NCBI GenBank assembly: GCA_025998875.1
Contig: AP024675.1
Span: 1,461,549 to 1,525,548, forward strand
Source: Bacteroidota bacterium
GTDB lineage: Bacteria; Bacteroidota; Rhodothermia; JANXDC01
Length of the DNA: 64,000 nucleotides
Direction of reading: 5' to 3'
Position numbers and translations under genes: made by a program. This document shows, one piece after another, positions 1 to 64,000 of this stretch. Every line of letters starts with the position of its first letter. Position 1 is the stretch's first letter. The notes below the pieces were generated by a model. That model was given only the letters and a program-made list of their open reading frames with translations, was not told where the DNA came from and did no database searches.

Positions 1-48
1 ATCGCCCCGGTTATCCTCCACAAGCAGGATGCGCAGCGGATTGCTCAT
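1..48 (-). CDS. Response regulator receiver protein (first 16 residues only)
   Basis: Only the first 16 codons lie in the window; the gene runs off its left edge. The peptide begins with a hydrophobic strand ending in LLVEDNRGD, the N-terminal beta-strand and acidic pocket typical of CheY-like receiver domains. The form resembles single-domain Rcp1-type regulators that partner phytochrome-like kinases. Its ATG overlaps the TGA of the upstream histidine kinase (ATGA), so the two are translationally coupled and very probably cognate. The phospho-acceptor aspartate and any output domain are outside the window, so the output is unknown. Confidence 0.75.
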   Translation of the reverse strand, partial: MSNPLRILLVEDNRGD

Positions 49-2345
49 CTCTCCATGGTCTGCTTTTTGGGCAGGGTAAAGTAGAACGTCGATCCTTTCC
101 CGGGCTCCGATGCCACCCAGATGCGCCCTCCGTGTTGCTCGATAATCTTCTTGCAGATCGTCAGCCCGGCGCCTGTGCCCTCAAACTCTTCTTCGGTATG
201 CAGACGCTGAAAGATCTTGAAAATCCGCTCATGGTGTTTGGGATCAATTCCGATCCCGTTGTCCCGCACATACACTATATACTCATTTTCCGACTCCGAT
301 GCACCGATCTCCACCCGGGGTTGCGGACTGCGGTTGTACTTGAGCCCGTTGGTGATCAGGTTGTGAAAGACCTGCCGCAGTCGCAGGGGATCTCCACGGA
401 CGATAGGCAGGGGCGTGAGCATTTCGATTTCGAAAGGACGCTCGCGGGCCAAGGCCTGAGGAAAGTCTTCGCGGATCAGCGTGCGTACAAGCTCCTCCAG
501 GTCTACCTCCATATCCGGAGCTTCTGTGCGGCTGATGCGCGATAGCTCCAGCAGGTTCGTGATCAGGCGGCTCATGCGATGGGCCGCCTGTTTGATAAAC
601 TCGAGCAGTTCTCGAGCCTGAGGGGTCAATTCCTGCAGATGGTCCTCTTCCAGCAGGGAGATGAAGCCCAGGATGTTGCGCAGAGGGGTCTGTAGGTCAT
701 GCGAGACGATGTAGGTAAAATCGTTGAGCTCCTCGTTGATGGCGGCCAGCTGTTGGTTTTTGGCCTCCAGTTCCGCCGTACGGGTGCGTACCAGCTGCTC
801 CAGGTTTTCCGTGTACGTGCGCAGCTGGGCCTCCAGCCGTCGGGCTTCTGTGATGTCTATACCGACGGCGACAAAGGAGCCTCCAGCTCCGGTGATCCGG
901 CTTACGGTCCAGGACAGAATGCGCTCGCTTCCGGTCCGGTTGCGAAGCCGCATCTCAAATTCTCTGTGTCCCTCCGGCGGGCGGAAGGCCGACAGGAGCT
1001 CGGAAGCCGCATCCGGGTCGGCGGCGCTTTTTTCCAGGAATGCCTCCAGCGAAGGGATCTCGCTGCGGCTATATCCCGTGACCTCGTACGCCTTTCGGTT
1101 CCAGATCTGGGTTCTGCCCTCCGCATCAAAGGCGAAGATGACCACCTGGGCTGTGTCGATGAGGTTATGCAGAAAAGCCTGTGCCTCGCTCAGCTCGGCG
1201 GTGCGTTGCTCAAGGAGCTCCTCTAAATGCTGGGCGTAGGCGCGCAGCTGATGCTCCAGGCGTTTCTGCTCGCTTACCTCCACGAGTACGACGAGGTAGC
1301 ACCTGCGGCCTTCCGTGAGCAGCGCACGGCCTATAGCCAGCACGTGCGCCCGCCGGCCTCCGGGCAGTTCCCAGAGCTCAACTGGGCCCGATCGGGGCTC
1401 TTCGGATTCGAATAGCGTTTTCCAGGAGGAAAAATCCAGGCCGGGCACGAGCACAGGCAGGGCGCTTCCCCGGATGGAACCGCCCCTCGTGCCCAGCCAA
1501 CTCAAGGCCGCCTCGTTGAGCTCCCGGATCCGCAGCTCTTCATCCAGAATGCAGACGGGAACGGGAAGAGCCCCAAACCAGCTGCGGTACAGCGGCTCTT
1601 TTTCGGGTCGCTGGCTCCAGGCCCGCGCCACTTCCCCCAGACGCGCCAGCAGGCGCTCGAGCTCATCCTGCGGGGGATGGGGAAAAGCAGCCGGCTCGAC
1701 GGAATGGCCGGCCTCCAGGGCATCGACGAGACCAAGAGCCCGTTCGGCTGGGCGCACCAGTCGCCGGTGCGTAAAGAGCAACAATAGCCCCACCAGCGCC
1801 AGCCAGATTCCGGCCACAACGGGCAGAGTCCCGAGCACATACTTCCAGAAGGCCCCGGTGATGTGCCTTCGATCCTGCTCCAGAATCAATACGGCTACCG
1901 GATCTCTGGGGTTATCGGAGAATTCCCGTCCCAGCACCGGATAGGCGTACAGCAACACCCCATCGGGTCCGAAGCCCCAGTACGGGGTGCGCAAGGCCAG
2001 CACCTGAGCGACAAGGCCCCGATAGGCGTCCGGTATCGGCCGACCCTGTTCAGCGGGCAGATGGCTGCGCAGGATCCGATAGCGATAGTCTACCTCCCAG
2101 AGCCGACGCAGGCCGTGCCGGCGCACCAGCTCCAGCGCATAGCCCTCGAGCGTCTGCCCGTCGGTGAGCCGCAGGGTGTTCCAGGAGACGGCTAGGCCTT
2201 CGGCCCGTGTGCGGGCTTGATCCAGATACGTGCGGTATACGCCGCGCCAGTGCAGTACGGTCAGGATGATGAGCGCCCCGCTCAGGGGCAGGAGCCACCC
2301 GATCGTGATCCGGTAATAGAGGCTATGACGCAAGGCGGGTTTCAA
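45..2345 (-). CDS. Membrane-bound PAS sensor histidine kinase
   Basis: This 766-residue kinase presumably phosphorylates the response regulator whose start it overlaps. Visible parts in order are a TM segment (about 14-32), a roughly 135-residue extracytoplasmic sensor region, a second TM (about 168-192), two PAS-like regions (about 250-360 and 390-505), a HisKA helix with phospho-acceptor His549 (SHDLQTPLRN), and a HATPase_c domain with an N box near 662, DNGIGI near 695 and a GTGAGL lid. The kinase core resembles Cph1-type kinases, but no chromophore GAF domain was seen. The apparent start is TTG, 9 bases after the stop of the upstream lipoprotein. That lipoprotein may present a ligand to the periplasmic region, which is inference. 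Confidence 0.93.
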   Translation of the reverse strand: MKPALRHSLYYRITIGWLLPLSGALIILTVLHWRGVYRTYLDQARTRAEGLAVSWNTLRLTDGQTLEGYALELVRRHGLRRLWEVDYRYRILRSHLPAEQGRPIPDAYRGLVAQVLALRTPYWGFGPDGVLLYAYPVLGREFSDNPRDPVAVLILEQDRRHITGAFWKYVLGTLPVVAGIWLALVGLLLLFTHRRLVRPAERALGLVDALEAGHSVEPAAFPHPPQDELERLLARLGEVARAWSQRPEKEPLYRSWFGALPVPVCILDEELRIRELNEAALSWLGTRGGSIRGSALPVLVPGLDFSSWKTLFESEEPRSGPVELWELPGGRRAHVLAIGRALLTEGRRCYLVVLVEVSEQKRLEHQLRAYAQHLEELLEQRTAELSEAQAFLHNLIDTAQVVIFAFDAEGRTQIWNRKAYEVTGYSRSEIPSLEAFLEKSAADPDAASELLSAFRPPEGHREFEMRLRNRTGSERILSWTVSRITGAGGSFVAVGIDITEARRLEAQLRTYTENLEQLVRTRTAELEAKNQQLAAINEELNDFTYIVSHDLQTPLRNILGFISLLEEDHLQELTPQARELLEFIKQAAHRMSRLITNLLELSRISRTEAPDMEVDLEELVRTLIREDFPQALARERPFEIEMLTPLPIVRGDPLRLRQVFHNLITNGLKYNRSPQPRVEIGASESENEYIVYVRDNGIGIDPKHHERIFKIFQRLHTEEEFEGTGAGLTICKKIIEQHGGRIWVASEPGKGSTFYFTLPKKQTMER

Positions 2346-2354
2346 GGCCGTCGC

Positions 2355-3311
2355 CTATTCCATAAGGTGTCTCCAGCCGGTCGAATCCGGCAGTGGGCGA
2401 AACGGGGTCGCGGGGGCCAGCAGATCGTATCGGATCCAGAAACGATGCATGGCCCACTGATACTGCAGAAGCGGCCCTCCGGGGGCAAGCAGCTCCTGAT
2501 TCAGGCGCGGGGTGCCGAAACGGTACCTTTCGGCCATACGCCGGACGGCCTCCCTCGTCGTGTCCAGCAGAGCGGCCCAGGAGGCGAAAGCGGCATCCGG
2601 ATCGGCCTCCCATCTGACCAGGGCGTTGGCCCATCCCGCAAGCAGGGCCTCAAGCACAAGAGGCCGGACCGAAGCGAGGGAATCGGAGATGAGCAGTACC
2701 TCCATCGGGGGCATTGTGAGCCGCTCCGCGCGCGCCAGCACGCTCCATCCCGCCTCGATCGTGTCGAAAAGCCCGAAGCGCACCGGCGAGCGGGCTTCCA
2801 AGAGGGCCAGCTCCCGCTCCGGCAGGGGGTCGAGCAGTGTCCTGGCCCTGTCGGGCAATAGACCACGCTCCAGAAGCAACCGTTCGGCCCAGAAGTGTTC
2901 CGGACTGCCGAGACGTATGGGGATCCGGTATCGGCTCAGGTTGAGCCAATTGACCCCGCGTCCGATCAGGATGGGATGGGCCGAGGCGGCGCCCAGCACC
3001 AGGGGAACACGCCAGGAAGGGCGTTCTGCCTGCAGGCGCACAGCGGCATGAAAGGGTACTATGCCCGCCTGCAGCCTTCCTCCCCGCAGGGCCGCTATGA
3101 GCGCTTCTTGGCTGGAGAAGCGCCGAAAACGCACCTGCGGGGGCAAAAGCCCCTCCTCATGCGCCCAGATGAGGGGCGCCACAAGCACAGAGCGCGTCCA
3201 GCCGATCTCCAGCACCTCAGAGTCAGAGCCCGGACGGCAGCCCGTGCCCCCCAGCATGCCCAGGCAGAACAGCACATGCAGTGCGGAGCTCGTTCGGATC
3301 GGAGGTTTCAT
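2355..3311 (-). CDS. Substrate-binding lipoprotein, NMT1/SsuA-like, upstream of a sensor kinase
   Basis: A 318-residue protein with a short hydrophobic signal ending in LGGTGC, a lax lipobox, so it is probably a surface or periplasmic lipoprotein. The mature part looks like a type 2 periplasmic-binding protein of the NMT1/SsuA/THI5 kind: a first strand (EIGWTRSVLVAPLIWAHEEG), then a pattern of the form VRFRRFSSQEALIAALRGG, followed by alternating helices and strands. No ABC permease or ATPase gene is adjacent. Instead a sensor kinase starts 9 bases downstream, so a sensory role is proposed. I chose the ATG at 3311 because it places the signal peptide at the N-terminus. In-frame starts up to 3359 exist and none has a strong Shine-Dalgarno sequence. 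Confidence 0.7.
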   Translation of the reverse strand: MKPPIRTSSALHVLFCLGMLGGTGCRPGSDSEVLEIGWTRSVLVAPLIWAHEEGLLPPQVRFRRFSSQEALIAALRGGRLQAGIVPFHAAVRLQAERPSWRVPLVLGAASAHPILIGRGVNWLNLSRYRIPIRLGSPEHFWAERLLLERGLLPDRARTLLDPLPERELALLEARSPVRFGLFDTIEAGWSVLARAERLTMPPMEVLLISDSLASVRPLVLEALLAGWANALVRWEADPDAAFASWAALLDTTREAVRRMAERYRFGTPRLNQELLAPGGPLLQYQWAMHRFWIRYDLLAPATPFRPLPDSTGWRHLME

Positions 3312-3539
3312 TGCCCATAGAATGCAATCTCTCATTGACATTTCATTGGCCTTATTCACAAAGCCTGTGCCGCCGTCTGTTTTCGCCTTCGGGGCCGATT
3401 CGGGAGGCCGGAGGGGGAGAATCCGAAACCGGAGGGGGCCATTTCGCTATTTGCCTCCGATCAGGGGGGGAGCTATTTTTTGCGCCGATCGGGTTTCAAT
3501 TTGGGCCGGTGCCCTATAGGAGGCAAGGATACAGTAGCT

Positions 3540-4268
3540 GTGTTTCCCCTGCAGGATACTATTCCCCATCGGGAGAGCCCGTTTGTCACATGGGCCCTGA
3601 TTGGGCTCAATGTGGGGGTATTTCTCCTCGAGCTGGCCCTCCCTGAGCCCGCGCTGGAAGCGCTCATTCGCACCTTCGGGGTTGTGCCCGCCCGGTACAC
3701 GGAACCGGGCTGGATGGAGAATCCGGCCAACTACTGGCCGTTGTTGACAAACATGTTTCTGCACGGCGGCTGGATGCACATCATCGGAAACATGTGGACG
3801 CTGTGGATTTTCGGGGATAACGTGGAGGATCGGCTCGGGCACGGTCGGTATCTGGTCTTTTATCTTCTCTGCGGCCTGGCGGCAAGCGGGACTCATATTC
3901 TGTTGCATCCCGACTCGACGATACCCGCCATAGGTGCCTCCGGGGCCATTTCGGGCGTCATGGGGGCGTATTTTCTGCTCTTTCCTCACTCCCGCATTAT
4001 CGCGGTCTTCCCGGTTTTCTTTATTCCGTATTTCCTGGAGTTGCCGGCCGTGGTGTACCTGGGCGCCTGGTTTCTGACCCAGCTCTTCTCTGGGACGTTT
4101 TCGATTCTGGCGCCGGGGACAGGAGGAGGTATCGCCTGGTGGGCCCACATCGGGGGGTTTCTGGCCGGCGCGCTTCTCGTCAGGCCCATGCACCGCAGGC
4201 GCCGGCGCGTGTATCGGCCGTACTTTGCTGATGAGGAGATTCCGATCCGGTATCTGTATCCCCGGTAA
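3540..4268 (+). CDS. Rhomboid family intramembrane serine protease
   Basis: A 242-residue polytopic protein that should cleave membrane-embedded substrates. It shows the rhomboid hallmarks: HGGWMHIIGNMWTLWIFGDN in the second helix region, GASG with nucleophile Ser134, and the catalytic His203 in WAHIGG. About six TM helices are apparent. The GTG at 3540 is chosen because related proteins begin with a sequence like VFPLQDTIP, and an AGGAGG lies upstream at 3518-3523, though the 16-base spacing is long. An in-frame TTG occurs at 3480. The 228-base region between this gene and the divergent lipoprotein gene carries no convincing promoter. A ClpP-fold membrane protease follows 14 bases downstream. 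Confidence 0.92.
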   Translation: MFPLQDTIPHRESPFVTWALIGLNVGVFLLELALPEPALEALIRTFGVVPARYTEPGWMENPANYWPLLTNMFLHGGWMHIIGNMWTLWIFGDNVEDRLGHGRYLVFYLLCGLAASGTHILLHPDSTIPAIGASGAISGVMGAYFLLFPHSRIIAVFPVFFIPYFLELPAVVYLGAWFLTQLFSGTFSILAPGTGGGIAWWAHIGGFLAGALLVRPMHRRRRRVYRPYFADEEIPIRYLYPR

Positions 4269-4282
4269 GCCGAGGAGCATCT

Positions 4283-5110
4283 ATGGGCATCGGAGAACTG
4301 TTCTGGCTGTTTCTCATCTTTGGTGCGCTACAGCCGGTGTTGCGACAGCGTATGCTGGATGCCGCCCGACAGCGCATGATCGCCCGCCTGGAGGCGCAGC
4401 GGGGTTCGCGCGTCATCCTCCTGGTGCATCGGCAGGAGACGATGAGTCTGCTGGGCTTTCCCCTGATGCGGTTCATCGACATCAACGACTCCGAGGAGGT
4501 CCTCCGGGCCATTCAAATGACCGACCGCGATGTGCCGCTGGATCTGGTCCTGCACACGCCCGGTGGGCTTGTGCTGGCCTCTTTGCAGATCGCGCGGGCG
4601 CTCAAGGCGCATCCGGCCAAAGTGACGGTTTTTGTGCCCCATTACGCCATGTCCGGGGGAACGCTCATCGCCCTGGCCGCCGACGAAATCGTTATGAGCC
4701 CGCATGCCGTGCTGGGCCCGCTGGATCCGCAGCTGGGCCAGTATCCGGCCCCCTCCCTGTTGCGGGTGGTGCGGGAAAAGCCTCTTGCCGAGGTGGAGGA
4801 CCACACGCTCGTGCTGGCCGATCTGGCCGAAAAGGCCATCCGGCAGCTGCAGGAAGCGATCGTGGAACTGCTCGAGGGCCGTATGCCCCCCGAGCAGGCC
4901 CAGGAGGTGGCTCGGCGCCTGACGGAGGGGCACTGGACGCACGATTACCCCATCACATCCCAGGCCGCTCGATCGCTCGGATTGCCCGTTTCCACGGAGA
5001 TGCCCCCGGCCATCTATCAGCTTATGGCCCTCTATCCGCAACCGGTGCGTCAGCGTCCCTCCGTGGAGTACCTGCCTGAACCACGGACTCGAGCTGCGGC
5101 AGGAGGATAA
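4283..5110 (+). CDS. SDH proteinase family (ClpP/crotonase-fold) membrane serine protease
   Basis: A 275-residue protein with one N-terminal hydrophobic helix and a ClpP/SppA-like domain of the serine dehydrogenase proteinase family (DUF114). Key elements are LHTPGGLVLASLQIARAL, where glycines form the oxyanion region, and HYAMSGGTLIALAADEI, where the serine after the methionine is the likely nucleophile. A VLGPLDPQLGQYP stretch follows, typical of the family. It is probably anchored at the inner membrane with a cytosolic active site and may degrade membrane protein fragments. It lies between a rhomboid and a P1 peptidase on the same strand with short gaps, suggesting one proteolytic operon. 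Confidence 0.88.
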   Translation: MGIGELFWLFLIFGALQPVLRQRMLDAARQRMIARLEAQRGSRVILLVHRQETMSLLGFPLMRFIDINDSEEVLRAIQMTDRDVPLDLVLHTPGGLVLASLQIARALKAHPAKVTVFVPHYAMSGGTLIALAADEIVMSPHAVLGPLDPQLGQYPAPSLLRVVREKPLAEVEDHTLVLADLAEKAIRQLQEAIVELLEGRMPPEQAQEVARRLTEGHWTHDYPITSQAARSLGLPVSTEMPPAIYQLMALYPQPVRQRPSVEYLPEPRTRAAAGG

Positions 5111-5114
5111 GAGC

Positions 5115-6263
5115 ATGTTGCCAGGGAGGAGGGCCCTTATGGTGGGGGTGCTGTTGTCGCTGGTGCAGGCGGCCTCCGGGCAAGAGGGGGAACGCCCCCG
5201 CGTGCGCGATCTGGGCCTGCGCCCCGGCATTCTCACCCCTGGCCGCTGGAACGCGATCACGGATGTGCCCGGTGTTCGGGTAGGGCATCGTACGGTGTGG
5301 GAAGGCGAGGGGGTGCGCACGGGGGTGACAGTGATCCTGCCCCATGAGGGCAACCTGTTTCAGGAAAAAGTGCCGGCCGCCGTGTGGGTCGGCAACGGGT
5401 TCGGCAAAGCGGCCGGTTTTCTGCAGGTGCGCGAGCTGGGCACCCTGGAGACCCCGATTGCCCTGACGAACACCGTTTCCGTAGGGGTGGTCTGGGATGC
5501 GCTGGTGCGGTGGACGCTGGCCCAGCCCGGAAATGAGGATGTGCGTAGCGTCAACGCCGTGGTGGGGGAGACGAACGACGGTTTGCTTAACGACATCCGG
5601 GGGGGGCATGTGCGCCCCGAACATGTCTGGGAGGCCATCGCCAGCGCTCGCCCCGGCCCCGTCGAAGAGGGTACCGTGGGGGCAGGTACCGGCACGGTCT
5701 GTCTGGGTTGGAAAGGGGGGATCGGTACCGCATCCCGCGTCTTGCCCGCTCGCTATGGTGGCTACGTGGTGGGTGTGCTCGTGCAGACGAACTTCGGCGG
5801 GATCCTGCACATCGACGGGGTGCCGGTGGGGCGTGAGCTGGGCCGGTTCTTCATGCAAGGTGATGTGCCCTATGAGAGGCCGGACGGATCCTGTATGATC
5901 GTGGTGGCCACGAACGCGCCGCTTGACCGCGCCACCCTGGAGCGCATGGCGCATCGGGCCATTCTGGGTATGGCCCGTACAGGTTCGTTTATGGCCAACG
6001 GGTCGGGGGATTTCGTCATCGCTTTCAGTACGGCCTATCGCATCCCCCATCGCGCTCCTGAGCCTCCCGTGCTCCAGATTCCCGCTCTGCATCCGGACGC
6101 CCTCAACCCCCTGTTTCTGGCCGTGGTCGAGGCCACGGAGGAAGCCATCTACAATAGCCTGTTCCGGGCCACTACGGTCACCGGCTTCGGGGGGCGCACG
6201 GTAGAGGCGCTTCCCCTGGAGCGGGTGCGGGAAATCCTGCGTCGCTACGGGCGCCTGCCCTGA
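5115..6263 (+). CDS. P1 family peptidase (DmpA-like aminopeptidase), exported
   Basis: A 382-residue enzyme of the DmpA/L-aminopeptidase D-esterase family, N-terminal nucleophile hydrolases that self-cleave to form two chains. A signal peptide occupies residues 1-22 (ending ASGQ), so the enzyme is likely periplasmic. Family features include RPGILTPGRWNAITDVPGVR, the glycine-rich EGTVGAGTGTVCLGWKGGIG, and a GSCMIVVATNAPL segment whose serine is the expected nucleophile at the cleavage site. An AGGAGG lies at 5100-5105 and the gap to the upstream protease gene is 4 bases, so the genes are cotranscribed. It would trim N-terminal residues from peptides. Confidence 0.92.
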   Translation: MLPGRRALMVGVLLSLVQAASGQEGERPRVRDLGLRPGILTPGRWNAITDVPGVRVGHRTVWEGEGVRTGVTVILPHEGNLFQEKVPAAVWVGNGFGKAAGFLQVRELGTLETPIALTNTVSVGVVWDALVRWTLAQPGNEDVRSVNAVVGETNDGLLNDIRGGHVRPEHVWEAIASARPGPVEEGTVGAGTGTVCLGWKGGIGTASRVLPARYGGYVVGVLVQTNFGGILHIDGVPVGRELGRFFMQGDVPYERPDGSCMIVVATNAPLDRATLERMAHRAILGMARTGSFMANGSGDFVIAFSTAYRIPHRAPEPPVLQIPALHPDALNPLFLAVVEATEEAIYNSLFRATTVTGFGGRTVEALPLERVREILRRYGRLP

Positions 6264-6522
6264 AACAGGGAGGGGCGGGGGGTGGTCTCCGGTCTGCCCC
6301 GGGCCCGGCCCTGGGCGCATCCGTGTGGCCGGATCAGCCCCGGCGGTGCTGTTCGCTCCCGGCCTGGGCATGCGGGCCTATCGCGGCCCGCGCGGGCAGT
6401 TGCGAAACGTGGCCATGCGCCCGACGGGAAAGCTCTTCGGTGTGCTTTTTTCCGGTCTTCGGTTTCGGCCCCTGGCGGCCCTGGTGCTCTAGCTCCCCGG
6501 TGGGCCGACTCCCGGAAGCCTT
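6264..6522. other. Non-coding gap between convergent genes
   Basis: This 259-base stretch separates the P1 peptidase from the convergent TPR half-gene. It contains short overlapping reading frames in all phases because it is GC-rich. None has a Shine-Dalgarno sequence or recognisable similarity, including one ending at 6492. No clear terminator hairpin was found. A motif GAAGCCTTTTATCTGGGG near 6514 resembles a motif at about 21206 (GAGGCTTTTTATCTCGG); its meaning is unknown. Confidence 0.4.
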
Positions 6523-7392
6523 TTATCTGGGGCGGGGATCAGGGGAGGAAGCCCCCAGCAGCGGACGCAACTGCTCCAGACGCGCATCGCGGGGATAAAG
6601 CCGCTGAAGGGCCTCGGCCCGATGGCGGGCCTCCCGGAGCCGGCCCAGCTGCGCATAGGCGATGGCCAGGTTAAAGAGCCCATCTGCGTACGTGGAATCC
6701 CCCTCTACGGCGGCCTCCCAGTGGGAGATGGCCTCTCGGATGCGTCCGGTACGGGCAAGCAGGATGGCCAGATTGTTACGGGCTTTAGGGTAATCGGGAT
6801 CCAGCTGTATGGCTTGGCGCAATTCCTGTTCCGCTGCGCTCAGGTCTCCGATGCGCATAAGCAGGGTGCCCAGGTTGAAACGGGCCTCGGCCAGGCCCGG
6901 CCGCAGGGCTACGGCGCGCTCGTAACAGGATCGGGCTTCCTCAAGCCGACCTCGGACCTCCAGAATGCGGCCCAGGTTCGTGAGCGCCTCAGGATGTTCG
7001 GGTTGCCGCTGCAGGGCCTGCCGGTAGTGGACCTCGGCCTGATCAAGCGCGCCGGCCCATTCGTCCATGCGCGCCAAGGCCAGCAACCGCTCCACGGTGG
7101 GCTGCAGGGCCACGGCCCGGCTGTAGGCGGAGCGGGCCCGGCTGTAGTCGCGCTGCCATTCATAGGCATATCCCAGCAGGTACCATCCCTCGGCGTGCTC
7201 GGGGTTGCGTTTTAGCCCCTTTTCCAGTTTCCCCAGGGCCTGCTGGAGCGCCCCGGAGTTCGGATGTTCTCGCGCATAGGCCAGGTAGGCGATGCCCTCA
7301 TAGAGGAGGTAGTCTCGCTCCCGGCGTAGCTCCGGGAAGATGGGCTCCAGGTGTACGGATTCCGATGCTTCCTTTCCGGAGGGGGTGGGGGG
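6523..7392 (-). CDS. TPR half of a frameshifted multihaem cytochrome-TPR protein
   Basis: This frame encodes about 290 residues, starting in a linker (TPSGKEASESVHLEP) and continuing into at least five tetratricopeptide repeats, for example YLLGYAYEWQRDYSRARSAY and ALTNLGRILEVRGRLEEA. No plausible start codon exists near the domain edge. The frame's upstream extension to 7608 only reads across the cytochrome gene in the wrong phase. Proteins with a multihaem c-type domain followed directly by TPRs are a known architecture. The simplest reading is one protein broken at the G-run at 7387-7393, where one base fewer joins the frames. It could be a sequencing indel, a true mutation or a slippage site. 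Confidence 0.8.
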   Translation of the reverse strand, partial: PPTPSGKEASESVHLEPIFPELRRERDYLLYEGIAYLAYAREHPNSGALQQALGKLEKGLKRNPEHAEGWYLLGYAYEWQRDYSRARSAYSRAVALQPTVERLLALARMDEWAGALDQAEVHYRQALQRQPEHPEALTNLGRILEVRGRLEEARSCYERAVALRPGLAEARFNLGTLLMRIGDLSAAEQELRQAIQLDPDYPKARNNLAILLARTGRIREAISHWEAAVEGDSTYADGLFNLAIAYAQLGRLREARHRAEALQRLYPRDARLEQLRPLLGASSPDPRPR

Positions 7393-8566
7393 GCGGGAGG
7401 GGACGCCGTGGGATGGCGTGATCCGTAAAGGCCGCGTGGGGTACGGCGCTGGGGCGGATGCGGGGCATATGACAGGAGATGCAGTTGCTCTCCGGGGTGT
7501 GCGCCGCCTCCGGCAGGGTTCCGGACAAGCGAGCGGGCTCATGGCAGCTGCGGCAGATCCGATTGAAGTGCGCTGGCCCCTGTTCGCGCGCTGGCCGATG
7601 GGGATCATGGCAGGTGAGGCAGTCCATAGGGGGCGAACTGCCCTGAAAACAGGCGCTCTGTTGCATGCGTTCTACATGGCTGGCCACCTGCACGGTGTGC
7701 CGGGCGGAGCCAGGATGGACGAAAACGAGCCAGTAGTCCGAGAGCCGTTCCCCGGGCCGGTAGTCCAGCGGCCCTTTGCCCTCCCGATAGAAAGCCACCG
7801 TGCTCTCCAGGTGGCACTGCTGGCAGAGGTCCATGCGGCGTTCCCGGGAAAGTCGGGCCGGGTTGACGATGGTGGGGTCCGGGGCTCCGGGCCGGTACGG
7901 GCCCTGGCGATGCCGCGTGACGTGTTCGCTGCCGGGCCCGTGACAGCGCTCGCAGGTGATCCCGTAGGAAAAGGATCGATACCGGTTTGCCGTTTCCGCA
8001 ACGGGTTCAAAGTGGCCCGTGTGGCATCCCAGGCAGGCATTCGGGATGGGGCGAAAGAAGCGCGCATTGGCTCGTTCATAGCCCGGGCTGAGCGCCCAGC
8101 GGCCTTCCTGCGTATACCAGGTCAGGGGTAGCTCAAAGAGGAAGCCGTTTTCCTCATAGAGGTATGTGCGCGCCGCGTTCCCAGAACCCACCACGTACTC
8201 GATGGGATAGCGAAGCCGGTGGATCGGGCGGCCTTGCTCATCGAGCCGGTATTCCTCCTGAAAAAAGCCATCGCCCTCCCGAAAGGCGCGGTAGTAGAAT
8301 CCCGTCCGGGGCTCGTAGATTGCCTGCCGACCGCTGAAATCCTCCACAACCCGGTCCGGGGTCAGGGGATAGAGTGCGCGTGCCTTGTTTGTTTGCTGGT
8401 AATGGGAGGCGATCTCTTCATGGCAACTGGCGCAGACGGAATCGCCCACATAGTGGGCCGTGCGGGCAGGGGAAGAAGAAGGGGTCTGCCGGCAGGCGGA
8501 CCATAAGAGCAGGCCACCGCCCAGCAGTCCGCTACAGAGCCCCAGCAACCGACGCGCCTGTGACAT
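7298..8566 (-). CDS. Seven-haem c-type cytochrome lipoprotein (upstream half of split gene)
   Basis: The protein has a lipoprotein signal (LLLWSAC, about residues 20-26) and seven CXXCH haem motifs: CASCH, CLGCH, CERCH, CQQCH, CLTCH, CRSCH and CISCH. It resembles cytochrome c554-type multihaem proteins and should carry electrons at the outer or periplasmic face. Recognisable sequence ends just after CISCHMPRIRPSAVPHAAFT and DHAIPRRP. Beyond about 7392 the frame reads a low-complexity tail to a stop at 7298, overlapping the TPR coding region in another phase. The start ATG is preceded by AGGAGG. The intact protein would be about 680 residues, ending at 6523. Confidence 0.85.
   Translation of the reverse strand: MSQARRLLGLCSGLLGGGLLLWSACRQTPSSSPARTAHYVGDSVCASCHEEIASHYQQTNKARALYPLTPDRVVEDFSGRQAIYEPRTGFYYRAFREGDGFFQEEYRLDEQGRPIHRLRYPIEYVVGSGNAARTYLYEENGFLFELPLTWYTQEGRWALSPGYERANARFFRPIPNACLGCHTGHFEPVAETANRYRSFSYGITCERCHGPGSEHVTRHRQGPYRPGAPDPTIVNPARLSRERRMDLCQQCHLESTVAFYREGKGPLDYRPGERLSDYWLVFVHPGSARHTVQVASHVERMQQSACFQGSSPPMDCLTCHDPHRPAREQGPAHFNRICRSCHEPARLSGTLPEAAHTPESNCISCHMPRIRPSAVPHAAFTDHAIPRRPLPPPHPLRKGSIGIRTPGAHLPGATPGARLPPL
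7381..7402. repeat. G/C homopolymer tract at the frame break
   Basis: On the plus strand this is five Gs, T, seven Gs, C, three Gs, A and four Gs. It lies exactly where the cytochrome frame (codon phase of 8566) must pass to the TPR frame (+1 on the minus strand). Removing a single base from the seven-G run (7387-7393) gives one continuous frame reading RRPLPPP-TPSGKEASE. Such runs are prone to sequencing error and to slipped-strand mispairing. Confidence 0.8.
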
Positions 8567-8584
8567 AGATTGCCCTCCTGCGCG

Positions 8585-9127
8585 CTACAGAAGCCCCCGA
8601 TACAGGGCCCAGAAAATAGCGCTGACCATGGTTGCCTGGATGATTCGGCCCTGTTCAATGAGCCCGGGAAGCTCCCGGGCCGGTACGCGTTCCAGACGGA
8701 AGTCCTCCGTGGGATCCGGTTCGGCTTTCCCCACGGGTCGAGCCCCGCGGGCCACGAACAGATGCACCCAGTTGGTATGCGTATGAGGGTTGAGAGAGAT
8801 CCGGCCCAGGGGGATCCATTCTTCCGCCTCGTATCCGGTTTCTTCCCGCAGCTCCCGGCGCGCGGCCTCGAGGGGGGTTTCTCCGGGATCGACAATGCCT
8901 CCGGGTAGCTCCAGGGCGATTGTGCCCGCCCCGTGTCGGTATATCTCCAGCAACAAAGCGTCTCCCTGCGAGGTGAGGGCGAGCACGTTGGCGAAATCCG
9001 GTTGTTCGATGACGTGAAACTCCTCGATCTGCGCGCCGCCGGGCAGCTGTACATGATCGACCCGCAGGTTCATCCACCAGCGCCGGAACAGGTGTCGGCT
9101 ATTGAGTACGCGCCATGGATCAGGCAT
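8585..9127 (-). CDS. NUDIX hydrolase, ADP-ribose pyrophosphatase-like
   Basis: A 180-residue NUDIX enzyme expected to hydrolyse nucleoside diphosphate derivatives such as ADP-ribose. The NUDIX box is complete: GGIVDPGETPLEAARRELRE followed by ETGYEAEEW. The flanking pattern (LLLEIYRHGAGTIALELPGG upstream, a tail reading TEDFRLERVP) fits the ADP-ribose pyrophosphatase subgroup. I chose the ATG at 9127, preceded by GGGAAG. An in-frame ATG at 9175 would add 16 residues, and longer starts would run into the divergent MscS gene. It ends 18 bases before the cytochrome gene on the same strand, so the two may be cotranscribed. Confidence 0.9.
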   Translation of the reverse strand: MPDPWRVLNSRHLFRRWWMNLRVDHVQLPGGAQIEEFHVIEQPDFANVLALTSQGDALLLEIYRHGAGTIALELPGGIVDPGETPLEAARRELREETGYEAEEWIPLGRISLNPHTHTNWVHLFVARGARPVGKAEPDPTEDFRLERVPARELPGLIEQGRIIQATMVSAIFWALYRGLL

Positions 9128-9206
9128 ACGGACTTCCCGAATTTGCGCCGTATCGAGGGGGACATGTAAGTTCATGCAACCCGCGGGAAGATAAAAAAAA
9201 CGACCC

Positions 9207-10076
9207 ATGCAGCACATCCCGGCCTTTATTCTTGCGCCTGGCATCTGGAGGACCTGGCTGGATGAGGCGCTGGAGGTATTGCTCATCGGGGCTCTGGCAT
9301 GGGGTGCGTATCTGCTGATCATTCGCCTGCTGCACCGCTGGGAGCGGCGGGTGAGGGATCTGCCCCCGAATGATCCGGAGCGACAGCGCGTCTACACGGC
9401 CTCGACCCTACTGCGGAGCCTGTGTCGATACGGGATCAGCATCATCGCCCTGTTTATGATACTGGCCGCCCTGGGGGTAAATATAGGACCCCTGCTGGCC
9501 GGTGCCGGTGTGGCCGGGCTGGCGATCGGCTTCGGCGCGCAGACGCTGGTTAAGGACGTGATCGCGGGTTTTTTTCTGCTCTTTGAACGCCTGATCGCGG
9601 TGGGGGATATGATTAATTTCCGGGGCGAGGTAGGCTTTGTCGAGGAGGTCGGTCTGCGCGTAACCAAGGTGCGCAAGTTTAACGGCGAACTCCTCATAGT
9701 GCCCAATGAGGAGCTGCGCGTCTTCGGCAACCGGAACCGGGGTTTCATGCGGGCTCTTGTGGAGGTGGATGTGGCCTACGAACAAGACGCCGAGCGGGCA
9801 CTCCAGATCCTGCACGAGGTGGCCACACGCTGGGCTCAAGAGCGAGCCGATGTAGTACTGGAGCCTCCCGTGGTGCAGGGCATTCTCTCCTTTGGAGACT
9901 CAGGTCTGCGCTTGCGGGTGGCGGTGCAAGTGGTGCCGGCCGCTTACATAGATGCCGAGCTGGAGCTGCGTCGCCGCATCAAGGAGGCTTTCGCTCAGCA
10001 CAACATCGATATCCCCTTTCCCCGCCGCCTGGTGTATACGGTTGCGCATCAACCCGATTTCACCATCCGGAGCTGA
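9207..10076 (+). CDS. MscS family mechanosensitive ion channel
   Basis: A 289-residue small-conductance mechanosensitive channel that would release solutes on osmotic downshock. There are two to three N-terminal TM helices (about 20-40 and 70-90), then the glycine/alanine-rich pore helix LLAGAGVAGLAIGFGAQTLV near 102-121, and DVIAGFFLLFERLIAVGDMI leading into the cytoplasmic beta domain. A cytoplasmic vestibule domain follows to the C-terminus. GGGAAG sits about 15 bases before the ATG. Three more genes follow on the same strand with gaps of 3 and 6 bases and one overlap. Confidence 0.94.
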   Translation: MQHIPAFILAPGIWRTWLDEALEVLLIGALAWGAYLLIIRLLHRWERRVRDLPPNDPERQRVYTASTLLRSLCRYGISIIALFMILAALGVNIGPLLAGAGVAGLAIGFGAQTLVKDVIAGFFLLFERLIAVGDMINFRGEVGFVEEVGLRVTKVRKFNGELLIVPNEELRVFGNRNRGFMRALVEVDVAYEQDAERALQILHEVATRWAQERADVVLEPPVVQGILSFGDSGLRLRVAVQVVPAAYIDAELELRRRIKEAFAQHNIDIPFPRRLVYTVAHQPDFTIRS

Positions 10077-10079
10077 GCT

Positions 10080-10307
10080 ATGGGAAAACGGCAGGTGCGC
10101 ATGGATCCTGAAACGGCCCGTGAACTGGGTTCCCAGTTGCTGGGGGCCGAGGTGAATGTGGTCCGGCAGGACCGCCGCGTGCTTCACGGGCGGCTGTGTG
10201 CCATATCCGAGGCGGGTATCTGTCTGGAGGACCTGCGGGGGCGGCGCCATGAACTGCCCTGGGAAGAGGTCCGGGAACTCCTCTGGGATGTAGTAGCTGC
10301 TTTCTAA
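10080..10307 (+). CDS. Small conserved-looking protein, possible SH3/Lsm-like fold
   Basis: A 75-residue soluble protein with no family I can name. A helical N-terminus (about 8-22) is followed by short strands: AEVNVVRQDRRVLHGRL, ICLEDLRGRRHEL and PWEEVRELLW. This strand pattern is reminiscent of small SH3- or Lsm-like barrels, but that is only a guess. It starts 3 bases after the MscS stop and ends 6 bases before the amidinotransferase-like gene, so it belongs to that operon. Codon use resembles its neighbours, supporting a real gene. Confidence 0.7.
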   Translation: MGKRQVRMDPETARELGSQLLGAEVNVVRQDRRVLHGRLCAISEAGICLEDLRGRRHELPWEEVRELLWDVVAAF

Positions 10308-10313
10308 AAAGAG

Positions 10314-11210
10314 ATGCGTCTGTATCGATCCACAGCGGAACTGGATTTTGATTCCGTATCCCAGCTGCCCCCGCGCGCGGAGCCGGGACGGGTGCTCATG
10401 GTGCGGCCCGATTACTTCGAGGTCGCCTACGTGATCAATCCCCATATGGAGGGACACGTGGGGGCCGTGGATCGCCAGCGGGCCCAGGAGCAATGGGAGG
10501 CGCTACGGGGGACCTATGAGCGTCTGGGCTTTCCCGTCATCGCCCTGCCCGGGGTGGAGGGGTTGCCGGATATGGTCTTCGCCGCCAACCAGAGCCTGCC
10601 CTTTCAGAGCCCCGAGGGGGAACGACGGGTCTGGATGAGCCGCATGCACGCCCCCGAGCGAAGGCCGGAAGTCCCCTATATCGAGGCCTGGTACCGCTCC
10701 GAAGGATACCGGATCGATCATTTTCTCGACCCGGAGATCTCGGACTTCGAAGGTATGGGGGATGCCATCTGGCATCCGGGCCACATGCTGCTCTGGGGAG
10801 GCTACGGGTTCCGTTCCAGTCTGCGCGCCTACGAGGAGATCGCCCGGCGCTGGGGCGTTCGAGTAATCGCGCTGGAACTGCGGGATCCAGACTTCTACCA
10901 TCTGGATACCTGTTTCTGTGCGCTCGATGAGCGGACAGTGCTCATCTATCCCGGTGCGTTTACGCGGGAGGGGCTGGCGCTCATCGGCGCGCTCTGGCCG
11001 CGCGTGCTGGAGGCCCCGGAATCGGAAGCGCGCCGGCTTTTTGCCTGCAATGCGCACTGTCCCGATGGGCGGCATGTGCTCATTCAGGCCGGATGCAGAG
11101 AGACGATTCGATGCCTGCGGACACAGGGTTTTGAGGTGATCGAGCTGGATACGGGCGAATACCTCAAGTCTGGCGGCTCCGTGTTTTGTATGAAGATGAT
11201 GGTGTACTGA
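10314..11210 (+). CDS. Arginine deiminase/DDAH-like (amidinotransferase superfamily) hydrolase
   Basis: A 298-residue enzyme of the guanidine-modifying superfamily that includes dimethylarginine dimethylaminohydrolases and CtlX-type arginine/citrulline proteins. Candidate active-site residues are Asp86 (LPDMVFAAN), Glu146 and Asp150 (DFEGMGDAIWHPG), His196 (DFYHLDTCF) and Cys292 (GGSVFCMKMM near the C-terminus). It should hydrolyse or transfer an amidino group from an arginine derivative; the substrate cannot be read from sequence. It ends in TGATG, shared with the next gene, so the two are translationally coupled. Confidence 0.88.
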   Translation: MRLYRSTAELDFDSVSQLPPRAEPGRVLMVRPDYFEVAYVINPHMEGHVGAVDRQRAQEQWEALRGTYERLGFPVIALPGVEGLPDMVFAANQSLPFQSPEGERRVWMSRMHAPERRPEVPYIEAWYRSEGYRIDHFLDPEISDFEGMGDAIWHPGHMLLWGGYGFRSSLRAYEEIARRWGVRVIALELRDPDFYHLDTCFCALDERTVLIYPGAFTREGLALIGALWPRVLEAPESEARRLFACNAHCPDGRHVLIQAGCRETIRCLRTQGFEVIELDTGEYLKSGGSVFCMKMMVY

Positions 11211-11821
11211 TGCGCCCCTTTGAGGACGAGATCTGGGATGAGGCTCGCTGGGAGGCGTTTTTGCGCGAGCTTGAGTCCCGCCGGGAACGCCACTGGGGGC
11301 CTCCAGAGGGTAGTGATCCCCTGGAACTGCTGGGGCTGGGGCCCAGCTGGCGTCGCTGGTTGGAAGCGGGCCCCGAAGAGCCCTCTCTGTCGGAAGAAGA
11401 GGCGGAAGAACGCTTCTGGAGCGCAGAGCAGGACCCCCTCTACCGGGAGGCCTCTCGGTTGAGCGCGGCTGTCGTGCGCTGGTCGTATCGCCGGCCCATC
11501 GCCCACAAGGACGGTCCGTTTGTGCATTTTGTAGATCAGGTACTGCAGATCGCCGCCCGCCTCGCCGCTGCCCATCGCCTGGGGTGGGAACGTGAGGTGC
11601 TGGGTGGGGTCATCGCCTACCACAGGCGCGCGCTCGAACACGCCAACGAAGCGCTGAGCACGCTCTATGAGCTGGTCCGGATGCGGGGTCGGATCAGCGT
11701 CGCCCGCTATCGGCTGTGGGCTGAAACCCTGCTGGAATTGCGCAACGCGTTGGCCCTGCGCCTGGAGGCGCTCCGGGAACGTTTCCAATCCGGTCTGGAG
11801 GGGCCATTCTGGGCCCTGTAA
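11210..11821 (+). CDS. Hypothetical helical protein coupled to the amidinotransferase-like gene
   Basis: A 203-residue protein with no recognised family. It is rich in Glu, Arg, Leu and Trp and is predicted largely helical, with an acidic N-terminal half (PSLSEEEAEERFW) and a longer alpha-helical C-terminal half containing IAARLAAAHRLGWEREVLGG and ELRNALALRLEALRE. There is no signal peptide or TM helix. Its ATG shares an A with the TGA of the upstream gene (TGATG at 11208-11212), indicating stop-start coupling. An earlier in-frame start at 11186 would overlap that gene more and is less likely. Confidence 0.72.
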   Translation: MRPFEDEIWDEARWEAFLRELESRRERHWGPPEGSDPLELLGLGPSWRRWLEAGPEEPSLSEEEAEERFWSAEQDPLYREASRLSAAVVRWSYRRPIAHKDGPFVHFVDQVLQIAARLAAAHRLGWEREVLGGVIAYHRRALEHANEALSTLYELVRMRGRISVARYRLWAETLLELRNALALRLEALRERFQSGLEGPFWAL

Positions 11822-11897
11822 CGAGCTCTTCACAGTTGCGTTTGCCCGCCGTATGCACTTGCTTGTTCGCTGCGTCCAGAGAAGAGGGGAAATAGCC

Positions 11898-14327
11898 ATG
11901 CGGTGGCGTATAGGTGTGTTGGCTGTCGTGCTCCTGGGCAATCTCCCGCTTCGGGCCCAGGAGCCGCTTCGCTACAGGCAGCCTGGTCCGGATATCGTCT
12001 CGCTGCTCGATGCGCCCCCTTTGCCCGCGGCTCAGGTGAGCCCCGACGGGCGGTGGCTGTTGTTGCTGGAGCGCCCGTCTATGCCCACCATTGCGGAGTT
12101 GGCCCAGCCCATGCTCCGGCTGGCGGGGATGCGCATCAATCCACGCACGAACGGCGCCTTTCAGACCCAATTCATCAACCGGCTTACCCTGCTGGAGGTG
12201 CAAACCCGGAGCAGCCGAGCCATCGAGCTCCCTGCAGAACCCCGGATCAGCGCGGTATCCTGGTCTCCGGATGGCCGCCGGATCGCCTTCGTCCATCAGG
12301 CGGCCGATCGACTGGAGCTCTATGTGGCCGATCCGGAAACGGGCCGCTCCGAGCGCCTGCCGGTGGGCCCGCTCAACGGGGTGCTGGGAAGTCCGTATCA
12401 GTGGTTCAACGGAAGCGAGCGCTTGCTGTGCTGGACCGTACCCGATGGCCGAGGTAGTCCCCCCCAGCCGCCCGAGGTGCCGGAGGGGCCGCGCGTGCAG
12501 GAAACCGTAGCGGGTCGCCAGGCCCCCGTGCGCACTTTTCAGGATCTGCTCAGTTCCCCCTATGATGAGGCGCTCTTCGACTACTATTTTACGGCTCAGC
12601 TCGTGCTGGTAGATCTAACGGATCGCCGCGTCCGTCCCGTGGGGCCGGCCGGCATCATCGACGAGGCGGAGCCCTCCCCGGATGGGCGATACCTGTTTGT
12701 GTCCCGCATCGTGCGTCCGTACAGCTATTTTGTGCCCATGAGCGCCTTTGCCCGGGAGCTGGAGATCTGGTCTCTGCCCGAAGGAAGCCGATTGCGCACG
12801 CTGGCTTCCCTGCCGCTGGCCGAGGATACACCAATCGGTGGGGTGCGCAAGGGTCCCCGTCAGGTGCGCTGGGATCCCCTGCATCCGGCCCGGCTCCTCT
12901 ATGTCGAGGCGCTCGATGAGGGCAATCCGCGCCTGCGGGTGCCCCATCGGGATCGGGTCATGGCCTGGGAGGCGCCCTTTGAGGGTCAGCCTCAGGAGTG
13001 GCTGCGCACCGAGTTCCGTTTCGCCTCCATGCAGTGGACCGAACGGGGGGATGGGTTGCTGGTAAGCGAGGTGGATCGGCCTTCGCGCAAAACACGCACC
13101 TTCTGGTATGATCCGCGCAACCTATCCGCACCCCCGCGGCTGCTTTTTGATCGCCTCACCGAGGACCGCTACAACGACCCCGGCCAGTGGGTGATGCGCA
13201 CTCGGGCCGATGGCCGCCGCCTGGTGCGCCAGTCTCCGGATGGTCGTTACCTCTACCTCATCGGATCCGGGGCCACGCCAGCCGGAGAATATCCCTTCCT
13301 GCGCCGACTGGAGGTGCGCACGCTTCGGAGTACGGAGCTCTTTCGGAGCGCCGATCCATATTATGAGATGCCCGTGGCCATGCTCGATGAAAACCGGATA
13401 ATCACCAGCCGGGAATCGGCCACCGAACCCCCGAACTACTTCCTGCGCGATCTGCGGCGGCGAGCGGTCGTGGCGCTGACCGCCTTTGCCGATCCACAGC
13501 CCGTATTTCGGCAGGTCAAAAAGCAGTTGATCACCTATCGCCGCAAAGACGGAATCCCGCTTTCCGGTACGCTCTATCTGCCCCCGGACTATCGGCCCGG
13601 GGAGCGGAGGCCGGCCTTCATCTGGGCCTATCCTATTGAGTTCGCCTCGGCCGATGCGGCGGGTCAGGTTACGGGCTCGCCGAACCGCTTTACGCGGGTA
13701 TCCGGAGCCTCGCACCTGTTTCTGGTGCTCAAGGGGTATGTGGTTCTCGATAACGCGGCCATGCCCATTCTCGGCGGGCAGCGGGCCAACGACACCTTTA
13801 TCGAGCAACTGACCATGAACGCCGAGGCGGCCATACGCGCGCTGGACAGCCTGGGGGTGGCCGATCCAGAGCGCGTCGGGGTCGGAGGGCATTCCTACGG
13901 GGCCTTTATGACGGCCAATTTGCTGGCGCACACCGATCTGTTCCGGGCCGGAATCGCCCGCAGCGGCGCCTATAACCGCACCCTGACGCCCTTCGGATTT
14001 CAGAACGAAGAGCGCACCTTTTGGGAGGCGCCGGACCTCTACATACGCATCTCCCCCTTCATGCACGCCGATAAGATCAACGAGCCGCTGTTGCTCATTC
14101 ACGGCGATGCGGACAACAATTCCGGCACATTTCCCATCCAGTCCGAGCGCATGTATCATGCCCTTAAGGGGCTGGGCAAGACGGCCCGGCTGGTGCAACT
14201 GCCGCTGGAAAGCCACGGCTATGCGGCCCGGGAGTCGGTCCTGCATGTGATCACGGAGATGATCGAGTGGATGGATCGCTTCGTCCGAGGGGCGCCGGTC
14301 GGCTCATCCGGATCCGATCACCCGTGA
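11898..14327 (+). CDS. Secreted S9 family (prolyl oligopeptidase-like) serine peptidase
   Basis: An 809-residue peptidase with a signal peptide (about 1-21, ending LRAQ). It has an N-terminal beta-propeller with repeats such as VSWSPDGRRIAFV, and a C-terminal alpha/beta-hydrolase domain. The catalytic triad is Ser666 (GGHSYGAF), Asp739 (HGDADNN) and His773 (ESHGY). The HGDADNNSGTFP pattern is like S9D glutamyl-endopeptidase-type enzymes rather than classical prolyl oligopeptidase. It probably acts on peptides in the periplasm. The start ATG follows GAAGAGGGGAAATAGCC. No T9SS C-terminal domain is visible. Confidence 0.92.
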   Translation: MRWRIGVLAVVLLGNLPLRAQEPLRYRQPGPDIVSLLDAPPLPAAQVSPDGRWLLLLERPSMPTIAELAQPMLRLAGMRINPRTNGAFQTQFINRLTLLEVQTRSSRAIELPAEPRISAVSWSPDGRRIAFVHQAADRLELYVADPETGRSERLPVGPLNGVLGSPYQWFNGSERLLCWTVPDGRGSPPQPPEVPEGPRVQETVAGRQAPVRTFQDLLSSPYDEALFDYYFTAQLVLVDLTDRRVRPVGPAGIIDEAEPSPDGRYLFVSRIVRPYSYFVPMSAFARELEIWSLPEGSRLRTLASLPLAEDTPIGGVRKGPRQVRWDPLHPARLLYVEALDEGNPRLRVPHRDRVMAWEAPFEGQPQEWLRTEFRFASMQWTERGDGLLVSEVDRPSRKTRTFWYDPRNLSAPPRLLFDRLTEDRYNDPGQWVMRTRADGRRLVRQSPDGRYLYLIGSGATPAGEYPFLRRLEVRTLRSTELFRSADPYYEMPVAMLDENRIITSRESATEPPNYFLRDLRRRAVVALTAFADPQPVFRQVKKQLITYRRKDGIPLSGTLYLPPDYRPGERRPAFIWAYPIEFASADAAGQVTGSPNRFTRVSGASHLFLVLKGYVVLDNAAMPILGGQRANDTFIEQLTMNAEAAIRALDSLGVADPERVGVGGHSYGAFMTANLLAHTDLFRAGIARSGAYNRTLTPFGFQNEERTFWEAPDLYIRISPFMHADKINEPLLLIHGDADNNSGTFPIQSERMYHALKGLGKTARLVQLPLESHGYAARESVLHVITEMIEWMDRFVRGAPVGSSGSDHP

Positions 14328-14336
14328 CAGCTTCGG

Positions 14337-14360
14337 GGCGCCTGTTCTCAAGCAGGCGCC
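14337..14360. terminator. Intergenic hairpin between convergent genes
   Basis: A perfect 8-bp stem (GGCGCCTG at 14337-14344 pairing with CAGGCGCC at 14353-14360) encloses an 8-base loop between the S9 peptidase stop and the convergent lipoprotein stop. The following sequence, CTGATTATTATC, is only weakly T-rich. It is therefore likely a terminator or RNA 3'-end stabiliser, mainly for the plus-strand gene. Confidence 0.6.
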
Positions 14361-14367
14361 CTGATTA

Positions 14368-14829
14368 TTATCGCGCCAGCGCTTTGAGCCGATCCAGAAA
14401 ACGGCCCACCTCGTGGCCATCGACAAGCAGGCTGGGACGAAATGTCTGGTTCGGGAAGGGTTCAAGCAGGCCGGCCCGCAAGACGGTGAGAATCGCCCCT
14501 CGGTACGGGTGCTCCGGGGCGATGTCCAACAGCTCCGGGAAAGGTCGATCGGGTATCTGGACTCGGAGCCGCTCGAGCACCTGCGTGCCCAGATAAGCCA
14601 GTAGCAGCCGATCGGCCGGCAACTCCGGGGGCCGGTCCGGGGGCAGACGCAGGGCACCGCGCAAGGAGGGAAAGCGCATCTCCAGGAGCCGCAGGCAGTC
14701 TATAGCCCGCACCTCGGCCCGCAACAGCAGGCGCTCGGCTTCCTGAGGCGAAAGCGGGCGGGTGTGTGTGCACCCCAGAAGCAGGAGTCCTGTCGTGAGC
14801 AAAGGGCACAGGGTGCGGAATCGGTACAT
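14368..14829 (-). CDS. Small lipoprotein with an SLH-like segment
   Basis: A 153-residue lipoprotein with signal and lipobox LLLLGC (cysteine near residue 20). The C-terminal part, HPYRGAILTVLRAGLLEPFP followed by NQTFRPSLLVDGHEVGRFL, closely fits the pattern of a single S-layer homology repeat (helix, a G-x-F/Y turn, F-x-P, then helix). One SLH repeat usually does not suffice for cell-wall binding, so the function is unknown. The ATG at 14829 puts the signal at the N-terminus; longer in-frame starts would run into the divergent aminotransferase gene. Confidence 0.75.
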   Translation of the reverse strand: MYRFRTLCPLLTTGLLLLGCTHTRPLSPQEAERLLLRAEVRAIDCLRLLEMRFPSLRGALRLPPDRPPELPADRLLLAYLGTQVLERLRVQIPDRPFPELLDIAPEHPYRGAILTVLRAGLLEPFPNQTFRPSLLVDGHEVGRFLDRLKALAR

Positions 14830-14855
14830 ACTTTTCTTCAGGTCCCCGAGCTTGC

Positions 14856-14863
14856 TATCTTGC
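14856..14863 (+). promoter_or_regulatory. Possible -7 element of the aminotransferase gene
   Basis: TATCTTGC partly matches the Bacteroidetes -7 pattern TAnnTTTG and lies 32 bases before the chosen ATG at 14896, in the short region between divergent genes. No clear -33 TTTG was found at the usual distance, so this is tentative. Confidence 0.3.
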
Positions 14864-14895
14864 CACCCACAAGAAAATACGGGTTTTTCCTGTCC

Positions 14896-16017
14896 ATGCA
14901 CAGCCTCTTTGCGGGAATCCAGATGGTCGATCTTCTCAGGCAACATGCCCGTATTCGGGAGGAGCTGCTGGCGGCCTTCTGCGAAGTGCTCGAGGGGGGA
15001 CAGTATATCCGGGGTCCGCACTGCGAGCGCTTCGAGGCGCACCTGGCCGATTATCTGGGCTGCCGCTACGTGATCGGGTGCGGAAACGGCACCGATGCCC
15101 TACAGATCGCCCTGATGGCCATCGGGCTGGAGCCGGGCGATGAGGTCATCACGAGTCCGTTTACGTTTGTGGCCACCGCCGAGGTGATCGCCCTGCTGGG
15201 TGGACGGCCCGTTTATGTGGATATCGATCCGCGCACCTTCAATATCAATCCCGACGGGATCGCCGCGCGCATCACATCCCGGACGCGCGCCATTATCCCC
15301 GTGCACCTCTACGGGCAACCGGCCGACATGGACGCCATCTTGGAGCTGGCCGATCGGCACGGGCTGTACGTGATCGAAGATGCCGCCCAGGCCATCGGGG
15401 CTGAGTGGCGAGGCCGCAAGGCGGGCACAGTGGGGCATATCGGCTGCATCAGTTTTTTCCCCTCTAAAAACCTGGGTGCGCTCGGGGACGGCGGGGCAAT
15501 CGTGACCGACGATCCCCAGCTGGCCGAGCGGATACGCATGATCGCCAACCACGGGGCGCGCAGGAAGTACTATCACGAGCTCATCGGGGTCAACTCCCGT
15601 CTAGATACCCTGCAGGCCGCGCTGCTGGATGTGAAGCTGCGCTATCTGGAAACCTACATCGCCGCCCGGCAGCAAGCCGCCGATCGCTACGACCGATTGC
15701 TGGAAAATGTGCCCCAGGTGGTTCGGCCGTATCGGGAGAGGCGCGCCCGGCATGTTTTTCACCAGTACACGATTCGCGTTCCGAAGCGGGACCAGCTGCA
15801 GGCGTTTCTGCGCGAACGCGGCATTCCGACCATGGTTTACTATCCCTATCCCCTGCATGTGCAACCGGCCTACCGGCGTTACGGGTACGCAGAGGGGGAT
15901 TTTCCCGAAGCCGAGCGCGCAGCCGAAGAGGTCCTTTCTCTGCCCATGCATACAGAACTTGACGAAGCCCAGCAGGTCTATATCGTAGAGGCCATTCGGA
16001 GCTTTTTTGCGGCATGA
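14896..16017 (+). CDS. DegT/DnrJ/EryC1/StrS family sugar aminotransferase
   Basis: A 373-residue PLP-dependent aminotransferase acting on nucleotide-linked keto-sugars. Family motifs are GCGNGTDALQIAL, DEVITSPFTFVATAE, EDAAQAIGAEW, and FFPSKNLGALGDGG with the PLP-binding Lys191. The first residues (IQMVDLLRQHARIREEL) match the usual N-terminus of the family. The ATG at 14923 is an alternative start. It overlaps the following Gfo/Idh/MocA dehydrogenase by 4 bases. Such pairs make 3-amino sugars, for example the WbpB/WbpE type steps on UDP-GlcNAcA. That substrate is inference from the pairing. Confidence 0.92.
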   Translation: MHSLFAGIQMVDLLRQHARIREELLAAFCEVLEGGQYIRGPHCERFEAHLADYLGCRYVIGCGNGTDALQIALMAIGLEPGDEVITSPFTFVATAEVIALLGGRPVYVDIDPRTFNINPDGIAARITSRTRAIIPVHLYGQPADMDAILELADRHGLYVIEDAAQAIGAEWRGRKAGTVGHIGCISFFPSKNLGALGDGGAIVTDDPQLAERIRMIANHGARRKYYHELIGVNSRLDTLQAALLDVKLRYLETYIAARQQAADRYDRLLENVPQVVRPYRERRARHVFHQYTIRVPKRDQLQAFLRERGIPTMVYYPYPLHVQPAYRRYGYAEGDFPEAERAAEEVLSLPMHTELDEAQQVYIVEAIRSFFAA

Positions 16018-17042
16018 ACCAGGAGCCCATCCGGCTGGCCCATGTGGGTGTGGGATACTGGGGTCGGAACGTACTGCGCAACTTTGCCTCTCTGCCCGGG
16101 GTGGAGCTGCTCTGGGTATGCGACCGTGATCTGGATCGGGCGCGCCTTCAGTTGCCCGGGCCGGGCGTGCAGGTCACCGATCGTTTTGAAGACGTGCTGG
16201 CCGACGGCCGTGTGCAGGCCGTCTCTATCGCCACCCCCACGGAATGGCACTATGCAATGGCCCGGCAGGCCCTGGAGAGCGGCCGCGACGTGTTCGTGGA
16301 AAAACCCATGACGCTCACCGTCGAGGAGGCCCTGCGTCTGGTGGAGCTCGTCGAGCGCACGGGCCGGATCCTCATGGTCGGACATCTGCTGCTCTATCAT
16401 CCGGCCTTCGTCTATGCCGAATCCCTTATCGAGCGAGGTGAGCTGGGACAGGTTTACTATCTCTACACCACCCGCGTAAACCTGGGCATCGTCCGGCGCC
16501 ATGAAAACGCCTTCCAGAGCCTGGCCCCGCACGATATCGCGCTGGCCATTCAGTATCTGCGCGATCAGCCGGTGGCCGTCTCCGCGCATGGGCGAGCTTT
16601 TCTACAGCCCGGCATTGAGGATGTGGTTTTCGCGACGATCTATTTTGCCTCCGGCCGCATAGCCCACCTGCATACCTCCTGGCTAGATCCGCACAAAGTT
16701 CGACGCGCCACGCTTGTGGGAAGCCGCAAGATGGTCGTCATCGATGACGTGGAGGCCATCGAGAAGGTGCGCATCTACGATAAGGGGGTCGACTTCCGGC
16801 CCACCGAACCCCGAATGTACGAGACGTACACGGAGGCCATGACGATCCGGGACGGGGATATCTACATTCCCCGCATCCCCATGCAGGAGCCGTTGCGCCT
16901 GGAATGCGAACACTTTATCGGCTGTGTGCGGGAACGACGTCAGCCCAAAAGCGATGTCCACAACGGGCTCCAGGTGGTGCGCGTGCTCGAGGCGGCCCAG
17001 CGATCCCTGCGGTCCGGCCGAACCGAGCCCATCGCGGGCTAG
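16014..17042 (+). CDS. Gfo/Idh/MocA family sugar dehydrogenase
   Basis: A 342-residue NAD(P)-dependent oxidoreductase. The Rossmann motif VGVGYWGRNVLRNF is at about 11-24 and the family signature EKP at Glu96-Lys97-Pro98 (FVEKPMTLTVEEALRLV). The C-terminal region NLGIVRRHENAFQSLAPHDI resembles the subgroup that oxidises UDP-N-acetyl-glucosaminuronate at C3 (WlbA/WbpB-like). It would supply the 3-keto sugar for the aminotransferase it overlaps by 4 bases (ATGA). The stop codon overlaps that of the convergent glycosyltransferase within a shared CTAG. Confidence 0.9.
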   Translation: MNQEPIRLAHVGVGYWGRNVLRNFASLPGVELLWVCDRDLDRARLQLPGPGVQVTDRFEDVLADGRVQAVSIATPTEWHYAMARQALESGRDVFVEKPMTLTVEEALRLVELVERTGRILMVGHLLLYHPAFVYAESLIERGELGQVYYLYTTRVNLGIVRRHENAFQSLAPHDIALAIQYLRDQPVAVSAHGRAFLQPGIEDVVFATIYFASGRIAHLHTSWLDPHKVRRATLVGSRKMVVIDDVEAIEKVRIYDKGVDFRPTEPRMYETYTEAMTIRDGDIYIPRIPMQEPLRLECEHFIGCVRERRQPKSDVHNGLQVVRVLEAAQRSLRSGRTEPIAG

Positions 17043-18166
17043 CTCAGGCGTTCATAGACGCTCTGGAGCGTGCACCGTTCAAACTCCCAGCGATAGTGAT
17101 CGAATACGCGGGTCGTGTTCTGCTGCCAGCGCCAGAGGGCCGAGGCATCCCTTCGCATGCGCTCCAGGGCCGAGCGCAACGCCTCCTCATCGCGGGGGTT
17201 GACCACAAGCCCCACGTCGAATTCCACCACCAGGCGACGGATTTCGGGCAGGTCGCTGGCCAGCACCGGTAAGCCGGCCATGAGGTATTCGAAGAGCTTA
17301 TTCGGAAGCGCGTAGCGATGATTAAGGCAGCTGTCCTCCAGGAGCGTAAGGCCCACGTCGGCCGATGCGGTATAGCTGAGCAGTTCCCCCGGCGGAACGG
17401 GATCGAGAAACCATGTCCGATCGGCCACACCCAGCCGCCGAGCGAGCAGGGAAAGCGCCTCCCGAAGCGGGCCCCCTCCCATGAGGATCAGATGGCTCTG
17501 TTCCAGATCGGCCCGGGCAAAGGCCACAAGCAACTTCTCCAGGCCTCGATCTTTCTGCATCTGCCCCTGATGCAGAAACAGAAACGTCCCCCGGGGTAGG
17601 CCCAGCTCGTCGGCCAATCTGTGGGTGCGGCCTGTGGATCGATAGGCGGGGATGTTGCGCACCACAAGGGGCCGGGCGATGCCGTATCGATGCGCGAGCA
17701 GGTCGGCGATGCCATCGCTTACCGTAAAAACCCACTGCGCCCGTCGGATGAATCGGGCCTCGAGCAGGCGCCAGAAGAGCCGGACCCATGGGCGCCCGAC
17801 AGTGGCGGCCACGTCGGGATACAGCTCGCGCGCGTCGTAGAGGAGCACCCCGCCGTGTCGGTCTGCGGCCCAGGCGCAGGCCGGCAGGCTGTACAGATCC
17901 AGCGCCTGATACAGCCGGGCGGGCATGTGGAGCAGGGCGGCTCGTACTGCCCGATCATGGGCCCAGAATCGGGTCGGACCCCGGCGAGGGCCTTCCGGAA
18001 GCGGATGCACCGACCAGGGGGCCTGACTCTCCCCGGGCCGGTCGTACCCGAACAGGTGCACTTCCCAGCCCAGCGCTTCCAGTACTTCGGCTTCTCTCAG
18101 GGTGCGGCTATCTTGCAGCGCCGCCCCCAGCCCAACCAGTACGGCTCGGGGTCGTGCCTCCGTCAT
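17039..18166 (-). CDS. Glycosyltransferase family 4-like protein
   Basis: A 375-residue GT-B glycosyltransferase, probably cytoplasmic. N-terminal GT4-like features include RAVLVGLGAALQDSRTLREA. The C-terminal domain has LFLHQGQMQKDRGLEKLLVA, a GGGPLREAL turn and ALPNKLFEYLMAGLPVLASD, the donor-binding E-x7-E-like region. It likely builds cell-surface glycans, consistent with the convergent amino-sugar genes. The ATG at 18166 overlaps the stop of the upstream barrel gene (ATGA). Longer in-frame starts lie inside that gene and lack support. Confidence 0.88.
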   Translation of the reverse strand: MTEARPRAVLVGLGAALQDSRTLREAEVLEALGWEVHLFGYDRPGESQAPWSVHPLPEGPRRGPTRFWAHDRAVRAALLHMPARLYQALDLYSLPACAWAADRHGGVLLYDARELYPDVAATVGRPWVRLFWRLLEARFIRRAQWVFTVSDGIADLLAHRYGIARPLVVRNIPAYRSTGRTHRLADELGLPRGTFLFLHQGQMQKDRGLEKLLVAFARADLEQSHLILMGGGPLREALSLLARRLGVADRTWFLDPVPPGELLSYTASADVGLTLLEDSCLNHRYALPNKLFEYLMAGLPVLASDLPEIRRLVVEFDVGLVVNPRDEEALRSALERMRRDASALWRWQQNTTRVFDHYRWEFERCTLQSVYERLS

Positions 18167-19041
18167 GGCCACCGGGTCGAAAGGGAGATACTGTGCGTGG
18201 TGCCGTAACCCCCGGGAAACGGGGCCCAGGCGTAGGCCACAGACCAGCCTCTGGCTTCCAGGCCCAGGCCCAGACTGGGACCCCGGTAGGGACCGGAGCG
18301 GTAGCCGGCGCGCAACACAAGCCAGGTGCCCGGAAGCCAGAGCTCCAGACCTGCCCGGCCTTCCCATCCTGACCCTGAGGCAACAAGGCCCTCACCCAGA
18401 CAGCGCACCAGGAGCAGGGATAGGCCCTCGGCGGTGCGTAGGTGCAGGACGTCCAGCCCCAGCCCGAGATAGCCGCTCGTGCGGGCGCTCTCCGGGAAAG
18501 GGACCGGCCCCCGGGGGCGGCCTGTGTGTTCCAGCTTCAGGCCTATGCGCAGGTAGGGGCGGGGGGAAGCCCACAGGCTCCCGGTGAGGAGAACGGTTCG
18601 ACGAGATCCTTCTGGAAGGCGCTCCAGGGCCAGAGCCGAGCTGAGCCCCAGGGCGAGCCAGGAAGCGAGTCGGTGGCCGCAGGCGAGCCCGATCCGGCCA
18701 AAGCGCGCGCCCTCGTTTTCTGCGTACAGGGGGCCGGCCACCTCGAGCAGGACCGACCAGCCCGTCCGCGGACCAACCGGTCCGCTCAGGGCCAGCGCCA
18801 CGCGTCCGGTCTGGCCGATCCAGGCCTGATACCCCAGCCCTCCGCGCCACTGCGGATAGAGGCCGAGCAGCGCGGGGTTGCCCTGAGCAGCAAGGGCCTC
18901 TGCTTCGCTTGCCGCCACGTGAGTCGTCCCCAGGGCCAGGGAGACGGCATCGGGCTGGAAGCGCAGAAACTCCAGTCCCCGCGGCTGCCCTGAGAGGGGC
19001 AGCGTGCCCGCACAGAGCCACAGCCAGAGCACGATACGCAT
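18163..19041 (-). CDS. PorV/PorQ-like (UPF0164) outer-membrane beta-barrel protein
   Basis: A 292-residue protein with a signal peptide (about 1-18, ending PLSGQ). The mature start, FLRFQPDAVSLALGTTHVAA followed by SEAEALAAQGNPALLG, matches the N-terminal pattern of PorV/PorQ/UPF0164 FadL-like barrels. Alternating glycine- and leucine-rich amphipathic strands run to the C-terminus. PorV and PorQ act in type IX secretion, and a PorX gene lies about 4.7 kb away, but assignment to either is not possible by eye. The ATG is preceded by a close -7-like box (19048-19055). The gene is coupled to the glycosyltransferase by a 4-base overlap. Confidence 0.8.
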   Translation of the reverse strand: MRIVLWLWLCAGTLPLSGQPRGLEFLRFQPDAVSLALGTTHVAASEAEALAAQGNPALLGLYPQWRGGLGYQAWIGQTGRVALALSGPVGPRTGWSVLLEVAGPLYAENEGARFGRIGLACGHRLASWLALGLSSALALERLPEGSRRTVLLTGSLWASPRPYLRIGLKLEHTGRPRGPVPFPESARTSGYLGLGLDVLHLRTAEGLSLLLVRCLGEGLVASGSGWEGRAGLELWLPGTWLVLRAGYRSGPYRGPSLGLGLEARGWSVAYAWAPFPGGYGTTHSISLSTRWP

Positions 19042-19047
19042 CGTGTG

Positions 19048-19055
19048 CGAAGATA
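19048..19055 (-). promoter_or_regulatory. -7-like box 6 bases from the PorV-like start codon
   Basis: On the minus strand this reads TATCTTCG, similar to the Bacteroidetes -7 element TAnnTTTG. Only 6 bases separate it from the ATG at 19041, so a transcript from it would be leaderless or nearly so. The divergent amidohydrolase gene has an equally placed box. Confidence 0.4.
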
Positions 19056-19083
19056 GCGCTTCCCGGGGCGCGGATCGAGCCCG

Positions 19084-19091
19084 TATCTTAG
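19084..19091 (+). promoter_or_regulatory. -7-like box 6 bases from the amidohydrolase start codon
   Basis: TATCTTAG, a near match to TAnnTTTG, ends 6 bases before the ATG at 19098. This mirrors the arrangement on the other side of the 56-base divergent spacer. It suggests back-to-back promoters giving leaderless messages. Confidence 0.4.
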
Positions 19092-19097
19092 CCGGCG

Positions 19098-20312
19098 ATG
19101 ATGCGGCTCTTCTATGCTCCCCGGATTTTTCCCGGCAATCGGCCCCCGATGCGGGACGGAGCGGTCTTGATCGGGCCAGGGGGCCAGGTGGTGGCCGTGG
19201 GTCCATATCGCAGCCTGCGGCGCCAATTTCCTGAGGCTCCCGTAGCGGGTTTCTCCGGGGCGCTGGCCCCGGGTTTTGTGAACGCCCACGTGCATCTGGA
19301 GCTCTCCCATCTGCGCGGGCGCATCCGGCCCGGTGCGGGGCTGGCCGGATTCATAGGCGCGGTTCGGCTCCTGCGTCAGGAGGCCGATGATTCCCGCCGT
19401 CGGGCGGCCATAGAAGAGGCTATCGCGGCCCTCCGGGCCGAAGGGGTGGTCGCGGTGGGAGATATCGGAAACACGACCGAGGCCTGGGAGGTGGCCCGCA
19501 GGCGGGATCTGCGGGGGTATTTTTTTCTGGAGCGCTTTGGCTGGTCTCCGGAGCAGGCGGAGGCCATCTGGCAAGAGGCCCAAGACAGGCTGCGCCGAGA
19601 GGCCTTCGAAGAGGAGGCGGATCGGCGGTACGGAATTACCGTACATGCTCTCTATTCCACCTCCGCACCCCTGATCGAGCGCGTGCTCCGAACGAACGCC
19701 CGTCGGGGCCGGCCAACGAGCATCCATATGCTGGAATCCGAGGCGGAGCGGGAGCTGTTCCAGCATGGTCGGGGTCCGCTGGCCGAGCTGCTCGGCGAGC
19801 TGGGCCTGATGCGGCCGGGCTGGCGGCCCCCCGGAGAGAGCCCCCTGAGGTGGCTGTTGCGGCGCCTGCGGCGCGGACAGCGGCTGCTGCTTGTGCATAT
19901 GACCGTGGCCAGCGAGGAAGAGATGGATCTGCTTGCCTCTTTTCCGAAGGCGGTGGTCGTGCTCTGCCCGAAATCCAACCGCTATATCGAGGGCCGTCTT
20001 CCCCCGCTTTCCGGGCTGCTTCGTCGCCAATTGCCGGTGGCCGTCGGCACCGACAGCCTGGCCTCCAACGATCGGCTTTCGATATGGGAAGAGCTCCTTG
20101 AGCTCGGCCGAGCTTTTCCGGAGCTTACCCTGGAGCGGGCGATTCAGATGGCCACCTGGCATGGGGCCCGTGCTCTGGGGATGGAGCGCAGGCTGGGGGC
20201 TCTTGCCCCCGGGCGTCGGCCGGGCCTGCTCTGGCTGGAGGGGGAGCTCGATAACTGGACATATCCCGAGGCTGTGCGGGTACATGCGCTGCGGGAGGAG
20301 CAGGGGCTATGA
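19098..20312 (+). CDS. Amidohydrolase, candidate aminodeoxyfutalosine deaminase
   Basis: A 404-residue cytosolic metal-dependent amidohydrolase. It shows the N-terminal metal pair His64/His66 (NAHVHLELSHLRG), a later SIHMLESEAE histidine, VHMTVASEEEM, the CPKSNRYI substrate segment and the GTDSLASND metal aspartate. The sequence style matches the deaminase branch near guanine/SAH deaminases that includes aminodeoxyfutalosine deaminases. It overlaps by 4 bases a UbiA-like gene resembling MqnP, which supports a role in futalosine-dependent menaquinone synthesis. That role is inferred from context. Confidence 0.75.
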   Translation: MMRLFYAPRIFPGNRPPMRDGAVLIGPGGQVVAVGPYRSLRRQFPEAPVAGFSGALAPGFVNAHVHLELSHLRGRIRPGAGLAGFIGAVRLLRQEADDSRRRAAIEEAIAALRAEGVVAVGDIGNTTEAWEVARRRDLRGYFFLERFGWSPEQAEAIWQEAQDRLRREAFEEEADRRYGITVHALYSTSAPLIERVLRTNARRGRPTSIHMLESEAERELFQHGRGPLAELLGELGLMRPGWRPPGESPLRWLLRRLRRGQRLLLVHMTVASEEEMDLLASFPKAVVVLCPKSNRYIEGRLPPLSGLLRRQLPVAVGTDSLASNDRLSIWEELLELGRAFPELTLERAIQMATWHGARALGMERRLGALAPGRRPGLLWLEGELDNWTYPEAVRVHALREEQGL

Positions 20313-21178
20313 TCCAGTCGTACTGGGCTCGTCTGCGGCTGTGGGGATCTTTTGTGCGCTTTTCGCACACCGTCTTTGCCCTGCCTTTTGCCCTGGCCAG
20401 CCTGGCTATTGCTTTCCGGGATCGACCTTTTGCCCCCCGCATCCTTGCCCTGGTCCTGCTCGCCATGGTGACGGCCCGGAGCGCGGCCATGGCCTTTAAC
20501 CGCATCGTGGACCGGAAAATCGACGCCCGCAACCCCCGGACGGCGGAGCGCGAGCTGCCTTCCGGCCGGTTGTCCCTGCGCGAGGCGTGGGTTTTTTTCG
20601 GACTTAACGCGCTCGGCTTTCTTCTCGTCGCCTGGTTGCTCAACCCCCTCTGCGGCATGCTCGCCCCGGTAGCGCTGGTCGTGATTCTGGGCTACTCCTA
20701 TACGAAGCGTTTTACGGAGCTCTCGCATTTCGTGCTGGGTCTGGGGCTGGGGCTGGCCCCTGTGGGGGCCTGGTTGGCTGCGGCAGGCGGTTTTGCCCTG
20801 CCTCCGGTCCTGCTGGGTCTCGTGGTGCTGTTCTGGGTGGCGGGTTTTGATATCCTCTATGCCCTACAGGATGAAGAATTCGATCGCCGGATGGGGCTTC
20901 GGAGCATACCTGCCCGTCTGGGCATGCACACCTCTCTTCGCCTCTCTGCCCTGGTGCACGGACTCAGCGCGCTTTTGTTGCTGGGTACCGGATTTCTGGC
21001 CGATCTGGGCCCGTATTTCTGGGTGGGATGGGCGGGATTTGTCCTTGCTCTTGTGCTCCAGCATCGGCTCGTGCGCCTCGAGGGGCTGTCACGTATCAAT
21101 CAGGCGTTCTTTACGGCCAACGGATGGGCCAGCCTCTGGCTGGGTTTCTGGGCCGTCTTCGATGTGCTGATGCGCTGA
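20309..21178 (+). CDS. mqnP: UbiA-like prenyltransferase, MqnP-type
   Basis: A 289-residue integral membrane prenyltransferase with about eight TM helices. Both magnesium-prenyl diphosphate motifs are present: NRIVDRKIDARNPRTAEREL (Asn64, Asp68, Asp72) and DILYALQDEEFDRRMG. The pattern RTAERELPSGRLS is typical of the subgroup annotated as 4-hydroxybenzoate polyprenyltransferase-like, which includes MqnP of the futalosine pathway. It would attach the polyprenyl tail to the naphthoate precursor of menaquinone. The 4-base overlap with the putative aminodeoxyfutalosine deaminase gene supports this. UbiA for ubiquinone is less likely in this lineage. Confidence 0.8.
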   Translation: MIQSYWARLRLWGSFVRFSHTVFALPFALASLAIAFRDRPFAPRILALVLLAMVTARSAAMAFNRIVDRKIDARNPRTAERELPSGRLSLREAWVFFGLNALGFLLVAWLLNPLCGMLAPVALVVILGYSYTKRFTELSHFVLGLGLGLAPVGAWLAAAGGFALPPVLLGLVVLFWVAGFDILYALQDEEFDRRMGLRSIPARLGMHTSLRLSALVHGLSALLLLGTGFLADLGPYFWVGWAGFVLALVLQHRLVRLEGLSRINQAFFTANGWASLWLGFWAVFDVLMR

Positions 21179-21241
21179 GGAGCGGAACCCGCAAAGGGCC
21201 AGAGGCTTTTTATCTCGGAAACGGTAAGGGGGCAATCGGCC

Positions 21242-22288
21242 ATGCGTCCGTTACCTCTGCCACCACACTTCGATCCGGAGCGGGTCGGGCAGCTCTGGAA
21301 GGTGGATTATGCCCGCCTGGCTGAGGAAGCGCGCATGTGGGCGCGCCAGCATGGCATACCTCCGGCGGCTTCAGATCGGTTCCGCGTGGCGTTGCTGCTG
21401 GTGGATGTGCAGAATACGTTCTGCCTGCCCGACTTTGAACTCTTCGTCCGGGGACGCTCCGGTATGGGGGCGGTTGAAGACAACCGTCGGCTCATTGAGT
21501 TTCTGTACCGGCATCTATCCCTGATCACCCGGATTTTTTTGACGCTTGACACGCATCAGGCCGCGCAGATCTTTCACAGCCTGTTCTGGGTGGACGCCGA
21601 AGGCCGCCATCCGGATCCCTACACCACAATCACGGCCCAGGAGGTGCGCAGCGGCCGCTGGCGCGTCAATACGGCCCTGGCCGATATGTTGGGCTGGGAG
21701 GCCCCGTATCTGGAGCAACACGGCCGGCATTACACCGAAAGCCTGGAGCGAGCCGGAAAGTACGTGCTTACCATCTGGCCCTATCACGCCATGTTGGGAG
21801 GGGTCGGGCATGCGCTGGTCCCGGCCGTAGAGGAGGCGGTTTTCTTCCACGCCATCGCCCGCTACAGCCAGCCTGAGTTCCGCCTTAAGGGCTGGCATCC
21901 GCTCACCGAGCATTACTCCGTTTTCCGACCCGAAGTCCAGAGCGGGCCCGATGGGCGGCGGCTTGGCGAGGTGGATCGGGAGTTGCTGGAGCGGCTTCTG
22001 CGGTTTGACGCCATCTTGATCGCCGGACAGGCCAAAAGCCATTGTGTGGTCTGGACGGTGACCGATCTGCTGGAGCAGTTGCCTGATCCGGCACTGGCCG
22101 ACAAGGTGTACCTGCTGGAAGATTGCGCCTCGCCCGTTGTGGTGCCCGGGGGGCTGGATTTCACCGACCAGGCGGAGGAAGCCTATCGGCGTTTCGCCGA
22201 GGCGGGTATGCATCGGGTGCGCAGCACAGATCCCCTGGAGAGCTGGCCGGGGCCGATTCAGCAGGCTCTGGCCCGGATTGCGGGTTAG
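21242..22288 (+). CDS. Isochorismatase-like cysteine hydrolase, extended
   Basis: A 348-residue protein of the isochorismatase/nicotinamidase superfamily, longer than the usual 180-230 residues. The catalytic Asp is in [19 protein letters not shown], a Lys or Trp region in [20 protein letters not shown], and the nucleophile Cys in [20 protein letters not shown]. The extra length comes from an N-terminal extension of about 45 residues and insertions between the motifs. Nicotinamidase is one possibility, but the residues are not diagnostic. Its stop overlaps the convergent lipoprotein stop in TTAG. A 63-base gap separates it from the UbiA gene. Confidence 0.85.
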
Positions 22289-22992
22289 GGAGCTGGACGG
22301 GGCACGAGAAACCAGAAGAGTTTTCCCGATCCGAGCACGAGCCAGTAGGCCTGTCCCCGGCGCAGGGTCCGGCTGCTCTGTGCCCACAGTGCACCGGTGG
22401 ACAGCTCGACCCGCACCCGAACGGAGAGCTCCCCGTCGCCGAAGCCATAGAAGTTTATGGGCGCAGCAGCCTGCTCGAAGCGCAGCAGTTCGCTTCGGAA
22501 CGCGCCATATCCCGTCTCCAGGTGCACCCGGAGCGGAGGGGCACCGTCGGCCAGATGGACAGGTTGTACGAGCAGGTGCAGCTCGCGGGCTTCTAGCAGT
22601 GGCCGCTCATCCAGGCGTCGCAGCACAGGGGCGCCGGATCGGCGATAGAGGAAGACGGCGTACGTGGCACGCCAGGCCGTATCCGGGATCCAGAGGCCCT
22701 GGCGCAGCAGCATCTCGCCGCCGGGGCGCCAGAGCGTGACCTCTCCGAGTCCGGAGGGCACCGCAAGATAGCCAGAGGCTTCACCGGCCTGGAGCGATTC
22801 GGCCCACGTGGCCGCATCCCAGTGGGCGCGTACGGGGCCGAGGCTTTCCTCGGTGTGCAGCAGACGGACGCGGGCCAGTTCCCGGTGGGCGGGCTGATCG
22901 AAACCGGAAAAGGCCGGAGGGCGACTTTCATAGACACAGGAGGCCAGCACAAGCCCGATCCCCACGGGGCCCATGTGCCGCAGGGCGCGCAT
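22285..22992 (-). CDS. Lipoprotein with a DUF4397-like beta domain
   Basis: A 235-residue lipoprotein with lipobox VLASC near residue 19. The first half, [20 protein letters not shown] then [20 protein letters not shown], follows the DUF4397 pattern of short strands with an R-V-x-x-x-H opening, here in a diverged form. The second half looks like another beta-sandwich. The function is unknown; it is presumably an outer-membrane or periplasmic accessory protein. It starts 3 bases after the MBL hydrolase stop, so the two are cotranscribed on the minus strand. Confidence 0.65.
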
Positions 22993-22995
22993 GGT

Positions 22996-23655
22996 TTATC
23001 TCAGTTCGGCCAGCGCTTCCAGGACAAAGGGATTGTCCCGTCGTTCCAGGCCCAGCGTGGTCGCAGGACCGTGGCCGGGATACAGGCGTATGTCCTCCCC
23101 CAGCGGCAGCAGCTTGCGCACGATGCTATCCATGAGCTGGGGGTAGGAACCCCGCCACAGATCCGTTCGACCGATGCTGCCCCGGAAGAGCACATCACCG
23201 CCGATGAGCACCCGGTTGTCCGGATCAAAGAAGCAGACGCTTCCCGGCGAATGGCCGGGCGTGTGCAGGACGCTCCAGCGCGTGCGGCCAAAGCAGATCA
23301 GCTCACCCTCCTGTAGCCAGTTTCCGACCGGAGGTGAGGGATCGGCCCGCAGTCCATAGAGTGCGGCGATCTCTTCGAGGCGTTCCAGAAGTAGGGCGTC
23401 CTCCGGATGCAGTTCCGGGCGAAGGCCGAAGGTCTCGGCCACGAATCGGTTCCCCAGGACGTGGTCCAGATGTCCGTGCGTGTTGAGCAGGCGTACGGGT
23501 CGGAGCCCGAGTGTCTGGATGCGTTCCAGAAGCCGGCTTTGCTCCTCCGGGGTCCAACAGCCGGGATCGACGATAACCGCTTCGCCCGTCTCATCCCATG
23601 CCAGCAGGGTGTTTTCGGCAAACGGGTTACAGGTCAAGATCTCGAGCTGGAGCAT
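22996..23655 (-). CDS. MBL-fold metallohydrolase (glyoxalase II-like)
   Basis: A 219-residue cytosolic metallo-beta-lactamase-fold hydrolase. The metal motif is NTHGHLDHVLGN (His60, His62, Asp64, His65), with LHTPGHSPGSVCFF and GGDVLFRGSIGRTD supplying further ligands and LYPGHGPATTLGLE the last histidine. This arrangement is typical of hydroxyacylglutathione hydrolase-like proteins that cleave thioesters or related substrates. It is divergent from porX across a 77-base spacer. Confidence 0.92.
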   Translation of the reverse strand: MLQLEILTCNPFAENTLLAWDETGEAVIVDPGCWTPEEQSRLLERIQTLGLRPVRLLNTHGHLDHVLGNRFVAETFGLRPELHPEDALLLERLEEIAALYGLRADPSPPVGNWLQEGELICFGRTRWSVLHTPGHSPGSVCFFDPDNRVLIGGDVLFRGSIGRTDLWRGSYPQLMDSIVRKLLPLGEDIRLYPGHGPATTLGLERRDNPFVLEALAELR

Positions 23656-23732
23656 AGGTTTTCCTCCGGGAGGCTGGAAACTTTCCCGCCCTCCGGGCGA
23701 AGAAGATCAGGCATAAGCCTGGAGGGCGCAAG

Positions 23733-25286
23733 ATGACCGCATGGCGTTTGCTGTGGGTGGACGATGAAATCGAACTGCTGCGGCCGCATGTTTTGTTCCT
23801 TGAATCCAAAGGCTATGCGGTGCGCACCATCACCAACGGCGAGGATGCGGCCGTGCTCGTAGAGCAGGAACCTTTTGACCTCATCCTGCTCGATGAGCAC
23901 ATGCCCGGCTGGGGCGGGCTGCGCACCCTGGAGGAGATCAAGCGTCGGCGGCCGAACGTGCCCGTCGTGATGGTGACCAAAAGCGAAGAAGAGCACCTCA
24001 TGGAGGCCGCCATCGGCGCGCAGATTTCTGATTATCTGATCAAGCCCGTCAACCCCAATCAGCTTCTGCTTGTCTGCAAGCGTCTTTTGGAGCGGCATCG
24101 GTTGGCGCAGGAACAGATCGCGCAGAGCTATCGGCAGGAATTCACCGAGCTGGCCATGGCCATCGAGTCGGCCTCCTCTTTTGCGCAGTGGGTGGATATC
24201 TATCAGCGCCTGGTGCGCCGGGATCTGGAGCTGGAGCGAGGCGACCCCACCGTACAGCAGATCCTTCAGGAGCAGCACGCAGAGGCCAACCGCGCCTTCG
24301 GGCGCTTCATCGAACGCCACTATCCGCAATGGGTGCAGGCCGACCCAGAGGAACGGCCGCCCCTGTCGCCGGATGTGTTCCGGCGCTGGGTCTTCCCCCT
24401 GATGGGGCAGGGGAGGCCCGTGGTGGTGTTGGTGATCGATTGCCTGCGCTATGACCAGTGGCTTGTTTTTGAGGCGCTTCTGCAGACGTACTTTACCATT
24501 CAGCGGGAGCTCTACCTGGCCATCCTGCCGACGGCCACCCCTTATGCCCGTAACGCGCTCTTTGCCGGGCTATTTCCCGCTGATATCGAGCGTCGTTTCC
24601 CCGGTTTCTGGCAGAGCGCCGAAGAGGACGAATGGAGCCAGAACCGCCATGAAGATCGCCTACTGGGGGATCAGTTGCAGCGGTTGCGCATCGGGGCGCG
24701 TTTCCGCTATGAAAAAGTGCTCAGCTCCGCTGAAGGGAAAGCGCTCCTGGGGCGCATGTCCGGGCTTCTGCAGGTGGATCTGAGCGCGATCGTGGTCAAT
24801 TTCGTCGATATTCTGGCGCATAGCCGTTCGGAATCCAGCCTGCTGCGGGAGCTTGTGCCCGATGAGCGCGCCTATCGGGAGCTGGTGCGCACCTGGCTGG
24901 AGCACTCCTGGCTTTTCGACCTGCTGCGTCGGCTCTCGGAAAGCCGGGCGATCGTGGTCATCACGACCGATCACGGCGCGATCCGGGCGCTACGCGACAC
25001 CAAGGTCATCGGGGATCGGGATACGAGCACGAGCCTGCGCTACAAGTACGGGCGCAACCTGAAATGCGATCCCCGGCACGCCATTCTGGTCAAAGACCCG
25101 CTCCTGTACCGACTCCCGAGACGCGGGATCAACACGAACTACATCCTGGCCAAGGAAGACTACTACTTCGTCTACCCCACCCAGTATCACCGCTATCAGC
25201 AGCAATACTACGACACCTTCCAGCACGGCGGGGTATCCCTGGAGGAGATGCTCCTTCCCGTGGCGGTGCTTCAGCCCCGGGGTTAG
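23733..25286 (+). CDS. porX: PorX-type response regulator with PglZ domain
   Basis: A 517-residue regulator of the type IX secretion system in Bacteroidota. Residues 1-120 form a receiver domain with acidic Asp10/Asp11, phospho-acceptor Asp54 (LILLDEHMPG), Thr82 and Lys104 (YLIKPVNP). After a helical linker, a PglZ/alkaline-phosphatase-superfamily domain follows, with VLVIDCLRYDQWLVFEALL, the ITTDHGAIRALRD metal segment and a C-terminal QHGGVSLEEMLLPVAVLQP. The architecture and length match PorX, reported in other Bacteroidota to bind zinc and to act with a PorY kinase. No PorY gene is adjacent. The stop lies 2 bases before the convergent M23 gene. Confidence 0.95.
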   Translation: MTAWRLLWVDDEIELLRPHVLFLESKGYAVRTITNGEDAAVLVEQEPFDLILLDEHMPGWGGLRTLEEIKRRRPNVPVVMVTKSEEEHLMEAAIGAQISDYLIKPVNPNQLLLVCKRLLERHRLAQEQIAQSYRQEFTELAMAIESASSFAQWVDIYQRLVRRDLELERGDPTVQQILQEQHAEANRAFGRFIERHYPQWVQADPEERPPLSPDVFRRWVFPLMGQGRPVVVLVIDCLRYDQWLVFEALLQTYFTIQRELYLAILPTATPYARNALFAGLFPADIERRFPGFWQSAEEDEWSQNRHEDRLLGDQLQRLRIGARFRYEKVLSSAEGKALLGRMSGLLQVDLSAIVVNFVDILAHSRSESSLLRELVPDERAYRELVRTWLEHSWLFDLLRRLSESRAIVVITTDHGAIRALRDTKVIGDRDTSTSLRYKYGRNLKCDPRHAILVKDPLLYRLPRRGINTNYILAKEDYYFVYPTQYHRYQQQYYDTFQHGGVSLEEMLLPVAVLQPRG

Positions 25287-25288
25287 CG

Positions 25289-27232
25289 CTACGGGATGAA
25301 CAAGGTAAAGGTCCGTTCGGTGTAGTTGCCGGCCCGATCAGCGAGGCGTACGCGAATCCGGTTCTGCCCCCGCGGCCATCGGGCCGCAGGGGGGAGTAGA
25401 AGGCCTCCCGCTTCCGGGTCGTAGACGGGCACCTGCCGGTGGTCGTTGATCCAGAGCTCGATGGATGCGTCATCAATCCCAGAGCGGTCATCCTGTAAGC
25501 GCACCCGCAGGGGCTGTGTGCGCCATTGTGGTTGCCGTCGGGCCCTCGGGGTGGTGTTTGGGGGGAGGAAGTGGACCGTGGGAGCCAGGCTATCGCGCAG
25601 AATCCGGAAACGTCCGGGCAGGGAGGAGGAGGCCACGAGCACCTCGCCCTCCCGGCGTGCTCCGAGAAAGCTCCAGCCCGATCCCGTCTGCCGATATATC
25701 CCCCAGCCCTGAACTTCGGATTTTGAGGTGGGAAGCGGCAGGGCGATCTGGAAAGAATCCGCCACCAGCGCCACAGGGATGCGCACCTCCAGCTCCCCCG
25801 GGCGTGCGCTGCGCAAAAGCAGCGGCGCGTCCTGAAAGAGCGTGTGGGCAAAGAAACGCACCCATCCTCCTCCCTGCGGGCAGGAGAGGCTCACCTGCCG
25901 ACCCCGGGGCACAGGCACCCAGGAGACCGAAGTTCGATAGCGTTCCCCATCCGGGCCCACCCCCTCCAGGGCAACCGGAAGGGGCCGCAGAGGCCAGTAC
26001 ACCAGCGCATAGGCGCTCGATCCCTGTACGACCGTCTCATAGAAGCGGCGGCTGGAGTCCGCATACACCACCGTAAGCCCTCGATAGGCGCCGGGGAGCC
26101 ACACCCAGGCCAGTCCCCCATCGGTGGGTTCGATTTCCGGCTCCGGGCCGGTCCAGGGCCGCATAGGCCTAGCGGGCCCGTTCCCCGGATCGGATCGGGG
26201 CGCAAGGGGGGGATCGACCACGAGTATCCCCTCAAGTGCGCTCCTGTTTCCGAAGACGTCCCGGGCGAGGATGCGAAACTGATATCGACCGGGGGCCAGC
26301 CGTAGTATACCCCCGGAGCCATCGGTTTCGTATCCCGGCAGTGGGTTGGCCGGATGCCGCCACAGGCGTACAAAGGCCCGGCCTGTGCGCTCCCGCAGCC
26401 CATAATCTCTGTCCAGATCATAGGCGGCCACATACCGGTACGGAATGCGATCCAGGCGGCGATAGAAAAGCCGACGTCCCCCGATCCAGAGCTCTAGTTC
26501 CGGAACGGCCAACCGGTAGCCCGATCCGTCCATGTAGTCGATCACCTCCACGGCCAGTCCCACAGCTCCACGCACACGCAGAGGGGGCAGGGGAGCGGGT
26601 CGGGCGCGGCGGTGGGAAGGTAACCTCCAGACCCGAGGCTCAATTCCCCCCTCCACGCGCGAGGAGTCCGAAAGCGGCACGACGGCCAGCCGGTAGAAAA
26701 CCGGGGCCGTGCGGTCGGAGACAGCGGGAAGTCCGTATCGAAACGGGTTTACCGCCACATCCCCGGGGGCATGGTATTCCAGATGCAGATGCGGGGGGCC
26801 GGCTCCGGTCTCCCCGGAATAGGCGATCACCTCTCCGGCGCGGACGGGAAAACGACCGGGGGGGAGGGAGAGGGCCACGCGATAGCGCCCGCGCTCCCGC
26901 TGCAGCCGGCTCACCAGAGAGTCCAGCTCGCCGGCAAAGCGATCCAGGTGCGCGTATACCGACCGGTATCCGTTCGGATGGCGGACATAGAGCACCTTGC
27001 CGTATCCGTATGGGCTTACGGCCACCGAATCTATGTACCCGTCGGCGATGGCGAATACGGGATGGCCCACCTGTTGACGGGTCCGGATATCCAGCCCCAT
27101 ATGGAATCGGTTGGCCCGATCGGACCCGAAGCCGGAGCTCAACTGCCGACTTGCCGAGGTGGGCCAGAGCAGGGATTGCGCCACCGCGGACAGAGGAACC
27201 GCAATGAGCAGCAGTATCGTCGCAGGCCGCAT
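25289..27232 (-). CDS. Secreted M23 (LytM-like) peptidoglycan endopeptidase, multidomain
   Basis: A 647-residue exported protein with signal peptide 1-19 (ending SAVAQ). The LytM domain lies at the N-terminus: His44 and Asp48 in FHMGLDIRT, then an HLHLEY motif near residue 148, the metal ligands of M23 peptidases. The remaining about 470 residues are beta-rich, with Ig-like segments (for example FRILARDVFGNRSALEGILV and a closing NYTERTFTLFIP). They may bind cell wall or substrate. No T9SS C-terminal signal is obvious. It is the last gene of a minus-strand series headed by metG, 24 bases after the TonB receptor stop. Confidence 0.9.
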   Translation of the reverse strand: MRPATILLLIAVPLSAVAQSLLWPTSASRQLSSGFGSDRANRFHMGLDIRTRQQVGHPVFAIADGYIDSVAVSPYGYGKVLYVRHPNGYRSVYAHLDRFAGELDSLVSRLQRERGRYRVALSLPPGRFPVRAGEVIAYSGETGAGPPHLHLEYHAPGDVAVNPFRYGLPAVSDRTAPVFYRLAVVPLSDSSRVEGGIEPRVWRLPSHRRARPAPLPPLRVRGAVGLAVEVIDYMDGSGYRLAVPELELWIGGRRLFYRRLDRIPYRYVAAYDLDRDYGLRERTGRAFVRLWRHPANPLPGYETDGSGGILRLAPGRYQFRILARDVFGNRSALEGILVVDPPLAPRSDPGNGPARPMRPWTGPEPEIEPTDGGLAWVWLPGAYRGLTVVYADSSRRFYETVVQGSSAYALVYWPLRPLPVALEGVGPDGERYRTSVSWVPVPRGRQVSLSCPQGGGWVRFFAHTLFQDAPLLLRSARPGELEVRIPVALVADSFQIALPLPTSKSEVQGWGIYRQTGSGWSFLGARREGEVLVASSSLPGRFRILRDSLAPTVHFLPPNTTPRARRQPQWRTQPLRVRLQDDRSGIDDASIELWINDHRQVPVYDPEAGGLLLPPAARWPRGQNRIRVRLADRAGNYTERTFTLFIP

Positions 27233-27256
27233 GCGCCTAGTTCGGGTTGCTGACTA

Positions 27257-29488
27257 CTAGCGCCGGAGGCGAATCTGCAACGTGTAGTTTCGGGGAGGGG
27301 CCAGCAGGGCGGGCCGTTCGACGTAGTAGTACTCCAGCGCGTTTTTTATGATCAGGTTCACGGCCCAGAATCCGCGCTCATAGCCCAGCCGTACATCCCA
27401 GAGGCGAATGGGTACCACCAGAAACACGTCTTCGACGAAGCGGGCGAAGTCCGTTTCGATGCGCTCCATTTTGGACAGATAGCGGAAGTCCACACCCAGC
27501 CTCCACGGACCCCGGGCAAGTTCCGTGTTCCAGAACAGCAGATGCCGGGATCGGAAGGCCAGCACCGTTTCTACGGGTCCGGACCGGTCCACGGGATCCA
27601 TATACGTGTACCCGAGGCGAGTCCGGAGCTCGGATCGGGGTGAGGCTTCCAGTTCCAGCTCCAGTCCCCGGATCCGGGCCTGGGTGACGTTCTGGAACTG
27701 GAAGGCGCCTCCGCGCACACCGGGGAGGCCGGTCTGAAAGCGGGCCTCAATGAGATCGCGGTACGTGTTCCAGAAGCCGGCCAGATCCATCTGCAGCCAC
27801 CCCAGCGCCTGCCAGCGCAGGCCGAGCTCCCAGGATATGCTGCGTTCCGGCCGCAGTCGGGGATTGGGGGCCAGGGGAAGGAAGGCATCGTCTTTTACGT
27901 AGCGCTCCGCAATGGAGGGCACGCGGAACCCGTGTCCGTACGAGGCGCGCAGGGCCAGTGTTTCTCCTGCGTTCCAGACCAGGGAGGCCTTCGGGCTCAG
28001 CCGGGTATAGGTCACCTCCCCGGTCGGATACCAGTCCAGGCGCAGGCCAAGGGCGGGTTTCAGCGTCCATCTTCCGGGGGGCAATTCCCACTGCAGGAAG
28101 CCGGACAGGTTGGGCTGGGTGCGGAGCCGAAGACCCTCATTGCCCCTGTAGAAGCCGGAACGCACAAATCCGACTTCTCCCCCCAGACCGGCGGTGAGCA
28201 CGCCGATCCGGTGCAGGTGCCAGGTGCTCTGCTCATCGAAACCCACCACATGCAGACGCGTGGCGTTGGTATCCCGGCGCACCGGATCTGGAGAGTTAAG
28301 CGGGGTGACGTGGTTAAAGTAGTACCGCACGCGGACGAGGTGAAACTGGTTGGCCGCCGGTAGCCAGGTCAGCACGGGGATAAGGCTCAGCTGTACAGTC
28401 CGGTTGTGGTTGTTACCCCCCGTGGCCCGATCGGTCTCATACAGCAGCGCGTTGCGCGCGTTATCCCAGAAGTAAAACGTGCGGGCCTGGCTGCGGATGG
28501 CCGATCCGTAGAGGTCCCATTTCCATTGCGAACCCAGCCGGCCGCTCAGGCGTGCATAGCTGCGGATGCGCAGTTCGTCGTTGTCCTTGCGGAAACCCTC
28601 GTCGCGTTGCACCGTCAGGGAGGCCCAGTAGCCGAAATCCGGGTGGGGCCGGTGGCTGTGGCTGAGGACGAGGCCTTCGAAGAAGCGGAACCGCCGCGCT
28701 CCGGCCCATCGGGCCTTCCATTCCGGATAGCGTACCGGTTCGTAGGCCCCCACATAGAGCCGCAGCGCCGTTGTGGGTACATCCGAAGGGGTGCGCGTGA
28801 TCAGGTTCACCACCCCACCCAGGGCGGAAGAGCCATAGAGGGCCGAGCCGGCACCTTTGACAACCTCGATGCGCTCGACCTGATCCAGGGGGAAGGCGTC
28901 CAGCGCGGTCTCCCCGCGATCGACGGCCTGCAGGGCGATGCCGTCGAAGAGCACAGCCACGCGGCTACCTACCCCGTAGCTGAAGCCGCTCGAACCCCGG
29001 ATGTTGATTTGGTTTTCCGTCATGTACACGCCGGGCACATAGCGCAACGCCTCATCGAGTTTGAGCACATTGCGCACCTCCAGTTCGCGGGGGGAAAGCA
29101 GGCTCACGCTGATGGGCGCCTCCTGAAGCCGTTGTTCCCGGCGCGAGGCGGTGACGACCACATCCGGGGCCTGATAGGCGCGTTCCCGGAGTCGGACCTC
29201 CAGGCGGGTGGTCTCTCCGGGTCGGATATCTACCGGCTCCCGATAGGTTTCGTAGCCGATCATGGAGATGCGCACCAGGTATCGACCCGCAGGAATGCGT
29301 TCGATGCGGAAGCTGCCATCGGCTCCTGCGGCCGCACCCAGAAAGGTGCCTTCCAGGAGCACGTTTGCGCCCACCAGTGGCTCTCCGGAAACGGAGCGCA
29401 CCCGACCCTCGAGCACCCCCGTGGCGGGCTGGGCCATCGAGCTGGTGGCCCCCAGTATGGCGAGCAGGAGGACAAGCAGAGGACGCAT
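27257..29488 (-). CDS. TonB-dependent outer-membrane receptor with CarboxypepD_reg-like domain
   Basis: A 743-residue outer-membrane transporter. It comprises a signal peptide (about 1-19), a carboxypeptidase regulatory-like domain (VLEGRVRSVSGEPLVGANVL) to about residue 103, and a plug domain beginning near DVVVTASRREQRLQEAPISV and containing the conserved VERIEVVKGAGSALYGSSAL. A beta-barrel runs to the terminal aromatic/arginine strand. The substrate cannot be read; a siderophore, vitamin or oligosaccharide is possible. It lies 3 bases after a small lipoprotein gene and upstream of the M23 gene, without a SusD partner. Confidence 0.95.
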   Translation of the reverse strand: MRPLLVLLLAILGATSSMAQPATGVLEGRVRSVSGEPLVGANVLLEGTFLGAAAGADGSFRIERIPAGRYLVRISMIGYETYREPVDIRPGETTRLEVRLRERAYQAPDVVVTASRREQRLQEAPISVSLLSPRELEVRNVLKLDEALRYVPGVYMTENQINIRGSSGFSYGVGSRVAVLFDGIALQAVDRGETALDAFPLDQVERIEVVKGAGSALYGSSALGGVVNLITRTPSDVPTTALRLYVGAYEPVRYPEWKARWAGARRFRFFEGLVLSHSHRPHPDFGYWASLTVQRDEGFRKDNDELRIRSYARLSGRLGSQWKWDLYGSAIRSQARTFYFWDNARNALLYETDRATGGNNHNRTVQLSLIPVLTWLPAANQFHLVRVRYYFNHVTPLNSPDPVRRDTNATRLHVVGFDEQSTWHLHRIGVLTAGLGGEVGFVRSGFYRGNEGLRLRTQPNLSGFLQWELPPGRWTLKPALGLRLDWYPTGEVTYTRLSPKASLVWNAGETLALRASYGHGFRVPSIAERYVKDDAFLPLAPNPRLRPERSISWELGLRWQALGWLQMDLAGFWNTYRDLIEARFQTGLPGVRGGAFQFQNVTQARIRGLELELEASPRSELRTRLGYTYMDPVDRSGPVETVLAFRSRHLLFWNTELARGPWRLGVDFRYLSKMERIETDFARFVEDVFLVVPIRLWDVRLGYERGFWAVNLIIKNALEYYYVERPALLAPPRNYTLQIRLRR

Positions 29489-29491
29489 GGC

Positions 29492-29986
29492 TCACCGGGG
29501 CGGAAAGGGGGGTCTTTGGTAGAAATCCACCTCGATGCGGATATCGCGCACCACCTCACCCCGCTCGACCTGGAAAGGCCTGGGTCGCTGGGCCTCATCG
29601 GCGTACAGTCCCACGGGGCGCCAGTCCAGCAGTCCGGGACCGAAGCGGTGGGCGATGCCCGAATATACATACACGCCGGCCGGCACGGAGTCAACGAAAA
29701 ACGTAAACGAGTCGGCTCCGAAGTAGGTCAGCAGCGAGGGGCTGTAGATGAAGTTGTTCAGGTTCAGAAAATCGGCCGTATCCCGCGGCACGATGCGGAA
29801 GGCCACAAAACGCAGATCCCGTACAGAATCCCGGGGGGGCCAGGGAGAGCGTATGTATACCGAGCCCCGGATGGCGCCGTAGTCCGGCGGTGGGGGCGGG
29901 CTGATGCCATGGTCACAGCCGAAAAGCAGAACCAACAAAAAAAGCAGACCACCTGCCAGCAGGGCCATGGTCGCAGGGTGCTTCAT
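29492..29986 (-). CDS. Small lipoprotein preceding the TonB receptor
   Basis: A 164-residue lipoprotein with lipobox LLFGC near residue 24, followed by a short proline linker (ISPPPPPDYGAI). The mature domain begins RGSVYIRSPWPPRDSVRDLR and reads like a transthyretin/prealbumin-like beta-sandwich, with VPAGVYVYSGIAHRFGP near its centre. Proteins with such sandwiches often accompany TonB receptors. The function is unknown. It overlaps metG by 4 bases upstream and is 3 bases from the receptor gene downstream. Confidence 0.75.
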   Translation of the reverse strand: MKHPATMALLAGGLLFLLVLLFGCDHGISPPPPPDYGAIRGSVYIRSPWPPRDSVRDLRFVAFRIVPRDTADFLNLNNFIYSPSLLTYFGADSFTFFVDSVPAGVYVYSGIAHRFGPGLLDWRPVGLYADEAQRPRPFQVERGEVVRDIRIEVDFYQRPPFPPR

Positions 29987-32043
29987 CGCACAACGGCCCC
30001 GTTTTCCGCTTCCGTGCTGAGCAACGCCAGGCGGCCGTCGGGATTTTCAGCCATCAGGATCATGCCCTGCGACTCAAGGCCCCGCAGCTTTCTGGGAGCC
30101 AGGTTGGCGACCACGACCACTTTGCGTCCGAGCAACTGCTCGGGGCTGTACTGTTCGGCAATGCCGGCGATCACCTGACGTCTCTCCAGCCCCAGATCCA
30201 CGATGAGCCGCATGAGCCTGTCCGTTCCGGCGACCCGTTCGGCCTCGATCACGGTGCCCACCCGCAGATCCAGGCGGGCGAATTCGTCGTAGCTGATCTG
30301 CTCCGTCTTCAGCGGGGGCAGTACGGCGCCTGCGGTCGAACTCGGGGTATTCATGGGGGCTTGCTCCGTCATTGTGTGCAGGCGGGCCAGCTGGCGCGCG
30401 ATGGCCTCCTCACCCACCTTGTGGAATAAGACCTTCGGCTCTCCCAGTTCGTGGCCGGGCTCCAGCAGGGGACGAGAGGCGTTTTCCCAGCGCAGGGCCT
30501 GCTCCGGGAGGCGCAGCATGCGTCGGAGGCGTTCGGCCGTAAACGGCAGTACGGGCTCCAGGAGCACGGCCAGCGCGGCGCACAGCTGCAGGCTTACGTA
30601 CAGCGTGTTGGCGCAGGCCTGGGGATGCGTGTTCCGGGTGGCCCAGGGGGTGGTATCGTTGAAGTACTTATTGCCCAGGCGGGCCAGGTTGAGCGTCTCG
30701 AAGACGGCCTCCCGAAAGCGGAAGTCCTCATACAGGGAGCCGATGCGTTCCGGGTAGCTGAGCAGGCTCATGAGCGCGGCCGTATCGATCGGGGCCGGAT
30801 TGCGCAGTTCCGGCACCCGGCCCCCGAAGTAGCGCCAGGCGAAGGTCATCGTTCGGTGTATGAAATTGCCCAGCACATCGGCCAGCTCCCCGTTGACCCG
30901 CGCCTGGAAATCACGCCAGGAGAAGTCCGCGTCCTTCGTCTCCGGCATCGTGGCCGCCAGCACATACCGGAGCAGGTCGGGTTCGAAGTCCTCCAGGTAC
31001 TCGTGCAGCCAGACGGCCCAATTCCGGCTGGTGGAAATCTTCTGCCCCTCCAGGTTGAGGAACTCGTTGGCCGGCACGTTGTCGGGCAGGGTGTAGCCCT
31101 CGTGCGCCATGAGCATGGCGGGGAAGATGATACAGTGGAAGACGATGTTGTCTTTGCCGATGAAATGGATGATGCGCGTCTCGGGGTCCATCCAGTACTG
31201 CTTCCACCGCTCCGGTTCCCCGATGCGCTCGGCCCATTCCTGGGTGGCGGAGATGTATCCGATCGGCGCTTCGAACCAGACGTAGAGCACCTTGCCTTCG
31301 TGTCCGGGCAGGGGTACGGGCACACCCCAGGAGAGGTCGCGCGTAACGGCCCGATCGGCGAGTCCGGCCTCCAGCCAGGATCGGCACTGGCCGAGCACGT
31401 TGGGCTTCCAGTGGGTTTTGGTGGCGATCCATTCCTCGAGCGCCTTCTGATATCGCCCCAGCGGGAGGTACCAGTGGGTGGTCTGGCGCAGCACGGGCGT
31501 GGAGCCGGAGAGCATACTACGGGGGTTTTTGAGCTCCAGCGGGCTCAATGCCGATCCACAGCGTTCGCACTGATCGCCGTAGGCGCTCTCGAAACCGCAT
31601 ACCGGACAGGTGCCGACCACGTACCGGTCGGGCAGGAACATGCCCTTGAGCTCATCATAGAGCTGGGCCTCCGTCTTCTGAATGAGCACCCCCTTTCGGT
31701 GCAGGGTCAGAAAAAACTCCTGAGCTGTCTGGTGATGCCGCTCCGAAGAGGTGCGGCCGTAGTAGTCAAAGGCGATACCGAAGGCGGCGAAAGTATCCCG
31801 GATGAGCCCGTGATAGCGGTCGATGATCTCCCGGGGTGAGACCCCTTCCCGATCGGCGCGCAGCGTGATGGGCACTCCGTGCTCGTCGGATCCGCAGATG
31901 AACACCACATCCTCGCCCTGTAGTCGCAGGTAGCGCACGAACATATCGGCCGGAAGGTAGGCGCCGGCCAGATGTCCGATGTGCAACGGGCCGTTGGCGT
32001 ACGGCAGGGCGGCGGTGACAAGAAAGCGTCTGGGCATAGGCAC
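29983..32043 (-). CDS. metG: Methionyl-tRNA synthetase with C-terminal tRNA-binding domain
   Basis: A 686-residue class Ia synthetase charging tRNA-Met. The HIGH motif is at His21-His24 (LHIGHLAG) and the KMSKS equivalent is KISTS at 334-338. A zinc-knuckle insert has Cys145, Cys148, Cys158 and Cys161. The last roughly 110 residues (from EFARLDLRVGTVIEAERVAG) form an EMAP-II/Trbp111-like OB domain that binds tRNA and aids dimerisation. It heads a minus-strand operon with a lipoprotein, a TonB receptor and an M23 peptidase, an odd set of companions for an essential synthetase. Confidence 0.98.
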   Translation of the reverse strand: MPMPRRFLVTAALPYANGPLHIGHLAGAYLPADMFVRYLRLQGEDVVFICGSDEHGVPITLRADREGVSPREIIDRYHGLIRDTFAAFGIAFDYYGRTSSERHHQTAQEFFLTLHRKGVLIQKTEAQLYDELKGMFLPDRYVVGTCPVCGFESAYGDQCERCGSALSPLELKNPRSMLSGSTPVLRQTTHWYLPLGRYQKALEEWIATKTHWKPNVLGQCRSWLEAGLADRAVTRDLSWGVPVPLPGHEGKVLYVWFEAPIGYISATQEWAERIGEPERWKQYWMDPETRIIHFIGKDNIVFHCIIFPAMLMAHEGYTLPDNVPANEFLNLEGQKISTSRNWAVWLHEYLEDFEPDLLRYVLAATMPETKDADFSWRDFQARVNGELADVLGNFIHRTMTFAWRYFGGRVPELRNPAPIDTAALMSLLSYPERIGSLYEDFRFREAVFETLNLARLGNKYFNDTTPWATRNTHPQACANTLYVSLQLCAALAVLLEPVLPFTAERLRRMLRLPEQALRWENASRPLLEPGHELGEPKVLFHKVGEEAIARQLARLHTMTEQAPMNTPSSTAGAVLPPLKTEQISYDEFARLDLRVGTVIEAERVAGTDRLMRLIVDLGLERRQVIAGIAEQYSPEQLLGRKVVVVANLAPRKLRGLESQGMILMAENPDGRLALLSTEAENGAVVR

Positions 32044-32061
32044 AATGTCGTTGTAGCCGGG

Positions 32062-32091
32062 AATTTAGCGCACCCGTTCCGGCGGGGGCAA
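32062..32091 (-). promoter_or_regulatory. Possible sigma70-like promoter of metG
   Basis: On the minus strand TTGCCC and TAAATT are separated by 18 bases. The -10-like element lies 18 bases before the metG start. Matches to consensus are partial, so this is a tentative call. Confidence 0.35.
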
Positions 32092-32165
32092 CCGGACACC
32101 CTGTTCCCGCAGTCGGCCACCACCGGGCGCCGAAGAGGGGGCTTCCGGGCCTCGCTTCCCCCTAC

Positions 32166-32193
32166 TTGACAATGAACGGCTGAGCCCTATATT
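32166..32193 (+). promoter_or_regulatory. Sigma70-like promoter of the EF-G-like gene
   Basis: TTGACA at 32166-32171 and TATATT at 32188-32193 are separated by 16 bases and lie about 67 bases before the ATG at 32261. The -35 hexamer is a perfect match to the enterobacterial consensus, which is notable in a lineage better known for TTTG/TAnnTTTG promoters. Confidence 0.6.
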
Positions 32194-32260
32194 CACCCTC
32201 CCGGTTCCGGCTATCGTCCGGTGCCGGCGGGTCTAAACGCAACGGGAAAGGAGGCAGACT

Positions 32261-34399
32261 ATGCCCGTCTACGAACCCCGGCAGATACGCAATCTCGTTC
32301 TGCTTGGTCATGCCGGCTCGGGTAAAACCACCCTGGCCGAGGCGATGCTTTTCGCCTGCGGGGCCACCAGTCGCATGGGCAGCGTGCCGGAGGGCAACAC
32401 GGTTTCGGATTTCGACGAGGCCGAGGTACAGCGGAAGTTCTCCGTTTTTACCTCCATGCTGCATGCGGAACGGGACGGCTACAAGTACAACGTGCTCGAT
32501 ACCCCGGGCTATCCGGATTTCATGGGAGAGATGCTGGCCGGCCTCTACGTGGCCGATACCGCCCTTTTGCTGGTCAGCGCGGTAGAAGGCGTGCAGGTGG
32601 GCACGGAGACGGCATGGCGGGAGCTGGAGCGGCTGGGCAAACCCGTCGTGCTTGTGCTCAACCAGCTCGACAGAGAACATGCCAATTTCGAGCGCACGCT
32701 GGAGCAGCTCCGGGAGCGTTTCGGCCGCGCCGTCACGGCCGTGCAGTTTCCTGCCCGGCAGGGGCCGGGGTTTCACCAGATTGTGGACGTACTGTTGATG
32801 AAGCTGCTCACCTTCGAGCCCGGGCGGGCGGAGCCGGTCCGAGTTGAGCCTATACCGGCCGAACTGCTCGAGCGGGCCGAAGCCCTGCACAAGGAGCTGG
32901 TCGAAAACATCGCCGAACACGACGATGCGCTCCTGGAGCTGTATTTCGAAAAGGGCGAGCTTTCTCTGGAGGAGATGCGCGCCGGGTTGCGCCATGAGCT
33001 TCTGGAGCGCACCCTGTTTCCCGTCTTCTGCGTGGCGGCCTCCAGCGCGGTGGGCGTAACCCGCCTGCTGGAGTTCGTCCAGCACGTGGCGCCTTCTCCG
33101 CTGGATATGCCCCCGATCGTGACCGAACAGGGGCAACCTCTGCGCCCGGACCCTTCAGGGCCGCCCGTCTTGTACGTATTCAAGGCCATGATCGAGCCCA
33201 AAATGGGGGAATATGCCTTCTTCCGGGTCTATTCCGGCACGGTACAATCCGGCATGGATCTGGTCAATCACCAGACTGGCGTTGTCGAACGCCTAAGTGG
33301 GCTCTTCGTCATGAACGGCCGGCGTCGAGAGGAGGTCCCGCGCCTGATGGCCGGAGATCTGGGCGCGGTGGTCAAGCTGCGCAACACGCATACGGGGCAG
33401 ACGCTGCGTGATCGCGCCCTGGAGGTGAGCATTCCGCCCCTGCCGCTTCCGGAGCCCCGCATCACCGTGGCTATTCGCAGTCGGGGTAAAGGGGAAGAGG
33501 AGAAGATGGCCCAGGCTCTGCACCAGCTGCACGAAGAGGACCCCACACTCGTTTTCCGGCACGATCACGAACTCCGGCAGCTGCTCTTGGAAGGCCAGGG
33601 CGAGATGCAACTTATCGTGGCCCAGGACCGGCTTCGTTCCCGCTTCGGGCTCGAGGTGGAGCTCGTCAAGCCCCGTGTACCCTACAGGGAGACGATCCGC
33701 AAGGCCGTGCGTTCCCAGTACCGGCACAAGAAGCAGACCGGGGGAGCGGGCCAGTTCGCCGAGGTGCATTTTCTCATCGAACCCTATCAGGAAGGCGCCC
33801 CCTATCCTGCCGATATCACGGTGCGCGAAGAACAGTTGCTGGAGCTCAAATGGGGCGGCAGGCTCATGTTCACCAACGCCGTTGTGGGAGGGGCCATCGA
33901 TGCCAAGTTCATGCCCGCCATCCTGAAGGGCATCATGGAGATCATGGAGCGGGGGCCGCTGGCCGGCTATCCGGTCGTGGATGTGCGTGTGACCGTGCAT
34001 GGAGGGCTCATGCACCCGGTGGACTCCAATGAGGCGGCTTTCAAGACAGCGGCGCGCATGGCCTTCAAGCAGGGCTTTTTGGAGGCTCAGCCCATATTGC
34101 TGGAGCCCATCTACGATGTGGAGGTCTGGGTGCCCGAGGCGTACATGGGGGATGTGATCGGGGATCTGTCCACGCGTCGGGGTAAGATTCTGGGCATGGA
34201 GGCCGACGGATATCTGCAGCACGTCCGGGCCAAAGTGCCCCTGGCGGAGCTGTACAAATACGCCAGCGCCCTGCGTTCCCTCTCTCAGGGGCGTGGTATA
34301 CATCAGGCTCGTTTCAGCCACTACGAACCCGTGCCCCGGGAGCTGCAGGAGAAGATCATCGCCGAGGCGCGTGAGGAGATGGTGCCCGAGGATGTCTGA
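32261..34399 (+). CDS. EF-G-like translational GTPase (EF-G2 type)
   Basis: A 712-residue GTPase with the five-domain layout of elongation factor G but of the divergent EF-G-like class. G1 is GHAGSGKT (16-23), G3 DTPG (Asp80) and G4 NQLD (134-137). The switch I region (NTVSDFDEAEVQRKFSVFTS) lacks the usual canonical EF-G sequence. C-terminal domains IV and V are complete (VDVRVTVHGGLMHPVDSNEA). Homologues in other bacteria exist beside a normal fusA, and their role is unsettled. A GGAAAGGAGG-type ribosome binding site precedes the ATG. The downstream YdcF-like gene overlaps it by 8 bases. Confidence 0.93.
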   Translation: MPVYEPRQIRNLVLLGHAGSGKTTLAEAMLFACGATSRMGSVPEGNTVSDFDEAEVQRKFSVFTSMLHAERDGYKYNVLDTPGYPDFMGEMLAGLYVADTALLLVSAVEGVQVGTETAWRELERLGKPVVLVLNQLDREHANFERTLEQLRERFGRAVTAVQFPARQGPGFHQIVDVLLMKLLTFEPGRAEPVRVEPIPAELLERAEALHKELVENIAEHDDALLELYFEKGELSLEEMRAGLRHELLERTLFPVFCVAASSAVGVTRLLEFVQHVAPSPLDMPPIVTEQGQPLRPDPSGPPVLYVFKAMIEPKMGEYAFFRVYSGTVQSGMDLVNHQTGVVERLSGLFVMNGRRREEVPRLMAGDLGAVVKLRNTHTGQTLRDRALEVSIPPLPLPEPRITVAIRSRGKGEEEKMAQALHQLHEEDPTLVFRHDHELRQLLLEGQGEMQLIVAQDRLRSRFGLEVELVKPRVPYRETIRKAVRSQYRHKKQTGGAGQFAEVHFLIEPYQEGAPYPADITVREEQLLELKWGGRLMFTNAVVGGAIDAKFMPAILKGIMEIMERGPLAGYPVVDVRVTVHGGLMHPVDSNEAAFKTAARMAFKQGFLEAQPILLEPIYDVEVWVPEAYMGDVIGDLSTRRGKILGMEADGYLQHVRAKVPLAELYKYASALRSLSQGRGIHQARFSHYEPVPRELQEKIIAEAREEMVPEDV

Positions 34400-35384
34400 T
34401 CCCTCAGGAACGGGCCTTCCAGGGGAGCGTCGGGGTGGATGCTCCCCGTTTTTGTCTCTCAGGCATCCGGGCCGGAGGTGGGGATGGTTTCTGGGAGGCG
34501 TACTGGCCGGTCTGCTTCAGTGGGGGTGGCTACTTCTGTTGCGCTATCTGCCCTATGGTCCGGCCCCGGGGCTTGTCCGCTGGAGCGCCTGGCCCAACTG
34601 GGCTACGGCCCTGCTGGCTATAGGCTGGGTCGTACTGGCAGGAGGCCTGTTGCGGCGGGATTTTCTCCGCTATAAGGAGGCGCTCCTCTGGCTGCTTCTG
34701 GCCAGCTGCCTGCTGGCCCTTCTGCCTTTCGGCTCCGAACCCGTTCGCATGCTGTGCTTTTGGGCCGCCCTGGGCGCCGATGCACGTTCCTGGGCTGTGC
34801 TGCTTGTGCACGCGCGGTATCGGTGGCTCGCCACCGGCGGGTTGTTTCTGGCCCCGCTGGGGCTGGCTTTCGCGGCCACGCTCACCTATCCCGTCCGAGG
34901 TCCCGAACAGATACACGCGCCTCTGGATGGCGTGGTCGTGCTCGGTGCGGCCGTGCGGGGATATGACCGGCCCAGCCCCGCTTTGCAGGAGCGGATCCAG
35001 ATGGCCTATCGGCTTTACCAGTGGCTTCGGCCGGAGCGCATCTGGTTGCTGGGGGGCGAAACGCCGGGTCGGCTTCCGGAATCGGAGGTCATGCGTCGGG
35101 CGCTCATTCGATATGGTCTGCCGCGGGAGCGGCTCTATACGGAACGCCGGACGCGCACCACGCAGGAGCAGGTGCGTGTGCTCTATGCGCTGGCCCGCGC
35201 TCAGGGGTGGCGCCGGTGGTATGTGGTAAGCGACCATTTTCATCTGCGGCGTGTAAGCGAGATGGGCCGCCTCATCGGTCTGGAGCTGGTTGGGGTGGCT
35301 TCCGCAGGACGGGGGCGCGTATCTTCGTGGTATCGCTGGCGCGATGCGGCGGCGCTGCTATACTATACCCTCTGCGGCCTGTAA
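34392..35384 (+). CDS. Membrane protein with YdcF/ElyC-like (DUF218) domain
   Basis: A 330-residue protein with a variable N-terminus, about four to five TM helices (roughly residues 30-180) and a C-terminal DUF218 domain. Domain signatures are LDGVVVLGAAVRGYDRPSPA at the start, ERIWLLGGETPGRLPESEVM, and YTERRTRTTQEQVRVLYALA with YVVSDHFHLRRV. Homologues such as ElyC and SanA/YdcF are linked to envelope integrity and vancomycin tolerance, but the reaction is unknown. The ATG at 34392 overlaps the EF-G-like stop by 8 bases, indicating coupling. Confidence 0.85.
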   Translation: MSDPSGTGLPGERRGGCSPFLSLRHPGRRWGWFLGGVLAGLLQWGWLLLLRYLPYGPAPGLVRWSAWPNWATALLAIGWVVLAGGLLRRDFLRYKEALLWLLLASCLLALLPFGSEPVRMLCFWAALGADARSWAVLLVHARYRWLATGGLFLAPLGLAFAATLTYPVRGPEQIHAPLDGVVVLGAAVRGYDRPSPALQERIQMAYRLYQWLRPERIWLLGGETPGRLPESEVMRRALIRYGLPRERLYTERRTRTTQEQVRVLYALARAQGWRRWYVVSDHFHLRRVSEMGRLIGLELVGVASAGRGRVSSWYRWRDAAALLYYTLCGL

Positions 35385-35397
35385 AGGAGAGCGTTCT

Positions 35398-36555
35398 ATG
35401 GTGGAAGTACGCTATAGCCCCCAGACCGAAACCGAACTGCACCTGTTCAACCTTATCGAGGCCCAAGAGCACGAGCAGGTCGTCTTCTGCTCCGCCCCCG
35501 AGGTGGGGCTTCGGGCCATCATCGCCATCCACAACACCACACTGGGGCCCGCGCTGGGGGGGACGCGGATGTGGACGTACGCCTCGGATCTGGACGCCCT
35601 CAAGGACGTGCTCCGACTCTCCCGGGCGATGACTTACAAGGCCGCCGTGGCCGGGCTCAACCTCGGAGGCGGCAAGGCCGTGATCATCGGAAACCCGAAA
35701 ACGGATAAATCCGAGGCGCTTTTCCGCGCTTATGGCCGCTTCATCGAAGGGCTGGCCGGCCGCTACATCACGGCCGAGGATGTGGGTACAAGCGTGCAGG
35801 ACATGGAATATGTGCGCATGGAGACCAAGTACGTAACCGGCATCAGCCGTGCCCTGGGCGGCTCGGGAGATCCCTCGCCGGTTACCGCGCTGGGGGTCTA
35901 CATGGGCATGAAGGCCTGTGTCAAGGAGGTCTTCGGCACCGACTCCCTGGCGGGTCGTTCCGTGGCCGTGCAGGGACTGGGGCATGTGGGCATGCACCTG
36001 TGCCGGCATCTGGCCAAGGAAGGCGCCCGGCTTTACGTGACGGACCTCTATGAGGAGCGCATCCAGGAGTTGCTCAAGGACGTTAAGGCCGAGGTTGTCG
36101 CCCCGGAGGCGATCTATGACGTGCCCGCGGATATTTTCAGCCCCTGCGCCCTGGGAGGCGTCATCAATTCGGAGACCATCCCGCGATTTCGCTTCAAAAT
36201 CATCGCCGGGGCGGCTAACAACCAGCTGGCCGACGAAGACCTCCACGGCCGCATGCTCATGGAGCGGCGCATTCTCTATGCGCCCGATTATGTGATCAAC
36301 GCCGGCGGCCTTATCAACGTGGCCAACGAGCTGGAGGGCTATAACCGTGAACGGGCCCTGGAGCAGGCGCGGGGGATTTACGATATCGTGCGCCAGGTTA
36401 TCGAACTGGCCAAACAAGAGCGCATCGCTACCCACGAGGCGGCCAATCGGCTGGCCGAAGAGCGGCTTCGGCGTGTGGGCGCGATCAAGCACATCTACAC
36501 CGGCCAGAGCGAGTTCAGCGGTCGGCTGGGGCAACTGCGTCGCTATGGTCGATAA
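35398..36555 (+). CDS. Leucine/phenylalanine/valine dehydrogenase family protein
   Basis: A 385-residue NAD-dependent amino-acid dehydrogenase that reversibly deaminates branched-chain or aromatic amino acids. Diagnostic parts are GPALGGTRMW, catalytic lysines in MTYKAAVAGLNLGGGKAVI, the TAEDVGTSVQDMEYV segment, a Rossmann motif VQGLGHVGMHLCRHL and CALGGVINSETIPRF. This pattern separates it from glutamate dehydrogenases and fits the Leu/Phe/Val group. AAAGGAG precedes the ATG at 35398. A terminator follows 16 bases after the stop. Confidence 0.92.
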   Translation: MVEVRYSPQTETELHLFNLIEAQEHEQVVFCSAPEVGLRAIIAIHNTTLGPALGGTRMWTYASDLDALKDVLRLSRAMTYKAAVAGLNLGGGKAVIIGNPKTDKSEALFRAYGRFIEGLAGRYITAEDVGTSVQDMEYVRMETKYVTGISRALGGSGDPSPVTALGVYMGMKACVKEVFGTDSLAGRSVAVQGLGHVGMHLCRHLAKEGARLYVTDLYEERIQELLKDVKAEVVAPEAIYDVPADIFSPCALGGVINSETIPRFRFKIIAGAANNQLADEDLHGRMLMERRILYAPDYVINAGGLINVANELEGYNRERALEQARGIYDIVRQVIELAKQERIATHEAANRLAEERLRRVGAIKHIYTGQSEFSGRLGQLRRYGR

Positions 36556-36564
36556 TCGAGGTGT

Positions 36565-36572
36565 TATCTTTG
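36565..36572 (+). promoter_or_regulatory. Perfect -7 element upstream of nusB
   Basis: TATCTTTG matches the Bacteroidetes -7 consensus TAnnTTTG exactly and lies 30 bases before the nusB ATG. It abuts the terminator hairpin of the upstream gene, so the nusB leader would contain that hairpin. No TTTG was found at the usual -33 distance. Confidence 0.4.
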
Positions 36573-36599
36573 CCCCGCTTCGATGAGGCGGGGCTTTTT
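36572..36599 (+). terminator. Intrinsic terminator after the amino-acid dehydrogenase
   Basis: A perfect 7-bp stem (GCCCCGC at 36572-36578 with GCGGGGC at 36588-36594), a 9-base loop and a run of five Ts form a textbook rho-independent terminator. It lies 3 bases before the nusB ATG, so it also occupies the nusB leader. Confidence 0.85.
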
Positions 36600-36602
36600 C
36601 GT

Positions 36603-37082
36603 ATGCCGACAGAATGGCTCGATCGTCACGCGCTTCGCGAGCTCGTCCTGCAGACGCTTTACGCCTACGAGCTGGGGCGCCAGGATCCGGAATACCTCTA
36701 CCGGGAGCTCATCGCCTCCCGGCTGGAGCACGACCCCGTGGGGCGGGAATTCACCTGGAAGCTCTACCGGCGCGTGCTCGATCACCTGGACGTGCTCGAT
36801 GCGTTCATCGAGCGCCATGCGACAAACTGGGACCTGGAACGCATCGCCGTTCTGGACCGGATCGCTCTGCGCATGGCGATCGCGGAATTGCTCTACTTCG
36901 AGGATATCCCACCCAAGGTCTCCCTGGATGAGGCCATCGAGCTGGTCAAGAAGTTCTCCACCGAAGAGAGCCACCGCTTCGTCAACGGCGTGCTCGATAG
37001 CATCCTCCAGGAGCTGCGTCGCACGGGTCGTCTGCATAAAACGGGTCGCGGGCTGATTGAAACGTCCCTCGATGAGGAGTAA
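36603..37082 (+). CDS. nusB: Transcription antitermination factor NusB
   Basis: A 159-residue all-helical RNA-binding protein that acts with NusE/S10 in ribosomal RNA antitermination. Family features are the N-terminal ALRELVLQTLYAYELG, NWDLERIAVLDRIALRMAIA and a C-terminal SLDEAIELVKKFSTEESHRF followed by VNGVLDSI, as in bacterial NusB. The ATG at 36603 is chosen over an upstream GTG at 36561, because the latter lies across the terminator. The gene overlaps the next one by 11 bases. Confidence 0.96.
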   Translation: MPTEWLDRHALRELVLQTLYAYELGRQDPEYLYRELIASRLEHDPVGREFTWKLYRRVLDHLDVLDAFIERHATNWDLERIAVLDRIALRMAIAELLYFEDIPPKVSLDEAIELVKKFSTEESHRFVNGVLDSILQELRRTGRLHKTGRGLIETSLDEE

Positions 37083-37743
37083 GTACTTCGTCATCGGGGA
37101 TATCCATGGGTGCCGGCGCACGCTGGAGGTGCTCCTCCAGAGGGCTGAGATCGAACCGGATCGCCAGCTCATCCTCATCGGCGATTATATCGACCGAGGG
37201 CCCGATCCGGCGGGGGTGCTCGAGCAGTTGCTGGAGCTGCAGCGCGAGCGCCCGGATACAGTGCTGTTGCGGGGCAATCACGAGCAGCTCATGCTCGACT
37301 ACCTCGACGGGGGCCGGCTCTGGCCGTGGATGCTCAACGGGGCCGAGGCGACCTGGCGTTCCTACCAGGCCCGTTTCGGTCGTGTGCATATCCCCGAAGC
37401 ACACCTCCAGCTGCTCCGGCAGACCCGACTTTACTACGACGCGCCGGAATATTTTTTCGTGCACGCCGGTCTGAGGCCCGATCGCCCCATCGCCTGGCAC
37501 CTGAAGCATCTGGATCCGGAGCTGCTGCTCTGGACGCGGGCGCATCTTGATGTGCCCGCCGAAGAGCTGGTCTGGGAAAAACCCGTTGTATTCGGGCATA
37601 CCCCGCTTCCCCGAGCGCTTCTCGAAGAGCGGCGTATTGGCATCGACACCGGATGCGTCTATGCGCATGTGCGCGAGCTGGGGCGACTTACGGGCCTCTA
37701 CCTTCCGGAGCGGGAACTGCTCGAGGTGCCCTATCAGGGTTAG
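37072..37743 (+). CDS. Calcineurin-like serine/threonine phosphatase (metallophosphoesterase)
   Basis: A 223-residue PPP-family phosphatase. All metal motifs are present: GDIHGCRRTL, GDYIDRGPDP, LLRGNHEQLMLD, FVHAGLRPD and FGHTPLP. The length and pattern resemble bacterial PrpA/PrpE or diadenosine tetraphosphatase-like enzymes, so the substrate is uncertain. The ATG at 37072 lies within the end of nusB, overlapping by 11 bases, and a TTG at 37057 is an alternative. The stop overlaps that of the convergent BtpA-family gene (TTAG). Confidence 0.92.
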   Translation: MRSKYFVIGDIHGCRRTLEVLLQRAEIEPDRQLILIGDYIDRGPDPAGVLEQLLELQRERPDTVLLRGNHEQLMLDYLDGGRLWPWMLNGAEATWRSYQARFGRVHIPEAHLQLLRQTRLYYDAPEYFFVHAGLRPDRPIAWHLKHLDPELLLWTRAHLDVPAEELVWEKPVVFGHTPLPRALLEERRIGIDTGCVYAHVRELGRLTGLYLPERELLEVPYQG

Positions 37744-38564
37744 GCCTCATATAGCGTTCGCAGGTGCGCTACCGCCTCCATGAAGCGGGCCACGCGCGCT
37801 TGCTCCACGGGGGCCTCTACGCGTCCATCGACCTTCAGGCAGGTGCCCACGATGAACCCGTCTGCGTAGGGGAAAAAGTGGGGTAGATTCTCGGCTGTGA
37901 GGCCGCTTCCCACAAGTACGGGAACGGGAACGATCGCGCGCACGCGGCGCAGTTCGGCTAGTTCGGTCGCCTGGCCCGTGGCCGTGCCCGTGACAATGAG
38001 CGCATCGGCCAGTCCACGCTCCACGGCATCACGCGCCTCTTCTTCCACTCCGTAGGGGCCCAGGGGGACGGAATGCTTGACGTTCACGTCCGCAAACACG
38101 CGCACCGGGCTTCTGAGCCGGGCTCGGAGGCGCTGTACTTCGGGGGCGCACCCCTCCAGGATGCCCTGATCGGCCAGGCGCGCCCCCACGTACACGTTGA
38201 TGCGCACAAACTCCGCCCCGCAGGCCGTGGCCAGCTCCATGGCGGCCGGACCGTCGTTGCGGAGTACGTTGACGCCGATAGGGCAGGAGAAGCGCCGCCG
38301 CAGCTCCCGAAGCACACGCTCCATGGCGGCCAGCGCCTCTTGCGGATTGTGTGCCTTGAGGAAGGGCACATCCCCGAAGTTTTCCACCACGAGCCCGTCG
38401 ACACCCCCGCCCACGAGCGCCTCGGCGTCCTGAAGTGCGGCCTCGACGATGGCCTCCTCCGATCCCCCGTAGCGGGGACTACCGGGAAGCGGCCTCAGAT
38501 GCACCATGCCGAAGACGGGCCGGCGCAATCCCAGCACGGGCCGAGCGGGCTCCAGGAAAACCAC
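37740..38564 (-). CDS. BtpA/SgcQ family TIM-barrel protein
   Basis: A 274-residue protein of the BtpA family, TIM barrels known from photosystem I stabilisation in cyanobacteria and from sugar-gene clusters (SgcQ). Signatures are FGMVHLRPLPGSPRYGG, GGGVDGLVVENFGDVPFLK, CPIGVNVLRND, EFVRINVYVGA and VPVLVGSGLTAEN. In non-photosynthetic bacteria the reaction is unknown. The start appears to be GTG, one base after the aldolase stop. An internal ATG at residue 20 would cut into the conserved first strand and is rejected. Confidence 0.88.
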   Translation of the reverse strand: MVFLEPARPVLGLRRPVFGMVHLRPLPGSPRYGGSEEAIVEAALQDAEALVGGGVDGLVVENFGDVPFLKAHNPQEALAAMERVLRELRRRFSCPIGVNVLRNDGPAAMELATACGAEFVRINVYVGARLADQGILEGCAPEVQRLRARLRSPVRVFADVNVKHSVPLGPYGVEEEARDAVERGLADALIVTGTATGQATELAELRRVRAIVPVPVLVGSGLTAENLPHFFPYADGFIVGTCLKVDGRVEAPVEQARVARFMEAVAHLRTLYEA

Positions 38565-38565
38565 C

Positions 38566-39648
38566 CTATGCCACCGTGATCTCGGGGTTCAGGTACACAT
38601 CCTGGATGGCGTGCAGGAGCCGGATGCCCTCCTCCATCGGGCGCTGGAAGGCCTTGCGTCCGGAGATAAGCCCCATGCCGCCGGCGCGTTTGTTGACGAC
38701 CGCGGTCCAGACGGCTTCGAACAGGTCGCCTGCCCCCTTGGATTCGCCTCCGGAGTTGATCAGCCCCACCCGACCCATGTAGTTGTTGACCACCTGATAG
38801 CGGCACAGGTCGATGGGGTGCTCGCTGGTGAGCTCCTCGTAGACCTTCTTGTGCGTACGTCCGAAGTTGAGGGCCGTGTAACCGCCATTGGTGGTGGGCA
38901 GCTTCTGCTTGATGATGTCGGCCTGCAGGGTGGCGCCCAGGTGGTTGGCCTGCCCGGTCAGGTCGGCCGCGGTGTGGTAATCAACCCCGTCTTTCTTGAA
39001 GGCCGAATTGCGCAGATAGCACCACAGGACCGTGGCCATGCCCAGCTCGTGCGCGTAGGCGAAGGCCTCGGCGATCTCCTGGATCTGTCGGCTGGATTCC
39101 TCCGAACCGAAGTAAATCGTCGCCCCCACGGCCACCGCCCCCATGTCGTAGGCCTGTTCGATGGTGCCGAAGAGGATCTGATCGTACTTGTTCGGGTAGG
39201 TCAGCAGTTCGTTGTGGTTGATCTTGACGATGAACGGGATTTTGTGCGCGTACTTGCGCGCCACGGCTCCGAGCACCCCGAACGTGGAGGCCACGGCGTT
39301 ACACCCACCTTCGATGGCCAGGCGTACGATGTTTTCCGGATCGAAGTAAATCGGATTGGGCGCAAAGGAAGCGCCTCCGGAGTGTTCAACCCCCTGGTCT
39401 ACGGGCAGGATGGAAAGGTATCCGGTGCCCGCCAGCCGACCATGATTGAAGAGCGTCTGCAGGCTGCGCAGAACCCGATTGTTGCGATCCGAATGCGCCC
39501 AGACCCGATCGACGAAGTCCGGTCCGGGCAGGTGTAGCTGTTCCCGGGGCACGGTCCGGCAGACATGCTCGAGCAGGTAGGTCGCCTGCTCTCCCAGCAG
39601 CGCTACGATGCCGTCCAAGGTATCGGTGCGCACATCCAACGTGGCCAT
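38566..39648 (-). CDS. fbaB: Class I fructose-bisphosphate aldolase
   Basis: A 360-residue class I (Schiff-base) aldolase of the FbaB/DhnA type, cleaving fructose 1,6-bisphosphate in glycolysis or running in reverse. Recognisable parts are [48 protein letters not shown] and [14 protein letters not shown]. It is longer than archaeal homologues of about 260-280 residues but matches the bacterial long form. AAGGAGG precedes the ATG at 39648. It is followed after one base by the BtpA-family gene, so the two are cotranscribed. Confidence 0.93.
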
Positions 39649-39683
39649 GGCAATCTCCCTCCTTGGCGTGATGGGCGTCATTA

Positions 39684-39691
39684 CGAAAATA
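39684..39691 (-). promoter_or_regulatory. Possible -7 element of the aldolase gene
   Basis: On the minus strand TATTTTCG differs from TAnnTTTG by one base and lies 35 bases upstream of the aldolase ATG. No TTTG occurs at the usual -33 spacing. Confidence 0.3.
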
Positions 39692-39716
39692 CGAAGGACA
39701 GAGGGCCAGATGCGAC

Positions 39717-39746
39717 TGGACAGAAAAACCCGCTGATGCGTAAATA
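39717..39746 (+). promoter_or_regulatory. Possible sigma70-like promoter of the rfbBAC genes
   Basis: TGGACA and TAAATA are separated by 18 bases and end 27 bases before the rfbB ATG. Each differs from consensus by a base or two, so this is a moderate-to-weak call. Confidence 0.35.
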
Positions 39747-39773
39747 GCGCACGAAGAATTTGCGCCCGTGACG

Positions 39774-40856
39774 ATGCAACGCGTTCTCGTAACCGGTGGG
39801 GCCGGCTTTATCGGCTCCAATCTGCTGCTCACGCTCGTGCCCCGCTATCCGCATTACCTGTTCGTCAACCTGGATAAGCTCACCTACGCGGGCAACCTGG
39901 AGAACCTGCGTCCCCTGGAGGAGGCGCCCAACTACGTTTTCGTGCGCGGAGACATAGCCGACGGGGAGCTTGTGGACCGGCTGTTTCGGGAATTTCGCAT
40001 CACGGGCGTTATTCACCTGGCTGCCGAGTCCCATGTGGATCGCTCCATTCTGGAGCCCGATCCTTTTATCCGGACCAATATCCTGGGCACGCTCACCCTG
40101 CTCAAAGCGGCTCAGCGGCACTGGGAAGGGCGCTCGCCTCGGGAAGTGCGCTTTTACCACATCTCCACCGACGAGGTCTACGGCTCTCTGGGCCCGGAGG
40201 GCTATTTCACCGAGGACAGCCCCTATCGACCCACAAGCCCGTATTCGGCCTCCAAGGCAGCGAGCGATCATCTGGTGCGGGCCTGGTATCATACCTACGG
40301 GCTACCGGTGGTCATCTCCAACTGCTCCAATAACTTCGGTCCCTATCAATTTCCGGAAAAGCTCATCCCGCTTATGATCTGGAACCTGATTCGGGGGGAG
40401 GTCCTACCGATTTACGGTCGGGGGGAGAATGTGCGGGACTGGATCTACGTGCGGGATCATGTGGAGGCCATCGATCGCATCTATCATGCCGGCCGGATCG
40501 GGGAGACCTACAACGTGGGGGCGCGCAACGAGTGGCGCAACCGGGACCTGGTGGAGTTGCTCTGCGATCTGGTAGATGAGGAGCTGAATCGGCCTCCGGG
40601 CACGGGTCGTGCTCTTATCCGTTTCGTCCCCGACCGGCCCGGGCACGATCTGCGCTACGCCATCGATCCGAGCAAACTGGAGCGCGAGCTGGGCTGGCGC
40701 CCGCAGTATACGTTCCCCCAAGCCCTGCGGGAGACGATTCGTTGGTACCTGGCCCATCAGGACTGGCTGGAGCGCATCACCAGCGGCGCCTATCGGGACT
40801 ACTACGAAACGCAATACGCCCGTCGCATCGCGGAGGGAAAGGCCTATGGGGCTTAA
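39774..40856 (+). CDS. rfbB: dTDP-glucose 4,6-dehydratase
   Basis: A 360-residue short-chain dehydrogenase/reductase converting dTDP-glucose to dTDP-4-keto-6-deoxyglucose. It shows the NAD motif [22 protein letters not shown], the catalytic pattern [12 protein letters not shown] with [12 protein letters not shown] (Tyr-x3-Lys), and [18 protein letters not shown]. The ATG at 39774 fits the usual N-terminus; a GTG two codons earlier is an alternative. It overlaps the next gene (rfbA) by 11 bases. The order is rfbB-rfbA-rfbC-like, with no rfbD in the window. Confidence 0.96.
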
Positions 40857-41619
40857 AGGGATTGTCCTGGCGGGGGGAACGGGTTCGCGCCTCTATCCCC
40901 TGACGAAGGTGACGAACAAGCATCTGTTGCCCGTGGGCCGTAAGCCCATGATCTACTACCCCATCGAAAAGCTGCGCCAGGTGGGCATCGAGGAGATCCT
41001 GATCGTCACAGGCACGGAACATATGGGCGATGTGGTGCAGCTGCTGGGCAGTGGGCGGGAATTCGGCTGTCGGTTTACGTACAAAGTCCAGGATGAACCC
41101 GGCGGTATAGCCCAGGCGCTGGGGCTGGCGGAAAACTTCGTGGGCGCAGATCGCATGGTCGTGGTGCTGGGAGACAACATCTTCGAGGCCTCCCTGGCGC
41201 CGTATGCGGAGCGCTACATGCGTCAGCCCTCGGGCGCCCGGATCTTGATCAAAAAGGTCCCCGATCCGAGCCGATACGGGGTACCGGAACTGGGGCCTGA
41301 TGGGCGGATTCTGTCCATAGAGGAAAAGCCAGCCCAGCCCCGGTCCTCCTACTGCGTGACGGGCATTTACTTTTACGATGCGCGCGTCTTTGACATCATT
41401 CGCACGCTCAAGCCCAGTGCCCGGGGTGAGCTGGAGATCACCGATGTGAACAACACCTACATCCAGTGGGGAGAGCTCCACTACGATGTGCTGGAGGGAT
41501 GGTGGACGGATGCCGGCACCTTTGAGTCCTATTACCTGGCCAACGAGCTCGTCTCCGGGCGCATGAGCGATGCGGATCTATGGGCCTACTATGCGCGTCA
41601 GGATATGCCGCGGGGATAG
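40846..41619 (+). CDS. rfbA: Glucose-1-phosphate thymidylyltransferase (short form)
   Basis: A 257-residue nucleotidyltransferase that makes dTDP-glucose from glucose-1-phosphate and dTTP. Motifs are LAGGTGSRLYPLTKVTNKHL, VVVLGDNIFE, SRYGVPEL, SIEEKPAQPRSSY and WWTDAGTFESYYLAN. It is about 30 residues shorter than enterobacterial RmlA, lacking part of the C-terminal helical region. Short forms are common in this superfamily, so the acceptor could be another sugar phosphate. It overlaps rfbB by 11 bases and supplies the substrate for it. Confidence 0.9.
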   Translation: MGLKGIVLAGGTGSRLYPLTKVTNKHLLPVGRKPMIYYPIEKLRQVGIEEILIVTGTEHMGDVVQLLGSGREFGCRFTYKVQDEPGGIAQALGLAENFVGADRMVVVLGDNIFEASLAPYAERYMRQPSGARILIKKVPDPSRYGVPELGPDGRILSIEEKPAQPRSSYCVTGIYFYDARVFDIIRTLKPSARGELEITDVNNTYIQWGELHYDVLEGWWTDAGTFESYYLANELVSGRMSDADLWAYYARQDMPRG

Positions 41620-41625
41620 AGTGCG

Positions 41626-42108
41626 ATGCGACAACAGCGTTCGCGCATTCCGGGGGTGCGGGTCTGGGAGCTTCTCCGGCACGAGGATGAGCGGGGGTGG
41701 CTGGTGGAGCTCTTCCGTCAGGACGAACTCGGCGATCCGGCCATGTATCCCGTCATGGCCTATGTGTCCATGACCCGTCCCGGTGTGGCCCGAGGGCCGC
41801 ACGAGCATCGAGAACAGGCCGATCTGTTCTGTTTTCTGGGGCCGTCGGATTTCGAGCTCCGGCTCTGGGATAACCGGCCCGATTCCCCCACCTACGGGCA
41901 GGAGGAGCGTTGGCTGGCCGGGGAGAGCCGGCCGCTGGCCGTTTTCGTGCCTCCGGGCGTGGTGCACGGCTACCGCAACATCGGCTCCCGAGACGGGCTC
42001 ATTATCAACTGCCCCAATCGGCTCTACCGAGGCTGGGGTCGGCAGGAGCCGGTAGATGAGATCCGACATGAGCTCGATCCCCAAAGCCCCTTCCGCATGG
42101 CGCCCTGA
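41626..42108 (+). CDS. dTDP-4-dehydrorhamnose 3,5-epimerase family protein
   Basis: A 160-residue RmlC-like cupin. It retains the histidine region (ARGPHEHREQADLFCFLG) and the late VFVPPGVVHGYRNIG segment, which carries the tyrosine used in epimerases. The usual RGLHYQ motif and the following lysine are replaced, so it belongs to a divergent branch and could epimerise at one carbon only or act on another dTDP-keto-sugar. It starts 6 bases after rfbA. Without an adjacent rmlD reductase, the end product is not certain to be dTDP-rhamnose. Confidence 0.82.
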   Translation: MRQQRSRIPGVRVWELLRHEDERGWLVELFRQDELGDPAMYPVMAYVSMTRPGVARGPHEHREQADLFCFLGPSDFELRLWDNRPDSPTYGQEERWLAGESRPLAVFVPPGVVHGYRNIGSRDGLIINCPNRLYRGWGRQEPVDEIRHELDPQSPFRMAP

Positions 42109-42117
42109 GTGAGGCGG

Positions 42118-42146
42118 TTGTATATGGCGCCCGGGGGCTTTATTTT
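42118..42146 (+). promoter_or_regulatory. Possible sigma70-like promoter of the Fe-S operon
   Basis: TTGTAT (42118-42123) and TATTTT (42141-42146) are 17 bases apart and end 20 bases before the Rrf2 regulator ATG. The spacing is ideal but each hexamer differs from consensus at two positions. Confidence 0.45.
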
Positions 42147-42155
42147 CCCTGCGGA

Positions 42156-42163
42156 GCTATAGC
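42156..42163. promoter_or_regulatory. Palindrome GCTATAGC before the Rrf2 gene
   Basis: A perfect 8-bp palindrome lies between the predicted -10 element and the ATG of the Rrf2 regulator, 3 bases from the start codon. Rrf2/IscR-type proteins often autoregulate, so this is a candidate operator. It is short and could be chance. Confidence 0.25.
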
Positions 42164-42166
42164 CTC

Positions 42167-42616
42167 ATGCTCAGGCTGAGCAAACGCATCGAATACGGCC
42201 TCATGGCCATGCAGTATCTGGCCCTTTCTCCCGCGGGGGCGAGCGTAAGCGTGCGCGAAATCGCCCAGCGGCAGGGCCTGCCCTATGAACTGCTGGCCAA
42301 AATCATGCAACAGCTGGCACGCCGGGGACTGGTGCGTTCCCGGCAGGGCCTCAAGGGGGGATACCAGCTGGCCAAGCCGCTGCAGGCCATCACGCTCAAA
42401 GAGCTGGCCGGTGCGCTGGGGCAGGAGTTGAGCCTGGTCGCCTGTGAATCCGGAGGGCGTCGATGTAGCCTGTATGCGCGATGTAGCCTGCGGCACCCGC
42501 TCATGCGCCTGGAGGCCCGTCTGGATCGTCTGTTCGGTCAAATCCCCCTCTCGGAGTTTCTCCTTCCCCCGGTTACTGAGCCACAGATAACAAGTCAGCG
42601 GAGCCCGTATGAATAG
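42167..42616 (+). CDS. Rrf2/IscR-like transcriptional regulator
   Basis: A 149-residue winged-helix regulator. The DNA-binding part is at 1-70 (SVREIAQRQGLPYELLAKIM then GLVRSRQGLKGGYQLAKP). Cys93, Cys100 and Cys106 form CX6CX5C, very near the CX5CX5C of IscR, so it probably senses Fe-S clusters. It overlaps a cysteine desulfurase by 8 bases and heads an operon with an A-type carrier, arguing for autoregulated control of cluster assembly. A palindrome sits just before its start codon. Confidence 0.92.
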   Translation: MLRLSKRIEYGLMAMQYLALSPAGASVSVREIAQRQGLPYELLAKIMQQLARRGLVRSRQGLKGGYQLAKPLQAITLKELAGALGQELSLVACESGGRRCSLYARCSLRHPLMRLEARLDRLFGQIPLSEFLLPPVTEPQITSQRSPYE

Positions 42617-43757
42617 GGATCGGATCGTGTACCTGGACTACAACGCCACTACGCCCGTTGATGCGCGGGTACAGGAGGCCATGCTCCCCTACTTTTCCGT
42701 GTACTTTGCTAATCCCGCCAGCCGCCTGCACATGCCGGGTCGCCAGGCGGCCGATGCCGTGGAGCGGGCCCGGGCTCAGGTAGCCGACCTCATTCAGGCT
42801 GATCCGGCGCAGATCGTTTTCACCTCCGGGGCCACGGAGGCCCTCAACTGGGCCATCAAGGGCCTGGCCTGGGCTCATCCGGAGCGCCGGCACGTGCTTA
42901 CCGTAGCTACCGAGCATAAAGCTGTGCTGGAGGCCTGTCGGTGGCTGTCCCGGCAGGGCTGGGAGCTGACCATTCTGGGCGTGGACAGGGAAGGCAGGTT
43001 CTCGCTTGCCGAGCTGGAAGCGGCCCTCCGGCCGGATACCCTGTTGGTGGCTGTGATGTGGGCTAATAACGAGACAGGCCTCATCCACCCCGTAGCGGAG
43101 GTGGTCCGCATCGCCCGATCTCGGGGTGTCTACGTGCTCACCGACGCCACCCAGGCCGTGGGGAAAATTCCCGTCGATGTGCGGCGCGCCGAGGTGGATC
43201 TGCTGGCCGCCTCGGCGCACAAATTCTATGGGCCAAAGGGGGTGGGTTTCCTCTACATCCGGCGCGGGGTGCGCCTGGAGCCCCTGCTACACGGGGGTGG
43301 ACATGAGTCCGGATGGCGCAGCGGTACGCTCAACACCCCGTCCATCGTGGGCCTGGGCAAAGCGGCCGAGATCGCCCGGCAGGACATGGCCGCCGAGGCC
43401 GAACGCCTGCGGGCGCTTCGGGACGAACTGGAGCAAACCCTCCTGGCGCTGGGAGCCGAGCGCAACGGGGCCGCCGAACCCCGCTTGCCCCACGTGATCA
43501 ACGTGCGCTTTCCAGGGGTGCGGAACGATCAGCTGGCCCGCGCGCTGCCCGAGATGGCCTTCTCGACCGGCTCGGCCTGTTCTACCGGCAACCCCCTGCC
43601 CAGCCATGTGCTGCGGGCCATGGGATTGTCCGCGAAGGCCGCCATAGAATCCATCCGCATCAGCCTGGGCCGGTTCACCAGCCGGGAAGAGATCGCCTTC
43701 GCCCAGAAGCGCTTTGCCGAGGTTGTGCCGGAACTTGCCGCAGCGGCTTCGGTGTAA
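42609..43757 (+). CDS. Cysteine desulfurase (NifS/IscS type)
   Basis: A 382-residue PLP enzyme releasing sulfur from cysteine for Fe-S clusters and thio-modifications. It has the PLP lysine Lys205 (AASAHKFYGPKGVG), the catalytic Cys324 (FSTGSACSTGNPLPSHV), and ATEHKAVLEAC, MWANNETGLIHPV and HESGWRSGTLNT as in NifS/IscS proteins. The position of the catalytic cysteine within a SACS loop fits group I desulfurases. It overlaps its Rrf2-type regulator by 8 bases and precedes an A-type carrier. Scaffold genes (IscU or SufBCD) are not in this window. Confidence 0.94.
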   Translation: MNRDRIVYLDYNATTPVDARVQEAMLPYFSVYFANPASRLHMPGRQAADAVERARAQVADLIQADPAQIVFTSGATEALNWAIKGLAWAHPERRHVLTVATEHKAVLEACRWLSRQGWELTILGVDREGRFSLAELEAALRPDTLLVAVMWANNETGLIHPVAEVVRIARSRGVYVLTDATQAVGKIPVDVRRAEVDLLAASAHKFYGPKGVGFLYIRRGVRLEPLLHGGGHESGWRSGTLNTPSIVGLGKAAEIARQDMAAEAERLRALRDELEQTLLALGAERNGAAEPRLPHVINVRFPGVRNDQLARALPEMAFSTGSACSTGNPLPSHVLRAMGLSAKAAIESIRISLGRFTSREEIAFAQKRFAEVVPELAAAASV

Positions 43758-43787
43758 GAAGACGGACGTCGGGAGGAAGACAGAACG

Positions 43788-44114
43788 ATGATCACGCTCA
43801 GCGAACGCGCCGCGGCGCAGATTCGCCGGATTCGTGATAAAGAGGGCAAGGGACCCGAATACGGCATCCGCATCCGTATCACAGGCGGCGGATGTGCGGG
43901 CCTGACCTATCAGCTCGAGTTCGAGCGCGAGGCAGGTCCGGAGGATCAGGTCTTCGAGGATAAGGGAATCCGGATCTTTGTGGATTTTCGCAGTTTCCTC
44001 TATCTGGCGGGTTCGGAGCTGGATTTCACCGATGGGCTTGACGGCAAGGGCTTCCATTTCCGCAACCCGAATGCCTCGCGCACCTGCGCCTGCGGGGAAT
44101 CCTTTGCCGTCTGA
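43788..44114 (+). CDS. A-type Fe-S carrier (IscA/ErpA/HesB family)
   Basis: A 108-residue carrier that transfers Fe-S clusters to client proteins. The three conserved cysteines are Cys36 (TGGGCAGLTYQLEF), Cys100 and Cys102 (RTCACGESFAV). The length and motif order are typical. A GGGAGGA element precedes the ATG. It lies 30 bases after the cysteine desulfurase, in the same operon. Confidence 0.95.
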   Translation: MITLSERAAAQIRRIRDKEGKGPEYGIRIRITGGGCAGLTYQLEFEREAGPEDQVFEDKGIRIFVDFRSFLYLAGSELDFTDGLDGKGFHFRNPNASRTCACGESFAV

Positions 44115-44197
44115 TCGGCCAGCTGTCCCCCCCGGCCCCCAGCTCACAGGCGTGCATCCGCGGGGGTAGAGCAATCCGCCTGAGTCGGAGCCGAAGC

Positions 44198-44722
44198 ATG
44201 AAGCCCGCATACAACATATCGGAGCCGGAAAACCGCGTGGCCCGCTCCGGCCTTGTGGTCTTCGATCTGGAGGCGCTCTTCGACGGGGCGCCCATCACCG
44301 GGTTGGATGTAAAGGAATTTCTCTACATGGGTCTGGTGCTCCGGGAGCGCGAATTCCGGCAGGCCCTTGAAGAGCACGACTGGAGCCGGTATGCGGGCCA
44401 CCATGTGCACCTGTATTGCTCCACGGCGGCCATTGTGCCGCAGTGGGCCTATCCGCTGCTGGCAACTCGCCTGGCTCCATATGCCCGTTCGATCGCCCTG
44501 GGCTCTCGTGAGGATCTGTTGCGGGACTACTATCAGCGGGCGCTGGCCGAAGTGGACTGGTCGCAGTATGCGGGCAGGAAGGTGGTGCTCAAGGGGTGTT
44601 CCAGTCCCCATGTGCCTCCCTCGGCCTACGTGGAGGCGGCCCGACGTCTGGTGGCCGTATGCGAAAAACTCATGTACGGGGAGCCGTGCTCGGCTGTGCC
44701 CCTCTGGAGGCGTCTTTCGTGA
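44198..44722 (+). CDS. DUF2480 family protein
   Basis: A 174-residue protein that fits the DUF2480 family, known mainly from Bacteroidota and of unknown function. Characteristic stretches are SGLVVFDLEALFDGAPITGL then DVKEFLYMGLVLREREFRQA, and HVHLYCSTAAIVPQWAYPLL, followed by VVLKGCSSPHVPPSAYVEAA. Two or three cysteines (in HLYCST, KGCSS and AVCEK) could bind metal or thiols. Related genes commonly lie near SUF/Fe-S genes, and here it sits 84 bases downstream of an A-type carrier. The next gene overlaps it (GTGA). A link to cluster assembly is inference. Confidence 0.85.
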   Translation: MKPAYNISEPENRVARSGLVVFDLEALFDGAPITGLDVKEFLYMGLVLREREFRQALEEHDWSRYAGHHVHLYCSTAAIVPQWAYPLLATRLAPYARSIALGSREDLLRDYYQRALAEVDWSQYAGRKVVLKGCSSPHVPPSAYVEAARRLVAVCEKLMYGEPCSAVPLWRRLS

Positions 44723-45072
44723 AGGCGCCGCTGCTGCTTTATGACGATGCCTGTCGGATCTGCACGGGCTTTCGCCGATGGCTGGAGCGCCGTGCGCCGG
44801 GCCGGTTCCGGTTTGGGGCCCTTTCTGCTCTTCCGGAATCTGAGCGGGCGCAGGTTAGGGGGCTGGTATTCATCGACGACAGAGGGCCTCGGGAGGGCTC
44901 CGATGCCGTCTTCGAGGCTCTGCGCCTGCTTCCCTGGCCCTGGTGCGTGCTCGGCCTGGGGCGCTATCTGCCCCGCGTCTGGCGGGAGGCGGGGTATCGG
45001 TGGGTGGCCCGCAACCGATATCGATTGGGCCGTGTGCGTTCGGATGCTGCCTGTGCCCGCTGTCACCTGTAG
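44719..45072 (+). CDS. DCC-family thiol-disulfide oxidoreductase-like protein (DUF393)
   Basis: A 117-residue protein with the DCC motif near its start: LLLYDDACRICTGFRRWL, giving an N-terminal CxxC after a short strand. The body (GRFRFGALSALPESERAQV, LGLGRYLPRVWREAGYRWVA) matches DUF393. A second CxxC appears at the end (DAACARCHL). The GTG at 44719 overlaps the DUF2480 stop (GTGA), indicating translational coupling. The role, perhaps thiol redox, is unproven. It lies upstream of a methyltransferase after 2 bases. Confidence 0.82.
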   Translation: MKAPLLLYDDACRICTGFRRWLERRAPGRFRFGALSALPESERAQVRGLVFIDDRGPREGSDAVFEALRLLPWPWCVLGLGRYLPRVWREAGYRWVARNRYRLGRVRSDAACARCHL

Positions 45073-45074
45073 CG

Positions 45075-45881
45075 ATGGATATCCTCAATTACCTGCCTCC
45101 GAAGCGCTTCGCCCAGTACGATGATCTGCTGACCTTTCTGAGTATCTACGACGATCGCCGTCGGGAATGGGCCTTGAAGCGGCTGTTGCGCGCCCATCGG
45201 GATCGTATTCGGGGAGCGGTGTGCGTGGAGGCCGGATGTGGTCTGGGCGTCTTGAGCGCCTATCTGGCCCGGCTGGGGGCCAAGCGGGTATATGCGGTTG
45301 AGGCCAACCCGCACCTGTACGCGCTCGCCCGGGACCGATTGCGCTCCTTCCCCGGCGTACAGGTGATTCGCGGCGATATCCGAGACTTCGTTCCCCCTGA
45401 ACCTGTAGAGGTGCTCGTGCATGAGTTCTACGGGCAACTGCTCTATGATGAGGATCTGCACGTGCTGAGCCAGTTGCGCTTCCAACCCCGGCTGGTGCTG
45501 CCCGACGGGGGGCGGTTGCTCGTGGGCACGACGGCCGCCTGCCGACTTGTCGATCGTACCGTCACGGTCGATGTGCTCCGCCGGCTCGATGGCGTGCTCG
45601 TTTCCGGATTATTCGATGAGCGGGGCCTGGAGCCCTGCCGGGAGGTGTGTTGCTGGCGGTACGGCGATGTCCTCTCCACCGTACAGGGGGATCTGGAAGG
45701 ACTCTCGGGCGAGGTGGTCTTTTTCGCCATGGAGGTGCAGCACGAGGGGAAAACGCTCTGTCGGGCGGGCGTATGCTCGAACTGGTCGTACGTCTGGACC
45801 TGGCGGCACGGAAATCGATTCTGGCTGCGTTTTGAGCCCGAGATCCGCGGCATGCGGGTCCATTTCGGGTGGATCGACTGA
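45075..45881 (+). CDS. PRMT-like class I SAM-dependent methyltransferase
   Basis: A 268-residue methyltransferase. Motif I is VEAGCGLGVLSAYLARLGAK followed by RVYAVEAN, and a post-I acidic region reads VEVLVHEFYGQLLYDEDLHV. This resembles the double-E region of protein arginine methyltransferases, and the C-terminal beta-barrel part (WSYVWTWRHGNRFWLRF) also fits. The substrate is unknown and may not be protein. It is the sixth gene of the Rrf2-headed series, 2 bases after the DCC-family gene. Confidence 0.8.
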   Translation: MDILNYLPPKRFAQYDDLLTFLSIYDDRRREWALKRLLRAHRDRIRGAVCVEAGCGLGVLSAYLARLGAKRVYAVEANPHLYALARDRLRSFPGVQVIRGDIRDFVPPEPVEVLVHEFYGQLLYDEDLHVLSQLRFQPRLVLPDGGRLLVGTTAACRLVDRTVTVDVLRRLDGVLVSGLFDERGLEPCREVCCWRYGDVLSTVQGDLEGLSGEVVFFAMEVQHEGKTLCRAGVCSNWSYVWTWRHGNRFWLRFEPEIRGMRVHFGWID

Positions 45882-45905
45882 ATCCCACTACAGGAGGGCT
45901 ACGGT

Positions 45906-46544
45906 ATGCGCTATCTCTGCAGGTGCGCGTCGGGGGTATTCGTCGTGTTGGGGCTACTCGGGTCCGGATGTACGAGCGTGCGGGTGAGCTCTTATGCGGA
46001 TCCGGAATATCGAAATGTGCGGCTGGCCCGCGTGGCCGTGATGGCTCTGGTAGAAGACCTGGGCTGGCGCCAGAGCCTGGAGCGCGCCATGGTGGAGGAG
46101 CTTACCCGAAACGGCCTGGATGCCGTCATGGCCATGGACATCGCGCCCCCTACCCGGTCCTGGACGCAGGAGACGCTGCTGGAGCACCTGCGCTCCCAGG
46201 GGTGCGAAGGAATCGTGCAGATGGAGTTGCTCCAGCAGGGTCAGCGTCTGGAGTCGGTTCCGGTCGAGACGATTACCCGCATCTACCAGAAAGGCCGGGA
46301 AACGCAGGAGGTGCGCACCCAGACCCAAGAACTGCAGGCCCGGCAGTACGCCGGACTCGGGGCCCGGCTTTACCGGATCCCCTCCGGGGAGGTGCTCTGG
46401 CTGGCCAGCGCCTATGGGCGCAATAACTTCTCCGCCTCCGGACTGTTTGTCGGGCCAGATTATGAAGAGCGCTATCTGTTGCGCGCCCTGGCCCGGCGTA
46501 TAGCGCGCGAACTGGTCAGGGAAAGGCGTCCGCCTGCCCGATAG
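45906..46544 (+). CDS. Lipoprotein of unknown function
   Basis: A 212-residue lipoprotein with lipobox LGSGC near residue 22. The mature part has alternating strands and helices: RNVRLARVAVMALVEDLGWR, then LERAMVEELTRNGLDAVMAM, a RSQGCEGIVQMELL strand, and LGARLYRIPSGEVLWLASAY. This is reminiscent of periplasmic lipoproteins with an alpha/beta domain similar to GNA1162/DUF799 or CsgG-like proteins, but similarity is not strong enough to name one. It starts 24 bases after the methyltransferase and is followed by a terminator. Confidence 0.7.
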   Translation: MRYLCRCASGVFVVLGLLGSGCTSVRVSSYADPEYRNVRLARVAVMALVEDLGWRQSLERAMVEELTRNGLDAVMAMDIAPPTRSWTQETLLEHLRSQGCEGIVQMELLQQGQRLESVPVETITRIYQKGRETQEVRTQTQELQARQYAGLGARLYRIPSGEVLWLASAYGRNNFSASGLFVGPDYEERYLLRALARRIARELVRERRPPAR

Positions 46545-46596
46545 GCCGGGGAACCGGGATCCTGGTTGACGCATATAAGGGACGCCTGCCGATGAT

Positions 46597-46635
46597 CGGG
46601 GACAGGCCCAAAAAGGCCTGCCCTCTTTTTGTTTT
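46597..46635 (+). terminator. Intrinsic terminator after the lipoprotein gene
   Basis: A hairpin based on CAGGCC/GGCCTG with an extended G/C arm is followed by CTCTTTTTGTTTTG. It lies 50-90 bases after the lipoprotein stop and just before the deoxyhypusine-synthase-like gene, so it should close the Fe-S operon or the lipoprotein transcript. Confidence 0.8.
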
Positions 46636-46659
46636 GTCTTCGAGGTGGAGGAAACGAAG

Positions 46660-47715
46660 ATGCCTGTGCGCACAAAGGCCGATTACTTGCGCGAGCCCAT
46701 CGAGCACCTGGATCTGGCCAGCTTCGATGCGGTGCCTCTGGTGGAGGCCATGGAGCATATGGCCTTTCAGGCCCGCAATCTAGCCCGCGCGGCCAAGATC
46801 TACGAGCAGATGCTGCGGGATCGGGAATGTACGGTCATCCTCACCCTGGCCGGATCCCTTTTCAGTGCGGGGCTGAAGCGGATCGTCTACGACATGATCC
46901 GCTACAACATGGTGGATGTGATCGTCTCCACGGGGGCCATCATCGTCGATCAGGACTTCTTTGAGGCGCTGGGCTTTCGGCACTATAAGGGCAGCCCTAT
47001 GGTGGACGATGATGAACTGCGTGAGCTCCATATCGACCGCATCTACGATACGTACATCGATGAGGATGAGCTGCGGATCTGTGATTTCACCATCGCCCGG
47101 ATCGCCGATGCGCTAGAGCCTCGGCCGTATTCTTCCCGGGAGTTCATCTATGAGATGGGACGTTATCTGGAGGCGCAAGGGGGGCCCGCCGCAGAGGACT
47201 CCGTGGTCTATGCCGCCTATCGGCATGGTGTGCCCATCTTCGTGCCCGCCTTCTCGGATTGCTCGGCGGGATTCGGGCTGGTCTATCATCAGACTCAGCG
47301 GCCCGGACGGCATGTGACGATCGACTCGGTGGCCGATTTCCGGGAGCTGACGCAGATTAAAATCGCCGCCCGCGATACGGGTCTGTTCATGATCGGCGGG
47401 GGCGTTCCCAAGAATTTCGCCCAGGATGTGGTCGTGGCGGCCGATATTCTGGGTGCGGAAGCACCCATGCACAAGTACGCCGTTCAGATCACCGTGGCCG
47501 ATGAGCGCGACGGGGGCCTTTCCGGATCCACGCTCCGGGAGGCCAGCTCCTGGGGTAAGGTGGCCAACATCTACGAACAGATGGTCTACGCCGAGGCGAC
47601 GCTGGCTATGCCTCTGGTGGTCAACTACGCCTGGCGCAAAGAGGCCTGGCGGGAGCGGCCCCGGCGGCGGTGGCAGGACTGGCTCGCCGCTCAGGAGATC
47701 TCCTCGGGAGCCTGA
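46660..47715 (+). CDS. Deoxyhypusine synthase-like protein
   Basis: A 351-residue protein of the deoxyhypusine synthase fold. Conserved pieces are LTLAGSLFSAGLKRIVYDMI, DVIVSTGAIIVDQDFFEALG, VPIFVPAFSDCSAGFGLVYH, IGGGVPKNFAQDVVVAADIL and SSWGKVANIYEQ, with Lys300 in the position of the enzyme-intermediate lysine. Bacteria lack eIF5A hypusine as a substrate, and bacterial homologues have been linked to homospermidine or other polyamine/agmatine chemistry, so the reaction here is unproven. The ATG at 46660 follows GGAGGAAACGAAG. The 3' end overlaps the convergent HD gene by 25 bases. Confidence 0.88.
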   Translation: MPVRTKADYLREPIEHLDLASFDAVPLVEAMEHMAFQARNLARAAKIYEQMLRDRECTVILTLAGSLFSAGLKRIVYDMIRYNMVDVIVSTGAIIVDQDFFEALGFRHYKGSPMVDDDELRELHIDRIYDTYIDEDELRICDFTIARIADALEPRPYSSREFIYEMGRYLEAQGGPAAEDSVVYAAYRHGVPIFVPAFSDCSAGFGLVYHQTQRPGRHVTIDSVADFRELTQIKIAARDTGLFMIGGGVPKNFAQDVVVAADILGAEAPMHKYAVQITVADERDGGLSGSTLREASSWGKVANIYEQMVYAEATLAMPLVVNYAWRKEAWRERPRRRWQDWLAAQEISSGA

Positions 47716-48974
47716 AAGGCCCGGCGCAGACCCACTTCCTGGGCCACCTCCCTGGGCAGGCAGACGTAGTGCTTGATCACGGGTTGGGATACGGCCGCGA
47801 TGTTCGGCGTATCCGTGGCGCGGGAGAATTCTACCCGTCGGCCGTCCGGGTACCAGATCCATATCCCTTCATGGCCGAGCTGATAGGCGCTGTTGCGGGA
47901 GTTGTCCAGTTGTATGTAGGCGGAGATCGTTTCCTCATCATCGGGCAGTGCCCGCGAACGCAGCCAGCGCGCTGTGGCCGCGCGCCAGCCTTCGAGCTCC
48001 GCTTCCTGGGGAGGGTCCTCCAGGAAGATCGTTCGGGGTAGCCGCCGTTCCAGCAGGCGCAGGGCCAGATCTCGCAGGACGGGTTCCCGGCTTTGGGTCC
48101 AGCATTTGACCGCGCCGAGCACATCGCTGTCGTCTAATTGGACAAAATGGGCCAGCGTTTCCTCGGTAAGGGTCCGGAAGGGGGCCTCCAGAAAGAAGCG
48201 CAGAGCCGGCGAGAGGCCGTCGAGCACCGAGCCCTCCCCTGAGGAAGCCAGGGCCCGCGCCCGACGGACCAGGGCAAGCAGCAGTTTATCGGCGGCCAGC
48301 ACGGTTTTGTGCAGGTACACCTGCCAGTACATCAGGCGCCGGGCGATGATGTAGTTTTCCAGCGCGTAGACGCCTTTCTGCTCGATGACCAGCTCCTCAT
48401 CCACCACGCGCATCGTTTTAATAATGCGCTCGACCCCGATCACCCCTTCGGCCACCCCCGTGTAGAAGGAATCCCGTCGGAGGTAATCGAGCCGGTCCAT
48501 GTCCAGCTGACTGGAGACGAGCTGGTGCAAAAACCGGCGGGGATAGGTGCCGATGAAGATCTCCACGCTCAGCCAGAGCGCCTCATCTTCCCGGGCGAGC
48601 CGTTCAAAAAGCGCCCGGGTGATGGCCTCGTGGCTCAGGCCGGGTAGGAGAACGGATTCCAGTACGTGGGAAAACGGGCCATGGCCCAAGTCGTGCAGGA
48701 GCGCGGCCAGCAGAGCCGCCTCCCGCTCCTGAGGGCTGATCTCGGTGCCCTTCTCCTCCAGCGTCTGCAGCGCCTGCTGCATGAGCGCCATGGCCCCCAG
48801 GGCATGCTGAAAGCGGCTGTGCTCGGCTCCCGGAAAGACCAGAAATCCAAGCCCGAGCTGTCGGATGCGCCGCAGGCGCTGCACGAAAGGATGGTCCACA
48901 TAGGCCAGCACCCGACCACGGGGAATGGAGATAAACCCTCCTACCGGGTCGGCGAAGAGCTTGAATCGGTTCAT
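47691..48974 (-). CDS. HD-domain phosphohydrolase (SAMHD1/dNTPase-like)
   Basis: A 427-residue HD-superfamily enzyme. Likely metal ligands are His57 (HSRFQHALGAM), His94-Asp95 (LLHDLGHGPFSHVLE) and Asp158 (SSQLDMDRLDYLRRD). This arrangement matches dGTPase/SAMHD1-type triphosphohydrolases, and the substrate could be dNTPs. The C-terminal half is helical with a short beta region (IWIWYPDGRRVEFSR). A promoter with a clear TTTG/-7 pair lies just upstream (48996-49027). Confidence 0.9.
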   Translation of the reverse strand: MNRFKLFADPVGGFISIPRGRVLAYVDHPFVQRLRRIRQLGLGFLVFPGAEHSRFQHALGAMALMQQALQTLEEKGTEISPQEREAALLAALLHDLGHGPFSHVLESVLLPGLSHEAITRALFERLAREDEALWLSVEIFIGTYPRRFLHQLVSSQLDMDRLDYLRRDSFYTGVAEGVIGVERIIKTMRVVDEELVIEQKGVYALENYIIARRLMYWQVYLHKTVLAADKLLLALVRRARALASSGEGSVLDGLSPALRFFLEAPFRTLTEETLAHFVQLDDSDVLGAVKCWTQSREPVLRDLALRLLERRLPRTIFLEDPPQEAELEGWRAATARWLRSRALPDDEETISAYIQLDNSRNSAYQLGHEGIWIWYPDGRRVEFSRATDTPNIAAVSQPVIKHYVCLPREVAQEVGLRRAFQAPEEIS

Positions 48975-48995
48975 GGCAGGCCGTCTTGCTCCGAC

Positions 48996-49027
48996 GAAAC
49001 TTATATCAACTCAGGGGAAACAGCAAA
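48996..49027 (-). promoter_or_regulatory. Bacteroidetes-type -33/-7 promoter of the HD gene
   Basis: On the minus strand TTTG and TAAGTTTC are separated by 20 bases, close to the TTTG-N19-21-TAnnTTTG consensus with one mismatch. The -7 element is 21 bases from the ATG at 48974. It lies back to back with the sigma70-like susC promoter. Confidence 0.55.
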
Positions 49028-49050
49028 AGAGATGGGGACAGAAAAGGATC

Positions 49051-49080
49051 TTGACAAACGACTGTTGGTTCCTGTATAAT
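49051..49080 (+). promoter_or_regulatory. Consensus sigma70-like promoter of the susC/susD operon
   Basis: TTGACA (49051-49056) and TATAAT (49075-49080) are both perfect enterobacterial hexamers with an 18-base spacer. Transcription would start near 49087, giving a leader of about 90 bases that contains the hairpin at 49102-49134. Such a match is unlikely by chance and unusual for this phylum. Confidence 0.75.
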
Positions 49081-49101
49081 CTCGAGGCCCTGTAAAGGGG
49101 A

Positions 49102-49134
49102 GGACATCCAGCGTGAGGAGGTGTCTGGATGTCC
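49102..49134 (+). promoter_or_regulatory. Strong hairpin in the susC leader
   Basis: A perfect 10-bp inverted repeat (GGACATCCAG at 49102-49111 and CTGGATGTCC at 49125-49134) encloses a 13-base loop containing GAGGAGG. It sits in the predicted 5' leader, 41 bases before the susC ATG and 22 bases after the -10 element. There is no T-run, so it is not a simple terminator. It may be an operator, an mRNA stabiliser or a control hairpin. Confidence 0.7.
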
Positions 49135-49175
49135 AGGAGCGGAGGTCTCGGGTACAAAAACAGGAGGAGAGGCGC

Positions 49176-52100
49176 ATGCGACTTCGTGCTACGCTCATGT
49201 GGGCGCTATTAGCCCTGTGGCCGGTGGGGCTTCTAGCGCAGAACCTGGTCATTCGAGGCACTGTTCGGGATGTAAACAACGAGCCGCTTCCGGGCGCGAA
49301 CGTCTTCATTGAGGCGCTCACGCTGGGGACCACGGCCGATGTGAACGGGAGCTACCGGCTGGAGGTGCCTGCGCGCTATCTGGACGGGCGCACGGTATCG
49401 CTTGTGGTGAGCTTTGTGGGGTATGTGCGGCAGAGCCGGCCCATTCAGCTGCGGCCCGGGGAGCAGACGATCAACTTTGTGCTGCGGGAGGATCCGCTGC
49501 GGCTCGATGAGGTGGTGGTCACGGGCGTGGTGGAGGCCACCCCGCAGCGGAAGCTGGCCTTTACGGTCAACCGGCTCTCCGGTGAGCAGCTTGAGCTGGT
49601 GCCCGCCACAAACGCTGTTTCGGCGCTGGCCGGCAAGGTGGCCGGGGCGCAGGTCATTCAGGGTTCAGGGCTTCCGGGCTCGGGGGCCTCTATTCTGCTT
49701 CGGGGTCCGACGAGCATCTATGAGTCCAACTCGCCCCTGATCGTCGTTGACGGCGTCATTCTGGGGGCCAGTCAGGTAGATATCGATCCGCAGGACATCG
49801 AGTCCATCGAGGTGGTCAAGGGCGCGGCGGCTGCTTCGCTGTATGGGTCGCGGGCGCAGGCCGGGGTAATTCAGATCCGCACCCGTCGGGGGCGGGAAAT
49901 TCCGGTGGGGCAGACGCGCGTGCGCTTCACCAGCGAGCTGGGCACAAACCAGATGCCCAAGTATCCGACCAAGTCCATGAGCCATAACTGGTTGATGGAC
50001 TCCCAGGGCCGTTTTCTAAACGCGCAGGGGCAGGTGGTTACCTGGGAGGATATCCTGGTGCGTGGCGTGACCCCCGCGTTGCGGGATTACGCCACGGGAG
50101 GTGCTACGGGCAACCCGAACCGGGTCTTTCAGGATCAGCCCTATCCGCCGGGTACACAGCTGTATGATCACTTCCGGCAGTTCTACAACCCCGGACAGTT
50201 TGTCACCAATCAGCTCATCGTGACGCACAACTCCGCCTCCACGAACGTCTATGCGTCCTTTGCCAACACGTGGGAGTCCGGGGTGCTCTGGAAGATGAAG
50301 GGCTACAACCGGCAGAACGTGCGGCTGAACGTCGATCACCGGGTGGCGTCCGGGCTTGAGTTTGCCTCCAGTCTTTACTACGCTTATTCGGATCGGGACA
50401 ACCCGTTCTCGGCGGCGCCGAACCCGTTCTATCAGATCTGGTTCATCCGCCCCTATGTGGACCTTCTGCGGCGCGATGAGAATGGCAAGCTCATCGCCGT
50501 TCCCGATCGGACGTTGCTCCAGGATAACCCTCTCTACATCATTGAAAACGCCCAGTTCAGAGAAAACCGACAGCGTTTCCTGGGCAACGCCCGGCTGAAG
50601 TACGCGCCTGTGACGTGGTTCAACCTGGAGGCCAATATCTCCTACGATCGCTCCGATCGGAGCTCCAACGGCTTCTATCCGCGGGGATATGAGTCCATTA
50701 CTTCCTCCGGACTCAACATCGGCCGGATCACGGAGTCAAGCGCCTACACGACGGCGCTGAACGGGGATCTGACGGCCTCGTTTTTCCGGGACTTTGGGCC
50801 GCTTGCCACGCGCACCAAGCTGCGCTACAGCTTCGAGGTGCAGGAGGATAAGTCCGTTTCCGCGCGCGGAGATCGGCTCATCGTCGAGGGAGTAAAGTCC
50901 CTGGCGGCGGCCGGAGGGGATAAATTTGTCGGCTCCTCGCGCACGCTCGTTCGCTCCGAGGGCTATTACCTGATCACGGGGCTGGAGTACCGGGAGCGCT
51001 ACCTGGCCGATTTCCTCATCCGGCGCGACGGGAGCTCGCTCTTTGGCCCCAATGAGCGCTGGCATACGTACTTCCGCGTATCCGGCGCCTGGCGCATAGC
51101 CGATGAGCCCTGGTGGCCGCTGAAGAACGTGGTCACGGACTTCAAGCCCCGCTACTCCTACGGCACGGCCGGCGGCCGGCCCCGCTTCTCGGCCCAGTAT
51201 GAGACCTACTCCATCTCGGCCGGAACGGTCTCTAAAGGCACGCTGGGCAATCCGAACCTGAAGCCCGAGCTGCAGATCGAGCAGGAGATCGGGCTGGATG
51301 TGGCCTTCTTTAACCGGATTTCGGTGGAGGTGGTGCGGGCGTTGTCGACGGTGAAGGATCAGCTGGTGGCCGTGCCGCTTCCGGGCTTTTATGGGTTTGG
51401 TTCGCAGTGGCAGAATGCGGGCACGCTGAAGTCGAACACCTGGGAGCTGAGCCTGAACGCGCAGCTGGTGCGCACGCGGGACCTGTCCTGGACGGCCGGG
51501 GTGGTCTGGGATCGGACGCGGCAGAAGATCACCGAGTTCAACCGTCCCCCCTTCCGGGATGGGTACTTCTACTATCGGGAGGGCGAGGTGCTGGGAGCTT
51601 TCTACGGCAACCGGTTCCTCAAATCCCCCGATGAGCTGCCCACCTATTTGCAGAAGTATCGGGATCAGTTTCAGGTCAATGACGATGGGTATCTGGTCTG
51701 GGTTGGTGCGGGCAACTCCTGGCGGGATGGTTTTGCCAAGCAGCTCTGGGGCACGAGCGCGACGCTTGTGGGCGACAACGGCCGCTCCTACACGTTCAAC
51801 TGGGGCATTCCGATCCGGGAGTTTGATGAGCTGGGCCAGCCCACGTACGTGAAGCTCGGTGATGTGGTGCCGGACTTCAACTTTGGCTTCAACACGCAGC
51901 TGCGCTACAAGGGGCTGACCATCTACATGCTCTGGCAGGGTCAGTACGGAGGCAAGATCTACAACAACACCCGCCAGTGGGCCTATCGCGACTACACGCA
52001 CGCCGATTTTGATCAGCGCGGCAAGCCCGATGAGCGCAAAAAGCCCGTGGGCTACTACGCGGTCCTCTACAACGTAAACTCTCCGAGCAGCCACTTTGTG

Positions 52101-52346
52101 GAGGACGGCACCTATTTGAAGCTGCGGGAGCTGTCGGTGGGGTATGTGTTTGATCGGGCTTTGCTGAGCCGGTTCTTTGGCAATCGGATCAACCGGCTCT
52201 ATGTCTCCATCGTGGGCCGCAACCTGCTCACCTTCACCCGGTATTCGGGCCTTGATCCCGAGGTGGGCACCACGCTGTACCGTGTCGATGAGTTCGACTA
52301 TCCGCGGTACCGCAACATCACGGCTCGTATCGAGATCGAGTTTTAG
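49176..52346 (+). CDS. SusC/RagA family TonB-linked outer-membrane protein
   Basis: A 1056-residue outer-membrane nutrient importer. It comprises a signal peptide (about 1-21, ending GLLAQ), a carboxypeptidase-like regulatory domain (IRGTVRDVNNEPLPGANVFI) and a plug domain with LDEVVVTGVVEATPQR and the family motif DIESIEVVKGAAAASLYGSR. A C-terminal barrel ends in RNITARIEIEF. It forms a transport unit with the SusD-like lipoprotein 17 bases downstream. AGGAGG at 49162-49167 precedes the ATG. No glycosidase or peptidase is attached, so the substrate is unknown. The leader carries a strong hairpin. Confidence 0.97.
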   Translation: MRLRATLMWALLALWPVGLLAQNLVIRGTVRDVNNEPLPGANVFIEALTLGTTADVNGSYRLEVPARYLDGRTVSLVVSFVGYVRQSRPIQLRPGEQTINFVLREDPLRLDEVVVTGVVEATPQRKLAFTVNRLSGEQLELVPATNAVSALAGKVAGAQVIQGSGLPGSGASILLRGPTSIYESNSPLIVVDGVILGASQVDIDPQDIESIEVVKGAAAASLYGSRAQAGVIQIRTRRGREIPVGQTRVRFTSELGTNQMPKYPTKSMSHNWLMDSQGRFLNAQGQVVTWEDILVRGVTPALRDYATGGATGNPNRVFQDQPYPPGTQLYDHFRQFYNPGQFVTNQLIVTHNSASTNVYASFANTWESGVLWKMKGYNRQNVRLNVDHRVASGLEFASSLYYAYSDRDNPFSAAPNPFYQIWFIRPYVDLLRRDENGKLIAVPDRTLLQDNPLYIIENAQFRENRQRFLGNARLKYAPVTWFNLEANISYDRSDRSSNGFYPRGYESITSSGLNIGRITESSAYTTALNGDLTASFFRDFGPLATRTKLRYSFEVQEDKSVSARGDRLIVEGVKSLAAAGGDKFVGSSRTLVRSEGYYLITGLEYRERYLADFLIRRDGSSLFGPNERWHTYFRVSGAWRIADEPWWPLKNVVTDFKPRYSYGTAGGRPRFSAQYETYSISAGTVSKGTLGNPNLKPELQIEQEIGLDVAFFNRISVEVVRALSTVKDQLVAVPLPGFYGFGSQWQNAGTLKSNTWELSLNAQLVRTRDLSWTAGVVWDRTRQKITEFNRPPFRDGYFYYREGEVLGAFYGNRFLKSPDELPTYLQKYRDQFQVNDDGYLVWVGAGNSWRDGFAKQLWGTSATLVGDNGRSYTFNWGIPIREFDELGQPTYVKLGDVVPDFNFGFNTQLRYKGLTIYMLWQGQYGGKIYNNTRQWAYRDYTHADFDQRGKPDERKKPVGYYAVLYNVNSPSSHFVEDGTYLKLRELSVGYVFDRALLSRFFGNRINRLYVSIVGRNLLTFTRYSGLDPEVGTTLYRVDEFDYPRYRNITARIEIEF

Positions 52347-52363
52347 GCGGAGGAGGGAACACG

Positions 52364-53947
52364 ATGCGTTACGCCTGGCTTTTGCCGATTGCCGCTTTCG
52401 CGGTGGGCTGTATGAACCTGGAGGTGCCTAACGAGAACCAGCCCGACCGCACGCGGGTTCTGGCTACCCCACAGGACATCGAGGCGGTCATCGGGGGGTC
52501 GTTTCTGGACTGGTGGTCGGCCACCCAGAAGTATACTCCCTCCATGACCCTGAGCACCATGGCCGATGAGATGACCTCTTCGTGGGGGAATTTTGGCATG
52601 CAGGATCTCTCCAGTGAACCCCGCGCTGCCTATCGTAATAGCACCACCTATACGTACCGGGCCTTTGTGAACGATCCCTGGTATGGTTGTTATCGGGCCA
52701 TTTCCTCGGCCAACGATGGGCTGGGGGCCATTGCCCGCGGGGTGAAGCTGGATCAGGAGGCTCGGGCCAAGGCCTTTGCCAAGTTTGTGCAGGGGATTGC
52801 CTACGGTTGGCTGGCCTGCATGTTTGACAAGGCCTTTTTGGTCGACGAGACGGTCAATTTGGAGGATGTGGCGCTGGGCAAGGTGAAGCTCGAATTTCAG
52901 CCCTACAAGGAGGTCTGGGCCTTTGCGCGGACGAAGCTGCTGGAGGCGGCCCAGATTGCCGAGCAGAACACGTTTACGATTCCGAACACGTGGATCAACG
53001 GGCTGGAGCTGACGAACCGGGATCTGGCCGCGCTCTGCTACAGTTTTCTGGCCCGCTATGAGGCCGCCGTGGCCCGTTCCCCCCAGGAACGCGCCCAGGT
53101 GAACTGGAATCAGATCCTTCAGTGGATCTCCAAGGGCGTCAGCAAAGACTACTTCGCGCAGGGCGACGGAAACCTCTGGTGGGCCGGGTATCTGTATCTG
53201 GGCCAGGATGCCACCTGGACGCGCGCCGATTACAAGACAATCGGTATCGCGGATCAGTCCAATGGCTATATCAACTGGCTCAATACGCCCCTGCTCAACC
53301 GCACCGAGTTCGTAATGCAGCCGGATGATCAGCGTATCGGAACCACGCTCAACGCGACAGGAGGGAAGATCTATTTCACCCTTACGGGATCTTCCAGCTT
53401 CCGTGCCGAGCGGGGCACCTATCACTTCTCCCGCTACTACCATACCCGGTTCCGGTACTTCCGCACGGGCGGCGCCACGGGGCCGATGCCGCTCATGACC
53501 GTGCGTGAGATGCGCCTGTTGCGGGCTGAGGCCCTGTTGCGCACGAACGGCGACCTCAATGAGGTGGCCAGCATCATCAACGAGACGCGGGTGACCAACG
53601 GTGGATTGCCGCCGGCTTCGGCCAGCGACGGGCGGGGTACGCCCTCCGACGGCAACGCGCACAACCCGGCCCGCGTGCGGGATCAGACCCTGTGGGCCAA
53701 GCTCAAGCGCGAATGGCTCTTTGAGAACTTCAACATCACCTCGGGTCTGGCCTACTTCACCCGGCGCGGCTGGGGTGAGCTGGTCTCCGGCACGCCGCTG
53801 CACCTGCCTGTCCCGGCCAATGAGCTGGAGACGCTCCGGCTGGAGGTTTACACGCACGGGGGCAACATCGGCGATGTGGCTCCGCGCGTGCAGGCCAACG
53901 TGCCCTTTACCTCCAAGCCGATCACCGGGCAGGTGGCTTTTGAATGA
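52364..53947 (+). CDS. SusD/RagB family nutrient-binding outer-membrane lipoprotein
   Basis: A 527-residue lipoprotein with lipobox FAVGC (cysteine near residue 16). It has the typical SusD start, NLEVPNENQPDRTRVLATPQ, and a TPR-like helical core, for example SFLARYEAAVARSPQERAQV. The C-terminal region carries MPLMTVREMRLLRAEALLRT and LWAKLKREWLFENFN, family hallmarks. It caps the SusC channel and binds an unknown ligand. AGGAGGGAACACG precedes the ATG. A strong terminator lies 30 bases after the stop, closing a two-gene operon. Confidence 0.96.
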   Translation: MRYAWLLPIAAFAVGCMNLEVPNENQPDRTRVLATPQDIEAVIGGSFLDWWSATQKYTPSMTLSTMADEMTSSWGNFGMQDLSSEPRAAYRNSTTYTYRAFVNDPWYGCYRAISSANDGLGAIARGVKLDQEARAKAFAKFVQGIAYGWLACMFDKAFLVDETVNLEDVALGKVKLEFQPYKEVWAFARTKLLEAAQIAEQNTFTIPNTWINGLELTNRDLAALCYSFLARYEAAVARSPQERAQVNWNQILQWISKGVSKDYFAQGDGNLWWAGYLYLGQDATWTRADYKTIGIADQSNGYINWLNTPLLNRTEFVMQPDDQRIGTTLNATGGKIYFTLTGSSSFRAERGTYHFSRYYHTRFRYFRTGGATGPMPLMTVREMRLLRAEALLRTNGDLNEVASIINETRVTNGGLPPASASDGRGTPSDGNAHNPARVRDQTLWAKLKREWLFENFNITSGLAYFTRRGWGELVSGTPLHLPVPANELETLRLEVYTHGGNIGDVAPRVQANVPFTSKPITGQVAFE

Positions 53948-53976
53948 CCCGCTGAAGGCAAGCGGAAAAACGGGAC

Positions 53977-54014
53977 ACAGGGGCGGCTTGCCGTTACATG
54001 CCGCCCCTGTTTTG
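53977..54014 (+). terminator. Intrinsic terminator of the susCD operon
   Basis: A perfect 11-bp stem (ACAGGGGCGGC at 53977-53987 with GCCGCCCCTGT at 54000-54010) with a 12-base loop is followed by TTTTGCCTTTG. It is among the strongest terminator candidates in the window. Its T-tract overlaps the -33 element of the next promoter. Confidence 0.85.
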
Positions 54015-54043
54015 CCTTTGTTCAGGGCACAGCGCTATTTATG
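54011..54043 (+). promoter_or_regulatory. Bacteroidetes-type promoter of the next lipoprotein gene
   Basis: TTTG (54011-54014) and TATTTATG (54036-54043) are 21 bases apart, matching the -33/-7 pattern with one mismatch in the -7 element, and lie 25 bases before the ATG at 54069. Confidence 0.5.
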
Positions 54044-54068
54044 CCTAAAAAAGAGGGTGTAGCAGGCT

Positions 54069-54557
54069 ATGCGCACAACAGGATGGCGGTGGGCGGTTCT
54101 GGCTATCCTTCTGGGAGGATGCGCCGCCAGCAATGGGCTGAAGGAGGAGGCGGGGACGCTTCGCTATGATCTGGGGGTGGCCGATAAGCTTCTGGTGCAG
54201 AATGATCTGCCCCGATGGATCAGCGAGCGGTTCCAGTACCAGATATACCGTTTTGACCAGTCCATGGATGATCTCTATCTGGAGACGATGTGGAAGACCC
54301 GCCTGCCTCTGGCCGACGAGGTCCAGGCCGATGAGGTACGCACGCGTCTTATCGTGCGCGGACGTCCCCGCGGAAAGGGCTCCAGCGCAACCGAGTTACA
54401 CGTGATCACACTCGAAGTGCAGTATCAGATTCGGCAGGGAGCGCAGTGGCTTTCTGTAGCGCCCTCGCCGCAGGCCGTCCACCAGATCCGACTAATCGCT
54501 AACGACATCAAAGACCGCATTGCTACGGCCCTGCGCAGTCCGTCCGGCCCCTGGTGA
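54069..54557 (+). CDS. Small lipoprotein of unknown function
   Basis: A 162-residue lipoprotein with lipobox LLGGC near residue 18. The mature part has aromatic and acidic segments (QYQIYRFDQSMDDLYLETMW, then LPLADEVQADEVRTRLIVRG) and a C-terminal strand-helix (ELHVITLEVQYQIRQGAQWL). I cannot place it in a family. It has its own promoter after the susCD terminator and is convergent to the YjiK-like gene with 6 bases between stops. Confidence 0.7.
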   Translation: MRTTGWRWAVLAILLGGCAASNGLKEEAGTLRYDLGVADKLLVQNDLPRWISERFQYQIYRFDQSMDDLYLETMWKTRLPLADEVQADEVRTRLIVRGRPRGKGSSATELHVITLEVQYQIRQGAQWLSVAPSPQAVHQIRLIANDIKDRIATALRSPSGPW

Positions 54558-54563
54558 GTGGGT

Positions 54564-55376
54564 TTAGGGGGCAGATCGGTAGCGCAAGCGCCGCATCTGC
54601 CCCCCTTCATTGGTGAGCACTAGTACGTCTGCGTCAAAACAGATCCCTTCGCTTTGTCCGAACGCGATCGGAATACGTCGGCTGCGGCGACGCAGAAACG
54701 GCATATCCGGCCGCTCGGCCTCCAGAATCCATATCGCTGTATAAGTGAGCACGGCCAGCCTGCGTCCATCCGGGGAAAGATCGGCCGCTGTTACCAGCCC
54801 CCCGATGTCCAGGGAATCTAGACGCTCCCAGCGAATGACGGGTTCATCCAGGGGCGTGCTCCTGTACAGCACGGTGCGGCCATCCCCCCAGCGTTTGGTG
54901 AGCACATAGAGGTGGTTCTTCCATACCCAGAGGGCCTCGGCATCAAAGTTCGATGGAACGGCCGGAAAGGCACGCTGGTCGGGGTAAGCCAGGGGGATGA
55001 AACGAACCGCCGTGGCCACCGTATCCTGCCACGGATTTGGTTCGGGCACCACGTAGATGCCCAGATCCCGCCTCGTGCTGCGGTTGTTGCCGATGTCGGC
55101 GATATACAGGTTTCCCTGCTCGTCCAGGGCGATATCCTCCCAGTCCACATGGTGCGCGTTGCGCACGGGCAGGATGCCGATGAGTCGGCCCGTGGAGTCT
55201 ATGGCAAACAGGCGCGGGCTGTCTCCGGAGTCGTTGTGCGTCCAGTAGAGGTTGGCATACTGGCGGCTGCGTACGATTCCGGAGCTCTCCCGGATTTCCG
55301 GGGACTGGAATCGATACTCCGTCCAGTAGACGGAATCCGCCGCTGCCCAGAGTGCCACAAGCAGGCAGGCCGTCAC
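54564..55376 (-). CDS. YjiK/SdiA-regulated-like beta-propeller protein
   Basis: A 270-residue exported protein with a short signal (about 1-13). Blade-like repeats include ESSGIVRSRQYANLYWTHND, HVDWEDIALDEQGNLYIADI and PSNFDAEALWVWKNHLYVLT, matching the beta-propeller family of SdiA-regulated and esterase-like phytase proteins. An acidic motif (GQSEGICFDADVLVLTNEGG) closes the propeller. The function is unknown, perhaps phosphate or ligand binding. The start appears to be GTG with GGAGAG upstream. Confidence 0.72.
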   Translation of the reverse strand: MTACLLVALWAAADSVYWTEYRFQSPEIRESSGIVRSRQYANLYWTHNDSGDSPRLFAIDSTGRLIGILPVRNAHHVDWEDIALDEQGNLYIADIGNNRSTRRDLGIYVVPEPNPWQDTVATAVRFIPLAYPDQRAFPAVPSNFDAEALWVWKNHLYVLTKRWGDGRTVLYRSTPLDEPVIRWERLDSLDIGGLVTAADLSPDGRRLAVLTYTAIWILEAERPDMPFLRRRSRRIPIAFGQSEGICFDADVLVLTNEGGQMRRLRYRSAP

Positions 55377-55451
55377 AGGCTCTCCGCGGTGCTATGCGCC
55401 CGGTGTAGCAGGAGGAAACCCCGCCTGGAGGGCGGCCTCGAAAGCGTCGTT

Positions 55452-56606
55452 TTAGCGTTGCTCGATCGGCGTGTACTCCACATTCATGGGACCCACGTAG
55501 GCCGCACGCGGTCGGATAAGGCGGTTGTTGGCGTACTGTTCCATGAGATGAGCCGTCCAGCCGACCATGCGCGCCATGGCGAAGATAGTCGTAAACAGGT
55601 CCATCGGGATGCCCAGCGTATAATACACGGGCGCGGAGTAGAAGTCCACGTTCGGATCCAGATTCTTTTCCCGCTTCATAATCTGCTGAATCCGCTGGGC
55701 CAGCTCAAGCCATTTGCTCGCCTCGGGTTTGCGTTCCGCCAGGCGCGCTACGAGCTCTCGGAGTTCGATGGCGCGGGGATCGATGGTTCTGTAGACCCGG
55801 TGCCCGAAGCCCATGATGCGCTCTTTGCGGGCGAGTTTGTCCTTGATCCAGAGCTCCGGGTCAACCCCGCTGCGGTCCAGCTCCAGAAGCATGTCCATTA
55901 CGCCTGTGTTGGCTCCGCCGTGCAGAGGACCTTTGAGCGCCCCGATAGCGCCCGTGATGGCGGCATGCATGTCCGCCTGCGTGGAGGCGATGACGCGCGC
56001 CGTGAAGGTAGAGGCATTAAGCCCGTGCTCGGCGTGCAGAATCAGGCAGACGTCGAAGATATGCTCCTCCTCCGGATCGGGCTCTGTGCCGTTGAGCATA
56101 TAGAGGAAATTGTGTGCCGTACTGCCGCTCTGCAGCGGGGCTACGGGCTCCAGGCCCTGGCGGAGGCGGTGAAAGGCGGTGATGATGGTGGGCGCCTGAG
56201 CGGTAAGCCGGATGGCTTTGCGCAGGTTCGCCTCCGGGGAGAAATCCCGCACATCCGGGTCATAGAAGGCCAGCATGGAGACGGCGGTCCGCAGCACGTC
56301 CATGGGCTCGGCGCCGGGGTTGGCCTGTCGGAGAAAGTTCAGCACCGGCTCAGGCAGGGCCCGGTGCGCCTGTAGCTGGGACGTCAGCTCCTCAAGCTCC
56401 TGCCGTTTGGGCAATCGACCATGCCAGAGCAGATAGGCCGTTTCCTCGAAGGTGGAATGTTTGGCCAGCGTGTCGATATCGTACCCCCGGTAGAGCAGAA
56501 TGCCCTGCTCCCCATCGATCATGCACAGATGGCTTTCCAGGGCGATGACGCCTTCCAGGCCGAATTTGAGCTCTGGTCTGGGCTGTACGTTCTGTTCCGC
56601 GCTCAT
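55452..56606 (-). CDS. gltA: Citrate synthase
   Basis: A 384-residue citrate (or 2-methylcitrate) synthase condensing oxaloacetate and acetyl-CoA. The catalytic residues are His229 (PLHGGANTG), His269 (GFGHRVYR) and Asp321 (NVDFYSAPVYY), with HAEHGLNASTFTARVI near 191-206. The length fits the short bacterial type (about 370-390). CTGGAGG precedes the ATG at 56606. A sigma70-like promoter lies 65 bases upstream. Confidence 0.96.
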   Translation of the reverse strand: MSAEQNVQPRPELKFGLEGVIALESHLCMIDGEQGILLYRGYDIDTLAKHSTFEETAYLLWHGRLPKRQELEELTSQLQAHRALPEPVLNFLRQANPGAEPMDVLRTAVSMLAFYDPDVRDFSPEANLRKAIRLTAQAPTIITAFHRLRQGLEPVAPLQSGSTAHNFLYMLNGTEPDPEEEHIFDVCLILHAEHGLNASTFTARVIASTQADMHAAITGAIGALKGPLHGGANTGVMDMLLELDRSGVDPELWIKDKLARKERIMGFGHRVYRTIDPRAIELRELVARLAERKPEASKWLELAQRIQQIMKREKNLDPNVDFYSAPVYYTLGIPMDLFTTIFAMARMVGWTAHLMEQYANNRLIRPRAAYVGPMNVEYTPIEQR

Positions 56607-56670
56607 GGGTAAACCTCCAGGGTGTTTTGACTCATCAGATACAGGGAAAAATAAGGAGCAGACCCGATCG

Positions 56671-56699
56671 AATATACCGAGCTTTCCCTCCGCAGTCAA
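56671..56699 (-). promoter_or_regulatory. Sigma70-like promoter of gltA
   Basis: On the minus strand TTGACT and TATATT are separated by 17 bases, an ideal spacing. The -10 is 65 bases from the gltA ATG. It resembles the susC and EF-G-like promoters. Confidence 0.6.
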
Positions 56700-56845
56700 C
56701 GAACGTGGCAGGCCCTATAGGGAGGTAATTTTTACCCGATTGCCGGTTTCTTTTTTTCCGCCTCCTTTCGAGCCGGGGCCGCGGTCAGCGGGCCGAGGGA
56801 GGGGAAAGGTCACTGGCATGGTTTTCTCTTCTGCTCGTTACGACG

Positions 56846-56935
56846 ATGGACGTGGTGCTCACGATACTGGTCAGCGCCCTGACGCTGAAAGTGCTCTTTC
56901 GGCTCGACAGGGTATATAACCCGGATCTGCTTTAG
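56846..56935 (+). CDS. Possible 29-residue membrane microprotein
   Basis: A 30-codon frame (stop included) begins MDVVLTILVSALTLKVLFRL and ends DRVYNPDLL. The first 20 residues are strongly hydrophobic and could form one TM helix. There is no clear Shine-Dalgarno sequence. A strong terminator follows 43 bases after the stop, suggesting a short transcript. Without conservation data it remains speculative; a non-coding RNA in the same place is an alternative. Confidence 0.25.
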   Translation: MDVVLTILVSALTLKVLFRLDRVYNPDLL

Positions 56936-56977
56936 TCCCTTCTCCTCCTCCATACACCCCGAAGCCCCTTGGTCCCG

Positions 56978-57011
56978 ACGGCGCCGTGGAGAGCGGCGCC
57001 GTGCGTTTTTT
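56978..57011 (+). terminator. Strong intrinsic terminator upstream of rnhA
   Basis: A perfect 8-bp stem (ACGGCGCC at 56978-56985 with GGCGCCGT at 56995-57002), a 9-base loop and six Ts (57006-57011). No long plus-strand gene ends just before it. It points to a small transcript in the upstream gap. Confidence 0.8.
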
Positions 57012-57026
57012 GCCAGATCACCGGCG

Positions 57027-57034
57027 TATTTTTG
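57027..57034 (+). promoter_or_regulatory. Perfect -7 element 3 bases before the rnhA start codon
   Basis: TATTTTTG matches TAnnTTTG exactly and ends 3 bases before the rnhA ATG. If used, transcription would begin at or next to the start codon, giving a leaderless mRNA. The nearest upstream TTTG (57009-57012) is 14 bases away, shorter than usual. Confidence 0.4.
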
Positions 57035-57037
57035 GGC

Positions 57038-57511
57038 ATGCACCGGAACAAAAAGACCGTGGAAGCCTACACCGACGGGGCTTGCCTGGGGAATCCGGGT
57101 CCGGGTGGATGGGCGGTTCTGTTGCGGTACGGGCCATACGAACGGGAGCTGGTAGGTTCGGAGCCAGAGACAACGAACAACCGCATGGAACTGCGCGCGG
57201 CCATCGAAGCACTGCGGGCGCTCAAGGAACCCTGCCAGGTAAGGCTCCATACGGATAGCGCGTACCTGCATCGGGCCTTTGCGTCCGGATGGCTTGCCGA
57301 CTGGCAGGCGCGGGGATGGCGCACGGGAGATGGCAAACCGGTCAAGAACCGGGATCTCTGGCAGGAACTGCTGGAAGCGATGCGGCCGCATGAGGTGATC
57401 TGGATCAAAGTGCCCGCGCATGCTGGCGATCCGGATAACGAACGCGTCGATCGCCTGGCGCGCGAGGCAGCCATGCGGCTAGTCCAAAGCCAACAGCCGG
57501 AGCGAAGGTAA
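57038..57511 (+). CDS. rnhA: Ribonuclease HI
   Basis: A 157-residue RNase HI that degrades RNA in RNA-DNA hybrids. The catalytic acidic residues are Asp13 ([15 protein letters not shown]), Glu51 ([12 protein letters not shown]), Asp73 (LHTDSAYL) and Asp138 (NERVDRLA), with the helper His128 ([10 protein letters not shown]). The usual WVKGHAG is here IKVPAHAG, a conservative change. The ATG at 57038 gives the normal N-terminus, and a GTG upstream at 56969 lies within the terminator. It is one base from the next gene. Confidence 0.96.
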
Positions 57512-57512
57512 G

Positions 57513-57950
57513 ATGCCCGTTTTCCATACCTATGCCCCGGAGGAAACCCAGAACCTCGGGCGCCTGCTGGCCCTGCGCCTGCGGCCGGGGGACATTGTGG
57601 CCCTCTACGGAGAACTCGGCGCAGGCAAGACCTGCCTGGTGCAGGGAATCTGTCAGCAGCTGGGGACCGGCGATCCCATCACCAGCCCCACCTTCACGCT
57701 CGTGCAGGAATACCGCTCCGAGGGGTGGCCGATTTATCACTTGGATCTGTACCGGATGAAGCGGCTTGAAGAGCTCTACGAGATCGGCTACGAAGAATAC
57801 CTCTTCGGGGAGGGGATCTGTCTGATCGAATGGGCCGATCGCATGGAGCCCCTGTTGCCCGAAGAGGTCTGGCGCGTGCATCTGCGCCACGGGGAAGCCC
57901 CCCGGGAGCGCATCATCTCGATCAGCCCTCCACCGGACCGCAGCTGGTAG
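57513..57950 (+). CDS. tsaE: tRNA threonylcarbamoyladenosine biosynthesis ATPase TsaE
   Basis: A 145-residue P-loop ATPase that supports the TsaBD complex in making t6A37 of tRNA. Walker A is GELGAGKT (33-40), followed by SPTFTLVQEYRSEG and a Walker B-like YHLDLYRM, with LIEWADRMEPLLP as the conserved C-terminal motif. The length is typical. It begins one base after the rnhA stop and is cotranscribed with it. Confidence 0.96.
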   Translation: MPVFHTYAPEETQNLGRLLALRLRPGDIVALYGELGAGKTCLVQGICQQLGTGDPITSPTFTLVQEYRSEGWPIYHLDLYRMKRLEELYEIGYEEYLFGEGICLIEWADRMEPLLPEEVWRVHLRHGEAPRERIISISPPPDRSW

Positions 57951-57977
57951 GTGGTGTTGCCCCCGGGTCTGATGGGT

Positions 57978-59612
57978 TTATGGCGGAGCGGGGGTGGTTT
58001 TCCTGTATCCGAGCCAGCCTGAACGCCCTTCCAGGGGAGAGGGGGAAGGAATCCGGTAGGCCACCCAGTCCGGGTTTTCATACGCTACGGGGAAGCGAAG
58101 CAGGCTCATTTCCCGGTGGCGTTGCCGGACGATATAGCGTATCCCGTAGCGCTGGGCCAGTTCAAGCCATTCTGCCTCCTGCAGGGCGTGGTAGCTGCGC
58201 GTGAGCATGGGCTCAAGCCGATAGCCACCGATGGGGGGCTCCCCGATGCGCGTGAGGGCTTGAATGCGCTCGTACCAGTCCACCATGGCACGGTCCAGGT
58301 AAGGAAAGGCCTGAAACGTGACCACAGTGGCCCGGCGGGCCGCCGTACGCCACCGGCTCTCAAACGGGGGAACAGCGAAGACAGCCTCCGCTTCGGTCTG
58401 CGTGCGGGCCCAGCGCGCAAGATCGGCAAAATGCGGATCGTGAGGGCCCTGCCAGGCAAGCCGCCTCTGCCAGAACGGATCCGCATGCCGGATTCCCGTC
58501 CAGATCCAGAGCCCGGTTCCTAGGAGAAACGCGCCAATGGCCCATCCGCGCCAGCGCAGCAGCCGCGCAAACGCTTCCGGCAGGGTGTTCCAGAGCCAGA
58601 AGACCCCGTATCCCGTCAGCAGAGGGGGAGCAAACAGGGAAAGCTTAAACCACTGCATGCGAGCCACCGGGAGCCAGCCCAACAGGTCGACCGAGACGAG
58701 GGAAAAAATCCACAGCAGGGCCGAAAGGAGGAGAAAATTGCGCATGAACGTATCTCCCGGCGGGCGCGGCTGTAGGGAGCGGGCTAGCAGGGCGAAAAGC
58801 ACAAGCAGGGTGAATTTGCCCCACTGCAGGGCCGGAAAGGCGAACGCCAGGTAATGATGGGGATTACGAAACTGGACGAGGATGTAAAACAGGCTCTCTG
58901 CCGATACGGGGGCGCGCCAGGCCTGCTGCGTCAGCCACAGCGGCCAGAGCACAGGGGCGGCCACGGCCAATGCGACGGCACCGAAGGCAAGGGCGTACAG
59001 GAGCCGATGCAGGGGAGGGTGGCTGGACGTAAGCAGGGTGAGTAGTCCTAGCAGGCCGCCCACCTGTAGCCCTACGAGGGGATGTAACCAGCAGGCCAGA
59101 CCCAGGGGTATGGCGGCCAGGAGCCATCGCCCGCGCACGTAGGCCAACAGCCCCAGCAGGGCCAGCGCCACAGCGGGCATCTCGGGTACGAGCATGCTGT
59201 AGGCCAGCCGGTTCCCGCCCAGCGTGAAGGTGAGCGTACCCCACAGGGTAAGGGCGGTGGTGCCGTAGGCCACTTCAGAGGAGCCGAAGAGCGTTGCCGT
59301 CCAGCGCCACAGCAGGTGAGCCAGGGCCAGGAAGACCAGCCCGTAGAGCAGGGCCACGGCTACAGGCAGGGAGAGCCAACCCCCCAGCCATGTCAGAATC
59401 CGAATGAACACCTCCCGAACGCCAAAGGCCTCCGAATACAGCGTAACGAACCAGTCTGCGCCCAGGAGATCCGGATCAAGCCGGTGCAGCACTACGGGCA
59501 GGACCTCATCTTGATCCCCCCACCCGTATGTATATCCGAAGCGGGCGACAAAGCCCCAGAGGATAAGGGCCAAAAACCCCAGGTGTCCGAGGCGCAAAAT
59601 CCAGCGGGACAC
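57978..59612 (-). CDS. Polytopic membrane protein, GT-C-like, with soluble C-terminal domain
   Basis: A 544-residue protein with about ten to twelve TM helices in residues 1-390, followed by a roughly 150-residue periplasmic-looking domain. The N-terminal loop after TM1 (YGWGDQDEVLPVVLHRLDP) carries acidic residues like the first loop of GT-C glycosyltransferases. The C-terminal domain has AVFAVPPFESRWRTAARRAT and a closing WLELAQRYGIRYIVRQR, a pattern seen in such membrane proteins. The catalytic role is unproven. The start seems to be GTG at 59612, 6 bases after the amidase stop. Confidence 0.72.
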   Translation of the reverse strand: MSRWILRLGHLGFLALILWGFVARFGYTYGWGDQDEVLPVVLHRLDPDLLGADWFVTLYSEAFGVREVFIRILTWLGGWLSLPVAVALLYGLVFLALAHLLWRWTATLFGSSEVAYGTTALTLWGTLTFTLGGNRLAYSMLVPEMPAVALALLGLLAYVRGRWLLAAIPLGLACWLHPLVGLQVGGLLGLLTLLTSSHPPLHRLLYALAFGAVALAVAAPVLWPLWLTQQAWRAPVSAESLFYILVQFRNPHHYLAFAFPALQWGKFTLLVLFALLARSLQPRPPGDTFMRNFLLLSALLWIFSLVSVDLLGWLPVARMQWFKLSLFAPPLLTGYGVFWLWNTLPEAFARLLRWRGWAIGAFLLGTGLWIWTGIRHADPFWQRRLAWQGPHDPHFADLARWARTQTEAEAVFAVPPFESRWRTAARRATVVTFQAFPYLDRAMVDWYERIQALTRIGEPPIGGYRLEPMLTRSYHALQEAEWLELAQRYGIRYIVRQRHREMSLLRFPVAYENPDWVAYRIPSPSPLEGRSGWLGYRKTTPAPP

Positions 59613-59618
59613 GGCTTC

Positions 59619-61325
59619 TTACCCGGTCTGTGGAAGAAAGCGTGGTGGATAGCGGCGGTGGAAGTCGGTGGCCTCTTGATAAGCCATGGCCAGGCTCATG
59701 AGCTCGGCCTCGCCGAAGAGGCGGCCGATGAAGGTGATCGAGGTGGGCGTGTTGTCCTCGCGGAATCCGTTGGGCAGGACCACGCAGGGGTGCCCCGTAA
59801 GATTGGTCAACAGGAGCGTGTTGCCCCCGAAACTGGGGGAGACGATTACGTCTACCCGTTCGAAGAGGCGCGCCGTTTCCTCGATCAGGCGCGTGCGCAG
59901 TCGGTTGGCCTGCACGTACTCCACCGCGGGGATCAGGCGGGCATACCGGAACGTATTGGGCCAGGTGTTGCGCCCCTGTCGTTTCATCTGTCGGATGCGC
60001 CCGTCTCGGGTGATGTCATCAAAGGCGGCGGCTGCCTCCACATCGAGGATGAACCGCATGGCCCCCACAGGCAGATCAGGCCATTGCACGGGCTCGAGCT
60101 CCAGTCCGAGGTCTTGGCGCAACACGCGCAGGGTTTCCTCGTCAAAGCGCCGGGTCGGGTATTCGGCTTCGAAGGCCCGAGCCAGGTACCCTACGCGCAG
60201 CCGTCGGGGGTCGGGCCGACGATCCCAGTCAAAGGCCGCCTCGATCACCGAAGGGTCCCGGCCATCCGGTCCGTAGATGGCGGCCAGGACCAGGGCGCAG
60301 TCCTCTACCGAGCGGCAGATGGGGCCGATCTTATCCATGGACCAGGAGAGGGCCATGGCCCCGTATCGGCTTACGCGTCCGAAAGTCGGACGGAGCCCTG
60401 TGGTGCCGCAGCGGCTTGAAGGGGAGACGATGGAGCCCAGCGTCTCGCTGCCGATGGCGAAGGCTACAAGGCCGGCCGCCACGGCGGATGCGGACCCGGC
60501 CGAGGAGCCGCTGGAGCCCTGTTCCGGGTTCCAGGGGTTGCGTGTGGTCCCGCCGAACCACACATCCCCCCAGGCCAGCTCGCCGAGCGTGAGTTTGGCC
60601 ACCAGCACGGCGCCGGCCTCACGGAGGCGTTCGACCACCGTGGCGTCGTAGTCGAATACTTGGTCCTTGTAGAGTATCGTGCCCCAGGTCGTGGGGATGC
60701 CCCGGGTGGCCAGGAGGTCCTTGGCGCCCCAGGGGATGCCATGCAGAGGACCGCGATACTGTCCGGAACGAATCTCCCGGTCTGCCTGTCGGGCCTGCTC
60801 CAGGGCCAGTTCCTCCGTCAGGGTAACGACGCACTGCAGAACGGGATCATATCGCTTGAGTCGCTCCAGGTACATGCGCGTAATGGCCTCACTGCTGACG
60901 CGGCGGCTCCGCAGCAGGTGCGCCCACTGGGCTACGGTTAGAAAGGCCAGTTTTTCCAGGTCCGAGGGCACCTCCACCGGCGCAATAGGGCGTGGGCGGG
61001 GCCGGCGATTGGGCGGTCCAGAAGGACGAGGAGGCACGAAGCCGCGCGGTAGCGGGTTAAAGATCAGCGCCGGATGCAGCGCGTTTTCCAGCGTGAGCTG
61101 GCGCAGGCGCTCGTAGGCCTGCTGGAGGTTGTTGAGGTCCTCGAGCATGAGCGCTCGCTCTTCCTCGGTAAACGACAGGCCGGCCAGTTCCGCGGCGGCC
61201 TCGATGTGCAACCGGGTAACCGGCCCTCGACCCTGCGTCTGCGCCCACAGGGCTCCGGGAAAGAGGGTGCCCGATAGACCCAACAGGGTGAAATAGCCCA
61301 TAAACTGGCGGCGATCCAGATCCAT
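59619..61325 (-). CDS. Exported amidase-signature family hydrolase
   Basis: A 568-residue amidase-signature enzyme with a Tat-like N-terminus (DLDRRQFMGYFTLLGLSG), a proline-rich linker (about 95-120) and the catalytic domain from about residue 120. The Ser-cisSer-Lys triad elements are LHGIPWGAKDLLATRGIPTT (Lys), PEQGSSGSSAGSASAVAAGL (central Ser) and GSETLGSIVSP (nucleophile Ser). The substrate is unknown; it is not the GatA of the tRNA amidotransferase, because of export and the linker. AAGGAG precedes the ATG. Confidence 0.9.
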   Translation of the reverse strand: MDLDRRQFMGYFTLLGLSGTLFPGALWAQTQGRGPVTRLHIEAAAELAGLSFTEEERALMLEDLNNLQQAYERLRQLTLENALHPALIFNPLPRGFVPPRPSGPPNRRPRPRPIAPVEVPSDLEKLAFLTVAQWAHLLRSRRVSSEAITRMYLERLKRYDPVLQCVVTLTEELALEQARQADREIRSGQYRGPLHGIPWGAKDLLATRGIPTTWGTILYKDQVFDYDATVVERLREAGAVLVAKLTLGELAWGDVWFGGTTRNPWNPEQGSSGSSAGSASAVAAGLVAFAIGSETLGSIVSPSSRCGTTGLRPTFGRVSRYGAMALSWSMDKIGPICRSVEDCALVLAAIYGPDGRDPSVIEAAFDWDRRPDPRRLRVGYLARAFEAEYPTRRFDEETLRVLRQDLGLELEPVQWPDLPVGAMRFILDVEAAAAFDDITRDGRIRQMKRQGRNTWPNTFRYARLIPAVEYVQANRLRTRLIEETARLFERVDVIVSPSFGGNTLLLTNLTGHPCVVLPNGFREDNTPTSITFIGRLFGEAELMSLAMAYQEATDFHRRYPPRFLPQTG

Positions 61326-61457
61326 AAGCCGGACTCCTTGCAGGATGAACGTCGCCAGTATTTACAAAAGACCGTCCGGGAAGGCAACCCGGGATGAGCT
61401 TGTCCCCGCCCGTGTGGGGATGTACTTTTACGGAAATGGAGCCGGAGTGCGTGGAAG

Positions 61458-62609
61458 ATGCGGGTGCTCGCTTTAGATCCCTATCATGGGGGTTCATACA
61501 GGGCTTTTCTGGAGGGGTTGATCGCGCACAGCCGCCATGAGTGGACCGTGCTCAGCCTGCCGGATCGATTCCCGTCTTGGCGCCTGCAGGGTGGGGCCGT
61601 GACCCTGGCGCGCAAAGCGCTGGCCCTGGAGGGGGATTTCGACGTGGTCTTTGCGAGCGATATGCTCAATTTGCCCCTCTGGCTGGCTCTGGTGCGGAAT
61701 CGGTGGGGACGTCTGCCCACGGTGCTATACATGCACCGCAACCCGCTCACCCCGCCTCTGGAACCATCCCGGGAGCGGGCCTGGGAGCTGGCCCATATCG
61801 TCTATACGAGCCTGCTTGTGGCCGATGCCGTCTGGTTCAACAGCCGATATCACCATCAGGAGTTGCTCTCCGCCCTTCCGGAACTCCTGGGGCGATTCCC
61901 GGATTTCAATCACCTGGGTGAGCTGGGCGAAATCGTGCGCAAAAGCCGGGTGGTTTATCCGGGTATGCCTCTGCGCCAGCATGACCGGTTTCCGGATACG
62001 CGGCATCTCAACGATGTCCCCGTGATTCTGTGGAATCAGCGCTGGCAGTATGACAAAAATCCAGATGCTTTCTGGGGATTGATCAACCGGCTTTTTGACG
62101 CCGGCTTGAAGTTCCGGCTCATCCTGGCCGGGCAGCATTTTGAATACCAGCCGGAAGGCTTTGAACTGGCCTGGCGCCGATACGGGGATCGCATCCTGCA
62201 TTATGGATACGTGGAGGATTTTGCCGAGTACTCCCGGTTACTGCATCGATCCGATGTGATCCTCTCAACGGCCCGCCATGAGTTCTTCGGGGTGGCCGTC
62301 TGGGAGGCGGTCTACTGCGGAGCACACCCCGTTTTGCCAAACCGGCTGACGTATCCGGAGATTTTGCCGCACCGTCTGCATCGGCCCCTGTTGCATGCCC
62401 CGGTGCTGTACGAGACCGAAGAGGAAGCCTTCCAAATCGTGTCGGGGATGCTGCGCGGAGAAGAGCGGCCCTTGCCGCGCGCTACCTTGCAGGAGGCGTT
62501 GCGCGCCTTCGACTGGTCGGAACGAATACGGGAATTTGATACGTTGCTCGAGGAAGTAGCATCGCAAAGAGCCGCGGTGTCTTATGAAGGAGACATGGAG
62601 CGTCTTTGA
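61458..62609 (+). CDS. DUF3524-containing glycosyltransferase (queuosine mannosyltransferase-like)
   Basis: A 383-residue GT-B enzyme. The N-terminal domain, LALDPYHGGSYRAFLEGLIA and HEWTVLSLPDRFPSWRLQGG, is the DUF3524/QTMAN domain known from tRNA-queuosine mannosyltransferase. The C-terminal GT4-like domain has NQRWQYDKNPDAFWGLINRL, LRLILAG-type strand (FRLILAGQHF) and STARHEFFGVAVWEAVYCGA. Bacterial members have been little studied, and queuosine-tRNA is a reasonable but unproven acceptor. It overlaps the next gene by 26 bases. Confidence 0.88.
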   Translation: MRVLALDPYHGGSYRAFLEGLIAHSRHEWTVLSLPDRFPSWRLQGGAVTLARKALALEGDFDVVFASDMLNLPLWLALVRNRWGRLPTVLYMHRNPLTPPLEPSRERAWELAHIVYTSLLVADAVWFNSRYHHQELLSALPELLGRFPDFNHLGELGEIVRKSRVVYPGMPLRQHDRFPDTRHLNDVPVILWNQRWQYDKNPDAFWGLINRLFDAGLKFRLILAGQHFEYQPEGFELAWRRYGDRILHYGYVEDFAEYSRLLHRSDVILSTARHEFFGVAVWEAVYCGAHPVLPNRLTYPEILPHRLHRPLLHAPVLYETEEEAFQIVSGMLRGEERPLPRATLQEALRAFDWSERIREFDTLLEEVASQRAAVSYEGDMERL

Positions 62610-63105
62610 GTACGACCAGTTGCAGTACCGGATCCGCCAGCGTGTGCACCTGCTTCTGTGGGGCTTTGCCGTGGCCACAGCGGCGACTGTGGTGATGGGG
62701 CTCAGTAGCTCGCTGTTGATCGGAGATCTGTTCCCTACGGTGCTCTTCTTCGGGGGGGGATGGCTGGTGCTGCTTGCCCTGGTGAGCATGCTTTTGGTGC
62801 GCATGCAGCGCAGAGTCTGGTGCGTGCAGATCTCGCCGGAGGCGATTGTGGGCTACGATTACGCGCGGCGCAAAACGCGCATCGACTGGCTCTATGCGGA
62901 GCGCGTTGATCTGGATCAACGGGGCATTCGCATTCGCAACAGTCGGGGGCGGGATATCGAGATTCCGGCCGATTTCGATCGCTTTCCGGAAGTCGGCGAG
63001 CTCGTTTTCCGGTATGCGGAAAGGTATCAGGTGCCCCTCTACATTGAGGGGCGTGCCTGGCATGAGTTGACCATCGAGAAGATCTACGAGGATCTTGCCC
63101 GATAA
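62584..63105 (+). CDS. Two-TM protein with PH-like domain, upstream of recA
   Basis: A 173-residue membrane protein with two TM helices (about 25-45 and 52-72) followed by a soluble domain of alternating strands (VWCVQISPEAIVGYDYARRK, then RIDWLYAERVDLDQRGIRIR). This is similar to bacterial PH-like domains (bPH2/YcxB). The function is unknown. It overlaps the DUF3524 glycosyltransferase by 26 bases and precedes recA by 24 bases, so it may share a transcript with both. An in-frame alternative start was not preferred. Confidence 0.75.
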   Translation: MKETWSVFEYDQLQYRIRQRVHLLLWGFAVATAATVVMGLSSSLLIGDLFPTVLFFGGGWLVLLALVSMLLVRMQRRVWCVQISPEAIVGYDYARRKTRIDWLYAERVDLDQRGIRIRNSRGRDIEIPADFDRFPEVGELVFRYAERYQVPLYIEGRAWHELTIEKIYEDLAR

Positions 63106-63129
63106 CCAGAACAGAGAGGGGTAGTCCGC

Positions 63130-64000
63130 ATGGAAACACGTACACGGCCCGATGAGCAGCGCCTGCGCGCTTTGCAGATGGCCATCGGGCAGATCGAGAA
63201 GCAATATGGAAAAGGCACCATCATGCGCCTGGGTGACCGGGCCGTCGAGCAGGTCGAGGTGATCTCCACCGGCTCTCTGGGGCTGGATGCGGCCCTCGGG
63301 GTGGGGGGACTGCCGCGGGGGCGTATCGTGGAGATCTTTGGTCCGGAGTCGAGCGGGAAGACCACCCTGGCCCTGCATGTGATCGCTGAGGCGCAGAAGC
63401 AGGGAGGGATTGCGGCGCTTATCGACGCGGAGCACGCCTTTGATGTGCGCTACGCCCGTCAGCTCGGGGTGGATACGGAGAACCTGCTTGTCTCCCAGCC
63501 CGACACGGGAGAGCAGGCCCTTGAGATCGCCGACGCGCTTGTGCGCAGCGGGGCCATCGACGTGCTCGTGGTCGATTCCGTAGCCGCGCTCGTGCCCAAA
63601 GCCGAGATCGAGGGCGAAATGGGCGACAGTCACGTGGGCCTGCAGGCGCGCCTGATGAGCCAGGCCCTGCGCAAGCTGACCGGGGTGATCAGCCGAACCC
63701 GCTGCGTGGCCATTTTCATCAATCAGCTGCGCGAGAAGATCGGGGTTATGTTCGGCAACCCGGAAACGACCCCGGGCGGGCGCGCCCTGCGTTTTTACGC
63801 CTCCGTGCGTCTGGACATCCGGCGCATCGGCAGCGTCAAAAGCGGCAATGAGGAAATCGGCAGTCGTGTTCGGGTCAAAGTGGTCAAAAACAAGGTGGCC
63901 CCCCCGTTCCGTCAGGCCGAGTTCGACATCATCTTCGGGGAGGGAATTGCGCACTATAACGAGCTGATCGATCTGGCCGTGGCCTATAACATCATCCAGA
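63130..64000 (+). CDS. recA: Recombinase RecA (5' 290 codons, cut by window end)
   Basis: RecA performs homologous strand exchange and activates LexA cleavage. The visible 290 residues include the N-terminal helix, Walker A GPESSGKT (71-78), the [20 protein letters not shown] segment, [20 protein letters not shown], and the L2-region sequence [20 protein letters not shown]. The frame is open to the last base, so the gene continues beyond the window. The start ATG at 63130 is preceded by GAGAGGGG. No SOS box was recognised upstream. Confidence 0.97.

Follow-up and report, generated by a model that had tools for sequence, protein, structure and literature searches.

A putative TTGACA/TATAAT promoter and a species-specific leader stem-loop upstream of a susCD operon in a distant relative of Bacteroides

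Introduction

The sigma-70 promoter of E. coli is TTGACA-N17-TATAAT, and the ompA leader of the same organism contains a 5'-terminal stem-loop that stabilises the mRNA. The primary promoter consensus of Bacteroidota consists of TTTG at -33 and TAnnTTTG at -7 and is read by sigma-ABfr, and a short SigA without region 1.1 has been described for this phylum (PMC6847099, PMC7366714). Antisense RNAs of the DonS type, which in Bacteroides are encoded opposite susC, are cited in PMC7366714. In the literature searched, promoters had been mapped in neither Rhodothermus nor Salinibacter.

Here we analysed the upstream region of a susC gene in a distant relative of Bacteroides, whose genome is a single contig of 2.35 Mb. 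The whole stretch of DNA analysed (64 kb) is referred to as the window, and its features are given in Table 1. The sister species used for comparison is the only other member of the family in the genome collection, and its HD-gene/susC region sits at a contig end.

Table 1. Features of the susC locus and related sites (window positions unless a locus is named)
Feature	Position	Strand	Remarks
-35 hexamer TTGACA of the susC promoter	49051..49056	+	Exact match; C at the base before it, as at 27 of the 39 sites read out in the genome
-10 hexamer TATAAT of the susC promoter	49075..49080	+	18-nt spacer; TATTAT with a 17-nt spacer in the sister species
Predicted 5' leader	49087..49175	+	Start placed about 7 nt after the -10 hexamer, from promoter geometry
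Stem-loop	49102..49134	+	Perfect 10-bp stem, 13-nt loop; species-specific leader element
Shine-Dalgarno-like AGGAGG	49162..49167	+	8 nt ahead of ATG, not part of the hairpin and kept in the sister species
susC (SusC/RagA TonB-linked outer membrane protein, 1056 aa)	49176..52346	+	TIGR04056, E=1.1e-174; Pfam Plug and CarbopepD_reg_2
susD-like gene, downstream of susC	52364..53947	+	PF14322, E=2.6e-5, just below cut-off
HD-domain gene, divergent from susC	47691..48974	-	PF01966 and PF19276
Candidate divergent promoter of the HD-domain gene, TTGCTG-N17-TAAGTTTC	48996..49026	-	Lineage TAnnTTT type; by inspection only
Mosaic region	49236-53113 and L089 from 5619		Two susCD copies
exbB-family TTGACA-N17/18-TATAAT sites	L003 1501-1530; L131, L145, L198-L205		Five families of the class

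Results

The product of susC scored 583 bits against TIGR04056 (cut-off of 368) and thus belongs to the SusC/RagA family. The HD-domain gene also neighbours susC in the sister species, where it is likewise divergent (L085/L090). A gene of the deoxyhypusine synthase family, which is uncommon in bacteria, was observed at 46645-47715 (PF01916, E=4e-102).

The putative promoter TTGACA-N18-TATAAT (49051-49080) lies 95 nt ahead of the susC ATG at 49176. Both hexamers are exact and are separated by 18 bases, as the initial annotation had described, which agrees with E. coli-type sigma-70 promoters (hexamers 16 to 18 nt apart), and the site was the sole 12/12 match in a two-hexamer scan of 19 kb. Exact TTGACA/TATAAT occurred at two sites in the 2.35-Mb genome, the susC site included, and the reversed control pattern at none. 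The -10 region at susC (TATAATCT) lacks TAnnTTTG at -7, and near -33, where the TTTG element of the Bacteroidota promoter was sought, CTTG was found as part of a full CTTGACA. In the sister species, the aligned counterpart of the -35 hexamer was TTGACAAACGA, and the same position before susC was occupied by CTTGACAAACGA...TATTAT with a 17-nt spacer. The two species also share GGAGGAGA ahead of the ATG, and the stretch between the promoter and GGAGGAGA gave no meaningful alignment between them. Because the sister species has TTGACA-N17-TATTAT in the same place, the susC promoter is very probably real. Two-hexamer scans yield false matches, and the site could be a chance resemblance with transcription starting elsewhere; however, the full 12/12 match, the count of just two such sites in the genome versus zero for the control pattern, and the conserved position make such a coincidence highly improbable. 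The conserved position and the TIGR04056 match also support the earlier proposal that this is the promoter of a nutrient-import operon, and the loss from close relatives that had been named as counter-evidence was not seen for the promoter, which is kept in the sister species.

The pattern TTGACA-N16-19-TAnnnT was found 42 times in the genome versus 2 times for the reversed control, and 43 versus 5 times in the sister species. The motif read out from 39 sites of the genome, a few of which may fall within coding sequence, was CTTGACA, a spacer of 17 or 18 nt and TAnnTT, with T and G as the next bases in about half of the sites each. The base at -8 was T in 33 of the 39 sites and A in 3. Many of them head tRNA genes, and others precede 16S rRNA and protein genes. 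Three tandem TTGACA-N17/18-TAnCTT promoters were observed before the 16S rRNA gene (G000:C1:1121726-1121927). Judging from these sites, the housekeeping promoter of this genome is a hybrid of the full TTGACA and the Bacteroidota-type TAnnTT(TG). The stricter pattern TTGACA-N16-19-TAnnTTTG gave 26 matches versus 0 in the control in the genus, and just 169 versus 102 in 52 members of the class outside it, so that this genus gives the clearest evidence of the strong TTGACA...TAnnTTTG form. Among 164 predicted upstream regions, a simple count of hexamer pairs found too few strong sites to separate the promoter types; this count was uninformative because the gene calls were rough, and it was the pattern search with the reversed control that gave the result. 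Since TTGACA is the normal -35 element of this genome, it is not foreign here, and TATAAT is the exceptional half of the susC promoter. The view that this promoter is not of the usual Bacteroidota type therefore holds for TATAAT, which departs from the local TAnnTT(TG), but not for TTGACA. This corrects the idea of TTGACA as a foreign element in this branch, where it is the normal -35 element and is joined to a Bacteroidota -10 element.

The SigA of this bacterium is short, lacks region 1.1 and carries FISYAVWWIRQSI in region 2.4 and TRERVRQIKEKAIRRLRH in region 4.2. Region 2.4 showed FISYAVWWIRQSI versus FSTYATWWIRQAI in the aligned SigA chains. A short chain, the missing region 1.1 and the changed region 2.4 set it apart from the standard kind of primary sigma factor that serves E. 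coli-type promoters.

The other exact TTGACA/TATAAT site of the genome precedes a MotA/TolQ/ExbB-family gene, which matched both the exbB and the tolQ equivalog models below their cut-offs. The exact pattern was scanned class-wide in 146 genomes, and among the matches followed up, TTGACA-N17-TATAAT stood before the same gene in four further families, i.e., in five together with its own. Since it is shared by five families, a conserved E. coli-like promoter before the exbB-family gene is well supported. The susC orthologs of one further family showed TTGACA-N17/18-TAAAAT, and over two families the -10 hexamer of the susC orthologs was TATAAT, TATTAT or TAAAAT. TTGACATTAT...TATAAT was also observed ahead of similar genes in one family (L120, L136, L142 and L146), and two of these genes (L120 and L142) matched the model of PorU (type IX sortase) in its N-terminal part, short of the full-length cut-off.

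The conserved sites before exbB-family genes, the sites before PorU-like genes in one family and the -10 hexamers of the susC orthologs would fit a separate class of TATAAT promoters that differ from TAnnTTTG promoters in how they are read or tuned and that mark TonB-linked and envelope genes. However, one of the just three sites of this genome with A at -8 belongs to a tRNA-Gly gene, the susC paralog has TACTTT, and the exact pattern was no commoner than the control in AT-rich members of the class. The link to TonB is also post hoc, with P of about 0.02; together with the rarity of A at -8, this left a TonB regulon behind the TATAAT sites unsupported, and we regard a separate promoter class as unlikely. 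Several exact matches in the AT-rich members lay within long reading frames and look like chance, and non-coding RNA was rejected as the basis of the class-wide sites, with one tRNA only, on the opposite strand.

The leader carries the perfect 10-bp inverted repeat that had been reported for it, with arms GGACATCCAG (49102-49111) and CTGGATGTCC (49125-49134) and a 13-nt loop (CGTGAGGAGGTGT) that includes GAGGAGG at 49115-49121. Perfect inverted repeats of at least 10 bp with loops of 3 to 20 nt numbered 22 in 323 kb of DNA exclusive of masked N stretches, about one per 15 kb, and thus are not rare as such; the window holds 5 of them versus about 1.5 expected from a Markov model. Locally, such a repeat is improbable, being contained in 13 of 20,000 shuffles of the 95-nt susC leader. 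Two more perfect inverted repeats were observed at 53977-54010 (11 bp, directly after the susD-like gene and followed by TTTGCCTTTG) and at 54567-54604 (10 bp, after the next ORF). The 33-nt hairpin alone folds at -16.6 kcal/mol. The leader has a z-score of -1.87 over 113 nt, and its fold energy and z-score were the lowest among 41 leaders in a comparison of one with 40 of mixed type, tRNA leaders included. The predicted fold leaves the Shine-Dalgarno (SD) sequence of susC unpaired. The stem is directly followed by AGGAGCGGAGG with no T-run and is therefore not an intrinsic terminator, and no Rfam family, riboswitch or other RNA element, reached the gathering score in the window.

The hairpin is absent from the susC ortholog of the sister species, from the susC paralog of the same genome and from all of 14 more distant susC homologs, 13 of which had no inverted repeat of at least 7 bp in the 200 nt upstream, some gene starts in this set being uncertain. 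Unrelated repeats were observed at the homolog L015, among them a 10-bp perfect inverted repeat of its own in the leader, at -77 to -42 of the susC start. No second copy of the hairpin within 3 mismatches was found in the own or the sister genome, and the susC leader of the sister species folds no better than its own shuffles (z of -0.64). A conserved regulatory leader structure is thus not seen, the hairpin being missing from relatives with the same operon. The initial annotation had proposed that the hairpin controls translation, transcript stability or read-through, and had named its presence in other susC leaders of the genome and in close relatives with the same operon as the comparisons to make. 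Both came out against the proposal, which is also unsupported in that the hairpin does not resemble a terminator and the SD stays uncovered.

One form of translational control would use the loop GAGGAGG as a decoy or standby ribosome site, or as the ribosome site of a leader ORF coupled to susC. Indeed, GAGGAGG lies 7 nt ahead of an ATG in the 3' arm (49129), and the frame from this ATG runs for 27 codons without a stop and overlaps the start of susC. Such an ORF is not evident in the leader of the sister species, however, and the position of the true SD outside the hairpin, the lack of an Rfam family and the lack of a terminator argue against this control or an attenuator, which we judge improbable. 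A DNA operator is also quite unlikely. In that case, the two 10-bp half-sites, with centres separated by 23 bp (roughly two turns of the helix), would be bound by a dimeric regulator, which would block transcription from its place just downstream of the start; the position fits a roadblock repressor, and a perfect dyad in a divergent intergenic region is not expected by chance in such a short stretch. However, the syntenic ortholog lacks the dyad, no gene for a regulator was identified beside the dyad, and no second site within 3 mismatches was found in the own or the sister genome, so that an operator with several sites was rejected as well. A simple scan for sigma-70-type promoters, as distinct from TAnnTTTG promoters, found none in antisense orientation near the susC leader.

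A second susCD copy lies at 1985618, 475 kb from the first. In this pair, stretches with 100% DNA identity, the longest of 347 nt in susC and 438 nt in susD, alternate with blocks of about 50-80% identity, whereas evenly spread differences would give a longest susC run of about 44 nt, and at most 95 nt in 2,000 trials. The sister species has both susCD loci, and its two copies match each other, with both contigs ending at the same point; the copies differ between the two species. The alternation of identical runs and diverged blocks, together with the match within the sister species, indicates that the two copies form a gene-conversion mosaic. The two copies of our genome have different promoters and different signal peptides. 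These data point to gene conversion that keeps a common susCD frame while other blocks diverge.

Discussion

We consider it reasonably likely that a strong SigA promoter drives the susCD nutrient-import operon and that a species-specific 5' stem-loop modestly protects the mRNA end. The promoter, whose identity is well supported, combines the ordinary -35 TTGACA of the genus with a minority, E. coli-like -10 TATAAT, having A for the usual T at -8, in common with the exbB-family gene. SigA, the primary sigma factor, would read this promoter; the rarity of TATAAT in this genome counts against SigA, since another factor could read it. From the predicted start, the stem-loop would occupy about +16 to +48 of the transcript. 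Because it leaves the SD open, its likeliest effect would be a modest protection of the mRNA 5' end at most, and it would not act as a regulated switch. The hairpin is real, but it is seen in this species only and is probably a minor mRNA feature of little importance in itself.

The hybrid promoter rule should be useful for promoter prediction and tool building. A broader and rather doubtful idea is that the class has two SigA promoter grammars, TTGACA with TAnnTTTG for housekeeping and a conserved set of TTGACA with TATAAT, retained in several families, for exbB and some other TonB or envelope genes. If true, expression of these genes would be controlled separately even though the sigma factor is of the Bacteroidota type. 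The findings raise the question by what means such a SigA recognises the TATAAT promoter that is fixed ahead of exbB-family genes in several families.

The susC leader resembles the ompA leader stabiliser in having a stable stem near the 5' end and an unpaired SD, but its stem-loop is not conserved between species and is known here from sequence and predicted folding. Similarly, the susC and exbB promoters share both exact hexamers with the E. coli sigma-70 promoter, whereas the 18-nt spacer at susC, the TAnnTT of the housekeeping sites and region 2.4 of SigA are different. Like DonS, the hairpin is a non-coding feature placed at susC, but it is not an antisense gene. Compared with the Bacteroidota primary promoter (PMC6847099, PMC7366714), the typical -10 of this genome is similar (TAnnTT, with TG next in about half of the sites), as is the SigA without region 1.1; the full TTGACA -35 element and the TATAAT without TTTG at the susC and exbB promoters set this genome apart.
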